This document shows positions 1-64,000 of a stretch of DNA of 64,000 nucleotides, in pieces. The DNA is from Onthophagus taurus (lineage: Eukaryota > Arthropoda > Insecta > Coleoptera > Scarabaeidae), in contig NC_091966.1 of assembly GCF_036711975.1 (NCBI RefSeq), positions 19,847,501-19,911,500 of the forward strand, given 5' to 3'. The position numbers were made by a program, and so were the translations under genes. Under the pieces are notes generated by a model, which saw nothing but the letters and a program-made list of their open reading frames with translations, made no database searches and was not told where the DNA came from. Position 1 is the first letter of the stretch; each line of letters opens with the position of its first letter.

Positions 1-734
1 TATCAAAGGTGAATACAAAAAAAGAATGGACTAAATTTGAATAGAGCCACGAATATTATTAAAAAACTGTTTTAGTATGTATTTTTATACCCTTTTTATT
101 TTAATATGTAATTTATTTATTGTGAGCTGGTATACATATCTTTAAATGAAAGAAACGAATGTTAAAAATGTAAGGTTAAAAGAAATTTCTAAACTATATA
201 AGATCGAAAATGTTGATGAAATAAAAAAGAAAGAATATTTAATTAATTATTACTAAAGTATTATCATGTAAATATGATATAATACAGATATATAACATAT
301 TATTATTATATAGGTACAAACTTTATACATGCGCGTATTTAAAAAAAAAAAGTAAAAAAGAATGATTTATGTTATATAGAATTAGCTGTGATATCGAAAA
401 GATTGAGGAGAAATTTAAATAACCGAATGAAAGATAAAAAAATAAGCGAGCGTCAATTTTTTAAATTTACTTTATTATTTTGTTATTTACGTATATATGT
501 GCACAATTACCAATTAAATTATTATCAGTTTGAAAAATAAAAATGTTTTAATAAACTAAAACCATTTCTTATTTTCTATAACTTGAAAAATCAATTCTCC
601 TTCCCGCCGTCAACCGTTTCCGCATGACTTATTTCTGTTGCTTTTTACTTTATAATTCCCGCAAATCTTGCCAGAAAAATTAAAGAAAAACATTACTTTG
701 AAAAACTTTACCGCATTCGATATACGGTTTCAAA
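1..734. other. AT-rich intergenic DNA, no gene seen
   Basis: No coding stretch, RNA gene or clear repeat boundary is visible. The sequence is poly-A/T rich throughout. It ends where the outer inverted repeat (735-845) begins. Confidence 0.6.
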
Positions 735-845
735 CGCAGTTTTAACAAAAATGTGTCAAATAATTGCGTTTGTCAGATACTGTTATCAGTTTTGCAATGT
801 TATGTCTCTCTAATTTTTTTAGAGCGATTTAAGCGAATTATAATT
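735..845. repeat. Left arm of an outer inverted repeat
   Basis: About 110 bp, rich in GTGTCAAATAATTGCG and GTTATGTCTCTC, reappears reverse-complemented at about 4407-4515 with few differences. The two arms bracket the mariner relic and the non-LTR fragment, so they may be the termini of an older foldback unit, or simply two inverted copies of one repeat. No target duplication was recognised. Confidence 0.6.
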
Positions 846-858
846 AAAAAGGAACATA

Positions 859-2611
859 TACAGTGTCCCGAAACTCAACGTCAAGCGGGCACCGAGTGAG
901 AGGCCAACCCATACTTGTTCTAGTAAAAATGAGAAAAAAATTCTTTCTCTTAGTTAAGTGGTAATAGACATATTTTTGAAAATGTTAAAAATCGTTCCCG
1001 TACATCATATCTTTAGGTACTACGGTCAGAAATGTTCGCAATAGGACCGTTAAGTATTTTTTTTTATTGGCTTATTCGAAAGTTTTTTAAAATTGATTGA
1101 CCCCATATTTTTTAATTTTTGATTCGAGGCTTAAATTTTCCAAAAAAAAATAATAAAGTTAGAAATTACAGGCCGCGAATTCAGTAGCGCGTCACTCAGA
1201 TTTGAGCGTACGATTGGAGCGTATAAAAATCAATAAAATTCCTGGAGAGAAATCACGTCTGTGATTTCTTTCTTCTTACTTAAAACGTCACAATGAATCA
1301 GGGGTGGGGAATTTTAAAGTTTTACATTAATTATTGCAAAAATTAAACAATTTTCGAACGTGAAAACGTTACTAATCCGTCTAATTTAATTTACATTATC
1401 GATTTTTTGAAAGACGGTCTTTCTAATCGATTGACCTTAACGGCCCTATTTAATAGTTATTTTTTTAATAATGTATTCCTCATTAACCATGCTACTATAG
1501 CAGTCACAAATCGAACAACAAAAGTTGTTAGTTTTGCAAAAAAGAAGTATTAGTTTGATTGAGTTAAGGTTGAAAGAATTTATGTCTATTAAGTTTGACA
1601 CATGATTTCTTAACAAAGGAGTAGTACAACACCCTTGGCAAGTTATTTTAAAAAATGGCCTGTTTAGTCAAGATTCCAAAATGGTGTAACACTTGCCATA
1701 AATCTTTTCCTGACAAATATTATTGCCTGTTTTTCTGCGAAAAACGCGTTATTTAAAAAATTCATACTTTCGTATGTTATTTGTATTTCCTCAAAAATGA
1801 TTTAACAACTTTGTTAGAAGATGTGCCACTCAATATCTACACAGAAATGTGGTTTCAACAAGATAGTTGCTCAGCTCATTATGCTTGTTCTGTACAGAAT
1901 TGCATACAGAGAATAGCCAGAAAGATGGATTGGTCGTCGTGGTTCGATTACGTGGCCTCCTCATTCTCTGGGTCTAAATCCCCTTGATTTTCTTATTAGG
2001 ATTAAAAGAAGCAGTGTATTAAAAACCGATTAAAAATCTTGCCGAACTGCGCCACAATATTTATACAGCAGCAAAAGAAATAAATGCAAAGAGATTTGCA
2101 CAACTAGTAAGAAGTTCTTTTCTGTGACGATGCAGAGCTTGTATTAGTGCCGACGGCAAATAATTTGATCATTTGCCTTAGTTTTAAGAAAATAATGCTA
2201 TAAAATTAATAATAAATTTGTTTATTTAATTTTGTCTTTAGGTTAACGTTATTTGAAAGAGTCTTTTTGCAAGACATAAGGGCAACCATCTTGTTGAAAC
2301 CACATTTTGTAGTTCGTAGATATTGACTGGCACATCTTTTAACAAAGTTAAGAGAAAATAAAAAGTAAATACAGATAACATACAAAAGTATGAATTTTTT
2401 AAATAACGTGTTTTTTGCAGAAACACGGGCAATAATATTTTCTACAGTAGCATGGTTCACAAGGAATACGTTATTAAAAAAATCACTATTAAATTGCGAA
2501 CATTTCTGACCGTAGTACCTAAAGATATGATATACGGGACCGATTTTTAACATTTTCAACAGTATGTCTATTACCACTTAACTAAGAGAGTTGAGTTTCG
2601 GGACAGCTGTA
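859..2611 (+). mobile_element. Decayed mariner/Tc1-like element with foldback structure
   Basis: The ends are matching inverted repeats (left ACAGTGTCCCGAAACTCAA, right its near reverse complement) flanked by TA, the target duplication of Tc1/mariner elements. At about 1842-2130 (+) a degraded transposase fragment keeps a WFQQDSCSAHY-like stretch, matching the second catalytic Asp region (WxQQDxAPxHY) of mariner-type transposases, followed by stops. The right 350 bp is an inverted copy of the left and central part, so the unit folds back on itself. A shorter relative lies at 13018-13620. It is non-functional. Confidence 0.7.
1043..1447. mobile_element. Small MITE nested in the mariner relic
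   Basis: The insert starts AGGACCGTTAAG and ends CTTAACGGCCCT and sits between AT dinucleotides (1041-1042, 1448-1449). The inverted arm of the host element near 2480-2500 reads straight across the same position without it, giving an empty site. It has no coding capacity. Confidence 0.5.
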
Positions 2612-2729
2612 TAAAATAAGCTATACGGGGAGAGGAGGATTTCGTCTAATCAGAAAAGATGGTCCTGGTGTGTGTAAGAATTTTTTAACATTTGGTTGCA
2701 AAAAGATGAACGCCGAATAACGAACAGAA

Positions 2730-3990
2730 GCGACACCCAGCGATCTATTCTTAATATAAATGTCCAAAGTATCACCAATAAGGTGGATGTCCTAAAGAGA
2801 ATTTTGAAAGAAAATAACATTGATCACCAATAGATCACCAATGGGCAACTGCGACATTTTTCTCGATCAATTGAATACACTTTTAGAACACCTAAGTAAA
2901 GAACTCCAGACAAAAATTAATCGGTAGATCGCAAATCAGACTCAGGTAATCGGTGCCACCCTCGGCTGGTCCGCTACGCCGATGATAACTTGTTTCCCAC
3001 GTGTACTCACCAATAGATTCGTCACGGGAAGAGAAATAAAGTTTTTCGGTGAATTAAAGTCGTCCGATATTGGTCGTCGTTAAACAGTTCCCGTGCGGTA
3101 ATTATAATCATTTCGAAAAAAATTTATTAGACAGGTCGCTTCAGAATAATGTATCCTACAACCGTATAATGCTCTGATGCGGAAGATACCGGACACCTGT
3201 ATATTATTGGAGACTTTAATATTGATCTCTTAAAGAGGAACAAATATGCTGAATTTATCATTGTTCTTCTCCGAACATTTAACATTGTGAATTTGTTCAA
3301 TGAACCGTCTAAAGTTGGCACAACCTGCATGGACAATATTTTCACGAACGCTAATCATAGGAACTTTGAACCGAGAGTGATTAATTTTCATCTGTCGGAC
3401 CATTATGGACAAATAGTCTCATATCAAGAGTTATCACGACAACAAACTGAAAAAACAATTGTTAAACAGCGCGTTAATGATGCAGCGCGTGATTCAACAC
3501 AATCAGCACACGTTCAATATACTATCTTCCATGAAGCTTTCCAAATAACTTTTGACAAATGCTTCCTATAATAAAGAACACATACAGGAATATGAGTGAG
3601 AAAATAATACGTGACCCAAGTTTGGATAAAATGCAACAAACTCTAGACTTTTTATGGACTACAAGGCAAATAACAAAGACGGAAGATAGTTATAATTTAT
3701 ATAGAAAATACCAAAAAGAGTATCACGAAGCAGTTACAATGCATAAACGTACAAAAAAAATGAAGATTTCATTGCAGAATCAAGTAACGTGCAAAAAGCA
3801 GTATAGAAAATAATTAATTCACAAACAGTTAATAAGAAAAAAAAACGAGAATAATGTCAGCATGGATGTGAATCAAATGAACAAGCATTTTGTCAATACA
3901 GTGGCGGAGATTGTAAATAAAATCAAGGTGACCAATTCGTTTGATCACTACTTGAAAAGAAAAAGCGTCTCCGGCCACCACTGCTGCCTG
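2730..3990 (+). pseudogene. Non-LTR retrotransposon ORF2 fragment, endonuclease region
   Basis: A broken reading frame resembles the endonuclease (EEP) domain of a Jockey/CR1-type non-LTR retrotransposon. It begins with an INVQSITNKVDVLK-like start near 2755, continues after a decayed stretch with IIGDFNIDLL near 3205 and ends with the LSDHYGQI block near 3395. The GDFN and SDHY motifs are known hallmarks of the EN active site. A following stretch (3559-3813) looks like the linker between EN and RT. Several frameshifts and the absence of an RT domain show it is a dead 5' fragment. The exact clade is not decided. Confidence 0.65.
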
Positions 3991-4001
3991 TGGGCCGCAG
4001 C

Positions 4002-4064
4002 GGGCTAGCACATAATTACAGTACTCGTGTGATTACACGAGTACTATAATTATGTTTCTAGCCC
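4002..4064. repeat. Long imperfect hairpin
   Basis: GGGCTAGCACATAATTACAG and the sequence after it pair with a downstream arm ending ATGTTTCTAGCCC, leaving a spacer of about 4 bases (GATT) and a few bulges. It sits exactly at the 3' edge of the non-LTR fragment. Confidence 0.55.
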
Positions 4065-4406
4065 ACTTGTAATATAAATAACTATTATTGGACAGAACCA
4101 CCATCTCGCCGCAGAACTTATTTCTGTTTCTTTTTAACCCTTCGTCTCTAAATGGTTTTTTAGCACCTTCCGTCTGTAAAGGTGGGTCTTTCGGGTCCGG
4201 ACGTTTGTTCATCCTGTTAATGCACTCAAAAAATTTTATAAATAATTCATGATAATGTTCGAAACCTTCAACTTGATAAATCAATCATAAAATTATCGAA
4301 AAATTTATTTTTGCATACATATTTTTTTATATGAAATGAAGAAACTATTCGCCTAAACAGTTGTAGTTCGGACAGGAAATACCCAGGTTTACAGAGGAAG
4401 GGTTAA

Positions 4407-4515
4407 TTTATAATTCGCTTAAATCGCTCGAAAAAAATTAGAGAGACATAACATTGCAAAACTGATAACAGTATCTGACAAACGCAATTATTTGACACAT
4501 TTTGGTTAAAACCGC
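4407..4515. repeat. Right arm of the outer inverted repeat
   Basis: Reverse complement of 735-845 (see that entry). Confidence 0.6.
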
Positions 4516-4559
4516 GTTGAAATCCACCCAGCCGTTTTCGACATAACGGTGTCCAACTA

Positions 4560-6130
4560 AATTGTGATTTTTGAATATCGTAAAAATAAAATATGCCCCG
4601 TATTAAGAACACATCAGACTACCACCTGTTTAAAATTGAAATTTTTGCGTACCTACGATAGTTTTCGAGAAAAAAAATCGCAAAGTTGACAAAGTTTAAA
4701 GTCATTTAATTCGCGATAAAAAGAAAATTTTCAAATTAACATATGTTACGTAGAAATGTTCAGCGATTACAACAAACTTTGTAGCAATTTTTTTATCGAG
4801 CCTTGACTTTTTGCACCGATAGTAGGACTATTTGAACGAATACGAAATTCAATGAGGCGAAGGGTAGAATCGTACGTTGCTGCTGAGGGGCGGCATTTTC
4901 AACATTTATTATGACTTCTTGTTGATAACGTTGTTATTATTTGTTTTCGTAGTTTTTTTAATTGTTATTAGTACTACAATTATTATTATTCAATTTATTA
5001 TTGTGATATTTCTTAATTTACTACCATTCTTTTAATAAAACCTTATTTATAGTTGTGCAGAATATTTTTAGTCCATACGTATAAAACTCTCTAGCAATTT
5101 GAGAACATTTTTTGTGATCAAATTAACAATTTTAGGAGAAAATGTTAAGAGACAGAAAAGTTGCAAATGGAATCCCTCTATTTAAATCAAGTTTTTAAAT
5201 GAAAAAATGTACACGAATTAAAAAGTTCTGATGCAAAATATTATAGGGGTTGATTTTTTCACTCCCTTGTAACAACATTTTAGGGTTACAAAAATCTTGA
5301 AAACGTGTCATTTTATTAGCAACAGTTATCTGCCAAATTTCATTCTTCTAAATTCCTCTATAGTGGATTTATTAAATAAAAATAATTATTTCCCCTAACT
5401 TTATAGGGTTATAACTTGGAGGAGAAGGGGTTTTGAACAAAAAGTTATATGAAAGACACCCCTTAATTTTTGCTGAAAAATCACTCCGTGAAATCTTTCG
5501 CATCAATTTAGAAACACCTGTATAATATGCTGAAAAAGAATCTACTACAGTTTGGAATTTTTCATAAACACTTGAGCATCGATGAAGCAATGGTTCCTTA
5601 TCATTGATATTATTCTGTGAAGATGTTCATTAAAAACAAACCGATTCGGTTTGGTTTTAAAGTGTGGATGATGTTGGGAGCCGATGGTTATCCATATAAC
5701 ATAGAAGTCTATTGTGGGATATTGCAATTTTGCAACCTATAGGTAAGTACGGGATGCCATAGTTCACTATAGCTGCCAACGTTCTCCGAATTGGAACATG
5801 CTATTTTAAAAATCTTAATATTCTTTTTTCTTTTTAGTGGATAATTGCCTAGATAGGTATATAAAACGATTTCTGAAAATTTTATCAATAAAAACAATCT
5901 TTTTCATACCTCAGCCTCTAAAATGTTAAACCGTGATATTATGCGAAGTTATATAGAATATGGAAAAAATAAAACATGCCCCTCATTAAGAACACATCAG
6001 GCTACCACTTGTTCAAAATTGAAATTATTTCGTCAGATAGTTTTTGAGAAAAGAAATCGCAAAGTGGACATAGTTGCCGGCACCCTCAAAAATCGACTTG
6101 CGATTTTACGAAAATCACAAATATAAGGTA
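4560..6130 (+). pseudogene. Repeat-rich stretch with a piggyBac transposase relic
   Basis: At about 5560-5715 (+) the frame gives a SIDEAMVPYH...KMFIKNKPIRFGFKVW-type sequence followed by GADGYPYNIEVYCG. This matches the conserved block around the first catalytic Asp of piggyBac transposases (DE.MVP..GR...K.F...KPI.FG.K). One in-frame stop interrupts it and the rest of the gene is missing. Flanking this, a 125-bp segment at 4565-4690 is repeated directly at 5945-6075. The remaining 4700-5520 is AT-rich non-coding sequence in which nothing else was recognised. Confidence 0.55.
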
Positions 6131-6389
6131 GAAATGTTCAGTGATTGCAATAAATCTTACGGCAATGTTTTTCATGGAACGGTGCTCGATATATCGATCT
6201 TTAAACTGACGAGAATTAACTTTTAAACGTGTTTGGCATGAAATAATATCCTGAATACCAGAAAGTCACATTTGTAGCAGTGTACTGAAAATTTTCTACC
6301 AAATTGTTAAAGATTTTTCGAAATTAAAAAGCTGGTCATTTGGTCTGACAGTGAGTCCTGTATTGCCAGGAATAGGAATAGTATTATAT

Positions 6390-6930
6390 CTCTTGGACTG
6401 CAGTATTTCATCGAAAATCATCCACAAATAGCACGAATACAACAAAAAATCACCGAACCTGGATATAGTAACGTCCAAGAAGTACATGCAGTGCATAGCC
6501 TTTTAGAAAGAAAAATTCGTTTTACCGAAATTTTAGTCCTTTATTATTACTAAAGAACCCGGTTACCAACCATTAACATGTCTACAAAAAAACTTATTGT
6601 AATAAAGATTTTTTTGATTTTCAAACATTAACAAAAAATTTGCCTGTAATAAAGTCTTTTATTCAAAAGCAAAATTTAAGGAAATAACTCCATCATTGTA
6701 TATTAAATATAAAATTTCCCTCGATGGTATTTTGACAACCGTTCAACTAATTTTACTAATTGAAACTGGATGTAACCGAAATCAATGCAATAGACCCAAG
6801 AGTAATATTAATATAGACTACTTTATGAACAATGTAAAATGCATTTCAAATAAACCATCGTTGGATGTAACGAAAAAGGCAGATATTAAATTTATTTTAA
6901 ATTCAAGAACTCCTTCCACAAATTGACCAA
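6390..6930 (+). pseudogene. Transposase-like fragment, PGYSNVQEVHAVHS motif
   Basis: A short frame reads FIENHPQIARIQQKI, then EPGYSNVQEVHAVHSLLER. This resembles the 'PGHS..QEVD..HS.IE' region of insect DDE-type transposases of the same broad group as the relic at 19.6-21.4 kb. A further open stretch at 6696-6926 has no recognisable similarity. Too little survives to name a family. Confidence 0.35.
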
Positions 6931-6968
6931 AAATTCATGCCACAAATTGACCAAAACTTTTATAAAGT

Positions 6969-8598
6969 GTACAGGGTGGGCAAATTTGGGTGTTATTATA
7001 GGCTATCTCAGAAACTATAAGAGATACGAAAAAAGTAGGTGCCATGTCCCGGTCTCTTTTTTCGAAACTAACCCAATTCCGCAAACACCAGACTTCTATC
7101 TTCTTTTGTTTTTAAGTTATAGCCAAAAAGTAAAATTATCGTGATTTCAAAAAAAGCTCATATTTCGTTTATTTTTGAAATTAGAGAAATGGGGTTAACA
7201 CGTTCTTAAGACACTTTTTTAAGTAGAATATACTGCCGTTGAAAAATTTTAAAAATATTTGATGATTTTTGAGATACAACACAAAGTTGTATTTTTTTAA
7301 ATACAAACTATAGTAGATTATGGTGTTACTGAAAAGAGCATATTTTTAGCTTTCCAATGATGTATTGCACGCATGGTGTATTTGGGGAAAATAAACATTA
7401 TTTTTTAATTCTAAAATATTAAAGATTAATATTCAAAATTTTAATTATAGTAGGCGAGGAAAACGTTAAATACCACTTAGTTACTATAGTAACGTGAGTT
7501 TACTGATCATTTCATTCATGAATTTTTCGAAACCAGTTTCCCGCTTAAAAATACATAAAGCGATAAAATTAAAAAATGATTCTTTGAAAATGATAGATAA
7601 GGCTCCATATCTCATATAAACATCGTTTCAATGGAAAGTCCGCTGCCCAGTTTATGATCCCTAATCTTCCTCTATCGCACTCAATTTCAAAAGAAAAGGT
7701 AGCTAATACGAAAAAACTTCTAAATCTCATGATTGGGGAAAACTGGGAAGATACTACCGAAGGTTTCATTCATTGATACCCAACCGTTCTAACCTTACAA
7801 CCAGTAAGTTTAGTAGAAGAAGATGACACAGTCTGTGACTGTTTAGTTCCTGAAGTTATTGTTCATATTTAATTATTCATTAATTAATACGTTTCTTGTA
7901 TTTTTAATAAACAAACTTTATCTACAAATCATTTTTTACTAATAAACAAAGTCAGGGATAAGACACTGAGAAATTTAAATCAACTATTCAAAGTTTTTAT
8001 TCGTTGGTACAAAACCAACTTTATCCTGCATAATGGTACAAGACCAACTTTCTGTCATATTCGTGCAAAACCATAATATAGCAATTAGGTAGTAATTAAT
8101 GTCCTAACCCGCCTACTATAATTAAAATTTTGAACTTTAGCGCTTACTATTTTGGAATTGAAAATTAACGCTTATTTTCCGCAAATACACCATAGATGCG
8201 ATACATCATTGGAAAGCTAAAAATATGCTCTTTTCATTAGCATCATAATCAAGTATAGTTTGTATTTAAAAAAATACAACTTTGTGTTGTATCTCAAAAA
8301 TCATCAAATATTTTTATAATTTTTCAACGGCAGTATATTCTATTTAAAAAAGTGTCTTAAGAACGTACCCAACCCTATTTCTCTAATTTCAAAAATAAAC
8401 GAAATATGAGCATTTTTTGAAATCACGAAAATTTGACTTTTTGGCTATAACTTAAAAACAAAAGAAGATAGAGGTTTGGTGTTTGCGGGATTGGGTTAGT
8501 CTCGAAAAAAGAGACCGGGACATGGCACCTACTTTTTTCGTATCTCTTATAGTTTCTGAGATAGCCTATAATAACACCCAAATTTGCCCACTCTGTAC
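6969..8598. mobile_element. Long-TIR element, copy 1 (1.63 kb)
   Basis: Arms of about 0.5 kb beginning GTACAGGGTGGGCAAATTTG are repeated in inverse at the other end. The centre has no clear ORF. A second copy of the same length class lies at 31618-33259 in the opposite orientation, so this is a defined family and not a chance palindrome. No target duplication could be fixed, and no transposase is encoded. Motifs inside the arms (GGCTATCTCAGAAACTATAA) recur in diverged form at 58.9-60.07 kb. Confidence 0.7.
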
Positions 8599-9211
8599 AT
8601 GTAATAATACCTATTAAATTATATATAAATTATTATATTAAATAATTTACTAGTAACAATAAAGAAACACTGTATAAAATTAGAATCATTTCCGTTTCAA
8701 ACGCGTTTTTTCACACGAATATTTCAGTTCACACATTTTTACAGTTGAAGTGTTTTGAAAACCTTTTTGATAACGGACATTGAACCATGTCCATTCTATA
8801 AACGTCAAAATGTCACAACCACAAAAGAAAAGCGATCTGCCAACGTTTAAAGCCAAATTACTGCGTTGTGGACGTAATAGACTTGGCTCAAAATATTTCT
8901 CAGGCAACGAATTACTTTAATAAATTTAATATTACTACAAATGTAGTAATTTAGATGTTGTACTTTTGTCAAATAATAAATTTTCTAAATATATTCTTTA
9001 TAAGATATAAATCTTATATCACATAGATATTATATAATTAGAACCGACAAGAATATTCTCGATTCAATACGTAATAATTTCCATAATGTTATTGGGATAT
9101 AGGAAAAAACGCAAATTTTCGTTATACGTTTGGGATTTTTTATTCTTCGTTATTACCAATTAAATCCGCACATCCACATCTTTTTAACGAGAATTGGTCA
9201 ACTATACTTAA
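8599..9211. other. Intergenic, no gene seen
   Basis: AT-rich. It holds one short dispersed repeat: a 36-bp segment around 8850-8890 that is nearly repeated at 21608-21645. Confidence 0.5.
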
Positions 9212-9654
9212 TAGTGATGGGAATACCGCTCAAAACCGTGTCGCGCTCCAGGAACGGTCGCTACACAAAAATACCGTTCCAAAATACCGTGACCTTGTGT
9301 AAGTTGCACAAGGTCACGGAAAGAAAAATTAAGAAAAAGAAGAAAATTAAGAAAAAATTAAATATTCCCTACCCATAATTATCATAATTTTAAAAAAATA
9401 CGCGCTATCCGAAAATTGAAAAACAAAAATATATTAAGGGAGCCTTGAACAAATATCAATATAACGACAAAGACAGTCAGATTACTACTGGCTTTGTCTT
9501 TGGAATCGGGTATTTTAAAAAACGCGCCGGAATTGTACGTTCCATTAGAATACGAATCACTACAAATATATACGTATATTAGTAACGTTCTGTAACGGGT
9601 ATTTTAAAATCGCGTGGAAGCGGTACGCTCCTCAAAAATACCGTCCCATCACTA
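9212..9654. mobile_element. hAT-type MITE upstream of HSP70
   Basis: Termini TAGTGATGGGA(A)TACCG and its inverse are flanked by a perfect 8-bp target duplication, ATACTTAA (9204-9211 and 9655-9662). An 8-bp duplication with a TAGTG/CAGTG start is the hallmark of hAT elements. At 443 bp it is non-coding. It contains an internal small inverted repeat around GTGACCTTGTG/CACAAGGTCAC (9290-9318). It ends about 210 bp before the heat shock elements. Confidence 0.8.
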
Positions 9655-9831
9655 ATACTTAACAAGAAATCGATTTACTGGTAGCGGTGGTTCAGATAAC
9701 ATATTATTTAAAATTATAAATTTCTAAATAAAAATAATTCTGAAATAAAATCGGAAAATTTTGTAGAAAACTTCCACTTCTTTCCATATCTTTCCATTAC
9801 ATAAGCGAGAATCTAGAATACAACCAGAATA

Positions 9832-9843
9832 CTCTCGACTCTC
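9832..9843 (-). promoter_or_regulatory. Two GAGA-factor type motifs
   Basis: Two CTCTC pentamers (GAGAG on the minus strand) lie just upstream of the heat shock elements, the arrangement known from Drosophila hsp70 promoters. The motif is short, so function is inferred. Confidence 0.4.
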
Positions 9844-9863
9844 ACAACTTCGAATAGCATTAT

Positions 9864-9895
9864 TTTTCTGAAACTTTCGAGAATGTTCGAGAAAC
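9864..9895 (+). promoter_or_regulatory. Heat shock element array
   Basis: Alternating TTC and GAA triplets at 2-bp spacing: TTC 9876-9878, GAA 9881-9883, TTC 9886-9888, GAA 9891-9893 are perfect. A further TTC at 9866-9868 is in register, with an imperfect AAA in the intervening slot. This is the binding pattern for the HSF trimer. It lies 23 bp upstream of the TATA box. Confidence 0.85.
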
Positions 9896-9917
9896 ATCGC
9901 GAACTCAATCGGACGAG

Positions 9918-9925
9918 TATAAAAG
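9918..9925 (+). promoter_or_regulatory. TATA box of HSP70, with initiator at 9946-9950
   Basis: TATAAAAG is followed 30 bp later (T to A+1) by TCAGT, the arthropod initiator consensus, with predicted start at the A at 9948. The resulting leader of about 127 nt is A-rich and intron-free, as in insect hsp70 genes that are translated preferentially during heat shock. Confidence 0.8.
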
Positions 9926-10074
9926 CGAACTCTCCCGGCGCCAAATCAGTTCTATTTCAAATACGATAGTGAGCGAATCAAAGCGAACTTACGACAGAAT
10001 ACCAAAAACAGTTCAACTACAATATTAAATTATTCGAATTTATTTAATTTATAAGTACAAGAAAAACAATTAAA

Positions 10075-12009
10075 ATGGTAAAAGCACCAGCAATCGGTAT
10101 CGACTTGGGAACCACCTACTCCTGCGTCGGAGTTTGGCAACAAGGAAAAGTGGAAATTATTGCAAACGATCAAGGTAATCGCACAACACCAAGTTATGTG
10201 GCGTTCACAGACACAGAACGTTTAATTGGAGATGCGGCGAAGAACCAGGTTGCGATAAATCCCGTCAACACAATTTTCGATGCGAAGAGATTAATAGGAA
10301 GGAAATACGACGATCAAAAAATACAAGACGATATCAAACATTGGCCTTTCAAAGTTGTTAATGATGGGGGAAAACCGAAAATGCAAGTTGAATTTAAGGG
10401 CGAATCGAAACGATTCGCACCGGAAGAAGTTAGTTCGATGGTTTTGACGAAAATGAAAGAAACGGCCGAAGCGTATTTGGGTTGTGCCGTGAAAGACGCC
10501 GTCATTACTGTTCCAGCTTACTTTAATGACTCTCAACGTCAAGCCACTAAAGATGCTGGTGCAATCGCTGGATTAAACGTTTTGAGAATTATTAATGAAC
10601 CAACAGCTGCTGCTTTAGCTTACGGTTTAGATAAAAATCTGAAGGGAGAAAGAAACGTTTTAATTTTCGATCTTGGCGGAGGTACTTTCGACGTCTCAAT
10701 TTTAACAATAGATGAAGGGTCCCTCTTTGAAGTAAGAGCAACGGCCGGTGACACTCATCTTGGTGGAGAAGACTTCGATAATAGGCTGGTTAATCATTTA
10801 GCCGAGGAGTTTAAACGAAAATACAAGAAGGATCTTAGAAGTAATCCTCGCGCACTTCGACGTTTAAGAACGGCAGCTGAACGAGCTAAAAGAACACTTT
10901 CTTCGAGCACTGAAGCATCCATTGAGATAGATGCCCTTTACGAAGGTGTTGATTTTTATACCAAAATATCCCGAGCTAGATTTGAAGAATTGTGTTCGGA
11001 TTTATTCCGAGGAACTTTGCATCCAGTCGAGAAAGCTTTGCAAGATGCCAAAATGGATAAAGGTTCCATTCACGATATTGTATTGGTGGGAGGTTCAACG
11101 CGTATCCCAAAAATTCAATCTCTTTTACAAAATTATTTTTGCGGCAAAGCTTTGAATTTATCAATTAACCCAGATGAAGCGGTTGCTTATGGCGCAGCTG
11201 TCCAAGCAGCCGTTCTCAGCGGTGAAACCGATAGTAAAATTCAAGATGTGCTTCTTGTTGATGTAACTCCACTGTCATTGGGAATTGAAACAGCCGGTGG
11301 TGTTATGACCAAAATTATCGAGCGCAACAGCAGAATTCCCTGTAAACAATCTCAAACGTTTACTACATATTCCGATAATCAACCAGCAGTAACGATCCAG
11401 GTATTTGAAGGCGAACGTGCTATGACTAAAGACAACAATCTTTTGGGAACCTTCGACTTGACCGGTATCCCTCCGGCACCTAGAGGAATTCCAAAAATTG
11501 AGGTTACGTTCAATTTAGATGCCAACGGCATTTTGAACGTCGACGCTAAAGATACCGCTTCCGGAAAGAGTCGTAACATCACCATCAAGAACGATAAAGG
11601 TAGATTATCGCAACAAGATATCGATAGAATGCTATCCGAAGCTGAGAAATACCGCGAAGAAGACGAGAAGCAAAGGAAAAGAATATCAGCGCGAAATCAA
11701 TTAGAAGGTTATGTGTTTGGTTTAAAACAAGCCGTTGATGAAGCTGGGGATAAATTAGACGAATCTGATAAGAGTGCCGTTCGGAGAGAATGCGAGGATT
11801 GTTTGAGGTGGTTGGATGGTAACACTTTAGCTGAAGTTGAGGAATACGAAGAGAAGCAGAAGAAATTGTCTTCGATTTGCAATCCAATTATGGCAAAAAT
11901 GCATGGTGGAAATGGAGGTGGTCAAATGCCTTCTGGTAATTGTGGTAGTCAAGCCGGTGGTTTTGGAAACTATCAAAATCGGGGGCCAACTGTTGAAGAA
12001 GTCGATTAA
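10075..12009 (+). CDS. Hsp70: Heat shock protein 70, inducible cytosolic type
   Basis: ATP-dependent chaperone that binds and releases unfolded polypeptides in cytosol and nucleus with Hsp40 and nucleotide-exchange factors. The 644-residue frame is complete and intronless, and its length is normal for the family. The first residues carry the phosphate-1 signature [12 protein letters not shown]. The [12 protein letters not shown] signature lies near residue 200 and the third signature, [13 protein letters not shown], near 336-348. The substrate-binding domain follows, then a lid, then a Gly-rich tail ending in EEVD, the TPR co-chaperone docking motif that marks cytosolic members. The ATG is the first after the A-rich leader. 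The lack of introns, together with the heat shock elements and TATA box upstream, marks a stress-inducible copy rather than a constitutive Hsc70. All catalytic motifs look intact and no odd residues were seen. Transposon debris lies on both sides, and no tandem second copy is in the window. Confidence 0.97.
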
Positions 12010-12135
12010 AGTGTGATTTATTTTGGTAGTTCCTAAAATGTCTACTATAACTAATTATGTAAATTTTAAATATGTATGTTATGTTAAGTACAATCAGTAT
12101 TTATAGCTTTTACATTCAATGTGATATAACTAATT

Positions 12136-12141
12136 AATAAA
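12136..12141 (+). terminator. Polyadenylation signal of HSP70
   Basis: AATAAA, 127 bp after the stop codon. Confidence 0.7.
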
Positions 12142-13017
12142 TTGTGTTTTAAACCTTTATAAAATTGTTTTAATTCATACATATCGTCACCTAAGAATTA
12201 TTTTGAACTATGTCCAGTTTTGTGTTGTACGCAGTTACAACCACTACATTATATTATATACCAATTCCCTGCTACTTAGTGATAACAGAGTATGCAACCA
12301 CGTGACATAGCACTCGGTTCAAAATGATAGTTTCAATTAATTACTGATCTCTCCTAACAGTATGAGTTAATAATTATGTTTTAGTGGTCTTTAGTGGAAA
12401 AAGTGTCAATAAACAACCAATACTGGATGTATTACCTTTAACGTAAGTACAAGTATGGAGATAAATGAAATTTCTAACTTACATAATCTTCACACTCCAA
12501 CGTAAGTAATGTTCTTTTGTTTTAAGTATAAGTACGTTTCATAATTTATGAACGTTTAAAATGGTTCCAATCAACTCCAACAAACATCTATTTCGGAAAC
12601 GGGTAAGAAATGTCGAAGAATGGAAGCAGAACGTGAGACAGCGGCGTAGACAAGTTGGGCTGGGTTATTTTGAGTTATACCGGATGATGCATTTAAATTG
12701 AGACGACCTTATAACTCATAAACGATAAATTTTGTTGAAAAAAAGTTTCAGATAAAACTTTCACCAGTTGAGAAACGCTGGTATAAGATACTCTGATACA
12801 ACAAATGACCATCTATTTTACAGCATTTGAAAAGTAATCGCGCCAATTTAGAGCTTTTTTGAATCAACGTTGACTGAAATATGGGGGTTTAAAGAGCAAT
12901 GAAATTTGCCAAAATTTTTTATCGTAGTCAACATATTTTTTTACGTACAATTAAAAGGTGCAATAAAAACGATAGCATTCCATTTAAAATAACCAAGTTA
13001 TGGTCCAAGGTTTATAT
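12142..13017. other. Intergenic, no gene seen
   Basis: AT-rich. A short motif, AACGTAAGTA, occurs twice around 12440 and 12500. No gene or element boundary was recognised. Confidence 0.5.
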
Positions 13018-13620
13018 ACATGTGTCCCAAAACTCAATGTCAAGCGGATACCGAGTGAGAGGCCAACCCAAACCTGTTCTGGTAAAAATAAAAAAAAAAT
13101 TCCATTTTTGAAAATGTTAAAAATCGTTCTCGTACATCATAGCTTTAGGTACTACGGTCAGAAATGGTCGTGATTTTTTTAATAATGGAATCCAATCAAA
13201 CAACAAAAGTCGTTAATTTTCCGAAAAAAATATTAGTTTTATCAAGTTAAAGTTAAAAGAATTTATGTCTATTAAAAAGACTACAGCACCCTTGGCAAGT
13301 AATTAATTTTAAAAGATGGCTTGTTTAGTCAAGTTTCCAAAATGGTATAACACTTGCCATTTTTCTTTTCATAAAAAATATTATTGCCTGTTTTTCTGCA
13401 AAAAAACACGTTATTTAAAAAATTCATACCTTCGTATGCTATTTGTATTTACGATTTATTTCCTCTTAACTTTGTTAGAAGATGTGCCAGACAATATCTA
13501 CGAACTACAAAATGTAGTTTCAATAAGATGGTTGCACTTATGCTTGTAGAAAGATTGTTTCGAATATGGTTGTTAACCTAAAGACAAAATTAAACAAAAT
13601 TAATATTTATTATTATTAAT
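13018..13620 (+). mobile_element. Second, deleted copy of the mariner relic
   Basis: It starts GTGTCCCAAAACTCAATGTCAAG, like the terminus at 859, and follows that element with gaps through the NIYELQN-coding part to about 13600. The right terminus is missing and no intact transposase remains. It is useful as an outgroup: it also lacks the nested insert of 1043-1447. Confidence 0.65.
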
Positions 13621-13919
13621 TTTATTGCATTATTTTCTAAAAAATTTTCTAAAAACTAAAGCAAATTCTCAAATTTTTTGCTATCGGCACTACTACAAGC
13701 GCTGTATCATCGCAGAAAATATCTTTTTACTAGTTGTGCACATTAAAAAGAGTTTTTTTCAATTTAAACTTTTTATTATAAATGATTATAACCTTTGAAT
13801 TTCCATTAAAGGTCGAGAATTTGCAGTTACATTACGTTTTGCGGTCGATCTTTAAATTTCTTGGTCTATTTTAAACCATATGGATTAACTGTCATACTGT
13901 GTAGAGTTTGTATTGTCGT

Positions 13920-15115
13920 CCTCTGTAGTAGCAATAATAGGAGTACTTTCATCGGTTGATGTTGAAATCATTCCACTCAACAGGCGTTATACGTTTTGGA
14001 AGACATTTTCTTTGGCATCGCTTTGCTCAAATGCAATGTCTTTAAACCTAGGATCAAGAAACGTGTATACGGCGTGGGTGTTACTTCTTTCTACATTACC
14101 CAAACGCTCTTTAAGGTTATTTATAAGCTTGTTTAAAGCTGCCCAAGTGGGTTGTGATAATTCATACGTTAGGAGAATTTGTTTAGATATTTCTAGTAAG
14201 CCATTCGTCAAAACAATTATCAAAGATGCTGTCATATATTTTTCATCTTCTACAGCTTTAGTGGCGAATTCAAAGGATTAAAATTTTTGTTATTGCTTTT
14301 AATGTCTTCCAATAATTCCGAGATATGTGGAGCAATTGACGTCAAGATGAGCTGCAACATGTAGAAGGTGGAGTTCCACCTTGTTGATACATCCTGCAAT
14401 AGTTTCTTTGGAATATCCACTTCAAAAAAAGTTGAAAAGTTAGCTTCTTGAAAAGTTAAGAGTTTTTGCATCGCAATGAAGCTTTTTTTGAAATGTCTCA
14501 CAATTGTCAATTAATCTCTTAACACTTTCAAGATTAAGGGCATCTTTAACGATTAGATTTAATGTATGTGCAAAACAGCCGAAGTATTCCCAACCAATAT
14601 TATTAAAAGCTTTTTTAATATTAAATACATTGTCCGAAACTTTTGTTGTAATATGTCTAACTTTATGTGCCAAATTTTCGGCACTATGCTGCTCTGGCAT
14701 CTTTTCGCATGTCAACAAAATCGATTTCAATTCAAATACGTTGCTAATGAAATGAATTGTAACGCCTATAAAACTCTCATTATTGCATGATGTCCAGCAG
14801 TCCGTTGTCAGACCACAAGTGCTAATTTCTCCGATTATTCTTTTTACTGCTGTCATGCATTTCTCGTATTCTGATGCAATTAAAGTGTTAGAAATTAGCT
14901 GCCTGCTTGGTAATTCGTCGGAAGGATTTAATATGCTTAAAAATTCTTTATCCTGTACAATTCTAAATGGTTGATAGTCTCGGTAAAATAGTTTTAGTAG
15001 TGACAAGCCAATTTTTTTTCATAGCTAAAGGTAATTTTGGTGCGCCCTACGCCTTTATTCCTGTTTGTTTGCGTTTTAATCTTACTACTGCTTGGGAATG
15101 CTCTTGTGATTTATT
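13920..15115 (-). pseudogene. hAT transposase relic (ZBED-like)
   Basis: Three overlapping frames (15006-14440, 14510-14250, 14235-13987) together follow the hAT/ZBED transposase order. LTTDCWTS carries the first catalytic Asp. CFAHTLNLIVKDAL is the Cys/His block. DVSTRWNSTFYML is the RW block of the insertion domain. At least two frameshifts separate them. The BED zinc finger upstream is not recognisable, and the C-terminal hATC dimerisation block is missing. It is dead. Open frames on the plus strand over the same bases are shadows. Confidence 0.8.
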
Positions 15116-16600
15116 CTAGAATATTAATTAAAATGTTTACAGGGAAAGAACTTTCAACGACATTTAATAAAATATGTTAACCAAAGCCAACATAAGCTAA
15201 AAAAATAAAGAAAGGTTCTTTCGAACCTGTCCTGATTCGGAATCTGCCGAGTGAACTTATTATTACCCTATTATATTTTCGAGTTGAATTTCGGTATTGA
15301 CGGTGAAAAACATCCAAATCGGACTTCGTTTTTTACTCATTTTTTTAACTGAATTAACTGCACTTAACTCAGGTCGATCTTATTTTCTCTTTCACATAAA
15401 TATGCTAGTGTCTTTATTACTTTATATAGCCGAAGTTTTTCGTACAGTAGCCGCTTAAATTAGTTATTTATTTTGGAACTGTTACTTTTTAGGAACAAGA
15501 ACATACTGTACCTGTTCCACAAAAATGCAGTTAATAATCCTACTTACTTGTTAATACCTTGTGTAATAATCCTCGATATAACGGACCTCGTTATAATGGA
15601 CTTCGGATATAACGGACAAAATATTTTAAATTAATTGTTTTTAATAATGTAAAATTTTTTAATTTGAAATAACAAAATAAAATTTCCGCTAAGTATAAAA
15701 ATTTGAAATATTTTTAAGTAATATTATTAATATAATATGTATAACCAGAGTTTCTCTATGCGCTCTGTATTAAGTTCTGTATTAATAATAATAATGAATA
15801 AAACTCCGGGTATTCCTAGAGTTCTCTATTCGAACGGTCATAAATAGCTGTCCGAATTGAGTGCCGGAAGTTAACCCCCCATTTTTCGATTTTAAAATTT
15901 ATTGTTATAAATGGTTCTAGAGTTGTTCTACATTGTTCTAAAGTGGCAAATAGAAAAAATAAAAACTCAGCGAGAAAAACCGAAATACGGGTTTTTTGAC
16001 TGGCACCTTCCCAGAACAACCCAGTTGTTCTGGGTTGTTCTAGTTATTGCTCCAGAAAATCAAAATTATGGGATACATCATTACGAAGTTATAACTAAAA
16101 ATAGGTTTGGTTGCTAAAATGTCTAGTTGATTGCTATGACCATAGTTTTTTTATTTTCAATTCCACATTACAAATATATACTTATTATACCTAAAGCAAT
16201 CTGGAACAGCTGTTATTTTCAGTAGAACAACTCTATAAAGGACACTTTACTCTTTGAAAATTAAAGTTTTTGTAAGTTTCAGTCAGTAATTCTTGCGTCA
16301 GTGGTTTTAAATTACACAATAACAATTAAAAAACATATAACGATCTAAAATAACTCAAACTGTTTTACGTTTAAACTAGGGAAAAAAGGTTTTTCTGGTT
16401 ACACGGACATTAATTTTGCAAAATCATATTCAATCAGCAAACAAAAGTACACTATTTGTATTATACATTATGTATTAAAAACTAAATATCGCTGTGTCCC
16501 ATCCACACAGAGATATATTTATATATACTATATATTTATATATACTATATTTGTTCCCATATATTAATAAAATAAAATATTAAAATTCGGATGAAGAATT
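15116..16600. other. Intergenic with small repeats
   Basis: At 15568-15615 repeated ATATAACGGAC units resemble pogo/Tigger termini, probably a terminal fragment. At 16013-16041 there is a perfect 12-bp hairpin (AGAACAACCCAG, 5-bp loop). At 16510-16553 there is an (AT)n-type low-complexity stretch. No gene was seen. Confidence 0.5.
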
Positions 16601-16968
16601 ATACAGGGTTTCCCAAAAGTAACGGATAAATTCGTTAAAACCACTAATAACAGTTTATGAAAAAATAGCTGAGACGGGTCTAAGAATTTATATTTTAGTT
16701 ATATTCTAGTTTTTTCAAATAGCAATCCCCCATTTTTATTATGGAATATGAAAGAGGATTTTTTTCTGAATTTGGTACCGCCAAAATTAATAGAAGAGAA
16801 ATATTGCCTTGAAGTTTCATGATTTCCCATTCATTTAAGGTAGAATAATAGCAGTAGCCATATATAACCACGGCAACGAGTTGTTTCAGATATTTTATTA
16901 AGACAATGATTAATTTTTGATATCTGAAACTGTTGGCTGCCATGGTTAGCTACTGCTATTTTGCTATC

Positions 16969-17790
16969 TCAATTGAATAGGTCGTGTTCAATACGATTCA
17001 GGTCAGGACTTAACGCCTGCCATTCCATAACCTGAATTTCACGTTCTTGCAAAAAGTTACTGGTGATACCGGCGGTATGTGGCTTTGCATTGTCCTGCAT
17101 TAGGATGAAATTTTGATCGACCTCATATGAAACAGGCACCACATTTAGTCTACCAGGAACAACAACAAGATCAGTTCTGTTGTCTATACTGATTCCAGCC
17201 CAAAGCATAACAGATTCCCGACCAAATCTATTCACTTCCTGTATAATAACGACTGCATAGCGTTCATCAAGACGTCTAAATACACGTACTCGGCCGTCGC
17301 AACGAGTTAAACGAAATCTAGACTCGTCTGTAAACAGTGCAGGCGTCCAGTGACGAAGTTGCCAATCTCTGTAATCCAGTACAAACCTCATTCGCGCTGC
17401 TTTGTGACGCTGCGTAAGGCGTGGTGCGCGGACAGGTCTTCTAGGTTTCAAATTAGCTTCTTTTAATCTGTTTCTAACAGTTTGACCAGAAATTTTTATT
17501 CCATGTGCTCGTCTTAGGTCGTTTAGGAGGTCTCGTGATGTGGCAGTACGCGTACGTAGACAGGAAATGACAAGAAATCGGTCTTGATTTTGAGTAGTTT
17601 TTCGATTTCGACCTTGTCCAGCTCTTCTAACATGTTGGTCAGTCTCCTGAAACCAATTGCATAAACTCTGAATAACAGAACGGGAAACTCGAAGATCCCT
17701 GCTAACATGTCAAACAGAGTGGCCATGCTGAATAAGGGCGACAGCACGAGCAACTTGCACTTCTAATCAACGAAAATTGACAACTGAATT
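16969..17790 (-). pseudogene. Tc1-like transposase relic, nearly full catalytic domain
   Basis: Transposase of the Tc1/mariner superfamily, which cuts and pastes at TA. The longest frame (17451-16969) carries FTDESRF (first Asp), MQDNAKPHTA (second Asp) and LSPDLNRIEHDLFN (Glu), the DD34E catalytic triad order of Tc1. Upstream, a separate frame back to about 17790 encodes the helix-turn-helix part (VALIQHGHSV, then VSRDLRVSRSVIQ) with an in-frame stop between them and another early stop. The frame ends within a few residues of the family's usual C-terminus. No matching terminal repeats were found, though a repeat beginning ACAGGGTTTCCCAAAAG lies at 16605. Probably inactive. Confidence 0.8.
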
Positions 17791-17954
17791 CATTTGTCAT
17801 CTTTAGTAAGCTTTCATTCGCGAATTCAAAGCATACTTGACATTTTTCAACTTTGTTTTGCGTTATTAATTTACATTTTTAAGTGTAACCTAGAAGTAAC
17901 TAAGAGTTGTAATATTGTTTTTGTAAAATATATAATATAAATAAAATATATAAT

Positions 17955-19145
17955 ATTGTCTGGCGTTTTCGCAAAAGACATGGAATTTTTAATAAGCGAA
18001 TTTACACCGAAGCTATTAGCGCCCCAAAAGAAGATATTGAACCTTTCCGACAAAAATTAATAGAACGGATAAATCTCGAAATGTTATTGTAATCTCAGAT
18101 TTATAATACCTACTAATGAAACTGGTCTGTTATGTCTGTCTGCTTTGTGCTAACGCTGATGGATTGCATAGACTAACAAAAGGCATAATAATGAATACTC
18201 TTCCCGTTTCGTATTATAATTCACAAAAGGCGTGGTTCACAGCAAATATATTCAAAGATTGGTTTTTTACAGAATTTATATCTGCAGTCAGAAAATTTCA
18301 AGAGGAGAAGCTTGAAATACCAACAGATGATGTAACATGTTTATTGCTTTTAGACAACGCACCTGCTCATCCATCTGAATATATTTTACGATCCGACGAT
18401 GGTAAATTTAATGGTAAATTTAATTTATGTTTTTGCCCAAAAATACAACATCGATAATTCAGCCCATGGAATAATTTTAGCCACCAAACGAATATGTGGA
18501 CGAACATTTTTAGACGAGGTAATGATTGTGTTGGAGGACGAAGAAAGCGAAAAAGACACAAGAGGACAACGCACGTTCGAAAATTTTAAAAAGGCTAATT
18601 TAAAATCCACATTTTTTAATTTCGTGGCTGTATGGAAGGAATTAAAAGCCAAAACATTAGAAAATGGGTAGACGAATCTATTTGACGACCAACATGAAGA
18701 TGCCATATTGATACTGCCATACAAAATAGCGTTGGAGGAGAAGTAGCCGAAGAAAACATATTACAATGGCTAAAAATGGATGAAGGTGATCCTGGTTATC
18801 ATATTATGACGGAACATGAAATAGCTGATGAAGTAAGTGATGATGGTGGATAACGAGCTTGAAAGCGAGGATAGCGAGGAGAACGAAAGATTCCCAAAGA
18901 TAAAATTGTCAACGATCAGATCGCATCTCAACGATTTAATAACATTTATAGATGATTCATCAAATAAAGAAATGCCATTGTATCATGCACATTTCCGTAA
19001 TTTTAGGGAGTTAATCATAAAAGAACAACAAACTTCAAAAGTGCAAACAAAACTTGATTGTTTTTTTAAAAAAGCATTGCCAACCACAAGCGCTTCAACA
19101 TCATTTTACAGTATACACATATCAGAAGTAAAGTTTTTCGTGTAA
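17955..19145 (+). pseudogene. Jerky/pogo-type transposase relic
   Basis: Fragments in changing frames follow the jerky/Tigger DDE transposase. Around 17965 there is an FxKxxGI...SAPKEDIEPFRQKL-like region. At 18130-18450 LLCANADGLHRLTKG, LPVSYYNSQKAWFTANIF and LLLLDNAPAHPSE follow, the last with the second catalytic Asp. At about 18460 comes a QPMDQG-like segment (NSAHGI here). A C-terminal acidic tail with LDCFFKK lies near 19060. A short tandem duplication (GGTAAATTTAAT twice, 18400-18424) causes one of the frameshifts. No terminal repeats were recognised. Confidence 0.7.
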
Positions 19146-19189
19146 CTAATATGTTTAGGTATATAAATAAAAAAATATATGACATATCG

Positions 19190-21415
19190 TCGGCTTAGTA
19201 AGAAAACCACGTAACTCCGATTTTTACCAAAAATGAGATTTTGATGTATTATGCAACAAATTATTAAATCTACCAATTTCGAAAACTGTACGTGTATTGA
19301 AATACACGTTTCCGCTCAAATGCTTAAAATGAAAAGCACTTAACTCCGACTGTCAAATCAAAAAAAAAAAAGAAAAACGCGTAACTCCTAATGCTCCTAA
19401 TCATTTTATAAGTTGACAGCTTGGGTGAATCTTGCTGTGATATTTCTTCCGGTGAGTTTATAAATTTTTATACCGAATATTTATTCGATTTAAATAGTTA
19501 TTTGTGTATCAAGGTCGCGAAGTGTTAGAAACAGTTACCGGCCTTGTTATACAGTATGAAATAAATGAAAATTTCGTAATCAGCATTCAAAAATTAAAAA
19601 CGTTATTCATAATTATCTTGTAATATAAATAACTTTGCATTCAAAAAAAGTATTATTAGCTCTACAACGTTTGAACGAATCAGCTGAAATAAATTTTATT
19701 GTAAATAATGACATCGGAATTTTAACGGCAGAATTTGGTGAACCTAATTTAGAACACGAAAATTTCAATGATGAAGTTACTAGTGAAGTTTTAGTAAGCA
19801 AAGAGGAAACAGTTTCAAATGGAGATATTTTATTGTTAGATATTATTAATGTTACGCAACTACCTACAGTTTTAGACAATACTACTGAATACCCTGCTAA
19901 AGAAAATTATGTAGCCAAACCCTTACTTCCTCTTTCTGAAGTACCTGCATCGATAGATAATACTACAAAAAATAAAAACGCTAATGAAGAAGAGTATTTT
20001 GATAAAACTTGTGCGACAAATTCTGAAGACGACGATGTCAAGCAAAAGGTTTCTAATAGTGATAAAAATTATGACAATATCGTTGAAGCAAACGAAAATG
20101 TTCTGCCTGCTTCCGATCAAGGTACGAACATTGAAAGACCTGAAAATATTTTAAGCATTAAAACTAGAAACAAAAGAAAAATATCTTCGGAATGGAAAGG
20201 CAATGTAAACAAGGACAGGCGTTTAAGAGGATTGCCTTATTTAGGCAAGAAAAAGCATGGACAAAATTGGGAGTATAATATTCATAAACCGGGTAAATTT
20301 TTAGGAAACCCCTGCAACTGTTCTCTCAGTAAGAAAAAATGTGCAATTCTCTGTATCACATAAGAATTTATAAGCGTATGTTCCTTGGAATTATAGGTTT
20401 AAAGGAAACAATGGTGCTGATGTGGATTAAAGGTAGTAAAAAAATTCGGGTGTGTTTCAATTTTTTCAATCTCCTCCCAAACTAAAGAACCATTACTGCA
20501 GAAGTTCGTCGCAAAAGATTTATTTAGAACCAATATGGCAATCCAAAGCAAAATTAAATAAGTATTTTAAAGATAAGTATTACGTAGAAAAACAACTAAA
20601 ATGTTCATCCATTTTTACATTTTCAAAAATATACGAAGAACTAAATTTATCTTTATACGCTCCTAAAAAAGATCTATGCGATGTATGTGAGACTTATAAA
20701 ACAGGCAATTTGTATGAACAAGAATATCTTAATCATCAAAATTAAAGCAAGAAGTACGCGATGAAAAAGGAAGAGACAACGCTTCCACTGGTTTAGAAGT
20801 GAATGTTTACGCAATGGACTTCCAATCTGTTTTACTGATTGGAAGTCCTAAATCTAATGTATCGGCCATGTAGTATAAAACAAAATTGATTGTGCACAAC
20901 TTCACTTTGTATAAATGAAAGACTCGGGAAGGTTTTTGTTTTTTGTGGAATGAAAGTGAAGGTAACTTAACATCTAATGAGTTTTCTAGTATGTTGTCCT
21001 ACTTTGTGAAAACACACGTATCATACCAGAATCATTTACGTGAATTAATCTTTTATAGTGATGGCTGTACAAGCCAAAATCGAAATTCTACTTTAGCCAA
21101 TCCTTTTTTAAATCTAAGTATAACTCACAATATAACAATAACCCAAAAATATTTGTGTAAGGGTCATACACAAATGGAGCATTCCACCATTCAGCGAAAG
21201 ATACGAAATTGTAAAGTTAATGTTCCTGCTGATTATGTTTATCATTGTACAAAAGCCAGACAAAAACTTGCACCTTATGAAGTGAAATATTTTGTTCATA
21301 TTTTTTTTAAAAAGTTTGATGGTTTAAAGTTTTATAATTCGATTCGTTCAGGCAGAGTTGTCGGCGATCCCACAGTTGACATTATATACCTCTTTCTGGT
21401 CTTGGAATAACCCTC
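19190..21415 (+). pseudogene. Relic of a DGCTSQNR-type DDE transposon
   Basis: A 242-codon frame (19635-20363) has an acidic N-terminal part and then a basic, cysteine-rich end (NKDRRLRGLPYLGKKKHGQN, then NPCNCSLSKKKC). This resembles the 'KRLRxxGKxYxSxxGK...CxCKKKC' N-terminus of a large family of insect DDE proteins. Frames 20452-20745 (YAPKKDLCDVCETYK) and 20943-21410 (YSDGCTSQNRNSTLANPFL, then KYLCKGHTQMEHSTI and VPADYV) continue the same family in order. The family resembles what is called Sola or DUF7869-like; I cannot tell which. Frameshifts separate the parts. At 19195-19395 repeated CGTAACTCC motifs may be a subterminal region. Confidence 0.6.
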
Positions 21416-21805
21416 ACTTGTGGTAAGTATTAAAGTTTCATATTTGCCTTATAACAGAAAAAACGTGTTTGGGACTGATTTTCTGTATAAGGTTTTACTG
21501 TACTGTTATTTTTACCTTTAATAATATTTTAACATGAATTTTCTTTCATGATTGAAAGACATAGCCTTTAATCATGAAAGAAAAAAGATCTATTAACTTT
21601 TAATTCCAAATTACTGCGTTGTAGACATAGGGGACTTTGTTCAAAATAATTGTCAGATGTTTTTGTTAAACTTCATCAAATAAGCAAAGTCAAAGAACAA
21701 AATAGATATTAATAATAATTTATTACAAGACGTTTACTTTAAATGACAAGATAAATGTTACATAACCATAAAGTTTATAAAAAAAATTTGTCAATTTCAT
21801 TTTTC
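21416..21805. other. Intergenic, 3' flank of ARPC1
   Basis: AT-rich. An inverted ATGAAAGAAAA/TTTTCTTTCAT pair lies at 21537-21583, and a dispersed-repeat segment at 21608-21645 is shared with 8850-8890. No gene was seen. Confidence 0.5.
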
Positions 21806-23001
21806 TTAATAAATTTTTAAACCTTGCATTGCTTGTTCCAATTGAACCAAATTCCAAATAACCAATTGCCCATCCATTCCAGACGTACTAAAACTTTTAA
21901 CATTACCTTTCTCACCCGAATACACACAAATACTGCTTATAGCGTTTTGATGAACCGAATCCAAATTGGTATCATTAATTTCACTCCTCGAGTGTTTATC
22001 TAAAGATTGAAACTTTCGCATTGCACTCAAACCACCGGTTTCTTTCTTCATTGAAGCGTCCAATTTTGCATTAAAGCTTAATTGACCCCCATCGGAATTA
22101 ATAGAATATAAAATTGGAATGCAACTGTGGCCGGCTGCTACGATTGAATTATTGGTCACCCAAATGCAACTAAGAAACGGTAAAAATTCGGTTCGTAGTT
22201 TAAAAACGGCGTTGTTACCGTTTCCTTTTGTGGCATCAGCTATATTAATTGTTGAATCATGGGAAACCCAACATATTTTATTTCCATCACTTGAAAATGA
22301 AACGCTGTGTACCCAACCTCCTCCTGATGGTGAATTAACAAATTCCGCCATTAAGTGACCAAGAGGCATTTTAACACCCCATGGTGTAGGTTCGGGGGTT
22401 TTTTCAATATCTTTTATATAAGCAGAGAAAACGCGAACTTTAAAGTCAGCGGAACCAGCGACTAATAAAACATTGTTTGGATGCCAATCAATTGCGGTTA
22501 TTGTAGATCTAATTGGTTTCTTTATGTGTTTAGAAACCCACCAATCATTTTCAGATTCAAAATAACAAACAGATATTAATCTAGCTCCTGATCCAACAGC
22601 AAATTTGTTTTCATTCGGTGACCATTTCACGCACGTCGCAGCTCTATTAATACGCAATAAAACTAAAGTCGGTTTCCATTTTCCATCTTCTCCTTGCGTC
22701 CAAACGTACGCGTTTCGATCAACAGCACAAGTAACGATTCTATTGGTATTTGGACCCCAATCGATACCCATTACACGTAAATCATGCTGGTTTAAAACAT
22801 CTATGAGTTTCCATTCGGATCCATTGCGTTTATAAATATGTACTTCGTGATTATTAGGGCTTAAAGCTATTTCTAAGGGGGATTATGAGATTTATTAAAA
22901 ACGATGAAGGAAAAAGTTGTTTACTTACGAGTCTTATCCTTATTCCAGGCATGGCAAGTTATTGGGACCTCTATATTACTAAATTTATGTACCTCAGACA
23001 T
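21806..23001 (-). CDS. Arpc1: Actin-related protein 2/3 complex subunit 1 (two exons)
   Basis: WD40 subunit of the Arp2/3 complex, which nucleates branched actin filaments in the cytoplasm. Exon 1 (23001-22929) starts at ATG and encodes [27 protein letters not shown] donor and TAG acceptor bound a 56-bp intron (22928-22873). Exon 2 (22872-21806) continues in frame through a split Gln codon to [14 protein letters not shown]. The joined product is about 379 residues, normal for ARPC1. WD repeats are evident from [20 protein letters not shown], from [13 protein letters not shown] and from [20 protein letters not shown]. It continues with [12 protein letters not shown] and ends [14 protein letters not shown] near the C-terminus. 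A family-specific insert follows the sixth blade ([12 protein letters not shown], then [11 protein letters not shown]). It is divergent from DPH1, with 602 bp between the start codons. No damage was seen. The second ATG in exon 2 is not the start. Confidence 0.95.
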
Positions 23002-23603
23002 TGTTAATGCGTTTTTTGGTTAAATTAAAGTTGAAATAACAGAAATTCGTGGACTCTGGGCAGTCAACACGAATTTTTGAAGAGCTTGAAGGAAGTAAAA
23101 GGCGGATCTGTTTAATTTTAGTGCAGATTACTCATTTATCGGCTGATAATTTTATTTGACATTGACAGGAAACGCCACACCTCAAGAATAATTTTTATTT
23201 TTAAATTTATTATTTAAACTTAGATTAACATTATTTCGCATCAAATCCACGTATTTTTTAAATTTATTTATCTCAATAAAAAAAATCTAAATTAAATTTT
23301 ATTAATTAAACGAAATAAATTTTTGAATTTACAACTTAGAAATGTAATAAAAAGTGGTTAATTTCAAAACATCGTTTTCTTGAAAATCATTTTCTTATTT
23401 ATGTTTAAAAATCAATCTTAAAACGATAATTAAAAGTATAAAGGCGAATTTTAAGTTTTTCTTATAAAACTAACTTCACGCTTAATAAATTGGTAAAATT
23501 CAAAAAAAGCCCGCGTATTACGTGCACAACAACATCACACTTATGGTGCACGTGTAATAATTTCTCAATGTCTCAAAGAATTTTTATTTAAATCTAACTT
23601 AAA
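23002..23603. promoter_or_regulatory. Shared intergenic region of ARPC1 and DPH1
   Basis: The only DNA between the two divergent genes must contain both promoters. No TATA box at a convincing distance was seen. An imperfect palindrome TTATGGTGCACGTGTAATAA, with an E-box CACGTG core, occurs at 23541-23560, and CGTGCACAACAACATCAC lies just before it. Confidence 0.4.
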
Positions 23604-24839
23604 ATGGACGAAAGCAAGCCAATAGTGATAAAAGCGAAGCCCGTTAGAAGAGTAATAAGGGCAACAAGATCAAATAAAATTCCCGACGCAATTATAAACG
23701 ATAAAAAACTTCAAGCAGCTATTGAAGTGTTACCAAATAATTATAATTTTGAAATACCAAAAACGATTTGGAGAATACAAGAAACTAAAGCAAAAACGGT
23801 CGCGTTACAAATGCCCGAAGGCTTATTAATGTACTCAACAACTCTCTGTGATATAATTAGTGAATTTACTGAAGCTGATGTTATAATAATGGGTGATGTT
23901 ACATACGGAGCGTGTTGTGTAGATGATTTAACAGCAAAAAGTTTAAATGTAGACTTATTAGTACATTACGGACATAGTTGTTTAATCCCAAACGACCCTA
24001 GTAATAATTTTAAAGTGCTTTATGTATTTGTTGATATTAAAATTGATCCACTCCATTTTATTGATACGATTAAATTAAATTTTAACTCCTTAGATATTAA
24101 AATCGGATTAGTTAGCACCATACAATTTGTAACTACATTACAAGCCGTTTCGAACGAATTACAAAAATTGGGTTATAAAGTTGTTGTTCCACAATTTAAA
24201 CCGTTATCACCTGGAGAAATATTAGGTTGTACAGCACCTTTTATTGAAAATGTGGATGTTTTGGTTTATTTGGGAGATGGTAGGTTTCATTTAGAAGCCG
24301 CTATGATTGCAAATCCTAAATTAAAAGCTTACAAATATGACCCTTACTCGAAAGAGTTTACTAAAGAATATTATGAAGATGATGAAATGAAATTGAACCG
24401 TTACAAAGCAATTCAAGAAGCTAAAAATTGTAAAAAATTTGGTGTTATTATGGGTACTTTGGGTAGACAAGGAAATCCTAAAGTTGTTGATTTTATAAAA
24501 AAGAGAATTGAGTATCATAAAAAAGAATGTATGGTGATATTATTATCAGAAATATTTCCAAATAAATTAAATCTTTTTAATGAAATTGAAGCTTTCGTAC
24601 AAATTGCTTGTCCAAGATTGTCCATTGATTGGGGAAATGCTTTTCGTAGACCTTTATTGAATCCTTATGAACTAGCGGTTGCTTTGGGTGATACAAAGTG
24701 GTGTGTAGAAAAAGAAAATGATGCTTATCCCATGGATTTTTATGCTAATGATAGTTTGGGAATGTGGACACCTAATTTTAAGCCAAAAAACGATTGTATG
24801 AATACCGATAAATGTTGTGGAAAATGTACTAAGGGATAA
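23604..24839 (+). CDS. Dph1: Diphthamide synthesis protein DPH1 (2-(3-amino-3-carboxypropyl)histidine synthase subunit 1)
   Basis: With DPH2 it forms the radical-SAM-like 4Fe-4S enzyme that transfers the 3-amino-3-carboxypropyl group from S-adenosylmethionine to a histidine of elongation factor 2, the first step of diphthamide synthesis. The frame of 411 residues is intronless and close to the usual length. The family's Fe-S cysteines are present in their three contexts: GACCVDD (C104/C105), GCTAP (C209) and [10 protein letters not shown] (C336). [10 protein letters not shown] near residue 66 and GHSCLIP near 123 are conserved blocks. A Cys-rich C-terminal tail ([14 protein letters not shown]) is seen and is fairly typical of eukaryotic DPH1. 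The start is the first ATG after the intergenic region. The 3' 60% of the gene from about 24280 on is duplicated at 29457. Confidence 0.93.
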
Positions 24840-25058
24840 TTTTTTTTATCTAGTGAATTAAGTACTTACATTAATTAAGTTTTTTGTAATTTATTTTTTA
24901 TGTAAATAACATGGAATTAAATTTAAAATATTAAAATTTTTTATTTATTATTAGATCGAAAATAAATTTCTTTTGATCTGTAGTGATCTGTATGATTTGT
25001 GTCTTGACATGTAATTTTTGAAAGGGCTTAAATTATAAGTTTTTGCTAAAATAAAAAT
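24840..25058. other. DPH1 3' flank
   Basis: AT-rich 3' untranslated or flanking DNA. It is also present in the duplicated copy downstream of 30021. Candidate poly-A signals (AATAAA) lie near 24960 and 25060. Confidence 0.5.
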
Positions 25059-25106
25059 TAAAATAAAGAATTGCACGTTTTGTAATTGATAGTTTATTAT
25101 ATTTTC

Positions 25107-25148
25107 GTTCTATCGGTTTCGACTCAACTTAGAGTCATCTTCAGGAAC
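25107..25148 (-). ncRNA. Hammerhead-like ribozyme motif A
   Basis: Reading the minus strand: GTTC, CTGAAGA, T, stem II GACTC with loop TAAGTT and GAGTC, then GAAAC, CGAT, A, GAAC. Stem I (GTTC/GAAC) and stem II pair fully. Stem III, normally the palindrome ACCGGT in the other copies, has one change (ACCGAT). There is one extra base between the CUGANGA core and stem II compared with the canonical hammerhead, so activity is uncertain. Confidence 0.55.
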
Positions 25149-25401
25149 ACGTCACAATTTGAATTAAAACCATGGTACTATTATTGAACATTTGTTCGTG
25201 ATTAAAAAGCAGTAAGGATATCAAGAACTTAATAATTGAAATGTATTAATGTCAAGACGGCTTGACATTCACGATCCGGACAACCATCTTGTCCGGATGT
25301 TATAATTACGCAATTATTAAGTTCTTGATATCCTTACTGCTTTTTTAATCACGAACAAATGTTCAATAATAGTACCATGGTTTTAATTCAAATTGTGACG
25401 T

Positions 25402-25443
25402 GTTCCTGAAGATGAGTCTAAGTTGAGTCGAAACCGGTAGAAC
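25402..25443 (+). ncRNA. Hammerhead-like ribozyme motif B
   Basis: GTTC, CTGAAGA, T, GAGTC, loop TAAGTT, GAGTC, GAAACCGGTA, GAAC. Stem I is perfect. Stem II has one G-G mismatch relative to motif A. Stem III is the intact palindrome ACCGGT. The cleavage site expected from the hammerhead model is after the A that precedes GAAC. Confidence 0.55.
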
Positions 25444-25535
25444 GAAAATATAATAAACTATCCATTACAAAAAGTGCAATTCTTTATTTTAATACGAATA
25501 ATGGAAACAAATAATAATTACACTAAAATAAAAAT

Positions 25536-25665
25536 AATTTAAATCTTGTCTTTTTTTCACTGAAATCTAAATGATTTAAGTTTTAAGCCTTTATAAGCAC
25601 TTTAAGAATTTAAATTTTAAACTCACCTTCCTTTTTTATCTACTGGTTCATCCTATCATATTTAC
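25536..25665. other. Flank shared with the duplicate
   Basis: Non-coding DNA between the palindromic element and the hAT-like element. It is also found at 30233-30461 with an extra 110-bp insert there. Confidence 0.5.
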
Positions 25666-26889
25666 TAGTGGTGGAACGGATATCCGGCCATTTTTTAAAA
25701 TCCGGCCGGATAGTTACCAAATATCCGGCTTTGGCCGGATATTAGAAACCTATTATCTCTTAACTCGTTATGACAGTGTCAGTGTTCTTCCTTACGTCGA
25801 TTAAATATAAATGGGACATTACATGGCGATCCTGCCAACCGTTCCAATCAAGAAAGGTGGAAGTTTAAAAATAGTAAAAATTGATTAATCGGGAAAATGG
25901 AATTAGTAAACCAGTCCGTCTTTGGTCGGATATTAAAAATTTATTACTTAGTACGCCATCATTCACAGGAATTAGTATCTCTTTTAGGTGTTGAACACTG
26001 CAGATAATAATCACGTTCAATCCCAATAGGGACTTATCTCCCTAAAATACGCTCGAGCTTGATTTTAAATCAGGATAATTTTATTTTTAATTCACTCAAG
26101 TTTTGTTACCCTTTGGAAATAACTCGAAATCAAAAACTTTCGTGTAAAAATAAAATTATCCGATTAAAAGTCAAGCTCTCGTGTATTTACCCCCGATAAT
26201 TTGCAAAATTCGCTATAAAATTGAATTCTTGAAGGATCCTTGTGGAAATATCACCAATTATTAATTAAAGTATCCTCTTCTTAATGCAACAAGCCGTTTT
26301 GAAAAATCGCTTTTAATTCTTGAGAAATAAATTTTTGATATGATCGAAAATTTTTTTGAATTTTGCAATTTTCGCTGATAAAGTTTTAAAAATTCATATA
26401 AAATCCATTTCTTGGAATATGAGTATGAAAATTTCCCAAAGTGTTAATAAGAGTGTCCTCTTTCCAATGAACTAACAGGTTTTGAAAAATAACTTTTAGT
26501 TTTTGAAAAAACAATATTTGAAGTTTTGATAAAATTTTCGATGTTGCAATTTTCATCGAGAATTATCAAAATTCGCTATAAAATTAATTTCATGAAGGAT
26601 CCTTGTGGAAATATCACCAATTATTAATTAAAGTATTCTCTTTTTAATGCAACAAGCCGTTTTGAAAAATCGCTTTTAATTTTTGAGAAATAAATTTTTG
26701 AAATGATCGACAACTTCCTCAAATTTTGCAATTGTCGCCCATTAAGTTTTAAAAATTCTTATTAAATCCACTTCTTGGAATATGAGTATAAAAATTTCCC
26801 AAAGTGTTAATAAAAATGTCCTCTTTAAAATGAACCAACATGTTTTGAAAAATAACTTTTAGTTTTGAGAAAACAATATTTAATGTTTT

Positions 26890-27153
26890 ATATTCTAGTA
26901 AATCCATAATCATTTATGTGTATGATTTAAAATGAGGTAAAAGTTAAAAGAGCTCTTTCTCAGTTTTCTAATAAATATACTTAGTACCGGTTTCGATAAT
27001 TACTTATCATCATCAGCTAAATAGTCAAATAAAAATAAAAGTCACAATATAAAATGATTTAAAAACTAAAATAACGAGAAATAAAGATGTAAAGTGGACG
27101 ACACTGAACTAGAAAACTGAGAAAGAGCTCTTTTAATTTTTACCTCATTTTAA
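26890..27153. mobile_element. 264-bp element with hammerhead-like motif, nested in satellite
   Basis: It interrupts a satellite unit and is flanked by a 12-bp duplication ATTTAATGTTTT (26878-26889 and 27154-27165). Near its ends are inverted 41-bp arms (26930-26970 and 27111-27151) containing AAAGAGCTCTTTCTCAG. It has no coding capacity. It shares design with the element at 25059: inverted arms, one hammerhead-like core and a 12-13 bp duplication. Confidence 0.7.
26979..27022 (-). ncRNA. Hammerhead-like ribozyme motif C
   Basis: Minus strand: TTAG, CTGATGA (the canonical CUGAUGA), T, GATAA, loop GTAA, TTATC, GAAACCGGTA, CTAA. Stem I TTAG/CTAA can extend by a G-U and an A-U pair. Stem II GATAA/TTATC is perfect and stem III is ACCGGT. 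Stems differ in sequence from motifs A, B and D but pair equally well. Confidence 0.6.
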
Positions 27154-28445
27154 ATTTAATGTTTTGATAAAATTTTCGATGTTGCAATTTTCATCGATAA
27201 TTTTCAAAATTCGGTATAAAATTAATTTCTTGAAGGATCCTTGTGGAAATATCACCAATTATTTATTAAAGTATTCTCTTTTTAATGCAACAAGCCGTTT
27301 TGAAAAATCGCTTTTAGTTTTTGAGAAATAAATTTTTGGAATGATCGACTATTTTTTAGAATTTTGCAATTTTCGCCGATTAAGTTTTAAAAATTCGTAT
27401 AAAGTCCACTTCTTGGAATATGAGTATGAAAATTTCCCAAAGTATTAATAAGAGTGTCCTCTTTCCAATGAACCAACATGTTTTGAAAAATAACGTTTAG
27501 TTTTTGAGAAAACAATATTTAAAGTTTTGATAAAATGTTCGATGTTGCAATTTTCATCGATAATTTTCAAAATTCGCTATAAAATTAATTTCTTGAAGGA
27601 TCCTTATGGAAATGTCACCAATTATTAATGAAAGTATCCTCTTTTTAATGCAACAAGCAGTTTTGAAAAATCGCTTTCAGTTCTTGAGAAATAAATATTT
27701 GAAATGATCGACAGTTAATTTTCGCCGATTAAGTTTTAAAAATTCGTATAAAATCCACTTCTTGGAATATGAGTATGAAAATTTCCCAAAGTGTTAATAA
27801 GAGTGTCCTCTTTCCAATGAACCAACACGTTTTGAAAAACAACTTTTAATTTTTGAGAAAACAATATTTGAAGTTTTGATAAAATTTTGGATGTTGCAAT
27901 TTTCAACGATAATTTTCAAAATTCGCTATAAAATTAATTTCTTGAAGGATCCTTATGGAAATGTCACCAATTATTAATTAAAGTATCATCTTTTTAGAGT
28001 TCTTTCGTTAGTTAAATCAGCATCAAAAAAGTTCATTTTGTATCTTTGATCCAAATAAGTTGACATATCTTATTAGCGTTCTTATTAATTTCATTTTTAT
28101 TCAAATATCGCAATAATGTGGTATTATAGGATATCACTTCAGAAATGCACCAGAAATTATAACCATAATGGCCGGATAGATATGCCGGTTAACCGGATAT
28201 CCGGCCGAAGGGGATGCCGAATATCCGGTATCCGGCTATACGCAAAATCACTATCCGTTCCATCACTAATATTTACCTACCTGCTTATAATAATATCACA
28301 TCTTTTCAATGAAGAAAATATGAAATAAAAAATCATTTCATTTAACTCCTTTATTAATATTTTAAGTTTTAATACAGATTTTAAATTGAGCTTCCAGGTA
28401 CATTGGTACCTACATGGTTGACTTATTCGATACTGCTGTGAGTCT

Positions 28446-28748
28446 TCATCTTATTAAAGTTAGGAATGTTACATGGGAAATACTTAGGGCATTTCTCAAA
28501 CAAGATTCTAAATGAGTATCTGTGAATGCCTTTCGGTATTTAGATTTTATTATTTTAATTTGTGAAAATGCAGTTTCACATAAATATTTTGAACCACAAC
28601 ATGAGTACAAATTCTCAACACATTTTCGAAAATTTGTATACTTGTCTTCCGGTAAATATTTCCAAAAATTTTCGTCAGATGCCCTTGCTTTAACATGGAT
28701 ATCGTTTTGCAGTGTTATGATTTCTGATTCTAACTTATGTACATACAT
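28446..28748 (-). pseudogene. hAT transposase C-terminal (dimerisation) fragment
   Basis: A 100-codon frame contains DENFWKYLPEDKYTNFRKC, then SKYLCETAFSQIKIIKSKYR and FTDTHLESCLRNALS. This is the pattern of the hATC region in the ZBED/GTF2IRD2-like branch (CExxFSxxKxxKxxxRxxLTDxHLxxxLRxxxS). The rest of the transposase is absent. The following pogo-type terminus at 28793 starts only 45 bp away. Confidence 0.7.
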
Positions 28749-28792
28749 CCATTTCGAACAACTCAGACAGTTTCTCTGCTACTTTTTCTATA

Positions 28793-29130
28793 CAGTGGAA
28801 CCTCGCTTAACGAGTACCTCTCATAACGAGTAACTCGCTTAACGGTTGATATTGCGCATAACGAGTGACACGCATAGGGGAAGTCCCTTATTCTCGTCAC
28901 TCGGTTGTGCGTTGAAACTTTCGTCGTTAGTGCTTACCTGTGTGTTTACCACTCATTACTTTAATGTGTTAGTGACGTTTTTGTTTAGATATTCGGCATT
29001 GTATAAGGTTTAATAATTATTCATAACATCCCCGACAAATAGGCCACAAGAAACCAACTATGTATAAAAGAAGAAAAATAACCCTAGAAACGAAACAGGA
29101 AATCATTAAAAAGAGTGAACAAGGTGTGAA
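28793..29130 (+). mobile_element. 5' end of a Tigger/pogo element, truncated
   Basis: It starts CAGTGGAACCTCGCTTAACG after TA, with repeated AACGAG units, the typical Tigger terminus. An ATG at 29060 opens a frame MYKRRKITLETKQEIIKKSE, matching the CENP-B-type helix-turn-helix start of these transposases. It breaks off after about 23 codons. Confidence 0.7.
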
Positions 29131-29456
29131 TGTGTTCTCTTGAGATTTTTGTTTCGCTTGTTTTTTTGTTGTTTCAAAGATTTAAATTATAATTTTGATT
29201 TGTTATTCAAAATGATTTTAATCATTATTCTGTGATTTTGAGTCGTTTATTTACATACTTAAATACAATTCATTTCAAAACTGATTTAAATCATAAATCT
29301 TAAGTCAACTTTAAAAAAAATTATTTAAAAATGACTTAAGTAAAAACAGGACTTAAATATTCAATAAGTTGACAGCTCTGCCGATTAATATTGCTTTTAA
29401 TCTACATTCATATCTCATTCTCCATTCGCTTGGTACAGAGCATAAGTATATACCGA

Positions 29457-30021
29457 TGATGGTAGGTTTCATTTAGAAGCCGCTATGATTGCAAATCCGA
29501 AATTAAAAGCTTACAAATATGACTCTTATTCGAAAGAGTTTACTAAAGAATATTATGAAGATGATGAAATGAAATTGAACCGTTACAAAGCAATTCAAGA
29601 AGCTAAAAATTGTAAAAAATTTGGTGTTATTATGGGTACTTTGGGTAGACAAGGAAATCCTAAAGTTGTTGATTTTATAAAAAGGAGAATTGAGTATCAT
29701 AAAAAAGAATGTATGGTGATATTATTATCAGAAATATTTCCAAATAAATTAAATCTTTTTAATGAAATTGAAGCTTTCGTACAAATTGCTTGTCCAAGAT
29801 TGTCCATTGATTGGGGAAATGCTTTTCGTAGACCTTTATTGAATCCTTATGAACTAGCGGTTGCTTTGGGTGATACAAAGTGGTGTGTGGAAAAAGAAAA
29901 TGATGCCTATCCCATGGATTTTTATGCTAATGATAGTTTAGGAATGTGGACACCTAATTATAAACCAAAAAACGATTGTATGAATACCGATAAATGTTGT
30001 GGAAAATGTACTAAGGGATAA
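29457..30021 (+). pseudogene. Truncated DPH1 copy (C-terminal half)
   Basis: The frame is open from [16 protein letters not shown]-equivalent sequence to the same stop codon as DPH1, about 185 residues, with three amino-acid differences (P to S, K to R and F to Y) in the 178 residues after the first Met. The N-terminal half, with two of the three Fe-S cysteine contexts (GACC and GCTAP), is absent. Only [10 protein letters not shown] remains. No promoter or start context was recognised upstream; the junction near 29455 abuts unrelated sequence. It is best read as a non-functional 3' copy. Its coding frame has survived without stops, which is expected for a young duplicate. Confidence 0.85.
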
Positions 30022-30545
30022 TTTTTTTTTATCTAGTGAATTAAGTACTTAATTAAGTTTTTTTTAATTTATTTTTTATGTAAATAACATGGATTTAAAT
30101 TTAAAATATTAAAATTTTTGATTTATTATTAGATCGAAAATAAATTTCTTGATCTGTAGTGATCTGTATGATTTGTGTCTTGACAAGTAATTTTTGAAAG
30201 GGCTTAAATTATTAGTTTTTACTAAAATAAAAATGATTTAAATCTTGTCTTTTTTTTCACAGTTTTAAGCCTTTATAAGCACTTTAAGAATTTAAATTTT
30301 AAATCATTTCAAGCATTTTTATTGGTGTCCACTAATTTTTGACCAAGATCGACTTTTTATATAAATGTCTTGCCAAGATCGACCGAAGAGTTTAAAATCA
30401 TTTTTTACATTTTAAAACTCACCTTCCTTTTTTACCTACTGGCTCGTCCTATCATATTTACTAGTGGTAGACTGGATATCCTGCCATTTTTTAAAATCTG
30501 GCGGAATAGTTGCCAAACATCAAGTTCAACCCCAATAGGACTTTT
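29457..30545 (+). repeat. Partial segmental duplication of the DPH1 3' region
   Basis: It matches 24280-26035 in the same orientation: the DPH1 3' half, its 3' flank, and the left end of the hAT-like element. Differences: it lacks the 464-bp palindromic element, has about 110 extra bp at 30305-30415, and is deleted inside the hAT part. The coding part differs at only a few bases, so the duplication is recent. Confidence 0.85.
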
Positions 30546-31429
30546 TTCATTGAATACAACTTTATATCAGGTTTGTCATTAGCAACCTCATTGTAACAAT
30601 CCCAATACGATATATAAAATCTCTTGTTGCAGTTTCGTCTAGTTTTCTTCTCTACGGTTTTAATTCATCATCACATTTAACAAGTATCTTTTTAATCTTT
30701 TTAATGCAACAAGCCGTTTTGAAAAATCACTTTTAGTTTTTGAGAAATAAATTTTTGGAATAATCGACAAGAAAGAGAGAGAGAGAGAAGATATTTATTT
30801 CAGTAAATGTACAATTAAATATTGAAACATATCATACTAGTATATTAAAAAACAAGTTTCGTAAGACACGCTTGAAATGCACGAATTCAAGTTGAAACAC
30901 GAGTGGCGAAGCCACGAGTTTTTTAATGGATGAGTGCTTTAAGTCTTACGAAACGTGTTTTTTATGCTATTTTTTGTAATTCGCGTTTTTATATTTTTTT
31001 TTTAACAAAAATAAAATAAATTTTAACAATGTAGGGAAATAGGTATGTAGCAGTTGGTAACACTTGAAAATAGAAATTGAATTGATTGAAAATTAGAAAT
31101 TGTCAAAACAAAATGTATTCACCTGAAAAAAATGTTTCATGTACACCTCGCAAAATAAGACAAATTGCTCAGTGTTCAATGTCCTCATCATTGTGGACTT
31201 TGTATTCGATCTAAGAACGTGTTTAAACATCCATAGACAAAAATTGTCACATTGACAACTAGAAAAATTAATGACCCAATGTCACCAACTTGAACTGGTT
31301 CCATAAAATGTTACTAAAATCTCATTACAGCATCGGATGCTGTAAGGAGTCTCATTACAGCATCCGTTTGAGTACTGTTAGAGCTTTCATTACCGTCGCG
31401 AATTACAAAAAATAAATTATATAACACTC
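30546..31429. other. Intergenic with repeat scraps
   Basis: A piece of the dimeric satellite (30690-30775), a (GA)n microsatellite (30771-30789) and an inverted pair GTTTCGTAAGACACG/CGTGTTTCGTAAGAC-like arms at about 30857 and 30940. Also two short GCATC-containing direct repeats near 31325-31370. No gene was seen. Confidence 0.5.
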
Positions 31430-31617
31430 ATTACCCATGGTACTGAAACGGGCTGCCGACCGTGGTCCTCCTGCCCATGTAAAAATCGCTGATCATTGTT
31501 AAATTCGTTGATGGATTTAAAATGTATTTTCTTGTATGACTTTTGTGCTAGGACAGATAAGCGTTCAATGATTGGCATAATTTGTGCTTTCTCATACAGG
31601 GATTTATTTGAGGGATT
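31430..31617 (-). pseudogene. Non-LTR retrotransposon C-terminal scrap
   Basis: The frame reads YNPSNKSLYEKAQIMPIIERL, then VLAQKSYKKIH, which fits the C-terminus after the RT domain of Jockey-like ORF2. It appears to continue the relic at 33260-34610, from which it is separated by the long-TIR element. Confidence 0.5.
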
Positions 31618-33259
31618 GTACAGGGTGGGCAAATTTGGGTGTTATTATAGGCTATCTCAGAAACTATAAGAAATACGAAAAAAGTAGGTGCCATGTCCCG
31701 GTCTCTTTTTTCGAGGCTAATTCAATCCCACAAACATCAAACCTCTATCTTCTTTTGTTTTTAAGTTATAGCCAAAAAGTAAAATTTTCGTGGTTTCAAA
31801 AAATGCTCATATTTCGTTTATTTTTTATTTTTAAATTATAGGAATGGGGTTGATACGTTCTTAAGACACTTTTTTAAGTGGAATATACTGCCGTTGAAAA
31901 GTTTTAAATATACTTGATGATTTTTGAGATACAACACAAAGTTGTGTTTTTTTAAATACAAACTATACTTGATTATGATGTTAAAGAAAAGAGCATATTT
32001 TTAGCTTTCCAATGATGTATCGCATGTATGGTGTATTTGCAGAAAATAAGCGTTAATTTTTAATTCGAAAATAGTAAGCGCTAATGTTCAAAATTTTGAT
32101 TATAGTAGGCGGGTCCGGACAGTAAATACTACCTAGTGGCTATAATATATGGTTTTGCACGAATATGACAGAATAAAGTTGGTTTTGTACCAACAAATAA
32201 AAACTTTGAATAGTTAATTTAAATTTCTCAGCATCTTATCCCTGACTTTGTTCACCAATAAAAAATGATTAGCAAGTAAAGTTTGTTTATTAAAAATACA
32301 GGAAATGTATTTATTAATGAATAATTAAATATGGACATCTTCAGGAACTAAACAGTCATAAACTGTCATCTTCTTCTACTCAACTTACTGGTTGTAAGAT
32401 TAGTTGTAAGACAGTTCGGTATCAGTGAATGAAATCTTCGGTAGTATTTTCCCAGTTTTCCCCAAACATAAGATGTAGAAGTTTTTTGATATCAGCAATT
32501 TTTTCTTTTGAAATTGGGTGAGATAGAGGAAAATTAGGGATCATAAACTGGGAGCGGACTTTCCATTGAAACACCGTTTGAATGGGGATATGAAGACTTA
32601 TGTATCATCTTCAAAGCGGACTCCAATATATTCTATATTTAATTTTATCGTTTTATTTAAAGATAATGCGGAACTTCTTGAACGGGAAACTCGTTTCGCA
32701 AAATTCATGAATGAAATGACAAGTAAACTCACGTTGCTATAGTAACTAAGTAGTATTTAGCGTTTTCCTCGCCTACTATAATAAAAAATTTGAATTTTAA
32801 TCTTTAATATTTTAAAAATTGAAAAATAACGCTTATTTTCCGCAGAAACATCATGCGTGCGATACATCATTTGGAAAGCTAAAAATATGCTCTTTTCAGT
32901 AACATCATAATAAACTATAGTTTGTATTTAAAAAAATACAACTTTATGTTATATCTCAAAAATTATCAGCTATGTTAAAAATTTTTCAACGGCAGTATAT
33001 TCTACTCAAAAAAGTGTCTTAAGAATGTAGTAACCCCATTTCTCTAATTTCAAAAATAGACGAAATATGAGCATTTTTTGAAATCACTAAAATTTGACTT
33101 TTTGGCTATAACTTAAAAACAAAAGAAGATAGAGATTTGGTCTTTACGGGATTGGATTAGTCTCGGAAAACTAGACCGGGACATGGCACCTACTTTTTTT
33201 GTATCTCTTATAGTTTCTGGGATAGCCTATAATAACACCCAAATTTGCCCACCCTGTAC
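31618..33259. mobile_element. Long-TIR element, copy 2 (1.64 kb)
   Basis: Same family as 6969-8598, opposite orientation: GTACAGGGTGGGCAAATTTG arms of about 0.5 kb, and an interior shared with copy 1 (for example CAATGGAAAGTCCGCT near 32560). It is inserted within the non-LTR relic. No ORF of note. Confidence 0.75.
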
Positions 33260-34610
33260 AGAGGATTTCTAGGATTTCTCAATTTGGTGATGATTCTAAT
33301 AGCTGATGTCTTTGCCGCTTGAATGTTTTTCGATGACTTATTTCCAATTTTAAACAACAACGGGGCTCCGTAGTCGATGAACGGTTAACACCGTTGTTCT
33401 TGAATGTCAGGCTTCTAAATTGCTTGGCACGTGCTATTACGTTCATTTTAATTTTTTTTGTATGAATATCAAATTTCAATTTATTGTCAATGGTTATATA
33501 TATTTGCGTGTCTTCTATGGCTGGACCAAGGTGTTCGCTAATCTGATGGTCGGAGAAGCAGTTGTGATTTTTAATGGTTTATGTGAATTCGCCAAACTTT
33601 GAACCATTTTTCTACATCTACAGTCAATGTTTGAAGTCTATTTAATGCTTTTTTTAAGGTCGTATCGTGAGTGACTAACACTGTATCATCTGCATACTGC
33701 AGCATATAAGCAGAGTTTGTAGGTACTATGGGCATCATATTAGTAGTAGAGGTAGGTAGAGTTGACGACCAATGGCGAAGCAGATCGAACGGCGCTCAAT
33801 TCGGACTTGGTGACAATATCATGTACGAAAACATTAAACAAAGGTGGAGAAAGCGGAGAACCCTGCGGCACTCCTTGTTTTGGATAAAATACATTGGAGG
33901 TTGTATCATTTACCTTATTACACAGAGTTCGATTGGTTAAAAAACTGTCAATTAGTGCCACCATGACTCTGGGAACATTCATTGCTGAGAGTTTATACAA
34001 TAACCGTTTGTGCCATACCGAATCAAAAGCTTTTTTAACATCCAAACAATGAATTGCAGTTTCTTCTTTTTTAAGCTTGCTCGTAAATATGTTGGAAGTT
34101 AATATTGATAATGGCTTAATCGTGGATGTTTTTGGTTTGAAGCCAAATTGATGATCAGGAATATATCTATCCACAAAATTTCATAACTTCTTTTTTAACA
34201 GTGTTTCAAAGCTTTTCCCAATTACAGGTGGGAGTGTGATCGGTCTATAACCGCTAGGAGTCATTAAATTTCCACCTTTCTTGGGTATGCAAATTACAAT
34301 ACCCGTTTTCCATTCGTGTGGAAAGAGATGTTTAGAAATACAAAAGTTATATATCTTGATAATAAATTCATGAATCTTTCCATCCAATTGTCTCAACATC
34401 TTCTTATTGATATTATCATAACCGGGTGCAGAGATTTTACCCTTTGGTATTACTTCCCAGTATTCTTCTTTTTTAATCACTAGATCATTGTTGGCTTCCA
34501 CTGCATTATGTTGAAAATCATCATACCAGTGCTCTACCTCTTGAAGTTTGTCATGGTCAAAGCCTGCATCATTCAAAATGTCAACACATTTTTGGAAATA
34601 TTCAGCATGT
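33260..34610 (-). pseudogene. Non-LTR reverse transcriptase relic (Jockey-like)
   Basis: RT domain in broken frames, read on the minus strand. ISAPGYDNINKKMLRQL, then PHEWKTGIVICIPKKGG and YRPITLPPVIGKSFE (34576-34181) are the fingers. IPDHQFGFKPKTST, then HCLDVKKAFDSVWH (motif A) and GVPQGSPLSPPLFNVF (motif B) follow to 33740. In a third frame near 33690 comes LQYADDTVLV, so the catalytic YADD is retained. Frameshifts at two points, and the insertion of the long-TIR element downstream, make it inactive. The endonuclease domain is absent; satellite array 2 begins at the break. Confidence 0.85.
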
Positions 34611-36075
34611 ATTCGGAATATGTGATCGACAATTTTTTCTAATTTTGCAATTTTCGCCGATTAAGTTTTAAAAATACCTTTTAGTTTTTGAGAAAACAAT
34701 ATTTGATATTTGATATTAAAGTATCCGCTTTCTAATGCAACAAGCCGTTTTGAAAAATCGCTTTTAGTTCTTGAGAAATAAATTTTTGAAATGATCGACA
34801 ATTTTTTCGAATTTTGCAATTTTCGTCGATTAAGTTTTAAAAATTCTTATAAAATACACTTCTTAGAATATGAGTATGAAAATTTCCCAAAGTGTTAATA
34901 AGAGTGTCCTCTTTCCAATGAACCAACACGATTTGAAAAATAACTTTTAGTTTTTGAGAAAACAATATTTGAAGTTTTGATAAAATTTTCGATGTTGCAA
35001 TTTTCATCGACAATTTTCAAAATTCGCTATTCAATTAATTTCTTGAAGGATCCTTGTGGAAATATCACCAATTATTAACAAAAGTATCCTCTTTTTAATG
35101 CAACAAGCCGTTTTGAAAAATCGCTTTTAATTTTTGAGAAATTAATTTTTGAAATGATGACAATTTTTTCGAATTTTACAATTTTCGCCGATTAAGTTTT
35201 AAAAACTCGTATAAACTCCATTTCTTGGAATATGAGTATGAAAATTTCCCAAAGTGTTAATAAAAGTGTCTTCTTTCAAATGAACTAACCCATTTTGAAA
35301 AATACGTTTTAGTTTTTGAGAAAACAATATTTGAAGTTTTGATAAAATTTTCGATATTGCAATTTTCATCGATAATTTTCAAAATTCGCTATAAAATTAA
35401 TATCTTGAAAGATCCTTCTGGAAATATCATCAATTATTAATTAAAGTATCCTCTTTTTAATACAACAAGCCGTTTTGAAAAATCGCTTTTAGTTCTTGAG
35501 AAATAAATTTTTGAAATGATCGACAATCTTTTCGAATTTTGCAATTTTCGCCGATTACGTTTTAAAAATTCGTATAAAATCAATTTCGTGAAATATGAGT
35601 ATGAAAATTTTCCAAAGTGTTAATAAAAGTGTCCACTTTCCAATGAACCAACATGTTTTGAAAAATAACGTTTAGTTTTTGAGAAAACAATATTTGAAGT
35701 TTTGATAAACTTTTCGATGTGGCAATTTTCATCGACAATTTTCAAAATTCGCTATTCAATTAATTTCTTGAAGGATCCTTGTGGAAATATCACCAATTAT
35801 TAACTAAAGTATCCTCTTTTTAATGCAACAAGCAGTTTTGAAAAATCACTTTCAGTTCTTGAGAAATAAATTTTTGACATGATCAACAATTTTTTCGAAT
35901 TTTGCAATTTTCGCCGATTACGTTTTAAAAATTCGTATAAAATCCATTTCTTGGAATATGAGTATGAAAATTTTCCAAAGTGTTAATAAAAGTGTCCTCT
36001 TTCCAATGAACCTACACGTTTTGAAAAATATTATTTAGTTTTTGTGAAAACAATATTTGAAGTTTTGATAAAATT
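34611..36075. repeat. Satellite array 2: about four 360-bp dimeric units
   Basis: Same dimeric units as array 1. GAAGGATCCTTGTGGAAATA recurs near 35046 and 35770, with a diverged copy near 35408. It starts with a compressed partial unit at the broken RT relic and ends inside a unit at about 36075. No hAT termini were recognised around it. Confidence 0.8.
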
Positions 36076-36123
36076 AAAATAAAAGAAATAAACAAGATCG
36101 AAAAATCCATGGATTTAAATCTG

Positions 36124-36165
36124 GTGAATATGCATGGCCACATTTCGGTGGCCATGCATATTCAC
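36124..36165. repeat. Perfect 18-bp hairpin
   Basis: GTGAATATGCATGGCCAC, six-base loop ATTTCG, then the exact reverse complement. It directly abuts the C-terminal end of the transposase fragment below, so it may be the scar of a head-to-head rearrangement. Confidence 0.7.
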
Positions 36166-36467
36166 TTCTTTAAAACTACACACTGAGGATTGGCGATCTC
36201 TGTTGTAATACTTAATCGACGAGTACATATAGATGGATTTTCTGCGACTCGAACCAGGATCTGTTCTTCTTCGTCGACGCTAATTGTTAGTGTCGAACCA
36301 CTGCTACTTTTAGGAAAAAAGATCCCGTACAGATTCCTAAATAACTTATGATTAGGTTGCCTTCGATTTGGATATAACTCCAAATATCTTTGGGTTGCTG
36401 CTAAACCATTAAAATTGGTTTGAGCAAAACAACAAATCATATCTCGCATATCACTGTTAAAACTCAT
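36162..36467 (-). pseudogene. N-terminal helix-turn-helix domain of a mariner-like transposase (DUF4817 type)
   Basis: A 101-codon frame starts MSFNSDMRDMICCFAQTNFN and includes AATQRYLELYPNRRQPNHKLF and a VAENPSICTRRLS segment. This is the N-terminal HTH arrangement (DUF4817-like, 'RYxExxPNRRxPxHxxF') common in insect mariner-type ORFs. The catalytic domain is missing and the frame runs into the hairpin. Downstream at 36820-36945 lies a terminus-like repeat ending CTCACCCTGTATAA, similar to one at 38900-39015. Confidence 0.7.
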
Positions 36468-37042
36468 TATATCGTGGTATTTTCAAATTAGTAATAACTT
36501 AATAATAATGATAATAATAACGTAATAATGTTGATAATTAACAAGCAATTGTCGAAACATAAGCGGAAAAATAAACCAACTTTGCTTATGTTAAAAAATA
36601 AAAATTTTAGAAACAAAAATGCATTTAAACATTTAAAAGTAAATAATTCGAAAACGGATGGACTTAGACAATTTAAATAAGAGTATCTTTTTAACGTAAA
36701 ATTGAAAGCTCTTTGTGATTTGTAGCTCTTATTGGTCGTACCTTGACAGCCAAAAAACTTTTTTAATTCGTATTTCTCATGCCCGAAAACATAAAACTAC
36801 CAAATTTTTTGTTAATAACACCCTGTACCTCGAAAACCACCGACATCGACATCTGTATAAGAGATGTTGGATTAAATCGTCATATTTTGGTGTCTAGTGT
36901 CTCCGGTACCCGGATTTCTCATTCTTTCTGACTCACCCTGTATAAGAGTGAAAACGCAAAAAGTGTCAATAAATATTTATTATTTCAACGTATAAAATGT
37001 CACCCATATAATGTCTTAACTTAACGTGTTAGTTGTTAATTG
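36468..37042. other. Intergenic, 3' flank of FBXO21
   Basis: It holds the mariner-type terminal repeat mentioned above. The reverse complement of AATAAA (TTTATT) at about 36974-36979 may serve FBXO21. No gene was seen. Confidence 0.45.
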
Positions 37043-38842
37043 TTACTTAGGGTACGAAATTCTAATCTCAGAATCCCTGGGAAATTTATTATTTTGCGCG
37101 GAATTAGGGACATAATAATGATTAAAGAAGTGCGTAAAGAATCTTCCAATTTCCGGATTATTTCCCAAACCAGTGTCAACCCCGCTAAACATTAAATCAT
37201 CTTCGTTCACGCTTCTCTTGGTTCCATCTCCTAACAAAACGTCGTAAATTGTATTATAACGAATGAGAATATTTTTCCATTGGTAAATAAGACACGTATA
37301 GTTTTCCTTTTTATGTTTCATGACCATTCCAACGGCGAATTTTGCTTGAAAACGTGGTGCGACCCTCTTATTTCGTTCTTCGGAACTTCTTCCTCTTCCT
37401 CTCGCAAGTAAACATAAAATATCGATCGAGTCCTTTGGATTGTAGTAATATTTAATTCGTAAGAGTTGTTGTAACGGCGTCGTATTTATATCATGTTTTA
37501 TGTAATAACGTGCCAACGAACGGATAACGCGAAAATCATCGGGGTTGAGAACGTGATTTAGTTCTAAAATTGAACGGATTAAAATGACCCTTTGCTCCAG
37601 AGGTTGAAGCCGATTGGTTAATATGAATGAAATATCTTCAATCATTTTTTTGATAACCTTAAATTAAAAAAATCAACAGTTTATTATTTAAACATAACAA
37701 AAACGAAAGATTCTTACCAATTTAGGTGAAAGAATTGCATGTATTCTTATGATCGGATCAGAATAAATTCGTCCTACTTCATAAACATCTTCAAAAACAT
37801 TAACAAAGCACACCTCTTCGTTCATATCGTGCTTTGTTAGTTTTAGTAAAATATTGTGATTTTTGGTGTACACTATGTCTAAATGAACACCCATTCTTCT
37901 CGCTACTCCTTCATAAATGATTGCTAAACTTATTTCTCCACCTCTTTTCGATTCGAAAACATCCGATATGAATTGATTTTCAATAACGTTAGATTCATTA
38001 GTACAAAAATCATTAATTTCGAAAATAACGTGTTTCATCGCTTCCAAAATCTCACAACAATCTGACGAGGTAAACTTATTCTCAGAAATGTTCTTATTCC
38101 GCCATGACTTCAATTCGTCCTCGCTCGTTTGAAATAACGGATGATTCGGTTTAGTAGTTTTTAAATGATTTTTAACTTGTTCCGTTATTTCGTCGAATTG
38201 ATTTCGAACATTTTCGATTTTTATAACACATTGGGGGTTTAACCACTGATTTAACAATGTGGCGCCGATTTCTAAAAGTTGATCTTTTTCTTTGCAGGAA
38301 CAAAATTGGGTCCAATAATTTTGCAAGTGAACGTGTCTTAAATAATGTAACGTTAGTAAGCTGTAATATTTAAGTGTTAAATTTCCAGGTGTTTTTAAAG
38401 AAATAATTTCTGAGGTATTAATTTCTGAGTGATCATTTAAGATTTGTCTTAAATAATGTTCTATATACTCTCTGTTTAAAAATCTTAAATCAATTATTTG
38501 AATTAAGTCTTCGAAATCTGTGTCGGATAGTTGCTTTTTATCGATACATTCCGTTGCGAGGTTTATTAATATTTCGTCGACATTTCGATGTATTTTGTAA
38601 CCGTGACGAAATTCCGAAAAATAATCTTCTATTTTGAAGGAATTTTCCACTATTTCGGACCACTTTTCCAAATACAGTTTCTTCCATAAAACATTGTTTT
38701 GCAAGATAAAGCTTCGTAAACCCGAACATGTCGAAGATAAGTTGATTAAATCCTCAAGATTTAAAAATCTTTGTTCTATGACCACCTGAAGAATTTTCGT
38801 AGGGAGTTTATCTAACATCTTAAAATTCTTCGAGGTAACCAA
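37043..38842 (-). CDS. FBXO21: F-box only protein 21 (two exons)
   Basis: Substrate-recognition subunit of an SCF-type ubiquitin ligase. Exon 1 (38842-37718) and exon 2 (37657-37043) are joined across a 60-bp intron with GTAAGA donor and TTTAAG acceptor, in phase 0 (...SPKL|VIKKMIED...), giving about 579 residues against about 620 in vertebrates. An F-box lies at residues 11-55 (LDKLPTKILQVVIEQRFLNL, then CSGLRSF and LWKKLYLEKW). The middle part (about 240-370) fits the SirB1/transglutaminase-like region: GGEISLAIIYEGVARRMGV and a late LLKLTKHD, then VNVFEDVYE. The C-terminal part (about 470-540) is a YccV-like/hemimethylated-DNA-binding fold: KFAVGMVMKHKKENYTCLIY, then YDVLLGDGTKRSVNEDDL. 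This F-box, SirB1 and YccV order is specific to FBXO21. No stops or shifts; the ATG chosen is the first in frame. Confidence 0.93.
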
Positions 38843-39144
38843 TATACACTAAGCGAGTTTGCAATCTAAGAGGACTGCTACATCCCAGGAACAAGTAATA
38901 TTTTTTTGAGCGTCCTGTATCTCCTTTATCCAGCAACACTGGTGTAAAGCATGGATTAAATCGGCATATTTTGATGTCTTTTGCGATTTCCCATTTTTTT
39001 CTAATTCACCCTGTATAAAAAAAAATAAGTTTTTATGAGAAGGGTTGAGAAAAGTCACTTCAGGTTGCTAAATATACTAAAACAGCAGTAAAAAATCAGT
39101 GTATTTTCTTGATCTAATGAGATATTTGACATCACCGGCGAGAC
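38843..39144. other. 5' flank of FBXO21 with a mariner-type terminal repeat
   Basis: At 38900-39015 the sequence ends TTCACCCTGTATAA and resembles 36815-36950. No TATA box was recognised for FBXO21. Confidence 0.45.
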
Positions 39145-40075
39145 GATAGCAACAAACCGCTCAGCAACAAACTTTTTCCTTTATATTTCCACCTACTTCT
39201 GGGGCCCATATCTTCGTTATCTAGAAAGATAGCGAAAAACTAAGCACACGGTTGGAAAGCTTGGTCTTTCCTCTATCATAATAATAATAATCTCTAACCG
39301 AGATATTAGATTTTCGTCCGCCGATATGTTAATAATAAGAGCAAGAAAAAATAAGAAACGTCGCGCTGCATTCAATTTACCTCAGAATTACCAAACTTCA
39401 CGGCTTTGTGCAGCCGTTACTAGATGGAAATTCAATAAATGGTTTACATATTCGCAAAGAGCTGACCTTGGACTATCTTATTCCGAGTTTTCGTCCGTCA
39501 ATATCGGTCGACGTCTGTAAAAAAACGCTCCTGAAAAAGAGCCTACAGTTGGCAACAAACTTTACTTTTGTATTTCCATCTATGTACTTTTCGGACGGAT
39601 ATATTTGTTATTTATAACGCTAGCGGAAAACTAAGCACACGGTTGGAAAGCTTGGTCGTTTGTCTATCTTAAACCGAGTTTTTGTCCGCCGATATGTTGA
39701 TAATGAGAGCAAGAAAAAATAAGAAACGTCGCGCTGCCACCAATTTTTGCCGCGGCTAAACCACGCTTGCGTCAATAACTCTCTTATATCACGGGGAGGA
39801 ATCTCTAGAACTATATTCATCCTATCGGAAATTTTCTGCTCTTTTCAGCGGTATATAACACATCTCAATCACACGTTTGCACAATCGTTTTTCAGCCCAG
39901 CAACAAACTTTTCCCTTGTATTTCCGTCTACTTTTCGGGCCAATATTTTCGTTATCTAGAAAGATAGCGAAAAACTAAGCACACGGCTGGAAAGCTTGGT
40001 CTTTTCTATATCTTAAACCATGTTTTCGTCCGCCGATATATTAATAATAAGAGCAGAAAAAAATAAGAAACGAGA
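39145..40075. repeat. Tandem repeat, three diverged copies
   Basis: The block GCGAAAAACTAAGCACACGG (or GCGGAAAACTAAG) recurs at about 39231, 39624 and 39968. Each is followed by GGAAAGCTTGGTC and TCCGCCGATAT, then TAATAAGAGCA. Spacing is 393 and 344 bp. Small open frames inside are not conserved between copies, so it is non-coding. Confidence 0.7.
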
Positions 40076-40249
40076 CAGAAAAATGTACATTTTACCTGAC
40101 AACTTAATATTGGGACAGTGTTAAGTAACTTCCATAAAAATGGAACAAATAAGTAAACTGTGGAAACAACGTAAAATGAAATGTCAAATTGCCGGTTTGT
40201 TCCAAAGCTTGTAACATTGTTGCTGTTGAGTAAATATGTATTTATCAAT

Positions 40250-40920
40250 TAAAATGGTGCGTGGTATCTCTACAGGGTCAAAAATCCGTGAATTAGTAAT
40301 TAAAAGTTATTGCCACAATAAAACAATACGTGAAATTGCAGACGAATGTGTATCTTGCCATATGTAAGACCCATTCAGCATTTAGAACAAACCGGAAACA
40401 TTTCGTTGGAAGAAAGTGAAATAGTGACAGAGACCGACGAAGACAATCCTGAACCTCAGTTAAGTAATATCCTGCTTGAAGAAAATAAAAACGATAACGT
40501 CACGAAATCTTCTGAAGAAAGTTCTTTTAACATTGAAAAAAAGAACAGAAAGAGAAGACATGTAGAGGACAAATATGAAATCAATCACGCTACTTTAGAT
40601 TATATCAAAGAAAAGTAATAAGACTTTAGATGACGATCGAAGGATGTTTCTTTTGAGTTTATTACCCGACATAAAGAACTTATCAGACAAAAATATGCGA
40701 CAATTTAAAATTAAAACACTTGTATTGCTAGAAAAACTGTTGACGCAGCAAGAGCAAAATTGCTCCCAAAATGCACCCAAAATTTTCTCTTATGTTTCTG
40801 TTTTCTCTTACGAGAACGAAGATAATTTAACAAAAGTAGATCCTCTTCATCACTTGACATATTGGCAAGTACTGAATAAAATACGTTTTAAGATCGGTTC
40901 GTTTGCGGATCTTTAGGCGT
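40250..40920 (+). pseudogene. Relic with a BESS motif and a transposase-type HTH start
   Basis: A start MVRGISTGSKIRELVIKSYC at 40255 resembles the HTH beginning of mariner-like ORFs. After a frame change come an acidic, Lys-rich stretch (40346-40618) and then DDDRRMFLLSLLPDIKNLSD followed by FKIKTLVLLEKLL (40632-40740). The last fits the BESS motif that follows MADF domains in insects. The MADF domain itself is missing. It is probably two fused relics; no function is assigned. Confidence 0.5.
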
Positions 40921-41124
40921 ATAAGAAGCGTTGCTGCATGACGCTTTTAAGTGTCTTATTAGACGAAATCGCGACGCCGCGTCGTTATTTGCAGGTTTTT
41001 ATTTAAAAATACGTGAGATGCACTGAACCGTACGCCTTCCCAAGGTAGATAAATATATTCATGTTATATTCATATATAGATATAGGAATATAGATATATT
41101 CATGTACCTTGCGCCTTCTTACAA

Positions 41125-41600
41125 TCGCATCTAATATGCAGCTCCGTGTGCAGAAGGCCTAACTCGAACGCGGTACCCCTTTAGCAACTTCCGCTTTTGA
41201 AGAATCAATTGTCGATCTTTATAGGAAACAAAATGCACGATTACGATTTGTTTACCATTTACCAGCTTTCCAACATAATGACATCGATCGATATTAATAG
41301 TATCAATGGGGACTTCTAATTTTTCGTTAAAAAGGCGCAGAACATTAGTTTCCACTTCATTATTCAGACGGTGGTCCAAAGCATCGCAACGTTTGACTGT
41401 TTCTTCGTTCCGATCCTCCAGTTCAACAACCAATCGTATAATACATATCTTTAAGTGTCTTGTGCAGGATATACTCTTGACAACAGTATATGACATGAAT
41501 GTGTACAGAAAGGAGCTAAAGAAGTTACTTTTAATAAAATCTTTGCCCATGCATGAACGGTGTCTACAACGTGGCTTACTCACTACGCCATTAGACACAA
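41125..41600 (-). pseudogene. ORF1p-like relic of a non-LTR retrotransposon
   Basis: The frame includes a short coiled-coil-like region (LEDRNEETVKRCDALDHRLN), then TINIDRCHYVGKLVNGKQIV and VSYKDRQLILQKRKLLKG. This is the usual pattern of insect ORF1-type proteins, in which IxRxHRxG is followed by VxFxxYxxRxxILxxRRxLKG. N-terminal and C-terminal parts are missing. Confidence 0.5.
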
Positions 41601-41804
41601 TGAAGAGTAAGTTGTGCTGGCGCTATGTTAATCAAAAGTGCATCATTAGTGATTGCTTAAGATTTAAGAACGTTTCTGCGTTCTTTGTCACAAGTACCTC
41701 CAAAAATAATCTTATATATTTATATTTTAAAATATTTGTGTCTCCGCGAGAGTGACTCTTACGTATGTACTTGTTGTTAATATATTTGTGTTTCTTTTTA
41801 ATCT

Positions 41805-41931
41805 GGGGGTGAATAAAACTGCAGAGCAAGTAAATTTGGCCACGCTATTCGACAGGTGAGATGTTTTAGTATATTTAGCAACTATCAGATTTTTGGGGAC
41901 TGCCGTCGTTAACACAGGGCGATTTTTTTAA
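41805..41931. repeat. Satellite monomer left of the piggyBac element
   Basis: One unit of the satellite of about 143 bp (GTGAATAAAAC, then GGCCACGCTATTCGACAGGT and GGGGACTGCCGTCGTTAACA) ends in the TTAA at 41928-41931, at which the piggyBac element is inserted. The array resumes at 51680. Confidence 0.85.
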
Positions 41932-42109
41932 CCCTAGGATACTTAACCAATAAAATATTTTTTATTATTTTATAAAATCACGTGTAGTCAGAACAGCAAC
42001 AAACTTATTGAAGTAAAACTTTATTTATTTATACATATGTACGTTACAAACGTGAGGTTAAATATGAAAGTGAACATTATTGTTAAAAAAACACTATTGT
42101 TTATTGTTT

Positions 42110-43200
42110 TTAGGGATTAGAGAAGCATTTAGTGCACATTCTAATACTATGCTCATTACAGATATTATTTTTACAAGTAATACATATCATTGTGCTTTTA
42201 CGATCAATACTTGCGGGACATACTGAGCATCTTTTTCTCTTAATTGTTGCACTTGTGTGAGCGGCTGGCGGACCACATATATCAATAAATCTGCTCATAC
42301 ACTCCCGGACAGTACTCGTAGGTTAAGGTTAGTAGATCTTCTCTGCATATGTGGTATCACTAGTTTCTTCGCTAAATCTTTCAAAAACATTCTGCGTTTG
42401 TGAGTCATTCCTATGTTGTAGTTTGGATGTTCCTTCGTAAAGTCTATATATGCATTGAGTGCTGCAACATCAATGATGTTGAAGAAAAATGTCATGGGCC
42501 ATCGTTTACTTTGCCTCTTGTACGTGTATGTCGACACTATTTGATTCATGATGTCAACACCGCCCTTTGTTTTATTATAATGAGAGATTATTTCAGGCTT
42601 CCTCTTAGCGTCGTTATTGATAGATGCGTCGTGGTGTATCGTGCTTAGTAAAATTACGCATTTGTTCTTTTTATGTTCGTAACTTACCATGGATACGTTA
42701 TTTTGAAAACAAAACAATGAAGAGTTCAGTTCACAATTTCTTGTACAATAACTGGAGTTACAAATAACTGAAACGCTTCTTTTGGTGTTGCAGACATATG
42801 TTTCCTTGCTAGTCCTGGCGCACGCCGAATAATGTTGTGTGGTTGAATTTTATTTTTTGTTGGAGGTTCCAAACTCTATACCAGACCACTTGGAGCAATG
42901 TAACCGCTCGTTGAAGGCTTACCAATATCATCAACATCGTCCTCTGAATTATCGTCACCATGATCAGAACTGGATCCAGAATACTCGTCAGGAACCAATT
43001 CGAAATTTCTATCTTCTGTGTCATCATTTTCTGCTTCTGACACATCACTTTCTTCAGAAGGCAGATTATGACATACAGCTGCCCACTGCACCAATATTTC
43101 TTCATAACCGGGGTCACCAAATCTCACATTCGCTTTTCACATTCCTTTTTGACACCATTATCATACTTATGTATCTCACAAGATCACTTAATCCAACTTC
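42110..43200 (-). pseudogene. Internally deleted piggyBac transposase
   Basis: Minus strand. An acidic N-terminal part (43127-42876: DEYSGSSSDHGDDNSEDDV) is followed by a frame near 42850 with NIIRRAPGLARKHMSATPKE, then by a stop. From 42717 to 42295 come VSYEHKKNKCVILLSTIHHD, YNKTKGGVDIMNQIV (last catalytic Asp) and SKRWPMTFFFNIIDVAALNA. The last part (42298-42110) is the C-terminal cysteine-rich domain (RCSVCPASIDRKS, then CITCKNNICNEHS). The region with the first two catalytic Asp residues is deleted, so it cannot act. It may still be mobilised by a full-length relative. Confidence 0.85.
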
Positions 43201-43476
43201 TATTCAAACTGAATGAAAAACAGCTACACCTACTTTTATACATCCAACAGTAATGCACGTTTTAACTTGCACAGACACGCACAATTCCGCGCAGCAGTGT
43301 TTGATAAACTATAATAACCCTCAACCTGTAATGAACAAGTTGAAACTTGTTCTATAGTAACGGGCTTCGCAGACCCGGTTTATGCAAATACGGGGTGCTA
43401 ATGAAAACGATTTTTTTTTCGATTGGTAATTACACTTGAATATTTTTGAATAAAGTGTGTATTGAATAAAGACGTG

Positions 43477-44800
43477 AGTAGTATAGCTATGGGCGTTCTG
43501 GACCAAAATCCCATAAGATTTAACATTGGGGTCGAAAAGTACTTTTTATCCCCACCACTACCTCCTTTCGAGGGTGTAGCCACGCCCACATTTTAAATTC
43601 AACCAATCAGAGCGCAGCATTCTCCAAGAACCCTCTTTTTGGCGGGAAATTTGAATGAGGATCGACAGGCCTTATGATGATGACGTCATCATCGAGGCCG
43701 GACACAAAGCGTTTGGTTTGGCTTACCGGCTGAGTGCTATGGTGCGGGGTGCGGGCGGGCAGGGCAGGGTGGTTCAATCAGAGCATAGCATTCTCCGAGA
43801 ACCCTCTTTTAGGCTGGGGATTGAATGAGGCTACCGCCTTATCACGATGACGTCATCGTCGATATATCAAGGCCTTGACACATCCGGACACGAAGCGTTT
43901 GGCTTGGAGGTTATAAAATGATAAATATCTCGTTAACGATGCTTCAAATCGAAAAATAAACCAAAAAATTCCCCCCTACAACCCCCTGTCGCCTATAACA
44001 AATACGAACAATATGGCACGGGTGAAAACTGCCAAAAGGGCCTTATTTAGTTATCGAGCTGATGACGTCATGCCGCCGGATCGTGTGGAGCTTGGTAGGA
44101 GTGACGTCATCTAGACAACCAGTTAGGTGCGGCATTTGGGCGTGGGCCGGTAGGGGGGGCAGGGTGCGAAGTGAGGGGTGTTGGAACTTCATCGAGACCT
44201 TGATACATCCGGACACAAAGCGTTTGGTTTGGCTTACCGGCTGAGTGCTATGGTGCGGGGTGCGGGCGGGCAGGGCAGGGTGGTTCAATCGGAGCATAGC
44301 ATTCTCCGAGAACCCTCTTTTAGGCTGGGGATTGAATGAGGCTACCGCCCTATCACGATGACGTCATCGTCGATATATCGAGGCCTTGACACATCCGGAC
44401 ACGAAGCGTTTGGCTTGGAGGTTATAAAATGGTAAATATCTCGTTAACGATGCTTCAAATCGAAAAATAAACCAAAAAATTCCCCCCTACAACCCTCAAT
44501 CGCCTATAACAAGCACGAACAATATGGCACGGGTAAAAACTGCCAAAACGGCCTTATTTAGTTATCGAGCTGATGACGTCATTCCACCGGACATGTGAAC
44601 ACAAAGCGTTTGGCTTGGAGGTTATAAAATGGTAAATATCTCGTTAACGATACTTCAAATCGAAAAATAAACCAAAAAAATTCCCCCCCTACAACCGCCC
44701 GTCGCCTATAACAAGCACGAACAATATCGCACGGGTGAAAACTGCCAAAAGGGCCTTGGTTAAAACCCCTGTTCAACCGATCGGTTCAACCCCTATCCCT
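43477..44800. repeat. Left TIR of the Polinton-like element
   Basis: It matches the right arm in order, and contains two full internal repeats of about 495 bp (blocks GTTTGGCTTGGAGGTTATAA near 43900 and 44408) plus a third partial block at 44600 that the right arm lacks. A further repeat-like stretch continues to about 45060. Seven TGACGTCA palindromes occur between 43679 and 44935. GC content is far above the surroundings. Confidence 0.8.
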
Positions 44801-45346
44801 CCCTACAACCTCCTGCCGACTATAATTAGCGTGAACAACATTGCACGGGTGAAAACTGGTAAAAGGACCTTATTTAGTTATCGAGCTGATGATGTCATGC
44901 CGCCGGATCGTGTGCAGCTTGGTGGTGGTGACGTCATCTAGACAACCAGTTAGGTGAAGGATGTGTGCCAGTAGGGGGCAGTGGGTGAGGTGCGGAGTGA
45001 GGGGTGTTGGAACTTCATCAAAACCTTGATATATCCGGACACAAAAGCGTTTGGCTTGGAATTCTGCCGGGGTTCGAGCATGCGGGGAGTGAAGTGTTGG
45101 AACTTAAGAGGGTATAGAGGTGGTGGTAACCTTTATCGCAGACATGTTTATATTTACTTAATAAAAAATAAAGCAACGCTACGGTTGCTGCTAAAAAAAA
45201 ACATCACGGCAGCAGCTGTCAGTCGGGAGAGATAAGGATTAAAATAAAAAATTATAGAAGATTAGAGATTATTTATTTATTTAAAAAACCATAAATTATA
45301 TAAATTTAATAAGATACATTTATTATTATTATTACATTCTTCATAG

Positions 45347-45667
45347 ATGAAGTCGGTTTCGTTAACACACAATAAGTGTTCATTACTTTACGTGTTGGAT
45401 CATAACATTCATTCTCCACTTTTACCCAGAAATGCATTATGGGTATGTGTAGGTCCTTATGTTTCATATAACCAAACAACATTTCCGGCTAATACCCTAA
45501 TTTACATTAAAGATGCTTGTAGGCAGGCTCCAAAAAAATGTTGTCTTATCAATTCTTGGGGAATTATATTGTTTAATAATGAGAGTTTAATTCGATCCGC
45601 ACCTGTTAACAGCATGATAAGATGCGCCAATGTCCCCAGGGTAAAGTATCAACTGTCCCCGAAATAA
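45347..45667 (+). CDS. Small unrecognised ORF beside the polymerase
   Basis: A 106-codon frame starts at ATG and runs convergent with, and 62 bp into, the 3' end of the polymerase gene. I do not recognise it. It holds four Cys (CSLLY, CVGPY, CRQAPKKCC, CANV regions) and no membrane segment. It lies in the AT-rich part between the left arm and the polymerase. It may be chance; no promoter signal was seen. Confidence 0.25.
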   Translation: MKSVSLTHNKCSLLYVLDHNIHSPLLPRNALWVCVGPYVSYNQTTFPANTLIYIKDACRQAPKKCCLINSWGIILFNNESLIRSAPVNSMIRCANVPRVKYQLSPK

Positions 45668-48600
45668 TATATCTTTTATCGTCGTGAGAACTAAGTGCAG
45701 TTTTGGTTTGCGTAATTGTTGATACTTGGTGGTTTCGCGATTGAAACAATTTTTGGGTGACGAGCATTTCTTTGTCCTCTCGCAAACATACTAAGTAATC
45801 ATCGAAACTGATTACGTTTTTAACAATAGACGTTTTTATGCCTTTAGCTTTTTTAACTCTATCTCCCCCCTCCACTCGGCATGCATACATCTTCGATCTC
45901 AACCCCACAAATTCAGTCATTACCTTACCGGCGTTTTCATCTTTCATCATACCGAGAACTTTTTTATTTACACGAGGAATGTTGTATATATTATTTTCAG
46001 GATAATCACTCGTGTCGAAATATTTCGAAGCATCGCGTCGAATCACTTCATATAAATCCGGGCATTCGACTTCGTATATAAGGGAATCAGTATCGGTGTA
46101 ACAGACTCTGGCCTTGTCCCCAAATCGTCTCCTCATATACGAATAATGAAAATCATATATTTTTAATTTCGATATATCTAAAATACACATACCAACGTAG
46201 ATGGGTTTATTAAAATAAATTTCCATTTTATTGAGCTCTATAGCAACTAAATTTTCATCGAAGATAATTGAGGATTTGAAATTTGGTTTCGCGATCAACG
46301 CCTCAGCGCCGTAACGACCACCCCATTTTGTCACAAGCTTCACAATGGAATGTTTTCGAATATTTTCCATCGTCTTGCCAAATACGGCGTTGTTCATTAA
46401 TTTGAATAAATTTTTCTCGAAGTCGTTAATCGCCGCGGTTCTAAATTTAGTGTTTAAATCAATATATGATTTCAACCAAGCCGACTGTTTAAATTCCAAA
46501 ACACGATGAATTTTTGTTAAAATTAAACCATTTTCAATCGCTTGTTGTAAATTACGATAATGCAACACATATCGCTCTTTATTATATAAAGTGCCCATTA
46601 ATTTGGTTTGTTTTAAATTTGGTGGTGCACGATGTTCTGGGCAAAATGGAAGGTCACAATGTGAATCATGAATGGATTCAGGGTACTCGAGATCAACTTC
46701 TAAAATGTAACCTTCAGGGTTATCCTCAGGTACAGTGAAGTTGATGTTGTTTCCCTCAACCCACTTAAATCCGCCATAGGGTAGGTACTGAGACATTGCC
46801 CATCCATATTGATTATTGATATCATCATAAATTATAAATTTTGATGGCTCATCTGATTTATAATTAGGTAGATATTTATTATTAGCCGAGGCGTAACGTT
46901 TCGAACACTGGCTTAGACCTCCTCGTATACCTCGCTCTATAAACATTGCCATATCAATATCCGTTAATAGCTCAAGTTTTACCCTCGTATACTTCAGCAT
47001 GCAGTCCCATGTATACCCGGGCAATGTATAGTAATGAGCCGGGTCTAAGCTATACGAATTCAGGCAGCTAGCCCGAAATTTCTCGAATACGTCTGCTAAT
47101 AACAAAATATCTGTTTTCAAATATAACTCACTGTAATTTCCTAAATTTTGACAGCCAAAAGCGTTCCACACTTCATTAGCATGCGTATAATCAGTATCTG
47201 CAATGTGACTGTCGGTCATAGAGTTATAAAATTTAGATTCATCCGGTAATGCAGTTTCATTTAATTTTGTAAAAGAGTCCAAGTAATCATAAGGAAACAC
47301 TCCTTTACGCGTTAATAAATTGAATTTAGATTCATCTAAATTTGGAAATTGTGTTTTTAAATTTGGAAAGGAATCTATATAACTTGCTAATTTATCTAAA
47401 CTCGATGCCATGAACCGAAATGAATCAATAAACCGGAATTTAATTAAATTTTGGTCTATATTTTTAGTAAAAGAAATATATCGCTCCTTATTTATAGGTA
47501 GCAAATCGATGCGTCCTTCGAAATCTTTTGCTAAATTCTTTATAATAAAGTGACTATCGTACCCACTTAAATTATGAAAGACTACTGGAATCACGTGACT
47601 ATCCTGATAGTTAATGTTGCAATCCTCATGCGCAGCTCCTCGATATTTACCAGTAAGGTGACAATGGTCTCGAACTCTGACGTCACCTACGTCAAAGCGG
47701 TTTTCGCATATATGACAGCATGATAATGAGCGAAACTCCAGTTCTTGCGGTTCGGTAAGGGGTTCCATGGGTAAGGGACATAGGAATATAGTTTCCACAT
47801 CTTCCGCTAGCTGCTTCATTTCGGTCGCAAACCACTGCTGACAGTTCTCACCGGCATATGATTTGTAAAAGCTCAGGGACTCGTCATATGAGCATTTTAC
47901 GTAATAACCAATACTATATGGCTTATGTTGTGTATCAGTCTTTGTTGTTGGTATCAGAAGACATTCTAGATCCGCATACACCACAAATGGAACCGGTTCT
48001 TTATTTTGAAAATTCTTGAAATATACCATTTCACCTTCCTTCGGCATACGGATGCGGCATTCATTCATTTTAGCACAATCCTCCACGTGTTTTTCTAGAC
48101 CGGTGGAAGTGTAAAAATAGTGAAGGCAACGTTCACAGAAATATTTTTTCGTATGATGTATCGATAATTGAGATGACACTAGTCGGGATAAATCTTTTAT
48201 CCAAACGTAGTGAAATCTCGGCTTGAATTCACCATCATCATCCCCATCTTCTTCTTCTACATACTTATCTTGGATGAGTAGCAGGTTAACGTGTCTGCCT
48301 CTCCTCTCCTTAGCTAGATAGGAAGGAACTACATTATACCGCCCCTTCTTTAGTGATTCGAGAATGTACACGTTGACCGACACATCGTTTTGTTGTTCAA
48401 ACCGAGGGATTTGTTTCATGACCATCGGCATTGCTATGTTCTTCATATTTAAAACTTCTGAGTAATGTGGATACATGTAAGTTCGGTCGGTGTGATGATT
48501 GGCTGGATAAAGCGCTGAAGTCACTGCCCACGCAAAACATGCTTCATCATCGTTCTTTACATTTACACAAGCATGTTTCAACCTCAGGGCCCTAGGTAAT

Positions 48601-49316
48601 TCAATGTATGACGACCCAAGTTGTGGGGTATATTTATTAATGTTCATCTGTAGGTTTACGATCGCATTTAAAGCCCATCCACTATCTTTTTCTTGAAATT
48701 CTTCAAGGTCTTTTAGAACGGGGTCTTGAATGTTGCTCTTAAACCACTCTTCTAAATCGGTGTTGTTATAAATTGCGACATTTCTAGTATTTATATATTT
48801 AAATTCAAATACTTCCTTTCCCATTTTCTTAGTTACGAATTCACCACAAAACACAGCGTTAACTTTCAATGTTGATTTTTTCACATCATTAGTCATTCTC
48901 CTTATTATCATTTTTTTAGCATCTTCCATAAATTGTCGAGGGTCCTTGTGGGTCAGGTTAATGATGATCCCCGTTCTCATTCTGTTGGAGAACGCCGTCT
49001 GAAGGTCTTGCCATTTTACCCGCAAGCTTCTAAAGTTCTCGCGAGTCGGGTGAGTTGGTTTGTACCCGGTCCCAGTTACGTACCGGAGCGATTTTAGCAT
49101 GCTTCGGAATCCATGCATGTGACCAGCACAAGTGGTTATGTGGTGCTTTTCACCACTTGTGTTGGCTACCTTTAGCGCAGCGTTCATCACCTTAATATTA
49201 CGATTACAGTCCTTTATTGCGGGCTCTATATCTTCCCCATCAGCAGTTACAACTCTATGACGCATTTCCTCAACTAGTCTTGAAAAAGACAGGGTTTTGA
49301 CTGATGTTGAAGCCAT
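45606..49316 (-). CDS. Family-B DNA polymerase of Polinton-like element
   Basis: Replicative polymerase of the type that in Polintons and related viruses is protein-primed. The frame of 1236 residues is open and ends in the family's usual DTLPWGH. Exonuclease motifs: YADLE (447-451), HNLSGYD (581-587), YLKTD (732-736). Polymerase motifs: A, YDDINNQYGWAMS (830-842); B, KLMNNAVFGKTMEN (972-985); C, YTDTDS (1073-1078). All catalytic acidic residues are kept. Between Exo I and Exo II sits a zinc-binding insert (CCHICENRF 533-541, VRDHCHLTGKYRG 548-560) that resembles endonuclease VII. A C2HC finger (C394, C397, H410, C414) precedes Exo I. Residues 245-375 (NDDEACFAWA, then FHYVWIKDLSRL) have a Cys/His arrangement reminiscent of an OTU-like protease; this is inference. 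Motif A has Gln at 836 where relatives usually have Leu. The intact frame suggests a young or selected element. Confidence 0.9.
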   Translation of the reverse strand: MASTSVKTLSFSRLVEEMRHRVVTADGEDIEPAIKDCNRNIKVMNAALKVANTSGEKHHITTCAGHMHGFRSMLKSLRYVTGTGYKPTHPTRENFRSLRVKWQDLQTAFSNRMRTGIIINLTHKDPRQFMEDAKKMIIRRMTNDVKKSTLKVNAVFCGEFVTKKMGKEVFEFKYINTRNVAIYNNTDLEEWFKSNIQDPVLKDLEEFQEKDSGWALNAIVNLQMNINKYTPQLGSSYIELPRALRLKHACVNVKNDDEACFAWAVTSALYPANHHTDRTYMYPHYSEVLNMKNIAMPMVMKQIPRFEQQNDVSVNVYILESLKKGRYNVVPSYLAKERRGRHVNLLLIQDKYVEEEDGDDDGEFKPRFHYVWIKDLSRLVSSQLSIHHTKKYFCERCLHYFYTSTGLEKHVEDCAKMNECRIRMPKEGEMVYFKNFQNKEPVPFVVYADLECLLIPTTKTDTQHKPYSIGYYVKCSYDESLSFYKSYAGENCQQWFATEMKQLAEDVETIFLCPLPMEPLTEPQELEFRSLSCCHICENRFDVGDVRVRDHCHLTGKYRGAAHEDCNINYQDSHVIPVVFHNLSGYDSHFIIKNLAKDFEGRIDLLPINKERYISFTKNIDQNLIKFRFIDSFRFMASSLDKLASYIDSFPNLKTQFPNLDESKFNLLTRKGVFPYDYLDSFTKLNETALPDESKFYNSMTDSHIADTDYTHANEVWNAFGCQNLGNYSELYLKTDILLLADVFEKFRASCLNSYSLDPAHYYTLPGYTWDCMLKYTRVKLELLTDIDMAMFIERGIRGGLSQCSKRYASANNKYLPNYKSDEPSKFIIYDDINNQYGWAMSQYLPYGGFKWVEGNNINFTVPEDNPEGYILEVDLEYPESIHDSHCDLPFCPEHRAPPNLKQTKLMGTLYNKERYVLHYRNLQQAIENGLILTKIHRVLEFKQSAWLKSYIDLNTKFRTAAINDFEKNLFKLMNNAVFGKTMENIRKHSIVKLVTKWGGRYGAEALIAKPNFKSSIIFDENLVAIELNKMEIYFNKPIYVGMCILDISKLKIYDFHYSYMRRRFGDKARVCYTDTDSLIYEVECPDLYEVIRRDASKYFDTSDYPENNIYNIPRVNKKVLGMMKDENAGKVMTEFVGLRSKMYACRVEGGDRVKKAKGIKTSIVKNVISFDDYLVCLREDKEMLVTQKLFQSRNHQVSTITQTKTALSSHDDKRYIISGTVDTLPWGHWRILSCC

Positions 49317-50429
49317 TCTAGAACAGCGAAAATTGCGGTTATAACTTCTCGCATGAGATGCAGGATATTAATAAGTTTTTGTCTAATATCAAAGCCTTAT
49401 ATACACATTTTAATTAAAGAAACAAGTTTTGATAATTATTATAATTGGGAAATAACTTTTGATAATCATTAAATCGAAAATAAATTATCTGTTAAGGGGA
49501 AGCTAATTATAATATAGAAACTCTACGTGTGGACATGAGTTAATACGCCGGTGACCTTGATAAACATATAGGATTGTTTAAAAATAATTGCAAGTGTCAT
49601 CACAATTTTTAAAGTTATTTTTAAATTTATATATGCAACATACACATTATACTTGCACGTTTTATGATAATATTACGCAACATTACGTAATCATCAGCTT
49701 CAACACCATATTCATTCGGACAATTACGAAAATGACTACGCTTATATCAGGGGAGCGACTTCATATCAAAGGATAGCTAAGGTAAACACTTAAATAATGA
49801 TATGAAGATGATGTGAATGTTCAATATTAATTTACGCTTTAGCAGAAAATCCTATTTTTATATGTATGTATACATATAACCAAAGCCCGGACAGTTTAGG
49901 AAAGTGATCCTAAAACGCCTCCCACTCCAGTCTCAATATTCAATGAACTAAATCGAAGCGTACGCTTATCAAGGTATACGTTTAGTGTGGAGGGGGCGCA
50001 CGTTTCCTAAACTGTCCGGGCTCTGCAATAACAATCTAGCGCGTGACCTTGAGATAACTAACGTGATAATCGAAGAATTCCCACACTTACATGATATTAA
50101 ATCCGCAAACGACGGAAGTTGATGTTCAACTGACCGATTTATAAATTGCTAGGTAAATTTGATAGGTAGCTGCGGCCCCCCCCCCTCTACTTCCTTAATA
50201 AATTATTATTTAATTTCCTCTCACGTCAACCCGTTCATCAACGATTCCCATCATTGTTCCAAAAAAACATAATTATTTATTAATTTTAAAAAATCTTTTA
50301 TACTTGCACGTTTTATGTTTTCTGGATTATCTTAATAAACTTTAACAATTTTACTTATAATATTACGCAACATTACGTAATCATCAGCTTCAACACCGCG
50401 CGGGCTGTAGATCATGATCTATCCAGGCT
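49317..50429. other. Non-coding interior of the Polinton-like element
   Basis: The upstream region of the polymerase gene. It holds a direct repeat (TACTTGCACGTTTTATG, then ATTACGTAATCATCAGCTTC, at 49650-49707 and 50301-50397, the second with an extra 40 bp). It also holds a MITE-like hairpin with 20-bp arms AGCCCGGACAGTTTAGGAAA at about 49883-50025. No second gene was seen. Confidence 0.6.
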
Positions 50430-51568
50430 AGGTCTTAGGGGGGGACAGGGGTTGAACCGGTATTCAACCGGTTGAACAGGGGTTGAACCAACGCCCTTTT
50501 GGCAGTTTTCACCCGTGCCATATTGTTCGTGCTTGTTATAGGCGATTGGGGGTTGTAGGGGGGAATTTTTTGGTTTATTTTTTGATTTGAAGCATCGTTA
50601 ACGAGATATTTACCATTTTATAACCTCCAAGCCAAACGCTTCGTGTCCGGATGTGTCAAGGCCTCGATATATCGACGATGACGTCATCGTGATAAGGCGG
50701 TAGCCTCATTCAATCCCCAGCCTAAAAGAGGGTTCTCGGAGAATGCTATGCTCCGATTGAACCACCCTGCCCTGCCCGCCTGCACCCCGCACCATAGCAC
50801 TCAGCCGGTAAGCCAAACCAAACGCTTTGTGTCCGGATGTATCAAGGTCTCGATGAAGTTCCAACACCCCTCACTTCGCACCCTGCCCCCCCTACCGGCC
50901 CACGCCCAAATGCCGCACCTAACTGGTTGTCTAGATGACGTCACCACTACCAAGCTCCACACGATCCGGCGGCATGACGTCATCAGCTCGATAACTAAAT
51001 AAGGCCCTTTTGGCAGTTTTCACCCGTGCCATATTGTTCGTATTTGTTACAGGCGACAGGGGGTTGTAGGGGGGAATTTTTTGGTTTATTTTTCGATTTG
51101 AAGCATCGTTAACGAGATATTTACCATTTTATAACCTCCAAGCCAAACGCTTCGTGTCCGGATGTGTCAAGGCCTTGATATATCGACGATGACGTCATCG
51201 TGATAAGGCGGTAGCCTCATTCAATCCCCAGCCTAAAAGAGGGTTCTCGGAGAATGCTATGCTCTGATTGAACCACCCTGCCCTGCCCGCCCGCACCCCG
51301 CACCATAGCACTCAGCCGGTAAGCCAAACCAAACGCTTTGTGTCCGGCCTCGATGATGACGTCATCATCATAAGGCCTGTCGATCCTCATTCAAATTTCC
51401 CGCCAAAAAGAGGGTTCTTGGAGAATGCTGCGCTCTGATTGGTTGAATTTAAAATGTGGGCGTGGCTACACCCTCGAAAGGAGGTAGTGGTGGGGATAAA
51501 AAGTACTTTTCGACCCCAATGTTAAATCTTATGGGATTTTGGTCCAGAACGCCCATAGCTATACTACT
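50430..51568. repeat. Right TIR of the Polinton-like element
   Basis: Reverse complement of the left arm, colinear through both 495-bp internal repeats, with five TGACGTCA palindromes. It lacks the third repeat block of the left arm, and both arms end at a CCCTGTTCAACCG-type sequence (50470-50500; left 44766). Confidence 0.8.
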
Positions 51569-51679
51569 GACGTGTTTAGAGCATATCTAAATGCTCAAGC
51601 CGATTGAAATTATTTTAAGAAAATTATGAGTAACTACAATCTCGCCGGGCCTGAGAGGCCCGGTTTATGCATCCTAGGG

Positions 51680-53110
51680 TTAATATGAGAGTGAATAAAA
51701 CAGCCCTTACGAAGTCAGAGCAATTAAATCTGACCACGCTTCTCGTCAGGTGAGATGTTTTAGTATATTTAGCAACTATCAGATCTTTGGCGACTGCCGT
51801 CGTTAATACTGGTCGAATTTCTTTATCATAGAGGTGAATAAAAGAGCGCTTATGAAGTCAGAGCAAGTAACTCTGGCCACGCTATGCGACAGGTGGGATG
51901 TTTTAGTATATTTAGCAACTATCAAATTTTTGGGGACTGCCGTCGTTAACACAGGGCGATTTTTTTTAATATGGTGTTGAATAAAACAGCCCTTACGAAG
52001 TCAGAGCAAGTAACTCTGGCCACGCTATTCGACAGGTGGGATGTTTTAGTACATTTAGCAATAATCAGATGTTTGGGGACTGCCGTCGATAACACAGGGC
52101 GAATTTTTTAATATGGGGGTGAATAAAACAGCCCTTACGAAGTCAGAGCAATTAAATCTGGCCACGCTATTCGTCAGGTGGGATGTTTTAGTATATTTAG
52201 CAACTATCAGATCTTTGGGGACTGCCATCGTTAACACAGGGCGAATTTCCTTATCATAGAGGTGAATAAAAGAGCGCTTATGAAGTTAGAGCAAGTAACT
52301 CTGGCCACTCTATTCGACAGGTGGGATGTTTTAGTATACTTAGCAACTATCAGATTTTTGGAGACTGCCGTCGTTAACACAGTTCGATTTTTTTAATATG
52401 GGAGTGAATAAAACAGCCCTTACGAAGTCAGCGCAGAGTTGGGGAGTATCCTGATACTTCTGTATCCGGATACAGTATCCGTATACTTTTTGAGTATCCG
52501 ATACTCTGTATTCGGATACTTTTCAAATTTTATATCCGGTATCCGTGACTAAATCTGAAAGTATCCAGATACTTTTTTCGGTGTTCGGATACCTTTTAAT
52601 TGAGTTTTTTTATTTCCTATTCTATTATTACACACGTACATATACACCAAAGTGTTTGAATCCCCATTTTTTTCAGTTTCTTCTACGATTGTACATCTTT
52701 TATGACTACATCAATAATTGTGGCATGTTGGCATGTAACATGTTGGAAGTTAGTTGTTCTTCTCTTTTATTATTGTGGGAAAATCAAGGGCTCTCTCTCC
52801 GACTAGAATTTGTACACTAAATTTCCCCTTCTAGAAAAAATTCAAGGAACTTATTCCGAAAATTGCCGGATACATGTATTCGAATACTTTTATGGAGAAA
52901 GTATCCCCACATTTTTAAGAAAGTATCCGGATACATTGTATGTATCCGGTATCCGAATACTCGAATACTTTTTTCCTGTACCCGTCCCAGCTCTGAGTCA
53001 GAGCAAATAAATGTGACCACGCTATTCCATAGGTGGGATGTTTTAGTATATTTAACAAATATTAGATTTTGTGGGTCTGCCCTTGTTAACACAGGGCGAA
53101 TTGATCGACC
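51680..53110. repeat. Satellite of about 143 bp, six to seven monomers
   Basis: GTGAATAAAA starts recur at about 51691, 51834, 51974, 52119, 52261 and 52404 (141-145 bp apart), and a last unit runs from 52996 to 53100. Each has GAAGTCAGAGCAA, GGGATGTTTTAGTATATTTA and GGGGACTGCCGTCGTTAACA. Alternating variants (AAACAGCCCTTACG and AAGAGCGCTTATG) suggest some higher-order pattern. It is non-coding, and is interrupted by the hAT element at 52434. Confidence 0.9.
52434..52995. mobile_element. hAT-type MITE in the satellite
   Basis: Termini CAGAGTTGGG and CCCAGCTCTG are flanked by AGTCAGCG (52426-52433) and AGTCAGAG (52996-53003), a 7/8 match of an 8-bp duplication. Adjacent to both ends are dense GTATCCGGATAC-type palindromic motifs (52465-52600 and 52865-52975). 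It is 562 bp and non-coding. Confidence 0.8.
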
Positions 53111-53375
53111 CGTTTAACGTTTTTTTTTCAACGGACCCTCCAACCTGGCATTTTTAACCCACCCCCTGCTCCAAACCTAACCCGACATTTGAGGAATTCG
53201 CACCAGTTTAAATGTTAATTAACCTAACTCAAAATCTAATTTCTATAAAAAATTTTAAAATAAATCAGTATGTTTTTATAAGAATCTTGTTTCTTCAAAA
53301 TTATTTTAAATTACTATTACACAAAAAGAAACTTAATACTAAATCGCGTATCGGGTGTCGGCGATTTGAAATGAT
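53111..53375. other. Intergenic, no gene seen
   Basis: A C-rich first part (CGGACCCTCCAACCTGGC) is followed by AT-rich sequence. Confidence 0.4.
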
Positions 53376-53508
53376 TTAATTAATTATCGTACCCGACGTC
53401 ATCATTGTAAGTATGCAACCAATATTGGTGTTGCAATACGTAAATCGCGTATACTGTGATATTGGTTGCATACTTGCAGTGATGACGTCGGGTACAATAA
53501 TTAATTAA
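53376..53508. mobile_element. 133-bp foldback MITE
   Basis: Two arms of about 50 bp containing TACCCGACGTCATCA and AAGTATGCAACCAATAT pair across a 35-bp centre. It is bounded by TTAATTAA at both ends, which may be the target site. Confidence 0.65.
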
Positions 53509-53862
53509 CACATTGTATGTTTTGTAACAAAACCTAATTGTTAATTCTTTCATAAATTTTATAAAAATTATTTAATTTTATCGGATTAATGTGCTTAATT
53601 GTGAAAATAAAATAAGATAGGATTGTAATTACCGGTGGTGTTGCGAAAATGTATGGTTAGCATGGTTGATGATGTCACAAAAAATGACGTTACATCGAAA
53701 CTTTAAAGTGATTTTTCCGGAAGTTTTACACTTTTCCACGCATTTTTTTTATTTCTAGCAACCTATTTGAATGATTTCCCATCGATTAAAAAAAAATTGT
53801 ACATTTTTAAGCGACACGACGATTTTTGAATTATACCGTAAAATATTATACAATTATGAGTG

Positions 53863-53976
53863 TACAGGGTGTTAATGAACGACGTGCAGATATTTCAGGG
53901 GGCGCGGGCGGTAGTACTCGACAAAATAGGAGAAAAATTCTAATAAAAAATGCACGTCGTTCATTAACACCCTGTA
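53863..53976. mobile_element. 114-bp palindromic element
   Basis: TACAGGGTGTTAATGAACGA and the following CGTGCA are repeated in inverse at the right end. The GC-rich centre (GGGGGCGCGGGCGG) is unlike its surroundings. It is the remnant of a longer ACAGGGTG-type element. Confidence 0.6.
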
Positions 53977-54644
53977 TATAAATATCAATTTTAATTCATG
54001 AAACCTACTTGTGATAAATGTTAAAGCCACTCCAAAATAAATTCGCTTTAGTTAGTCTAAAAGCACACAACAAACTGGCTGGGCGTGGTACGTGGTGTGA
54101 CGTAGTATACACTAGTACGGTTCCGTTCTGGCACAGTATAAAGTAAATCAGTAGTCTCACTTGCCTTATACCAATAAAGTGAATTAACTTTATACTGTGC
54201 CTTATATGGCGTCCTCAGTTTTGCTACTGCGCTCACGCTGTGCGCATTCATGCCACGTTTGCTACCTTATGAGTGATCTTTATCATCGACATAAAAGTTT
54301 GTTAGATTTATTATTTATTTACATCTTAGATTACAGTCCTTGGGTTTGGATTAGGTTTGGCACGAAATAGTTCGTTATCTTTACTAATTCAATTGTTTTG
54401 TAACTAAATAGTTACCAAATTTGCTATTACTGATTGTATTATTATTTGTATAGCTTTCAAAGAAAACAACATTAATTTAATGTAATTGAACGAAAAGAAA
54501 CACATTGCGTATAGTGGTGCAAGGAAAGCTTATTGAGTAAATAACAAGGTAACAAAGAAAAGAAGAAGTAAGTAATCAAGATCAAGAAGATAACAGCTTA
54601 AATAATAAACAAGTTATGTTTTTAAAAATATGTTTAATGACGTA
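53977..54644. other. Intergenic, no gene seen
   Basis: Contains an inverted pair CACAGTATAAAGT/ACTTTATACTGTG at 54135-54147 and 54188-54200. Nothing else was recognised. Confidence 0.45.
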
Positions 54645-54687
54645 GCTCCTGAAGATGATTGAATGTAACAATCGAAACCGGTAGAGC
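54645..54687 (+). ncRNA. Hammerhead-like ribozyme motif D
   Basis: GCTC, CTGAAGA, T, GATTG, loop AATGTAA, CAATC, GAAACCGGTA, GAGC. All three stems pair perfectly. The 3' flank (CGAAAATTAAAAAAACCATC) is similar to that of motif B (CGAAAATATAATAAACTATC), so they belong to related elements. Boundaries of the carrying element were not found. As in the other copies, one extra T precedes stem II. Confidence 0.6.
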
Positions 54688-55150
54688 CGAAAATTAAAAA
54701 AACCATCCATCTATAAATACACATAGTTTTATTTCAATTATATTAAAATTGAGATGAAAAGAAATAACCAAATAAATATTAATTTAATGATTAAGATTAT
54801 TATGAATGGTTAGAGATAAAGTGCGATATTTACATTACTATATATGAGTTAACTTTTTCGTCGACGTAAAGACCTGTATTCATAAAGTAAACATATTTAA
54901 GATACAACGAAATACATATGGTCGGCTCGAGGTTTTGCGATACAACTGAACTTATTTATGAATACGGCTTGTTTCCGGGACGCCGGTTAATAATGACTCA
55001 TCGGCTATAAAAACCCAAAGGAACAAATGAAATACATTCTTTAGATTGCATCGTTGTTGGTTTTTATTTCTAAAGTGCTAAGAAGTTGAACAAGAATAAC
55101 AAAAACATTAGTTGCAAATGATAATAGGATTAAATCGCCTATAAAAAAGC
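54688..55150. other. Intergenic, possible promoter
   Basis: CTATAAAAACC at 55007 resembles a TATA box, but no coding region follows on the plus strand. Otherwise AT-rich. Confidence 0.3.
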
Positions 55151-55222
55151 GATCTTTTTGCATAGACGCTTAGATTGCTGTAGTCCTCGCGAATTTCTTT
55201 CCACGTGTTAATGCCAGGCATC
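55105..55222 (-). CDS. Possible terminal exon of an unknown gene
   Basis: After a good acceptor (ATGATTTTAG) the minus strand reads MPGINTWKEIREDYSNLSVY, then AKRSLFYRRFNPIIICN and a stop. The codon choice (GAG GAC TAC AGC) looks coding and unlike the AT-rich surroundings. A second candidate coding stretch lies upstream at about 55460-55565 (frame with EKDLRERKSSNHFNPLASPS). I do not recognise either. They could be alternative 3' exons of the gene at 57632, or chance. Confidence 0.25.
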
Positions 55223-55616
55223 TAAAATCATATATTTTTTCAATTAACGATTTTAATTTATTATATGCTTGTTTACATTTGATTGTAGCATTATGTGTTA
55301 AAACTTGTTGAAATCGATAAACTAATACTAATCACTAAAATAAATGAATCCATGTAATTCCACGTAAATGTACTAAACATGCTTATTCACTATTAATAAT
55401 TATTTCTGTTAAATTAATTCACATTCACAAATTAAAAGTAAATCAGTTTTACCTCAAAAAATATTTATATTTTTGTTTGTTTTGTTTTGGTTCGTGTTTC
55501 AGAAGGTGACGCCAGAGGATTGAAGTGGTTTGAAGATTTCCTTTCCCGTAAATCCTTTTCGTTGTCTTTTTTTTTGTTTTAATCTTTAATTCATAGAGGG
55601 CGGAATTAAATTCGTA

Positions 55617-56974
55617 CAGTAAAGACCGGTTATAACGAGTATGCTTTATAACGGGCACCTGCTCTATAATGAGCAAGCTTCCAAGTCCCGTGAAAAATCC
55701 TATCCTTACAATGTAAAAAATCTCGGTTATAACGCGAGCTCGGTTATAACGAGAGTTCGGTTATAACGAGAGCTCGGTTGTAGTTTTGCGTGTTTTGTAC
55801 CGTCTATAACGAGCGAATGACGTAAAAATCTGGCGACGTCGTGACGCGCCATTTAGGCACCATGGGCAGTTCAGTTTATCGCTAGATTTACGTGAACTTG
55901 TACCTATATGTCGTTACAAAAATCCTCATATTAACAACTTAGAATGTATTGAACTTGCGTACTTTCCGCGAAATTCAACTTCCGTCTTACAACCGATGGA
56001 CCGAGGCATAATTAAATCGATGAAAACGTTTTACCGACAAAAGTTATTGTTCATTTAGTAGAAGCTATGGATCTGAACGAAAAAATTAAAAATCGATATT
56101 TTAGATGCCATAATAATGCTAAACAGCGCATGGATAAATGTTAAAAAAGAAACAATAATGAATTGCTTTCGTCATGCATTCGGAAATCTTGCAGAGAGTT
56201 TTAGCGAGGAATATGAAATTCCCTTAGCTCCATTAATTACGCGTATCTCTGTGGAAGAAAATCTTTCTAGTTGGGCAGAGAAAAACGGTTTGGAAATAGA
56301 CGGTATCGATTTAAATTTATTTGCCACTATCGATGACGATGTTACTACTGGTTCCATTCTATCTGACACTGAAATAATGTCTAACGTGTTGAATAAAGAT
56401 AATGAATCTGACGGTGAATCAGATGAAGAGGTAGAACGAAACATATCAAAAAATGAATTTTTAGAAGCATTTTCTAGGGTTACACGTTACATTGTAACCA
56501 ACTATGCGGACAATACTGAATGTATGTTCGCATGCGATACAATAAACAAAAATATTTGCCAGGAATTATTACATAAAAGCATAAAACAGAAAAACATCCG
56601 AGAATATTTCAATAAAAAATAATTTTAGATGTATAATAGTATAGATGTTTAGTCTTAAACAATAATGTTATGAAAAATTGCAAAAACATGATAATGTATT
56701 TTTTTGTTTTTACCTTTTCAATCGTATACTTTTAAAGCAAACAAAATTTCTCATAGTGATTAATTTCTGATAGTGAATAAACAAAAATTTCATTGTAAAA
56801 GTGCAAAAACAAAAAGATTTTTTTAAGTCGTTCTTAAAATTGCTGGTTACTACTTTTTGCACAAGTATTAAAATTTATGTTACATATTACGACAACCTTG
56901 GTTATAACGAGGTACCGTCTATAGCGAGCAATTTTTTCGGTCCCTTGACTGCTCGTTATAACCGGTCTTCACTG
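55617..56974 (+). mobile_element. pogo/Tigger element with partial transposase
   Basis: Termini CAGTAAAGACCGGTTATAAC and the inverse CGTTATAACCGGTCTTCACTG are flanked by TA. Repeated TTATAACGAG units follow the left end. The interior has the transposase C-terminal half: near 55935 NLECIELAYFPRNSTSVLQP, then MDRGIIKSMK, the PPNxTSxxQPxDxGxI block next to the last catalytic residue. It then shifts to a frame 56116-56622 with an acidic region and a KNIREYF end. The DNA-binding domain and the first catalytic Asp regions are deleted. Confidence 0.85.
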
Positions 56975-57631
56975 TATTTCCATTGCTTTAAATTAATATT
57001 ATAGTAAAATTTTAACAGTTTTGAATTAACTCTTCAAGTTTTTCTTTTTTTTTTGAATTTGGGCTTTGTATCGGATGAGGTGATTCACCTTATTTAATCG
57101 TTTACCGAAATTGATTTGAACTCGGAGTCGGAAACTCGGACGCGATATAAATTTTTTTGCGGATTTTTGGAAACGGGTATTTAAGCGTTTTCCGCATTTT
57201 TAACTCGGTCACTTGCACTAGACAGTCTCACGCGTTTAATGTATGGTGAAGCATTTTTGTCCTGAAACGACATTTTTGAAGATAAAATTTTTGTAATTGG
57301 TTTGGGTCGTAGACAAAATTACGCTTTTGGCGGAGTTATTCACCAAACATCGACAAAGTATTTAATTACGATCGGGATTTCCCGGAGTAGAAAAACGCAG
57401 TATTAATCTTTAATTCGGCTGTATTTTAGCCTCGTAACGTTGTGAGGTAGGTTGTGAGCTAGTACCGAAGTTATCTATTTTTTTTGAGTTAATTATTTTA
57501 GTAATCTAATGTTTCTAATATTAAAACTAATGTTCAATCCTTCAGTTATGTAGTATTTTATTCTTTCACAAATTAAAAATTATTCTACTTTACAATTAAA
57601 AAAAATCAATACATTTATGTAAAAAAAAATT
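56975..57631. other. Intergenic, 3' flank of the gene at 57632
   Basis: It contains TTTATT at 57557-57562, which on the minus strand is a poly-A signal 70 bp after the stop codon of the unidentified gene. No other gene was seen. Confidence 0.45.
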
Positions 57632-58602
57632 TTAGGCGGCACGTGTACGGTCGAAAATAATTTGAGCCGTTATATATTGTCGATTTATATCGAATTTTCG
57701 ACACGACGAATCGTGGTATCCATCCACAGCCATTTTGGAATTTTGAAATACCTGAAACAGAAAGGTGTTTGAGAATTTTTTTTGGGGGAAGTTATTTTTG
57801 GAATAACAGCATCGATCCTTACCTTTTCGACCACCAACCTGACGGCGTCCACTGGAAATTTTCATGTACTTTTGGAAAAGGAACTCTCAACTTAGTTTTT
57901 GATAAAACGAAAAAAAAAAAAAGCTCAGAGTGTTGTTAACTTTTCCATATTCATTTATAATTTCATTTCATTTAACATCAGTATATATAAACATATATAA
58001 TTTCAGTTATCTTATTTTTTTTGTAAAAGATTTGATTGTTTGACACTTTTCTGAGTTGGAAAGTGATCAATTTGTTCGTCAACACTGAGCTCTTTGTTTT
58101 CGGGGAATTGCGCGTACTTACAATCTTATTTTATTTTTCTTTTAAAGGGTTTACGTTTTATGCTTTTTTTTTTTAAATATTACTGATCGTTTTGAAATTT
58201 TCTTTTTGTTGTTGAATTGTATTTTTTTTTTTATTATATCGAGCTTTGCCTTAAAATTTTTTTTTTGTGTATTTTGTGAATGAGTATCTCCTCAACCTAC
58301 CTTAATCCTATTTCACACACATCGTCACTTCCTCGTTAGTGGGTGTCGCAAGATTAACGAGGTGGCGCCTTTAAATAAAATAAATTGGAAATAATAATTT
58401 TAATAATTTTTTTTACCTGCGGCAACAACACTTGGGTTGGAAAAGTTGAGGAATTGGGATTGTCCTTGTTTGTGTGGATTTTCAATGTAGATATCAACGC
58501 TAACGATTTCAGGCGTGACAAGGTGTATTTGATTTATAGTTCTTAGAAATTCATTATCAGCCTCTAATCCATTACTTGGAACGAATTTCAAGATAAGCGT
58601 AA
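57632..58602 (-). CDS. Last three exons of an unidentified gene
   Basis: Minus strand. Exon A (58602-58417) follows an acceptor TTCTGTAAG and reads TLILKFVPSNGLEADNEFLR, then TINQIHLVTPEIVSVDIYIE and NPHKQGQSQFLNFSNPSVVAA. A 29-bp micro-exon B (57851-57823) adds VDAVRLVVEK. Exon C (57751-57632) gives VFQNSKMAVDGYHDSSCRKF, then DINRQYITAQIIFDRTRAA and a stop. All donors are GTAA and acceptors are AG, and the phases match across both joins, which supports a real gene. The product's 5' part lies upstream, beyond recognisable sequence or outside the window. I do not recognise the family. The micro-exon assignment rests on phase and splice sites only. Confidence 0.6.
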
Positions 58603-59346
58603 CTTACAGAAAATGAATGTTCCACTACTTAAAAAAACCTGTATAACATTTTTTCGGCAAAACTACACAATAATTTACAAACAGCTCCAAATAGCACAAA
58701 AATTGTAATAATCCAAAGATTCTCTTTTTATTTTGTCTGAAAACCATAACCTCTATATTCCATTTTTATGTCAATTCTTGTTCAAATTTGCATCAATTTA
58801 TTCCAATTTTTAACGATAACCAAAAAAATTATTGTCGTCACAAACCAACATGTATAAGAGAGAAGTGTACAGCGTGTCGAAATTTCGATGGGTTTGCAGG
58901 GTATCTCAGTTATTATGAAAGAGAGAAATTTGGGGCTTTCGCGAACCTGAGCTGCTTTTTTGTGAAACTTACAATGGCACAAACCAAATTTTCATAGCCC
59001 TCTTCGTTTTTGATATACAGGGAGTGTTTCAAAATTTACGATTTTCAGACACCTCCTGTATATCGGCTATCCGGAAACGTAAAAACTGGTTCTAATAGAT
59101 TTTTTCACGTAGAATCCAATGGTGCACGTAGAATTTTTCTAGTCATCACGGTTTTTGAGTTATAAAGAGTTAAGTATTTTAGAAGTTGACTATTCAGTAT
59201 TTGAGTTGTGTTTATGTATAAACACAACTCAAATACTGAATATTATATATATATAATATATATTATATATTTTATTATTATATTATTTTTATTATTTACT
59301 TTATTACATAAAGTTACTCTTATATTATAAAAGTAAGCGAATAAAT
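58603..59346. other. Intron or intergenic repeats
   Basis: At 58862-59075 there are diverged pieces of the GGCTATCTCAGAAACTAT repeat family and a terminus-like GATATACAGGGAGTGTTTC. At 59205-59245 there is a hairpin, TTTGAGTTGTGTTTATG with its inverse. At 59245-59300 there is an (AT)n stretch. Confidence 0.45.
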
Positions 59347-60073
59347 TACAGACACAATTTCGCCACATTTAAGTAATTTTAAAAAAAAGTAACTTACATG
59401 TCATGATCTCGTTTTTCGTGAGACATTCGCGAATATCTCACTTATTATCAACGATGGAGTATTATATATGGAGTATTATAAATAAAACATTATATGGGCA
59501 ACTTTTTACGAAGAATTCAGTGGCGTAGGAAGAATTTTTTTCCCATCTTTTATTTTCGAGATTTTAGACGTAACTTTATTTTTTTAAATGGAAACTGTTC
59601 TTTTATAGTTGGGTAATAACGACACTCTCTATCTATTGGTGTTCACTTTATTACTGAAATCACAACTGGTTCTTCTTTTACAACCGTCTACATTGAACTT
59701 AACCTCTATTCTTTATACTCACATTAGTATATTGTGTTGCCTATATAACAGAAACCATAGTTGACTATGACCTAAAATAATTTGTTATTTTCTTCTCATA
59801 GCAAATATATATTGTTTGAGGGGTATATTTCTTATAGTTATTGAATAATTAACAAAAATTCATTTTGTTCTATCTAAAACTAATGTATGCATTTAAAAGT
59901 TAATGTTGCTATGGTGATAACCATACGTACATACTATGACGATAGCTGTTCGGAGTTTTCGGCATTAGCATATTCTCGAAAAACGAGATCATGACATGTA
60001 AGCTACTTTTTTCTATCTCTTTTAGTTTCGGAGATAGCCTATGCGGACATCGAAATTGGGACACCCTGTACAA
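59347..60073. mobile_element. TIR element, 0.73 kb
   Basis: The inner arms TTACATGTCATGATCTCGTT (59393) and AACGAGATCATGACATGTAA (59981) are perfect inverses. The outer right end is GGACACCCTGTAC, and the left end is diverged. It interrupts the 3' end of the non-LTR relic next to it, and its bases extend that relic's open frame artificially. Confidence 0.55.
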
Positions 60074-60990
60074 AGGTCGCAGTTATTAAAATCTTCGAGA
60101 GAATACAAGCATTTTGATATTAACATACTTTTAACAGTTGAGTTAAATTTCTGGGGATTTAACAATTTGAAATTGTTAGGCAATTTATTGTATAATTTAG
60201 CACCTTGAAAATGAACAACCTGTTGTGTTACATTTAATCTATGAGTTGGTAACTCAAGAAGATCTTTATGGAGAGTGTTATAACTATGTAGTTGGCAGTT
60301 GGTTGTAAACTCACTCTTATGATTATGAACATAGTTCAAGCACGCCAAGATATAGGTGGTAGGTATAGTAAGTATACAGTGCCTTTGAAACGACAACCTA
60401 CAAATCTCATTTGTCTTAAGGTTACCAAGGGCACGTACACACCGTTTTTGTAGAAGAAACACTCTTCCCACACGTAGAGCAGAACCCCAAACTGCTATAC
60501 CGTAGCCTGCAACAGAGTGAAAGCACGAAAAGTAAGCCGCCCTAGCGGCCTCAAGATATTCAAAATGCAAACCCAAAAACTTCACGCTTGATTAATCTCG
60601 TTGAAAAAAATTTCATAAATTGGGTTTTCTCATTATTTAGTACCAATCTATTTGCGCTCATCCAATCAGTCACCATGTGCAGAATTTCGGTACTTTTGTT
60701 ATTAATAAATTCCACTGTACTGTCTCGCACTACTAACGTCGTGTCGGCAAGTCATTAACATATATGTATAATAAAAAGTAAGGGGCCAAGGATAGACTCT
60801 TGAGGGACCCCGCAGCCGCATTTCTTCATATTGGAAATTTCTCCATTCCAGTAGACAGACTGATACCTATTGAAGAGGTAAGATTCAATCAGTTTATAGG
60901 ATGTACCTTTTATTCCATAAAAGTGCAATTTATTTAGAAGTACTCGTAGTGTAGTGTAGTGCCGAAAATTCAAAACAAACGTTCAAAACA
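60074..60990 (-). pseudogene. Non-LTR reverse transcriptase relic
   Basis: Minus strand. NFRHYTTLRVLLNKLHFYGI, then GVPQESILGPLLFIIHI (motif B) lie at 60973-60755. The next block, with the YxDD motif, is lost: NDLP is followed almost directly by ADTTLVVRDSTVEF in another frame. The C-terminal region FHSVAGYGIAVWGSA, then LQKRCVRALGNLKTNEICR (60585-60080) follows. With the catalytic Asp pair deleted, it is dead. Confidence 0.8.
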
Positions 60991-61318
60991 AAATACAAAT
61001 TGATAGGTTCGGGCTCCGGTAACTCAGTGAAGAAGGGAGGGTTCTGATCTAAATAAGGGCGCCACGAACTTAATTCGAAACCTATCAATACAAACCTTTG
61101 ACCCAGCAAGTCCGAATGCAATGTCAAAGGAACAGAAACAAGTACAAAAGTTGATCAATTTTGTTAATCAAAATAATTGTAATAATAATATAACTAATAA
61201 ATAATATACCAATAATGATCTTCAATAATAAAAAGTAAAGTTATGAAACCAATTTCTATAAACTTTATAGAAATCTTAATATACATATACAGAATATATA
61301 CAGAATATCTTAATATAC
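60991..61318. other. Intergenic, no gene seen
   Basis: AT-rich with a short inverted pair, TTGATAGGTTCGGG and CGAAACCTATCAA (60998 and 61075). Confidence 0.4.
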
Positions 61319-61760
61319 ATGGGGTCGCAAATGCCTCCTTAACGAGATATAGCGGGTGAAAGATTCTTTAAAATTAAACATTATCTGCAATAAAAAGCCC
61401 TTTTTTAAAAATATTTTCATCGCCACTGCTAATTTTGTCAAACGGGCAGTATTTTCGTGTAAAGTGATCAATTATCTATCAATTGGTCTCTTACAAAACT
61501 TTGATTAAAGGAACAGTTTTTGATTGAATTAACAAATTTGCTACAAACGTGTTCTTTCTAAAAAAACTATTGCTTTGTTCAAAGTTTTGAAAGAGACCAA
61601 TTGATAGATGATCACTTTACACGAAAATACTTCCAGTTTGACAAAATTAGCAGTGGTGTTGAAAATATTTTTAAAAAAGGACTTTTTATTGCAGATAATG
61701 TTTAATTTTAAAGAAACTTTGACCCGTTATATCCCGTTAAGGAGGCATTTGGGACCCCAT
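61319..61760. mobile_element. 442-bp foldback MITE
   Basis: Arms of about 170 bp start ATGGGGTCGCAAATGCCTCC and end GGAGGCATTTGGGACCCCAT, with CAATTGGTCTC at their inner ends. It is non-coding. Confidence 0.75.
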
Positions 61761-61839
61761 CTATATTAAGACTATTCATCTTAATTTTTGTTGTATTACC
61801 TGCCCTAGAAGTCTGTCAGCGGTTTTTTGAATCATCCTG

Positions 61840-62431
61840 TATATACCGGGTGATTCAGACCACCCGTACCAGGGATTGCAATTTGGAAGAAGTTGTAATA
61901 GAAAATATGATAATAAAATCGTATATGAAGAATTCGATGCACCTGTTTTTATCACGCTGGTAACACCGGAAGTTGGTGGTAATGACATCAACTTAAAAAT
62001 TTTCCAAAATGTCATATGAATTAAGTTTTATCGTAGAATAGGTGTTTCATCATTGTGTAATCATTGTTATTGTTTGTTCAGATTGTTATTTAATTAATTA
62101 CTTCAGCATTTTTTATAATACATGTTTAGTTATCATTACTGCAATGATCAATAGCACTTAAACGTTGCATTAAATCTAAGAAGAGTTAAAGCAAAAGTTG
62201 TTTATTTTTAAAATATCTATTCTATGATAAAACTTAATTCATATGACAACTTGGAAAAATTTTAAGTTGATGTCATTACCACCAGCTTCCGGTGTTATCA
62301 CCATGATAAAAACTGGTGCATTGGATTTTTCATATACGATTTTATTATCATATATTTTATTGCAACTTCTTAGGTAATCGCGTTTTTGAGAAAAATCCCT
62401 GGTACGGGTGGTCTGAATCACGCGGTATATA
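61840..62431. mobile_element. 592-bp foldback MITE
   Basis: Starts TATATACCGGGTGATTCAGA and ends TCTGAATCACGCGGTATATA. The arms are about 190 bp and also share GATGTCATTACCACC. The flanks CCTG and CAGG are themselves inverse, so the true ends may be a few bases further out. Confidence 0.75.
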
Positions 62432-62883
62432 CAGGTGTATCTGAATGACTGCAACAAACTTCAAGGGGTGATTCTTTGGCGAATTTTAAGGGTACTTTCA
62501 TATATGAACCATGGGCGACTTCGGCTCCCCTAAGAAGCTACACCCCTCCAAAAATGGCGGAAAATTTTGGTTTAACTTATTTTTCTCAAAAACCATAAAC
62601 GCTAGGAAAATGAAATTTGGGGAATATGTTTAACTCATAATAGGGCACGTTTTGATGCTATTTGTACTTTCAACCTACCCTTCTAAACTACTAAACGTAA
62701 CCACCCCCGTTCAATTTATGCCTAGATTTTTTTTATGAAGATGATAAATGCATTGGAAAAATTTCATTTAGATAGGCAAAACTATTCTAAAACTTTTTTA
62801 TCTCTCTGAAGTTCTTCGAAAATTTAATAATTTCTGAGAAAAAAAATAATTAAGCAAACACTAACTGTTAAGCTGTAGGGTTG
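62432..62883. other. Intergenic, no gene seen
   Basis: Nothing recognised. Confidence 0.4.
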
Positions 62884-63171
62884 TTAATCGAAAATTGGAT
62901 TGAATTTTTAATGAAAAAACCTTAGTGGGCTTTGCAATCTTTGTCAGAAATATTTTTGACGTTTAAATGTCAGTAGTTTTCTTACTATTATTATTATTTT
63001 ATTTAAAATTTTGAGCGTAAATGCGATAGAACTTTATTCAAAAATTAATTTGAAAAACAATAATAATAGTAAGAAAAACACTGATATTTAAACGTCAAAA
63101 ATATTTCTAATATAGATTGGAAAGTCCACTAAGATTTTTTCATTAAAAATTCATTCCAACTTTTGATCGAT
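62884..63171. mobile_element. 288-bp foldback MITE
   Basis: Arms of about 125 bp with ATTTTTGACGTTTAAATGTC and the inverse GACGTCAAAAAT-like arm (with substitutions), separated by about 40 bp. Non-coding. Confidence 0.65.
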
Positions 63172-63399
63172 ATTTCTTGCAGTTACGACACTGTGTACAT
63201 AAAGTAAGGAATGAATTCGATAAACATTCGGGGCATATTCTTCCAGAAAAAGTCTGGGACATCTATGTTATTTTTTAATGAGTCTTATTTGCGATAAAAT
63301 TAAAATGTACAGATATCCCAAAATTGAGATACGATTCCTATGTTGACATTTTTAAATAATAATAAGCGTTTTATAGTTTATACATAATTTACAATATTT

Positions 63400-64000
63400 T
63401 ACAATACATGTATACACCCAAACCCTCTACCCTCCTCCCCCATCTCCACGCCCTTACCTACTCGCCTCAATCACCTCCCTCATCCATCTTTTGCCCTCAC
63501 TCTCTTCCCCCAAAATCTGCTTTCTGTCCATCGTCTCCTCCCTTAGCTCACTACACCCTCTCAGCATGTGTTCCAGCGTCTCCCAATCCTCTCACACAGC
63601 CTACACCACCTCTAAACATAGTCCGCCCAGTACCTGTTCCCTCTCTCCGCGTAGCCACAGCGGAATCTGGCCACCAATCTCTTCCCTTCATCATCCCCCT
63701 CCATCAACAGATGCTTTGGCAGTTCCTCTGTCACTATCTCCCCATATCTTACATTATATCCCCCTTCCCGCATATGTGACCTACTTTCCTGCCTCTGTAT
63801 GACCCGTCCCTATCCCGCAGTTTTCTCCACATTTCACCTCTCTCCACTCTTCTGTTGTCGATCTGAGTTAGTTAATATCCCACTCTCCTATAACATCCTT
63901 CCCTATCTCGCTGCCCATGTATCAGCCTCCTCTCCTTAATTTCCCTCCAGCACTCTTCCGGGATCGTGCATGGCGGTCTTTCTTCTATCCTTTCCTCGTA
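63400..64000 (-). pseudogene. Non-LTR retrotransposon 3' coding end, running off the window
   Basis: A C-rich plus strand in an otherwise AT-rich region. On the minus strand, broken frames give EERPPCTIPEECWREIKERR near 63970. Near 63650 they give KRLVARFRCGYAERGNRYWA and a Cys pair followed by RRWNTC. This resembles the C-terminal 'RFRCGxxERxxxYWxxxxxRxCRxCxxxxETxEH' region common in insect non-LTR ORF2 proteins. Several stops. The plus-strand proline-rich frames here are shadows. Confidence 0.55.

What the first reader, a model, noticed from the sequence alone, without database searches (positions are those of the whole stretch)
43477..51568. Small Polinton-like element that carries only a DNA polymerase
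An 8.09-kb unit has a perfect 6-bp duplication (GACGTG), AG-start termini, TIRs over 1.1 kb and an undamaged 1236-codon family-B polymerase, but lacks integrase, ATPase, protease and capsid genes. Typical Polintons are about twice as long. An open polymerase frame in a non-autonomous element is unexpected unless the insertion is very recent or the polymerase itself is what is maintained. It could be a self-replicating linear-plasmid-like or reduced type that borrows an integrase.
Basis: partly seen in the sequence, partly recalled or inferred. Interest (0 to 1): 0.8.

Follow-up and report, generated by a model that had tools for sequence, protein, structure and literature searches.

The report
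Polymerase-only Polinton-like mobile element family
This is one of about a dozen copies, in an insect-like genome, of a small jumping DNA element that has kept only its own DNA-copying enzyme and seems to borrow the insertion enzyme from larger virus-like relatives, which suggests that such elements can split their genes between partners.

Summary
In detail: 43477-51568 is an 8,092-bp insertion with a perfect 6-bp duplication, 1,079-bp TIRs (98.98%) and one intact 1,236-aa family-B polymerase frame. It is not a single deletion product: the same genome holds 12 facing pairs of these arms, 7.2-8.5 kb apart, 9 of them with perfect 6-bp duplications. All 12 contain the polymerase; integrase, capsid, protease or ATPase was found in none of the parts read. 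The one longer pair (13.5 kb) is a chimera with another, broken polymerase. Polymerase variants shared between copies show purifying selection (N/S ratio 0.30, no stops); private ones look neutral (0.85-0.90). A second small gene beside the polymerase is broken in 10 of 11 copies searched (one barely covered). A full-size Polinton of this genome carries the same end signal (AGTAGTATA-N9-GTTCTGGA: 110 sites genome-wide, reversed control 0), so resident integrases probably insert this element in trans while its own protein-primed polymerase copies it. The genome also holds the reciprocal type: about 12-kb elements with capsid, protease, ATPase and integrase but no polymerase. Verdict: a new polymerase-only variant of the Polinton kind; a true bipartite Polinton is possible but unproven.

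The parts
43471..43476 (.). left target-site duplication GACGTG
   Evidence: sequence
51569..51574 (.). right target-site duplication GACGTG
   Evidence: sequence
43477..44555 (+). left TIR, 1,079 bp, with internal repeats at a 511-bp offset
50490..51568 (-). right TIR, 1,079 bp, 98.98% identical to the left one
43477..43502 (+). end signal AGTAGTATA-N9-GTTCTGGA shared with other Polinton families
   Evidence: 110 sites in the genome, reversed control 0
51543..51568 (-). same end signal at the right end
45606..49316 (-). family-B DNA polymerase, 1,236 aa, intact
48177..48569 (-). putative vOTU-like protease region of the polymerase (about aa 250-380; Cys260, His369)
   Evidence: Cys and His aligned in the window and the 2 relatives that cover them; identity inferred from PMC11071308; model of aa 1-420 too poor to test it, mean pLDDT 41
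47613..47723 (-). endonuclease VII-like zinc module inside the exonuclease region (aa 532-568)
   Evidence: Pfam E 0.0021, below its cut-off; PHROG E 0.00063
46149..47585 (-). DNA_pol_B_2 match (about aa 578-1056)
45369..45615 (-). remains of a second gene (155 aa in a related element): two pieces in different frames, one with a stop

Best explanation
The element belongs to a recently active, multi-copy, Polinton-derived family whose only open gene is its own protein-primed family-B polymerase. Shown: structure, copies, target duplications, selection on the polymerase during spread, absence of its own integrase, and a terminal signal shared with integrase-bearing Polintons. Inferred: the N-terminal region of the polymerase primes replication at the TIR ends of its own element, and an integrase from a resident Polinton with the same ends inserts the linear copy with a 6-bp stagger. 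It is thus self-replicating but depends on others for integration and, if it is ever packaged, for capsids.
For: 12 facing TIR pairs of 7.2-8.5 kb, 9 with perfect 6-bp duplications; all 12 hold the polymerase, six of them in open full-length frames. Shared polymerase variants 26 synonymous / 31 nonsynonymous / 0 stop, private ones 24 / 80 / 5; ratios 0.30 and 0.85-0.90, Fisher p 0.004. Against an old relic dS 0.166, dN 0.051. The neighbouring 155-aa gene is broken in 10 of 11 copies searched, the 11th covered over 39 residues only. A full-size Polinton, C24:450668-465900, shares the end signal though the rest of its TIR differs; 110 such sites, reversed control 0. Polinton integrase rings in 128 places, all but two rows without stops.
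Against: No extrachromosomal form, transcript or protein was seen. Three of 12 pairs lack a matching duplication. Shared variants may have been selected in a source element that is not in this assembly. A C3 chimera has A-type ends around another family's polymerase, so ends and polymerase are not strictly tied. An ATPase fragment overlaps the outer edge of the old relic, and degraded capsid-region genes lie outside the TIRs of two copies; I read these as neighbours, not parts.
Confidence: 0.7

Rival explanations
1. Bipartite (split) Polinton: the polymerase-only and the polymerase-less, capsid- and integrase-bearing elements of this genome are two segments of one replicating system, each supplying what the other lacks.
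For: Polymerase-less family B: C6:27856153-27867890, read completely, and C2:27795909-27807853; its junction at 98-100% in 10 loci. B carries two tandem internal copies of the window TIR module (84%) and the second polymerase-less family F one (92%). Both types are multi-copy.
Against: The shared module is internal in B and F, not terminal. Full-size Polintons with their own polymerase and integrase are present and could serve either type. The termini of A and B differ beyond the common signal. No co-replication or co-packaging data.
Confidence: 0.15
2. Ordinary non-autonomous deletion derivative: the polymerase frame is only a passenger that has not yet decayed, and everything is supplied in trans.
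For: The copies are young. Short derivatives of other families with the same end signal exist, such as C2:9164422-9164953, 532 bp.
Against: Purifying selection on shared variants and against the relic; the gene beside it is broken while the polymerase is open in six copies; none of the 12 pairs lacks the polymerase; no parent with this polymerase and other genes was found, the next polymerases being 53% identical or less.
Confidence: 0.07
3. The copies are integrated defective genomes or one segment of an exogenous PolB virus that is not in the assembly.
For: Identical structure in many copies, no full-size parent with this polymerase found in the genome; multi-segment bidna-like viruses are described (PMC8363768, passages).
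Against: Old relics of the same layout are in the chromosomes; the termini match resident Polintons; nothing similar in viral contigs or phages, though those collections are not made for insect viruses.
Confidence: 0.08

Closest known systems
Polintons / Mavericks (including adintoviruses)
   Same: 6-bp target duplication, long TIRs, AG...CT termini, protein-primed type family-B polymerase; one full-size Polinton of this genome shares the end signal.
   Different: No integrase, ATPase, protease or capsid gene; about half the length.
Integrase-less Polinton-like viruses supposed to use resident Polinton integrases in trans (PMC4642659, passages)
   Same: The idea of integration by a resident integrase in trans.
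   Different: Those keep the capsid module; this element has none and keeps the replicase.
Bidnaviruses and the multi-segment Vesanto virus (PMC4061559 and PMC8363768, passages)
   Same: Small DNA with terminal repeats and a Polinton-derived PolB, and other genes on other segments.
   Different: Those have parvovirus-type capsid genes and are free viruses; here integrated copies with target duplications.
Linear plasmids with protein-primed PolB (PMC11071308, section 9 and passages)
   Same: PolB with an N-terminal priming region; terminal inverted repeats (the latter recalled).
   Different: Those are free plasmids; here chromosomal copies, no free form tested.

Membership tests
Polinton/Maverick | 6-bp target-site duplication | tested here: met
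   window GACGTG; 9 of 12 pairs
Polinton/Maverick | terminal inverted repeats with AG...CT ends (end rule recalled) | tested here: met
Polinton/Maverick | family-B polymerase of the protein-primed type | tested here: met
   PF03175 E 4.2e-26, motifs; protein priming itself not tested
Polinton/Maverick | N-terminal terminal-protein fold followed by vOTU with Cys and His (PMC11071308) | tested here: inconclusive
   Cys260 and His369 aligned with 2 relatives; structure model too poor
Polinton/Maverick | retroviral-type integrase | tested here: not met
   no match in element or window
Polinton/Maverick | packaging ATPase, cysteine protease, capsid protein | tested here: not met
   no match in element or window
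Polinton/Maverick | length about 15-20 kb | tested here: not met
   8,092 bp; family 7.2-8.5 kb
Bidnaviridae | parvovirus-type capsid and superfamily 3 helicase genes | tested here: not met
   no other open gene of note in the element; no specific profile search was made
Linear protein-primed plasmid | extrachromosomal linear DNA with protein-bound ends | not testable with these tools
   needs host DNA

The most novel reading that the evidence does not exclude
A bipartite Polinton in an animal genome: one chromosomal element carries only the replicase, another carries integrase plus the virion module but no replicase. Both are multi-copy with intact genes in many copies and are linked by a related terminal signal and a shared sequence module, as if a virus-like transposon had evolved a segmented genome inside its host.
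Probability: 0.15. Interest if true: 0.88.

Novelty: new variant of a known kind. Interest (0 to 1): 0.62.

Why it matters
Polintons are described as self-contained virus-like transposons. A selected, mobile element that keeps only the replicase, beside elements that keep everything but the replicase, shows that this genome divides the functions of one element among several. It makes two questions directly testable: whether Polinton integrases act in trans on any DNA with the right ends, and whether segmented PolB viruses such as bidnaviruses could arise from such splitting.

Tried and rejected
Integrase-only sister element: at C3:15908722 an 82%-similar TIR is followed by integrase-like frames; these sit between their own 136-bp inverted repeats (96%) and are a nested transposon, probably Ginger/KRBA2-like (name recalled), so not a partner.

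TIR-TIR divergence as a clock: rejected. Among the five most similar copies the mismatches 445, 623, 788, 874, 1020, 1059, 1073 and 1077 recur, so they are inherited. All of these lie beyond position 444, so the outer ends may be homogenised; the sample is small.

Full-size copy with identical arms: the 13.46-kb A-type pair on C3 was read and holds a broken polymerase of another family (47-48% to the window's, best pieces) plus unrelated frames; no integrase, capsid, ATPase or protease match.

Viral contigs and phages gave nothing. PDB sequence search gave two chance-level hits (E 0.29 and 0.3). The model of aa 1-420 was too poor to use, so no fold search was made.

Papers: the listings (titles and starts of abstracts seen) showed no polymerase-only or polymerase-less Polinton; the phrase 'nonautonomous polinton' gave 0 papers. 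Passages only were seen of PMC11071308 (plus its section 9), PMC4061559, PMC6035795, PMC8097293, PMC6431247, PMC8363768, PMC4642659 and PMC12721341. Most subscription papers and the Repbase reports are not held, so this does not show that it is unpublished.
Full report
WHAT IS THERE. The element runs from 43477 to 51568 (8,092 bp). GACGTG flanks it on both sides, both ends read AGTAGTATAGC, and the TIRs match without gaps over 1,079 bp with 11 mismatches. Inside is one long frame, 45606-49316 minus, 1,236 aa. Its C-terminal 664 aa match Pfam DNA_pol_B_2 at E 4.2e-26, and the same stretch scores 91.3 bits in the genome search; the scan of the full-length protein did not list this family. Exonuclease motifs, an endonuclease VII-like module between Exo I and Exo II, and the polymerase motifs DINNQYG, KLMNNAVFG and YTDTDS align with relatives from the genome (motif names recalled). 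Cys260 and His369 sit where a vOTU protease of Polinton polymerases is described (PMC11071308, section 9) and are conserved in the two relatives that cover them. The structure prediction was too poor to test this, so the protease is an inference.

NO OTHER WORKING GENE. Nine other Polinton-borne proteins of this genome found nothing in the element or the window. One remnant was found: just downstream of the polymerase, 45369-45615 minus, lie two pieces in different frames, one with a stop, of a 155-aa gene that is open in a related element at C4:2337290-2337757. The best Pfam match of that gene is weak (Acetyltransf_2, E 0.051), so its function is open.

A FAMILY, NOT A SINGLE DELETION PRODUCT. 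The host genome is held (290.8 Mb, 33 contigs). The first 300 bp of the TIR matched 106 pieces from 40 scored of 135 candidates. They form 12 facing pairs 8130, 8121, 8101, 8111, 8092 (window), 7909, 7493, 7194, 8481, 8161, 7645 and 7801 bp long; 9 of 12 have perfect 6-bp duplications, and C11:1540009, C7:34858812 and C9:84794 do not. Two pairs (C8:9884262 and C8:10740946) share duplication and left flank, so they are one insertion duplicated with its surroundings or held twice in the assembly; 11 pairs are independent. The polymerase query gave 43 matches from 37 scored of 756 candidates: six stop-free full-length frames at 98-100% identity, then broken or partial copies at 90-99% (one short relic piece at 69%), then nothing until 53% and below. 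All 12 pairs contain the polymerase, intact or broken. Of the 12, the window and four others (C11:12.48, C11:1.54, C8:13.0, C5:14.51) were read from end to end, six with gaps of about 0.1-1.0 kb, and C8:10.74 with a 4.1-kb gap that its polymerase match fills (loci). Within the TIRs no Polinton gene but the polymerase and the remnant was found.

YOUNG, AND SELECTED. The polymerase frames of the window and C11:1.54 copies differ at 0 of 3,711 bases, and 4,701 bases around them at one. Over 12 polymerase rows, some partial, variants carried by at least two copies were 26 synonymous, 31 nonsynonymous and 0 stop; private ones 24, 80 and 5; 4 columns with more than two states were dropped. The ratios are 0.30 and 0.85 (0.90 with stops). 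Shared variants depart from neutrality (p 1.7e-5), private ones do not (p 0.63), and the classes differ (Fisher p 0.004). So the polymerase mattered while the family spread and is unconstrained after insertion. Among the youngest copies pairwise ratios are about 1 or more, on very few changes. The neighbouring small gene is an internal control: of 11 copies searched, 9 show a stop; C8:13.0 was covered over only 33 residues there but shows a stop over 88 residues; C9:87 was covered over 39 residues, without a lesion. C5 was not searched.

OLD AS A POLYMERASE-ONLY LINEAGE. A relic at C8:16767267-16772735 (polymerase dS 0.166, dN 0.051, ratio 0.31) shows TIR piece, spacer pieces, polymerase and TIR piece in the window's order. 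Against this, an ATPase fragment (57% identity) lies at 16772695-16772931 and overlaps the outer edge of its TIR; I read it as debris of another Polinton. Two young copies have degraded capsid-region genes outside their TIRs, at C11:1548626-1549066 and C8:13000169-13001144. C3:15908722, C3:11608538 and C10:14520073 are further old relics (TIR 82-85%; only the last shows polymerase).

WHO SUPPLIES THE INTEGRASE. A double-jelly-roll capsid query (PF21738, E 1.2e-110) rings in 104 places, and a Polinton integrase (rve, E 1.9e-13) in 128, all but two rows without internal stops. One full-size element, C24:450668-465900 (TSD CTCCCA, TIR 414 bp at 99.0%), starts AGTAGTATA-N9-GTTCTGGA like the window element, although no similarity of their TIRs was found beyond the first 40 or so bases. 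This pattern occurs 110 times in the genome, its reversed control 0 times (100 places listed). Facing pairs include the window family, a 15.2-kb and a 19.8-kb family. The simplest reading is one integrase signal shared by several families. Integration by resident Polinton integrases in trans was proposed before for integrase-less Polinton-like viruses (PMC4642659, passages).

THE RECIPROCAL TYPE. C6:27856153-27867890 (11,738 bp, TSD GTTATA, TIR 1,577 bp at 99.75%) holds 169-aa, capsid, 235-aa, protease (weak, Peptidase_C48 E 0.0063, below cut-off), 145-aa, ATPase (Pox_A32, E 8.4e-9), PLA2-like (E 5.7e-15), 371-aa, 133-aa and integrase genes and no polymerase; its whole length was read in three pieces. 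A second copy is C2:27795909-27807853 (11,945 bp, TSD GATAAC, ends AGTAGTGTA-N9-ATTCTGGA); 27797901-27804299 of it was not read. The junction of TIR and capsid side, which leaves no room for a polymerase there, is present at 98-100% in 10 loci, one of them shorter, and in the nine of these with both genes listed the capsid-integrase span is 6,665-6,718 bp (coordinates); one capsid frame (C22) has a stop. A second such family, F, lies at about C8:14439889-14449378: 14434500-14441000 holds no polymerase, its ends and duplication were not found, and the stretch between capsid and integrase was not read. B carries two tandem internal copies of the window TIR module (84%; a third in the TIR of the C2 copy, 72%) and F one (92%); they face outward like buried former ends. 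End exchange is visible directly: the C6 copy shares its first 247 bp (95-100%) with a family that holds two polymerases in inverted order (C4:2331042-2344160, TSD AATGTG; C8:14204888-14220461; C11:11124153-11139235). In the C4 member no integrase or capsid was found in the pieces read; 2339501-2340999 was not read.

HOW IT PROBABLY WORKS. Shown: recent mobility, selection on the polymerase, no integrase of its own, an end signal shared with integrase-bearing elements. Inferred: the N-terminal region of the polymerase is the primer protein at its own TIR ends; strand-displacement synthesis yields linear copies; a resident Polinton integrase inserts them with a 6-bp stagger. A need in cis is suggested by the selection and by the lack of polymerase-free copies among the 12 pairs. 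But the C3 chimera (A-type ends around another family's broken polymerase; GATGAG on both sides, one mismatch in the left end) shows that ends and polymerases can be re-matched.

COMPARISON. It works like a Polinton for replication and like a non-autonomous transposon for integration. Because integrase, ATPase, protease and capsid were tested and not met, I do not file it as a complete Polinton but as a polymerase-only variant. The bipartite reading has a precedent in multi-segment bidna-like viruses (PMC8363768, PMC4061559; passages) but lacks a decisive link here.

LIMITS. The genome search scores only the best candidates, so copy numbers are lower bounds and absences are not absolute. No dates are given because no mutation rate is known for this host.

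Noticed in passing
43477-44555 and 50490-51568: The CRE-like palindrome TGACGTCA occurs 13 times in the element, 5 in each TIR, of 14 in the whole window; young copies keep 4-5 per TIR, old relics 0-3 in shorter pieces. Possibly a promoter or origin signal.
   Followed up: partly
G000:C9:77075-92594: Two copies of the family fused head to tail: the outer ends share the duplication GAGTTG while an inner left end follows truncated TIR sequence. Might reflect recombination with a free linear copy.
   Followed up: partly
G000:C4:2331042-2344160 (L068-L070), C8:14204888-14220461, C11:11124153-11139235: Elements with two polymerase genes in inverted order; in the C4 one the inverted repeats are at least 3.1 kb at 99.7%.
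   Followed up: partly
L043:1609-3237 (C8:20.66 Mb) and L060 (C4:2578784-2580451): A matrix-metalloprotease gene (Matrixin, E 9.7e-35) inside the 19.8-kb Polinton family; a similar-looking frame in L060 was judged by eye.
   Followed up: partly
L066:3602-3973 and L047:640-987: Phospholipase A2-like gene (PF08398, E 5.7e-15 for the L066 one) in a polymerase-less and a full-size Polinton; the L047 frame was judged by eye.
   Followed up: partly
G000:C2:9164422-9164953: A 532-bp facing pair with the Polinton end signal, a MITE-like derivative.
   Followed up: no
23604-24839 and 29485-30021: A DPH1-like gene and a partial, nearly identical 3' copy of it 6 kb away (by eye).
   Followed up: no
51691-52435: A 143-bp tandem array directly right of the element; pieces recur near 41.8 kb and 53.0 kb.
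   Followed up: no
42295-43127: Broken piggyBac-like transposase frames just left of the element (recognised by eye).
   Followed up: no
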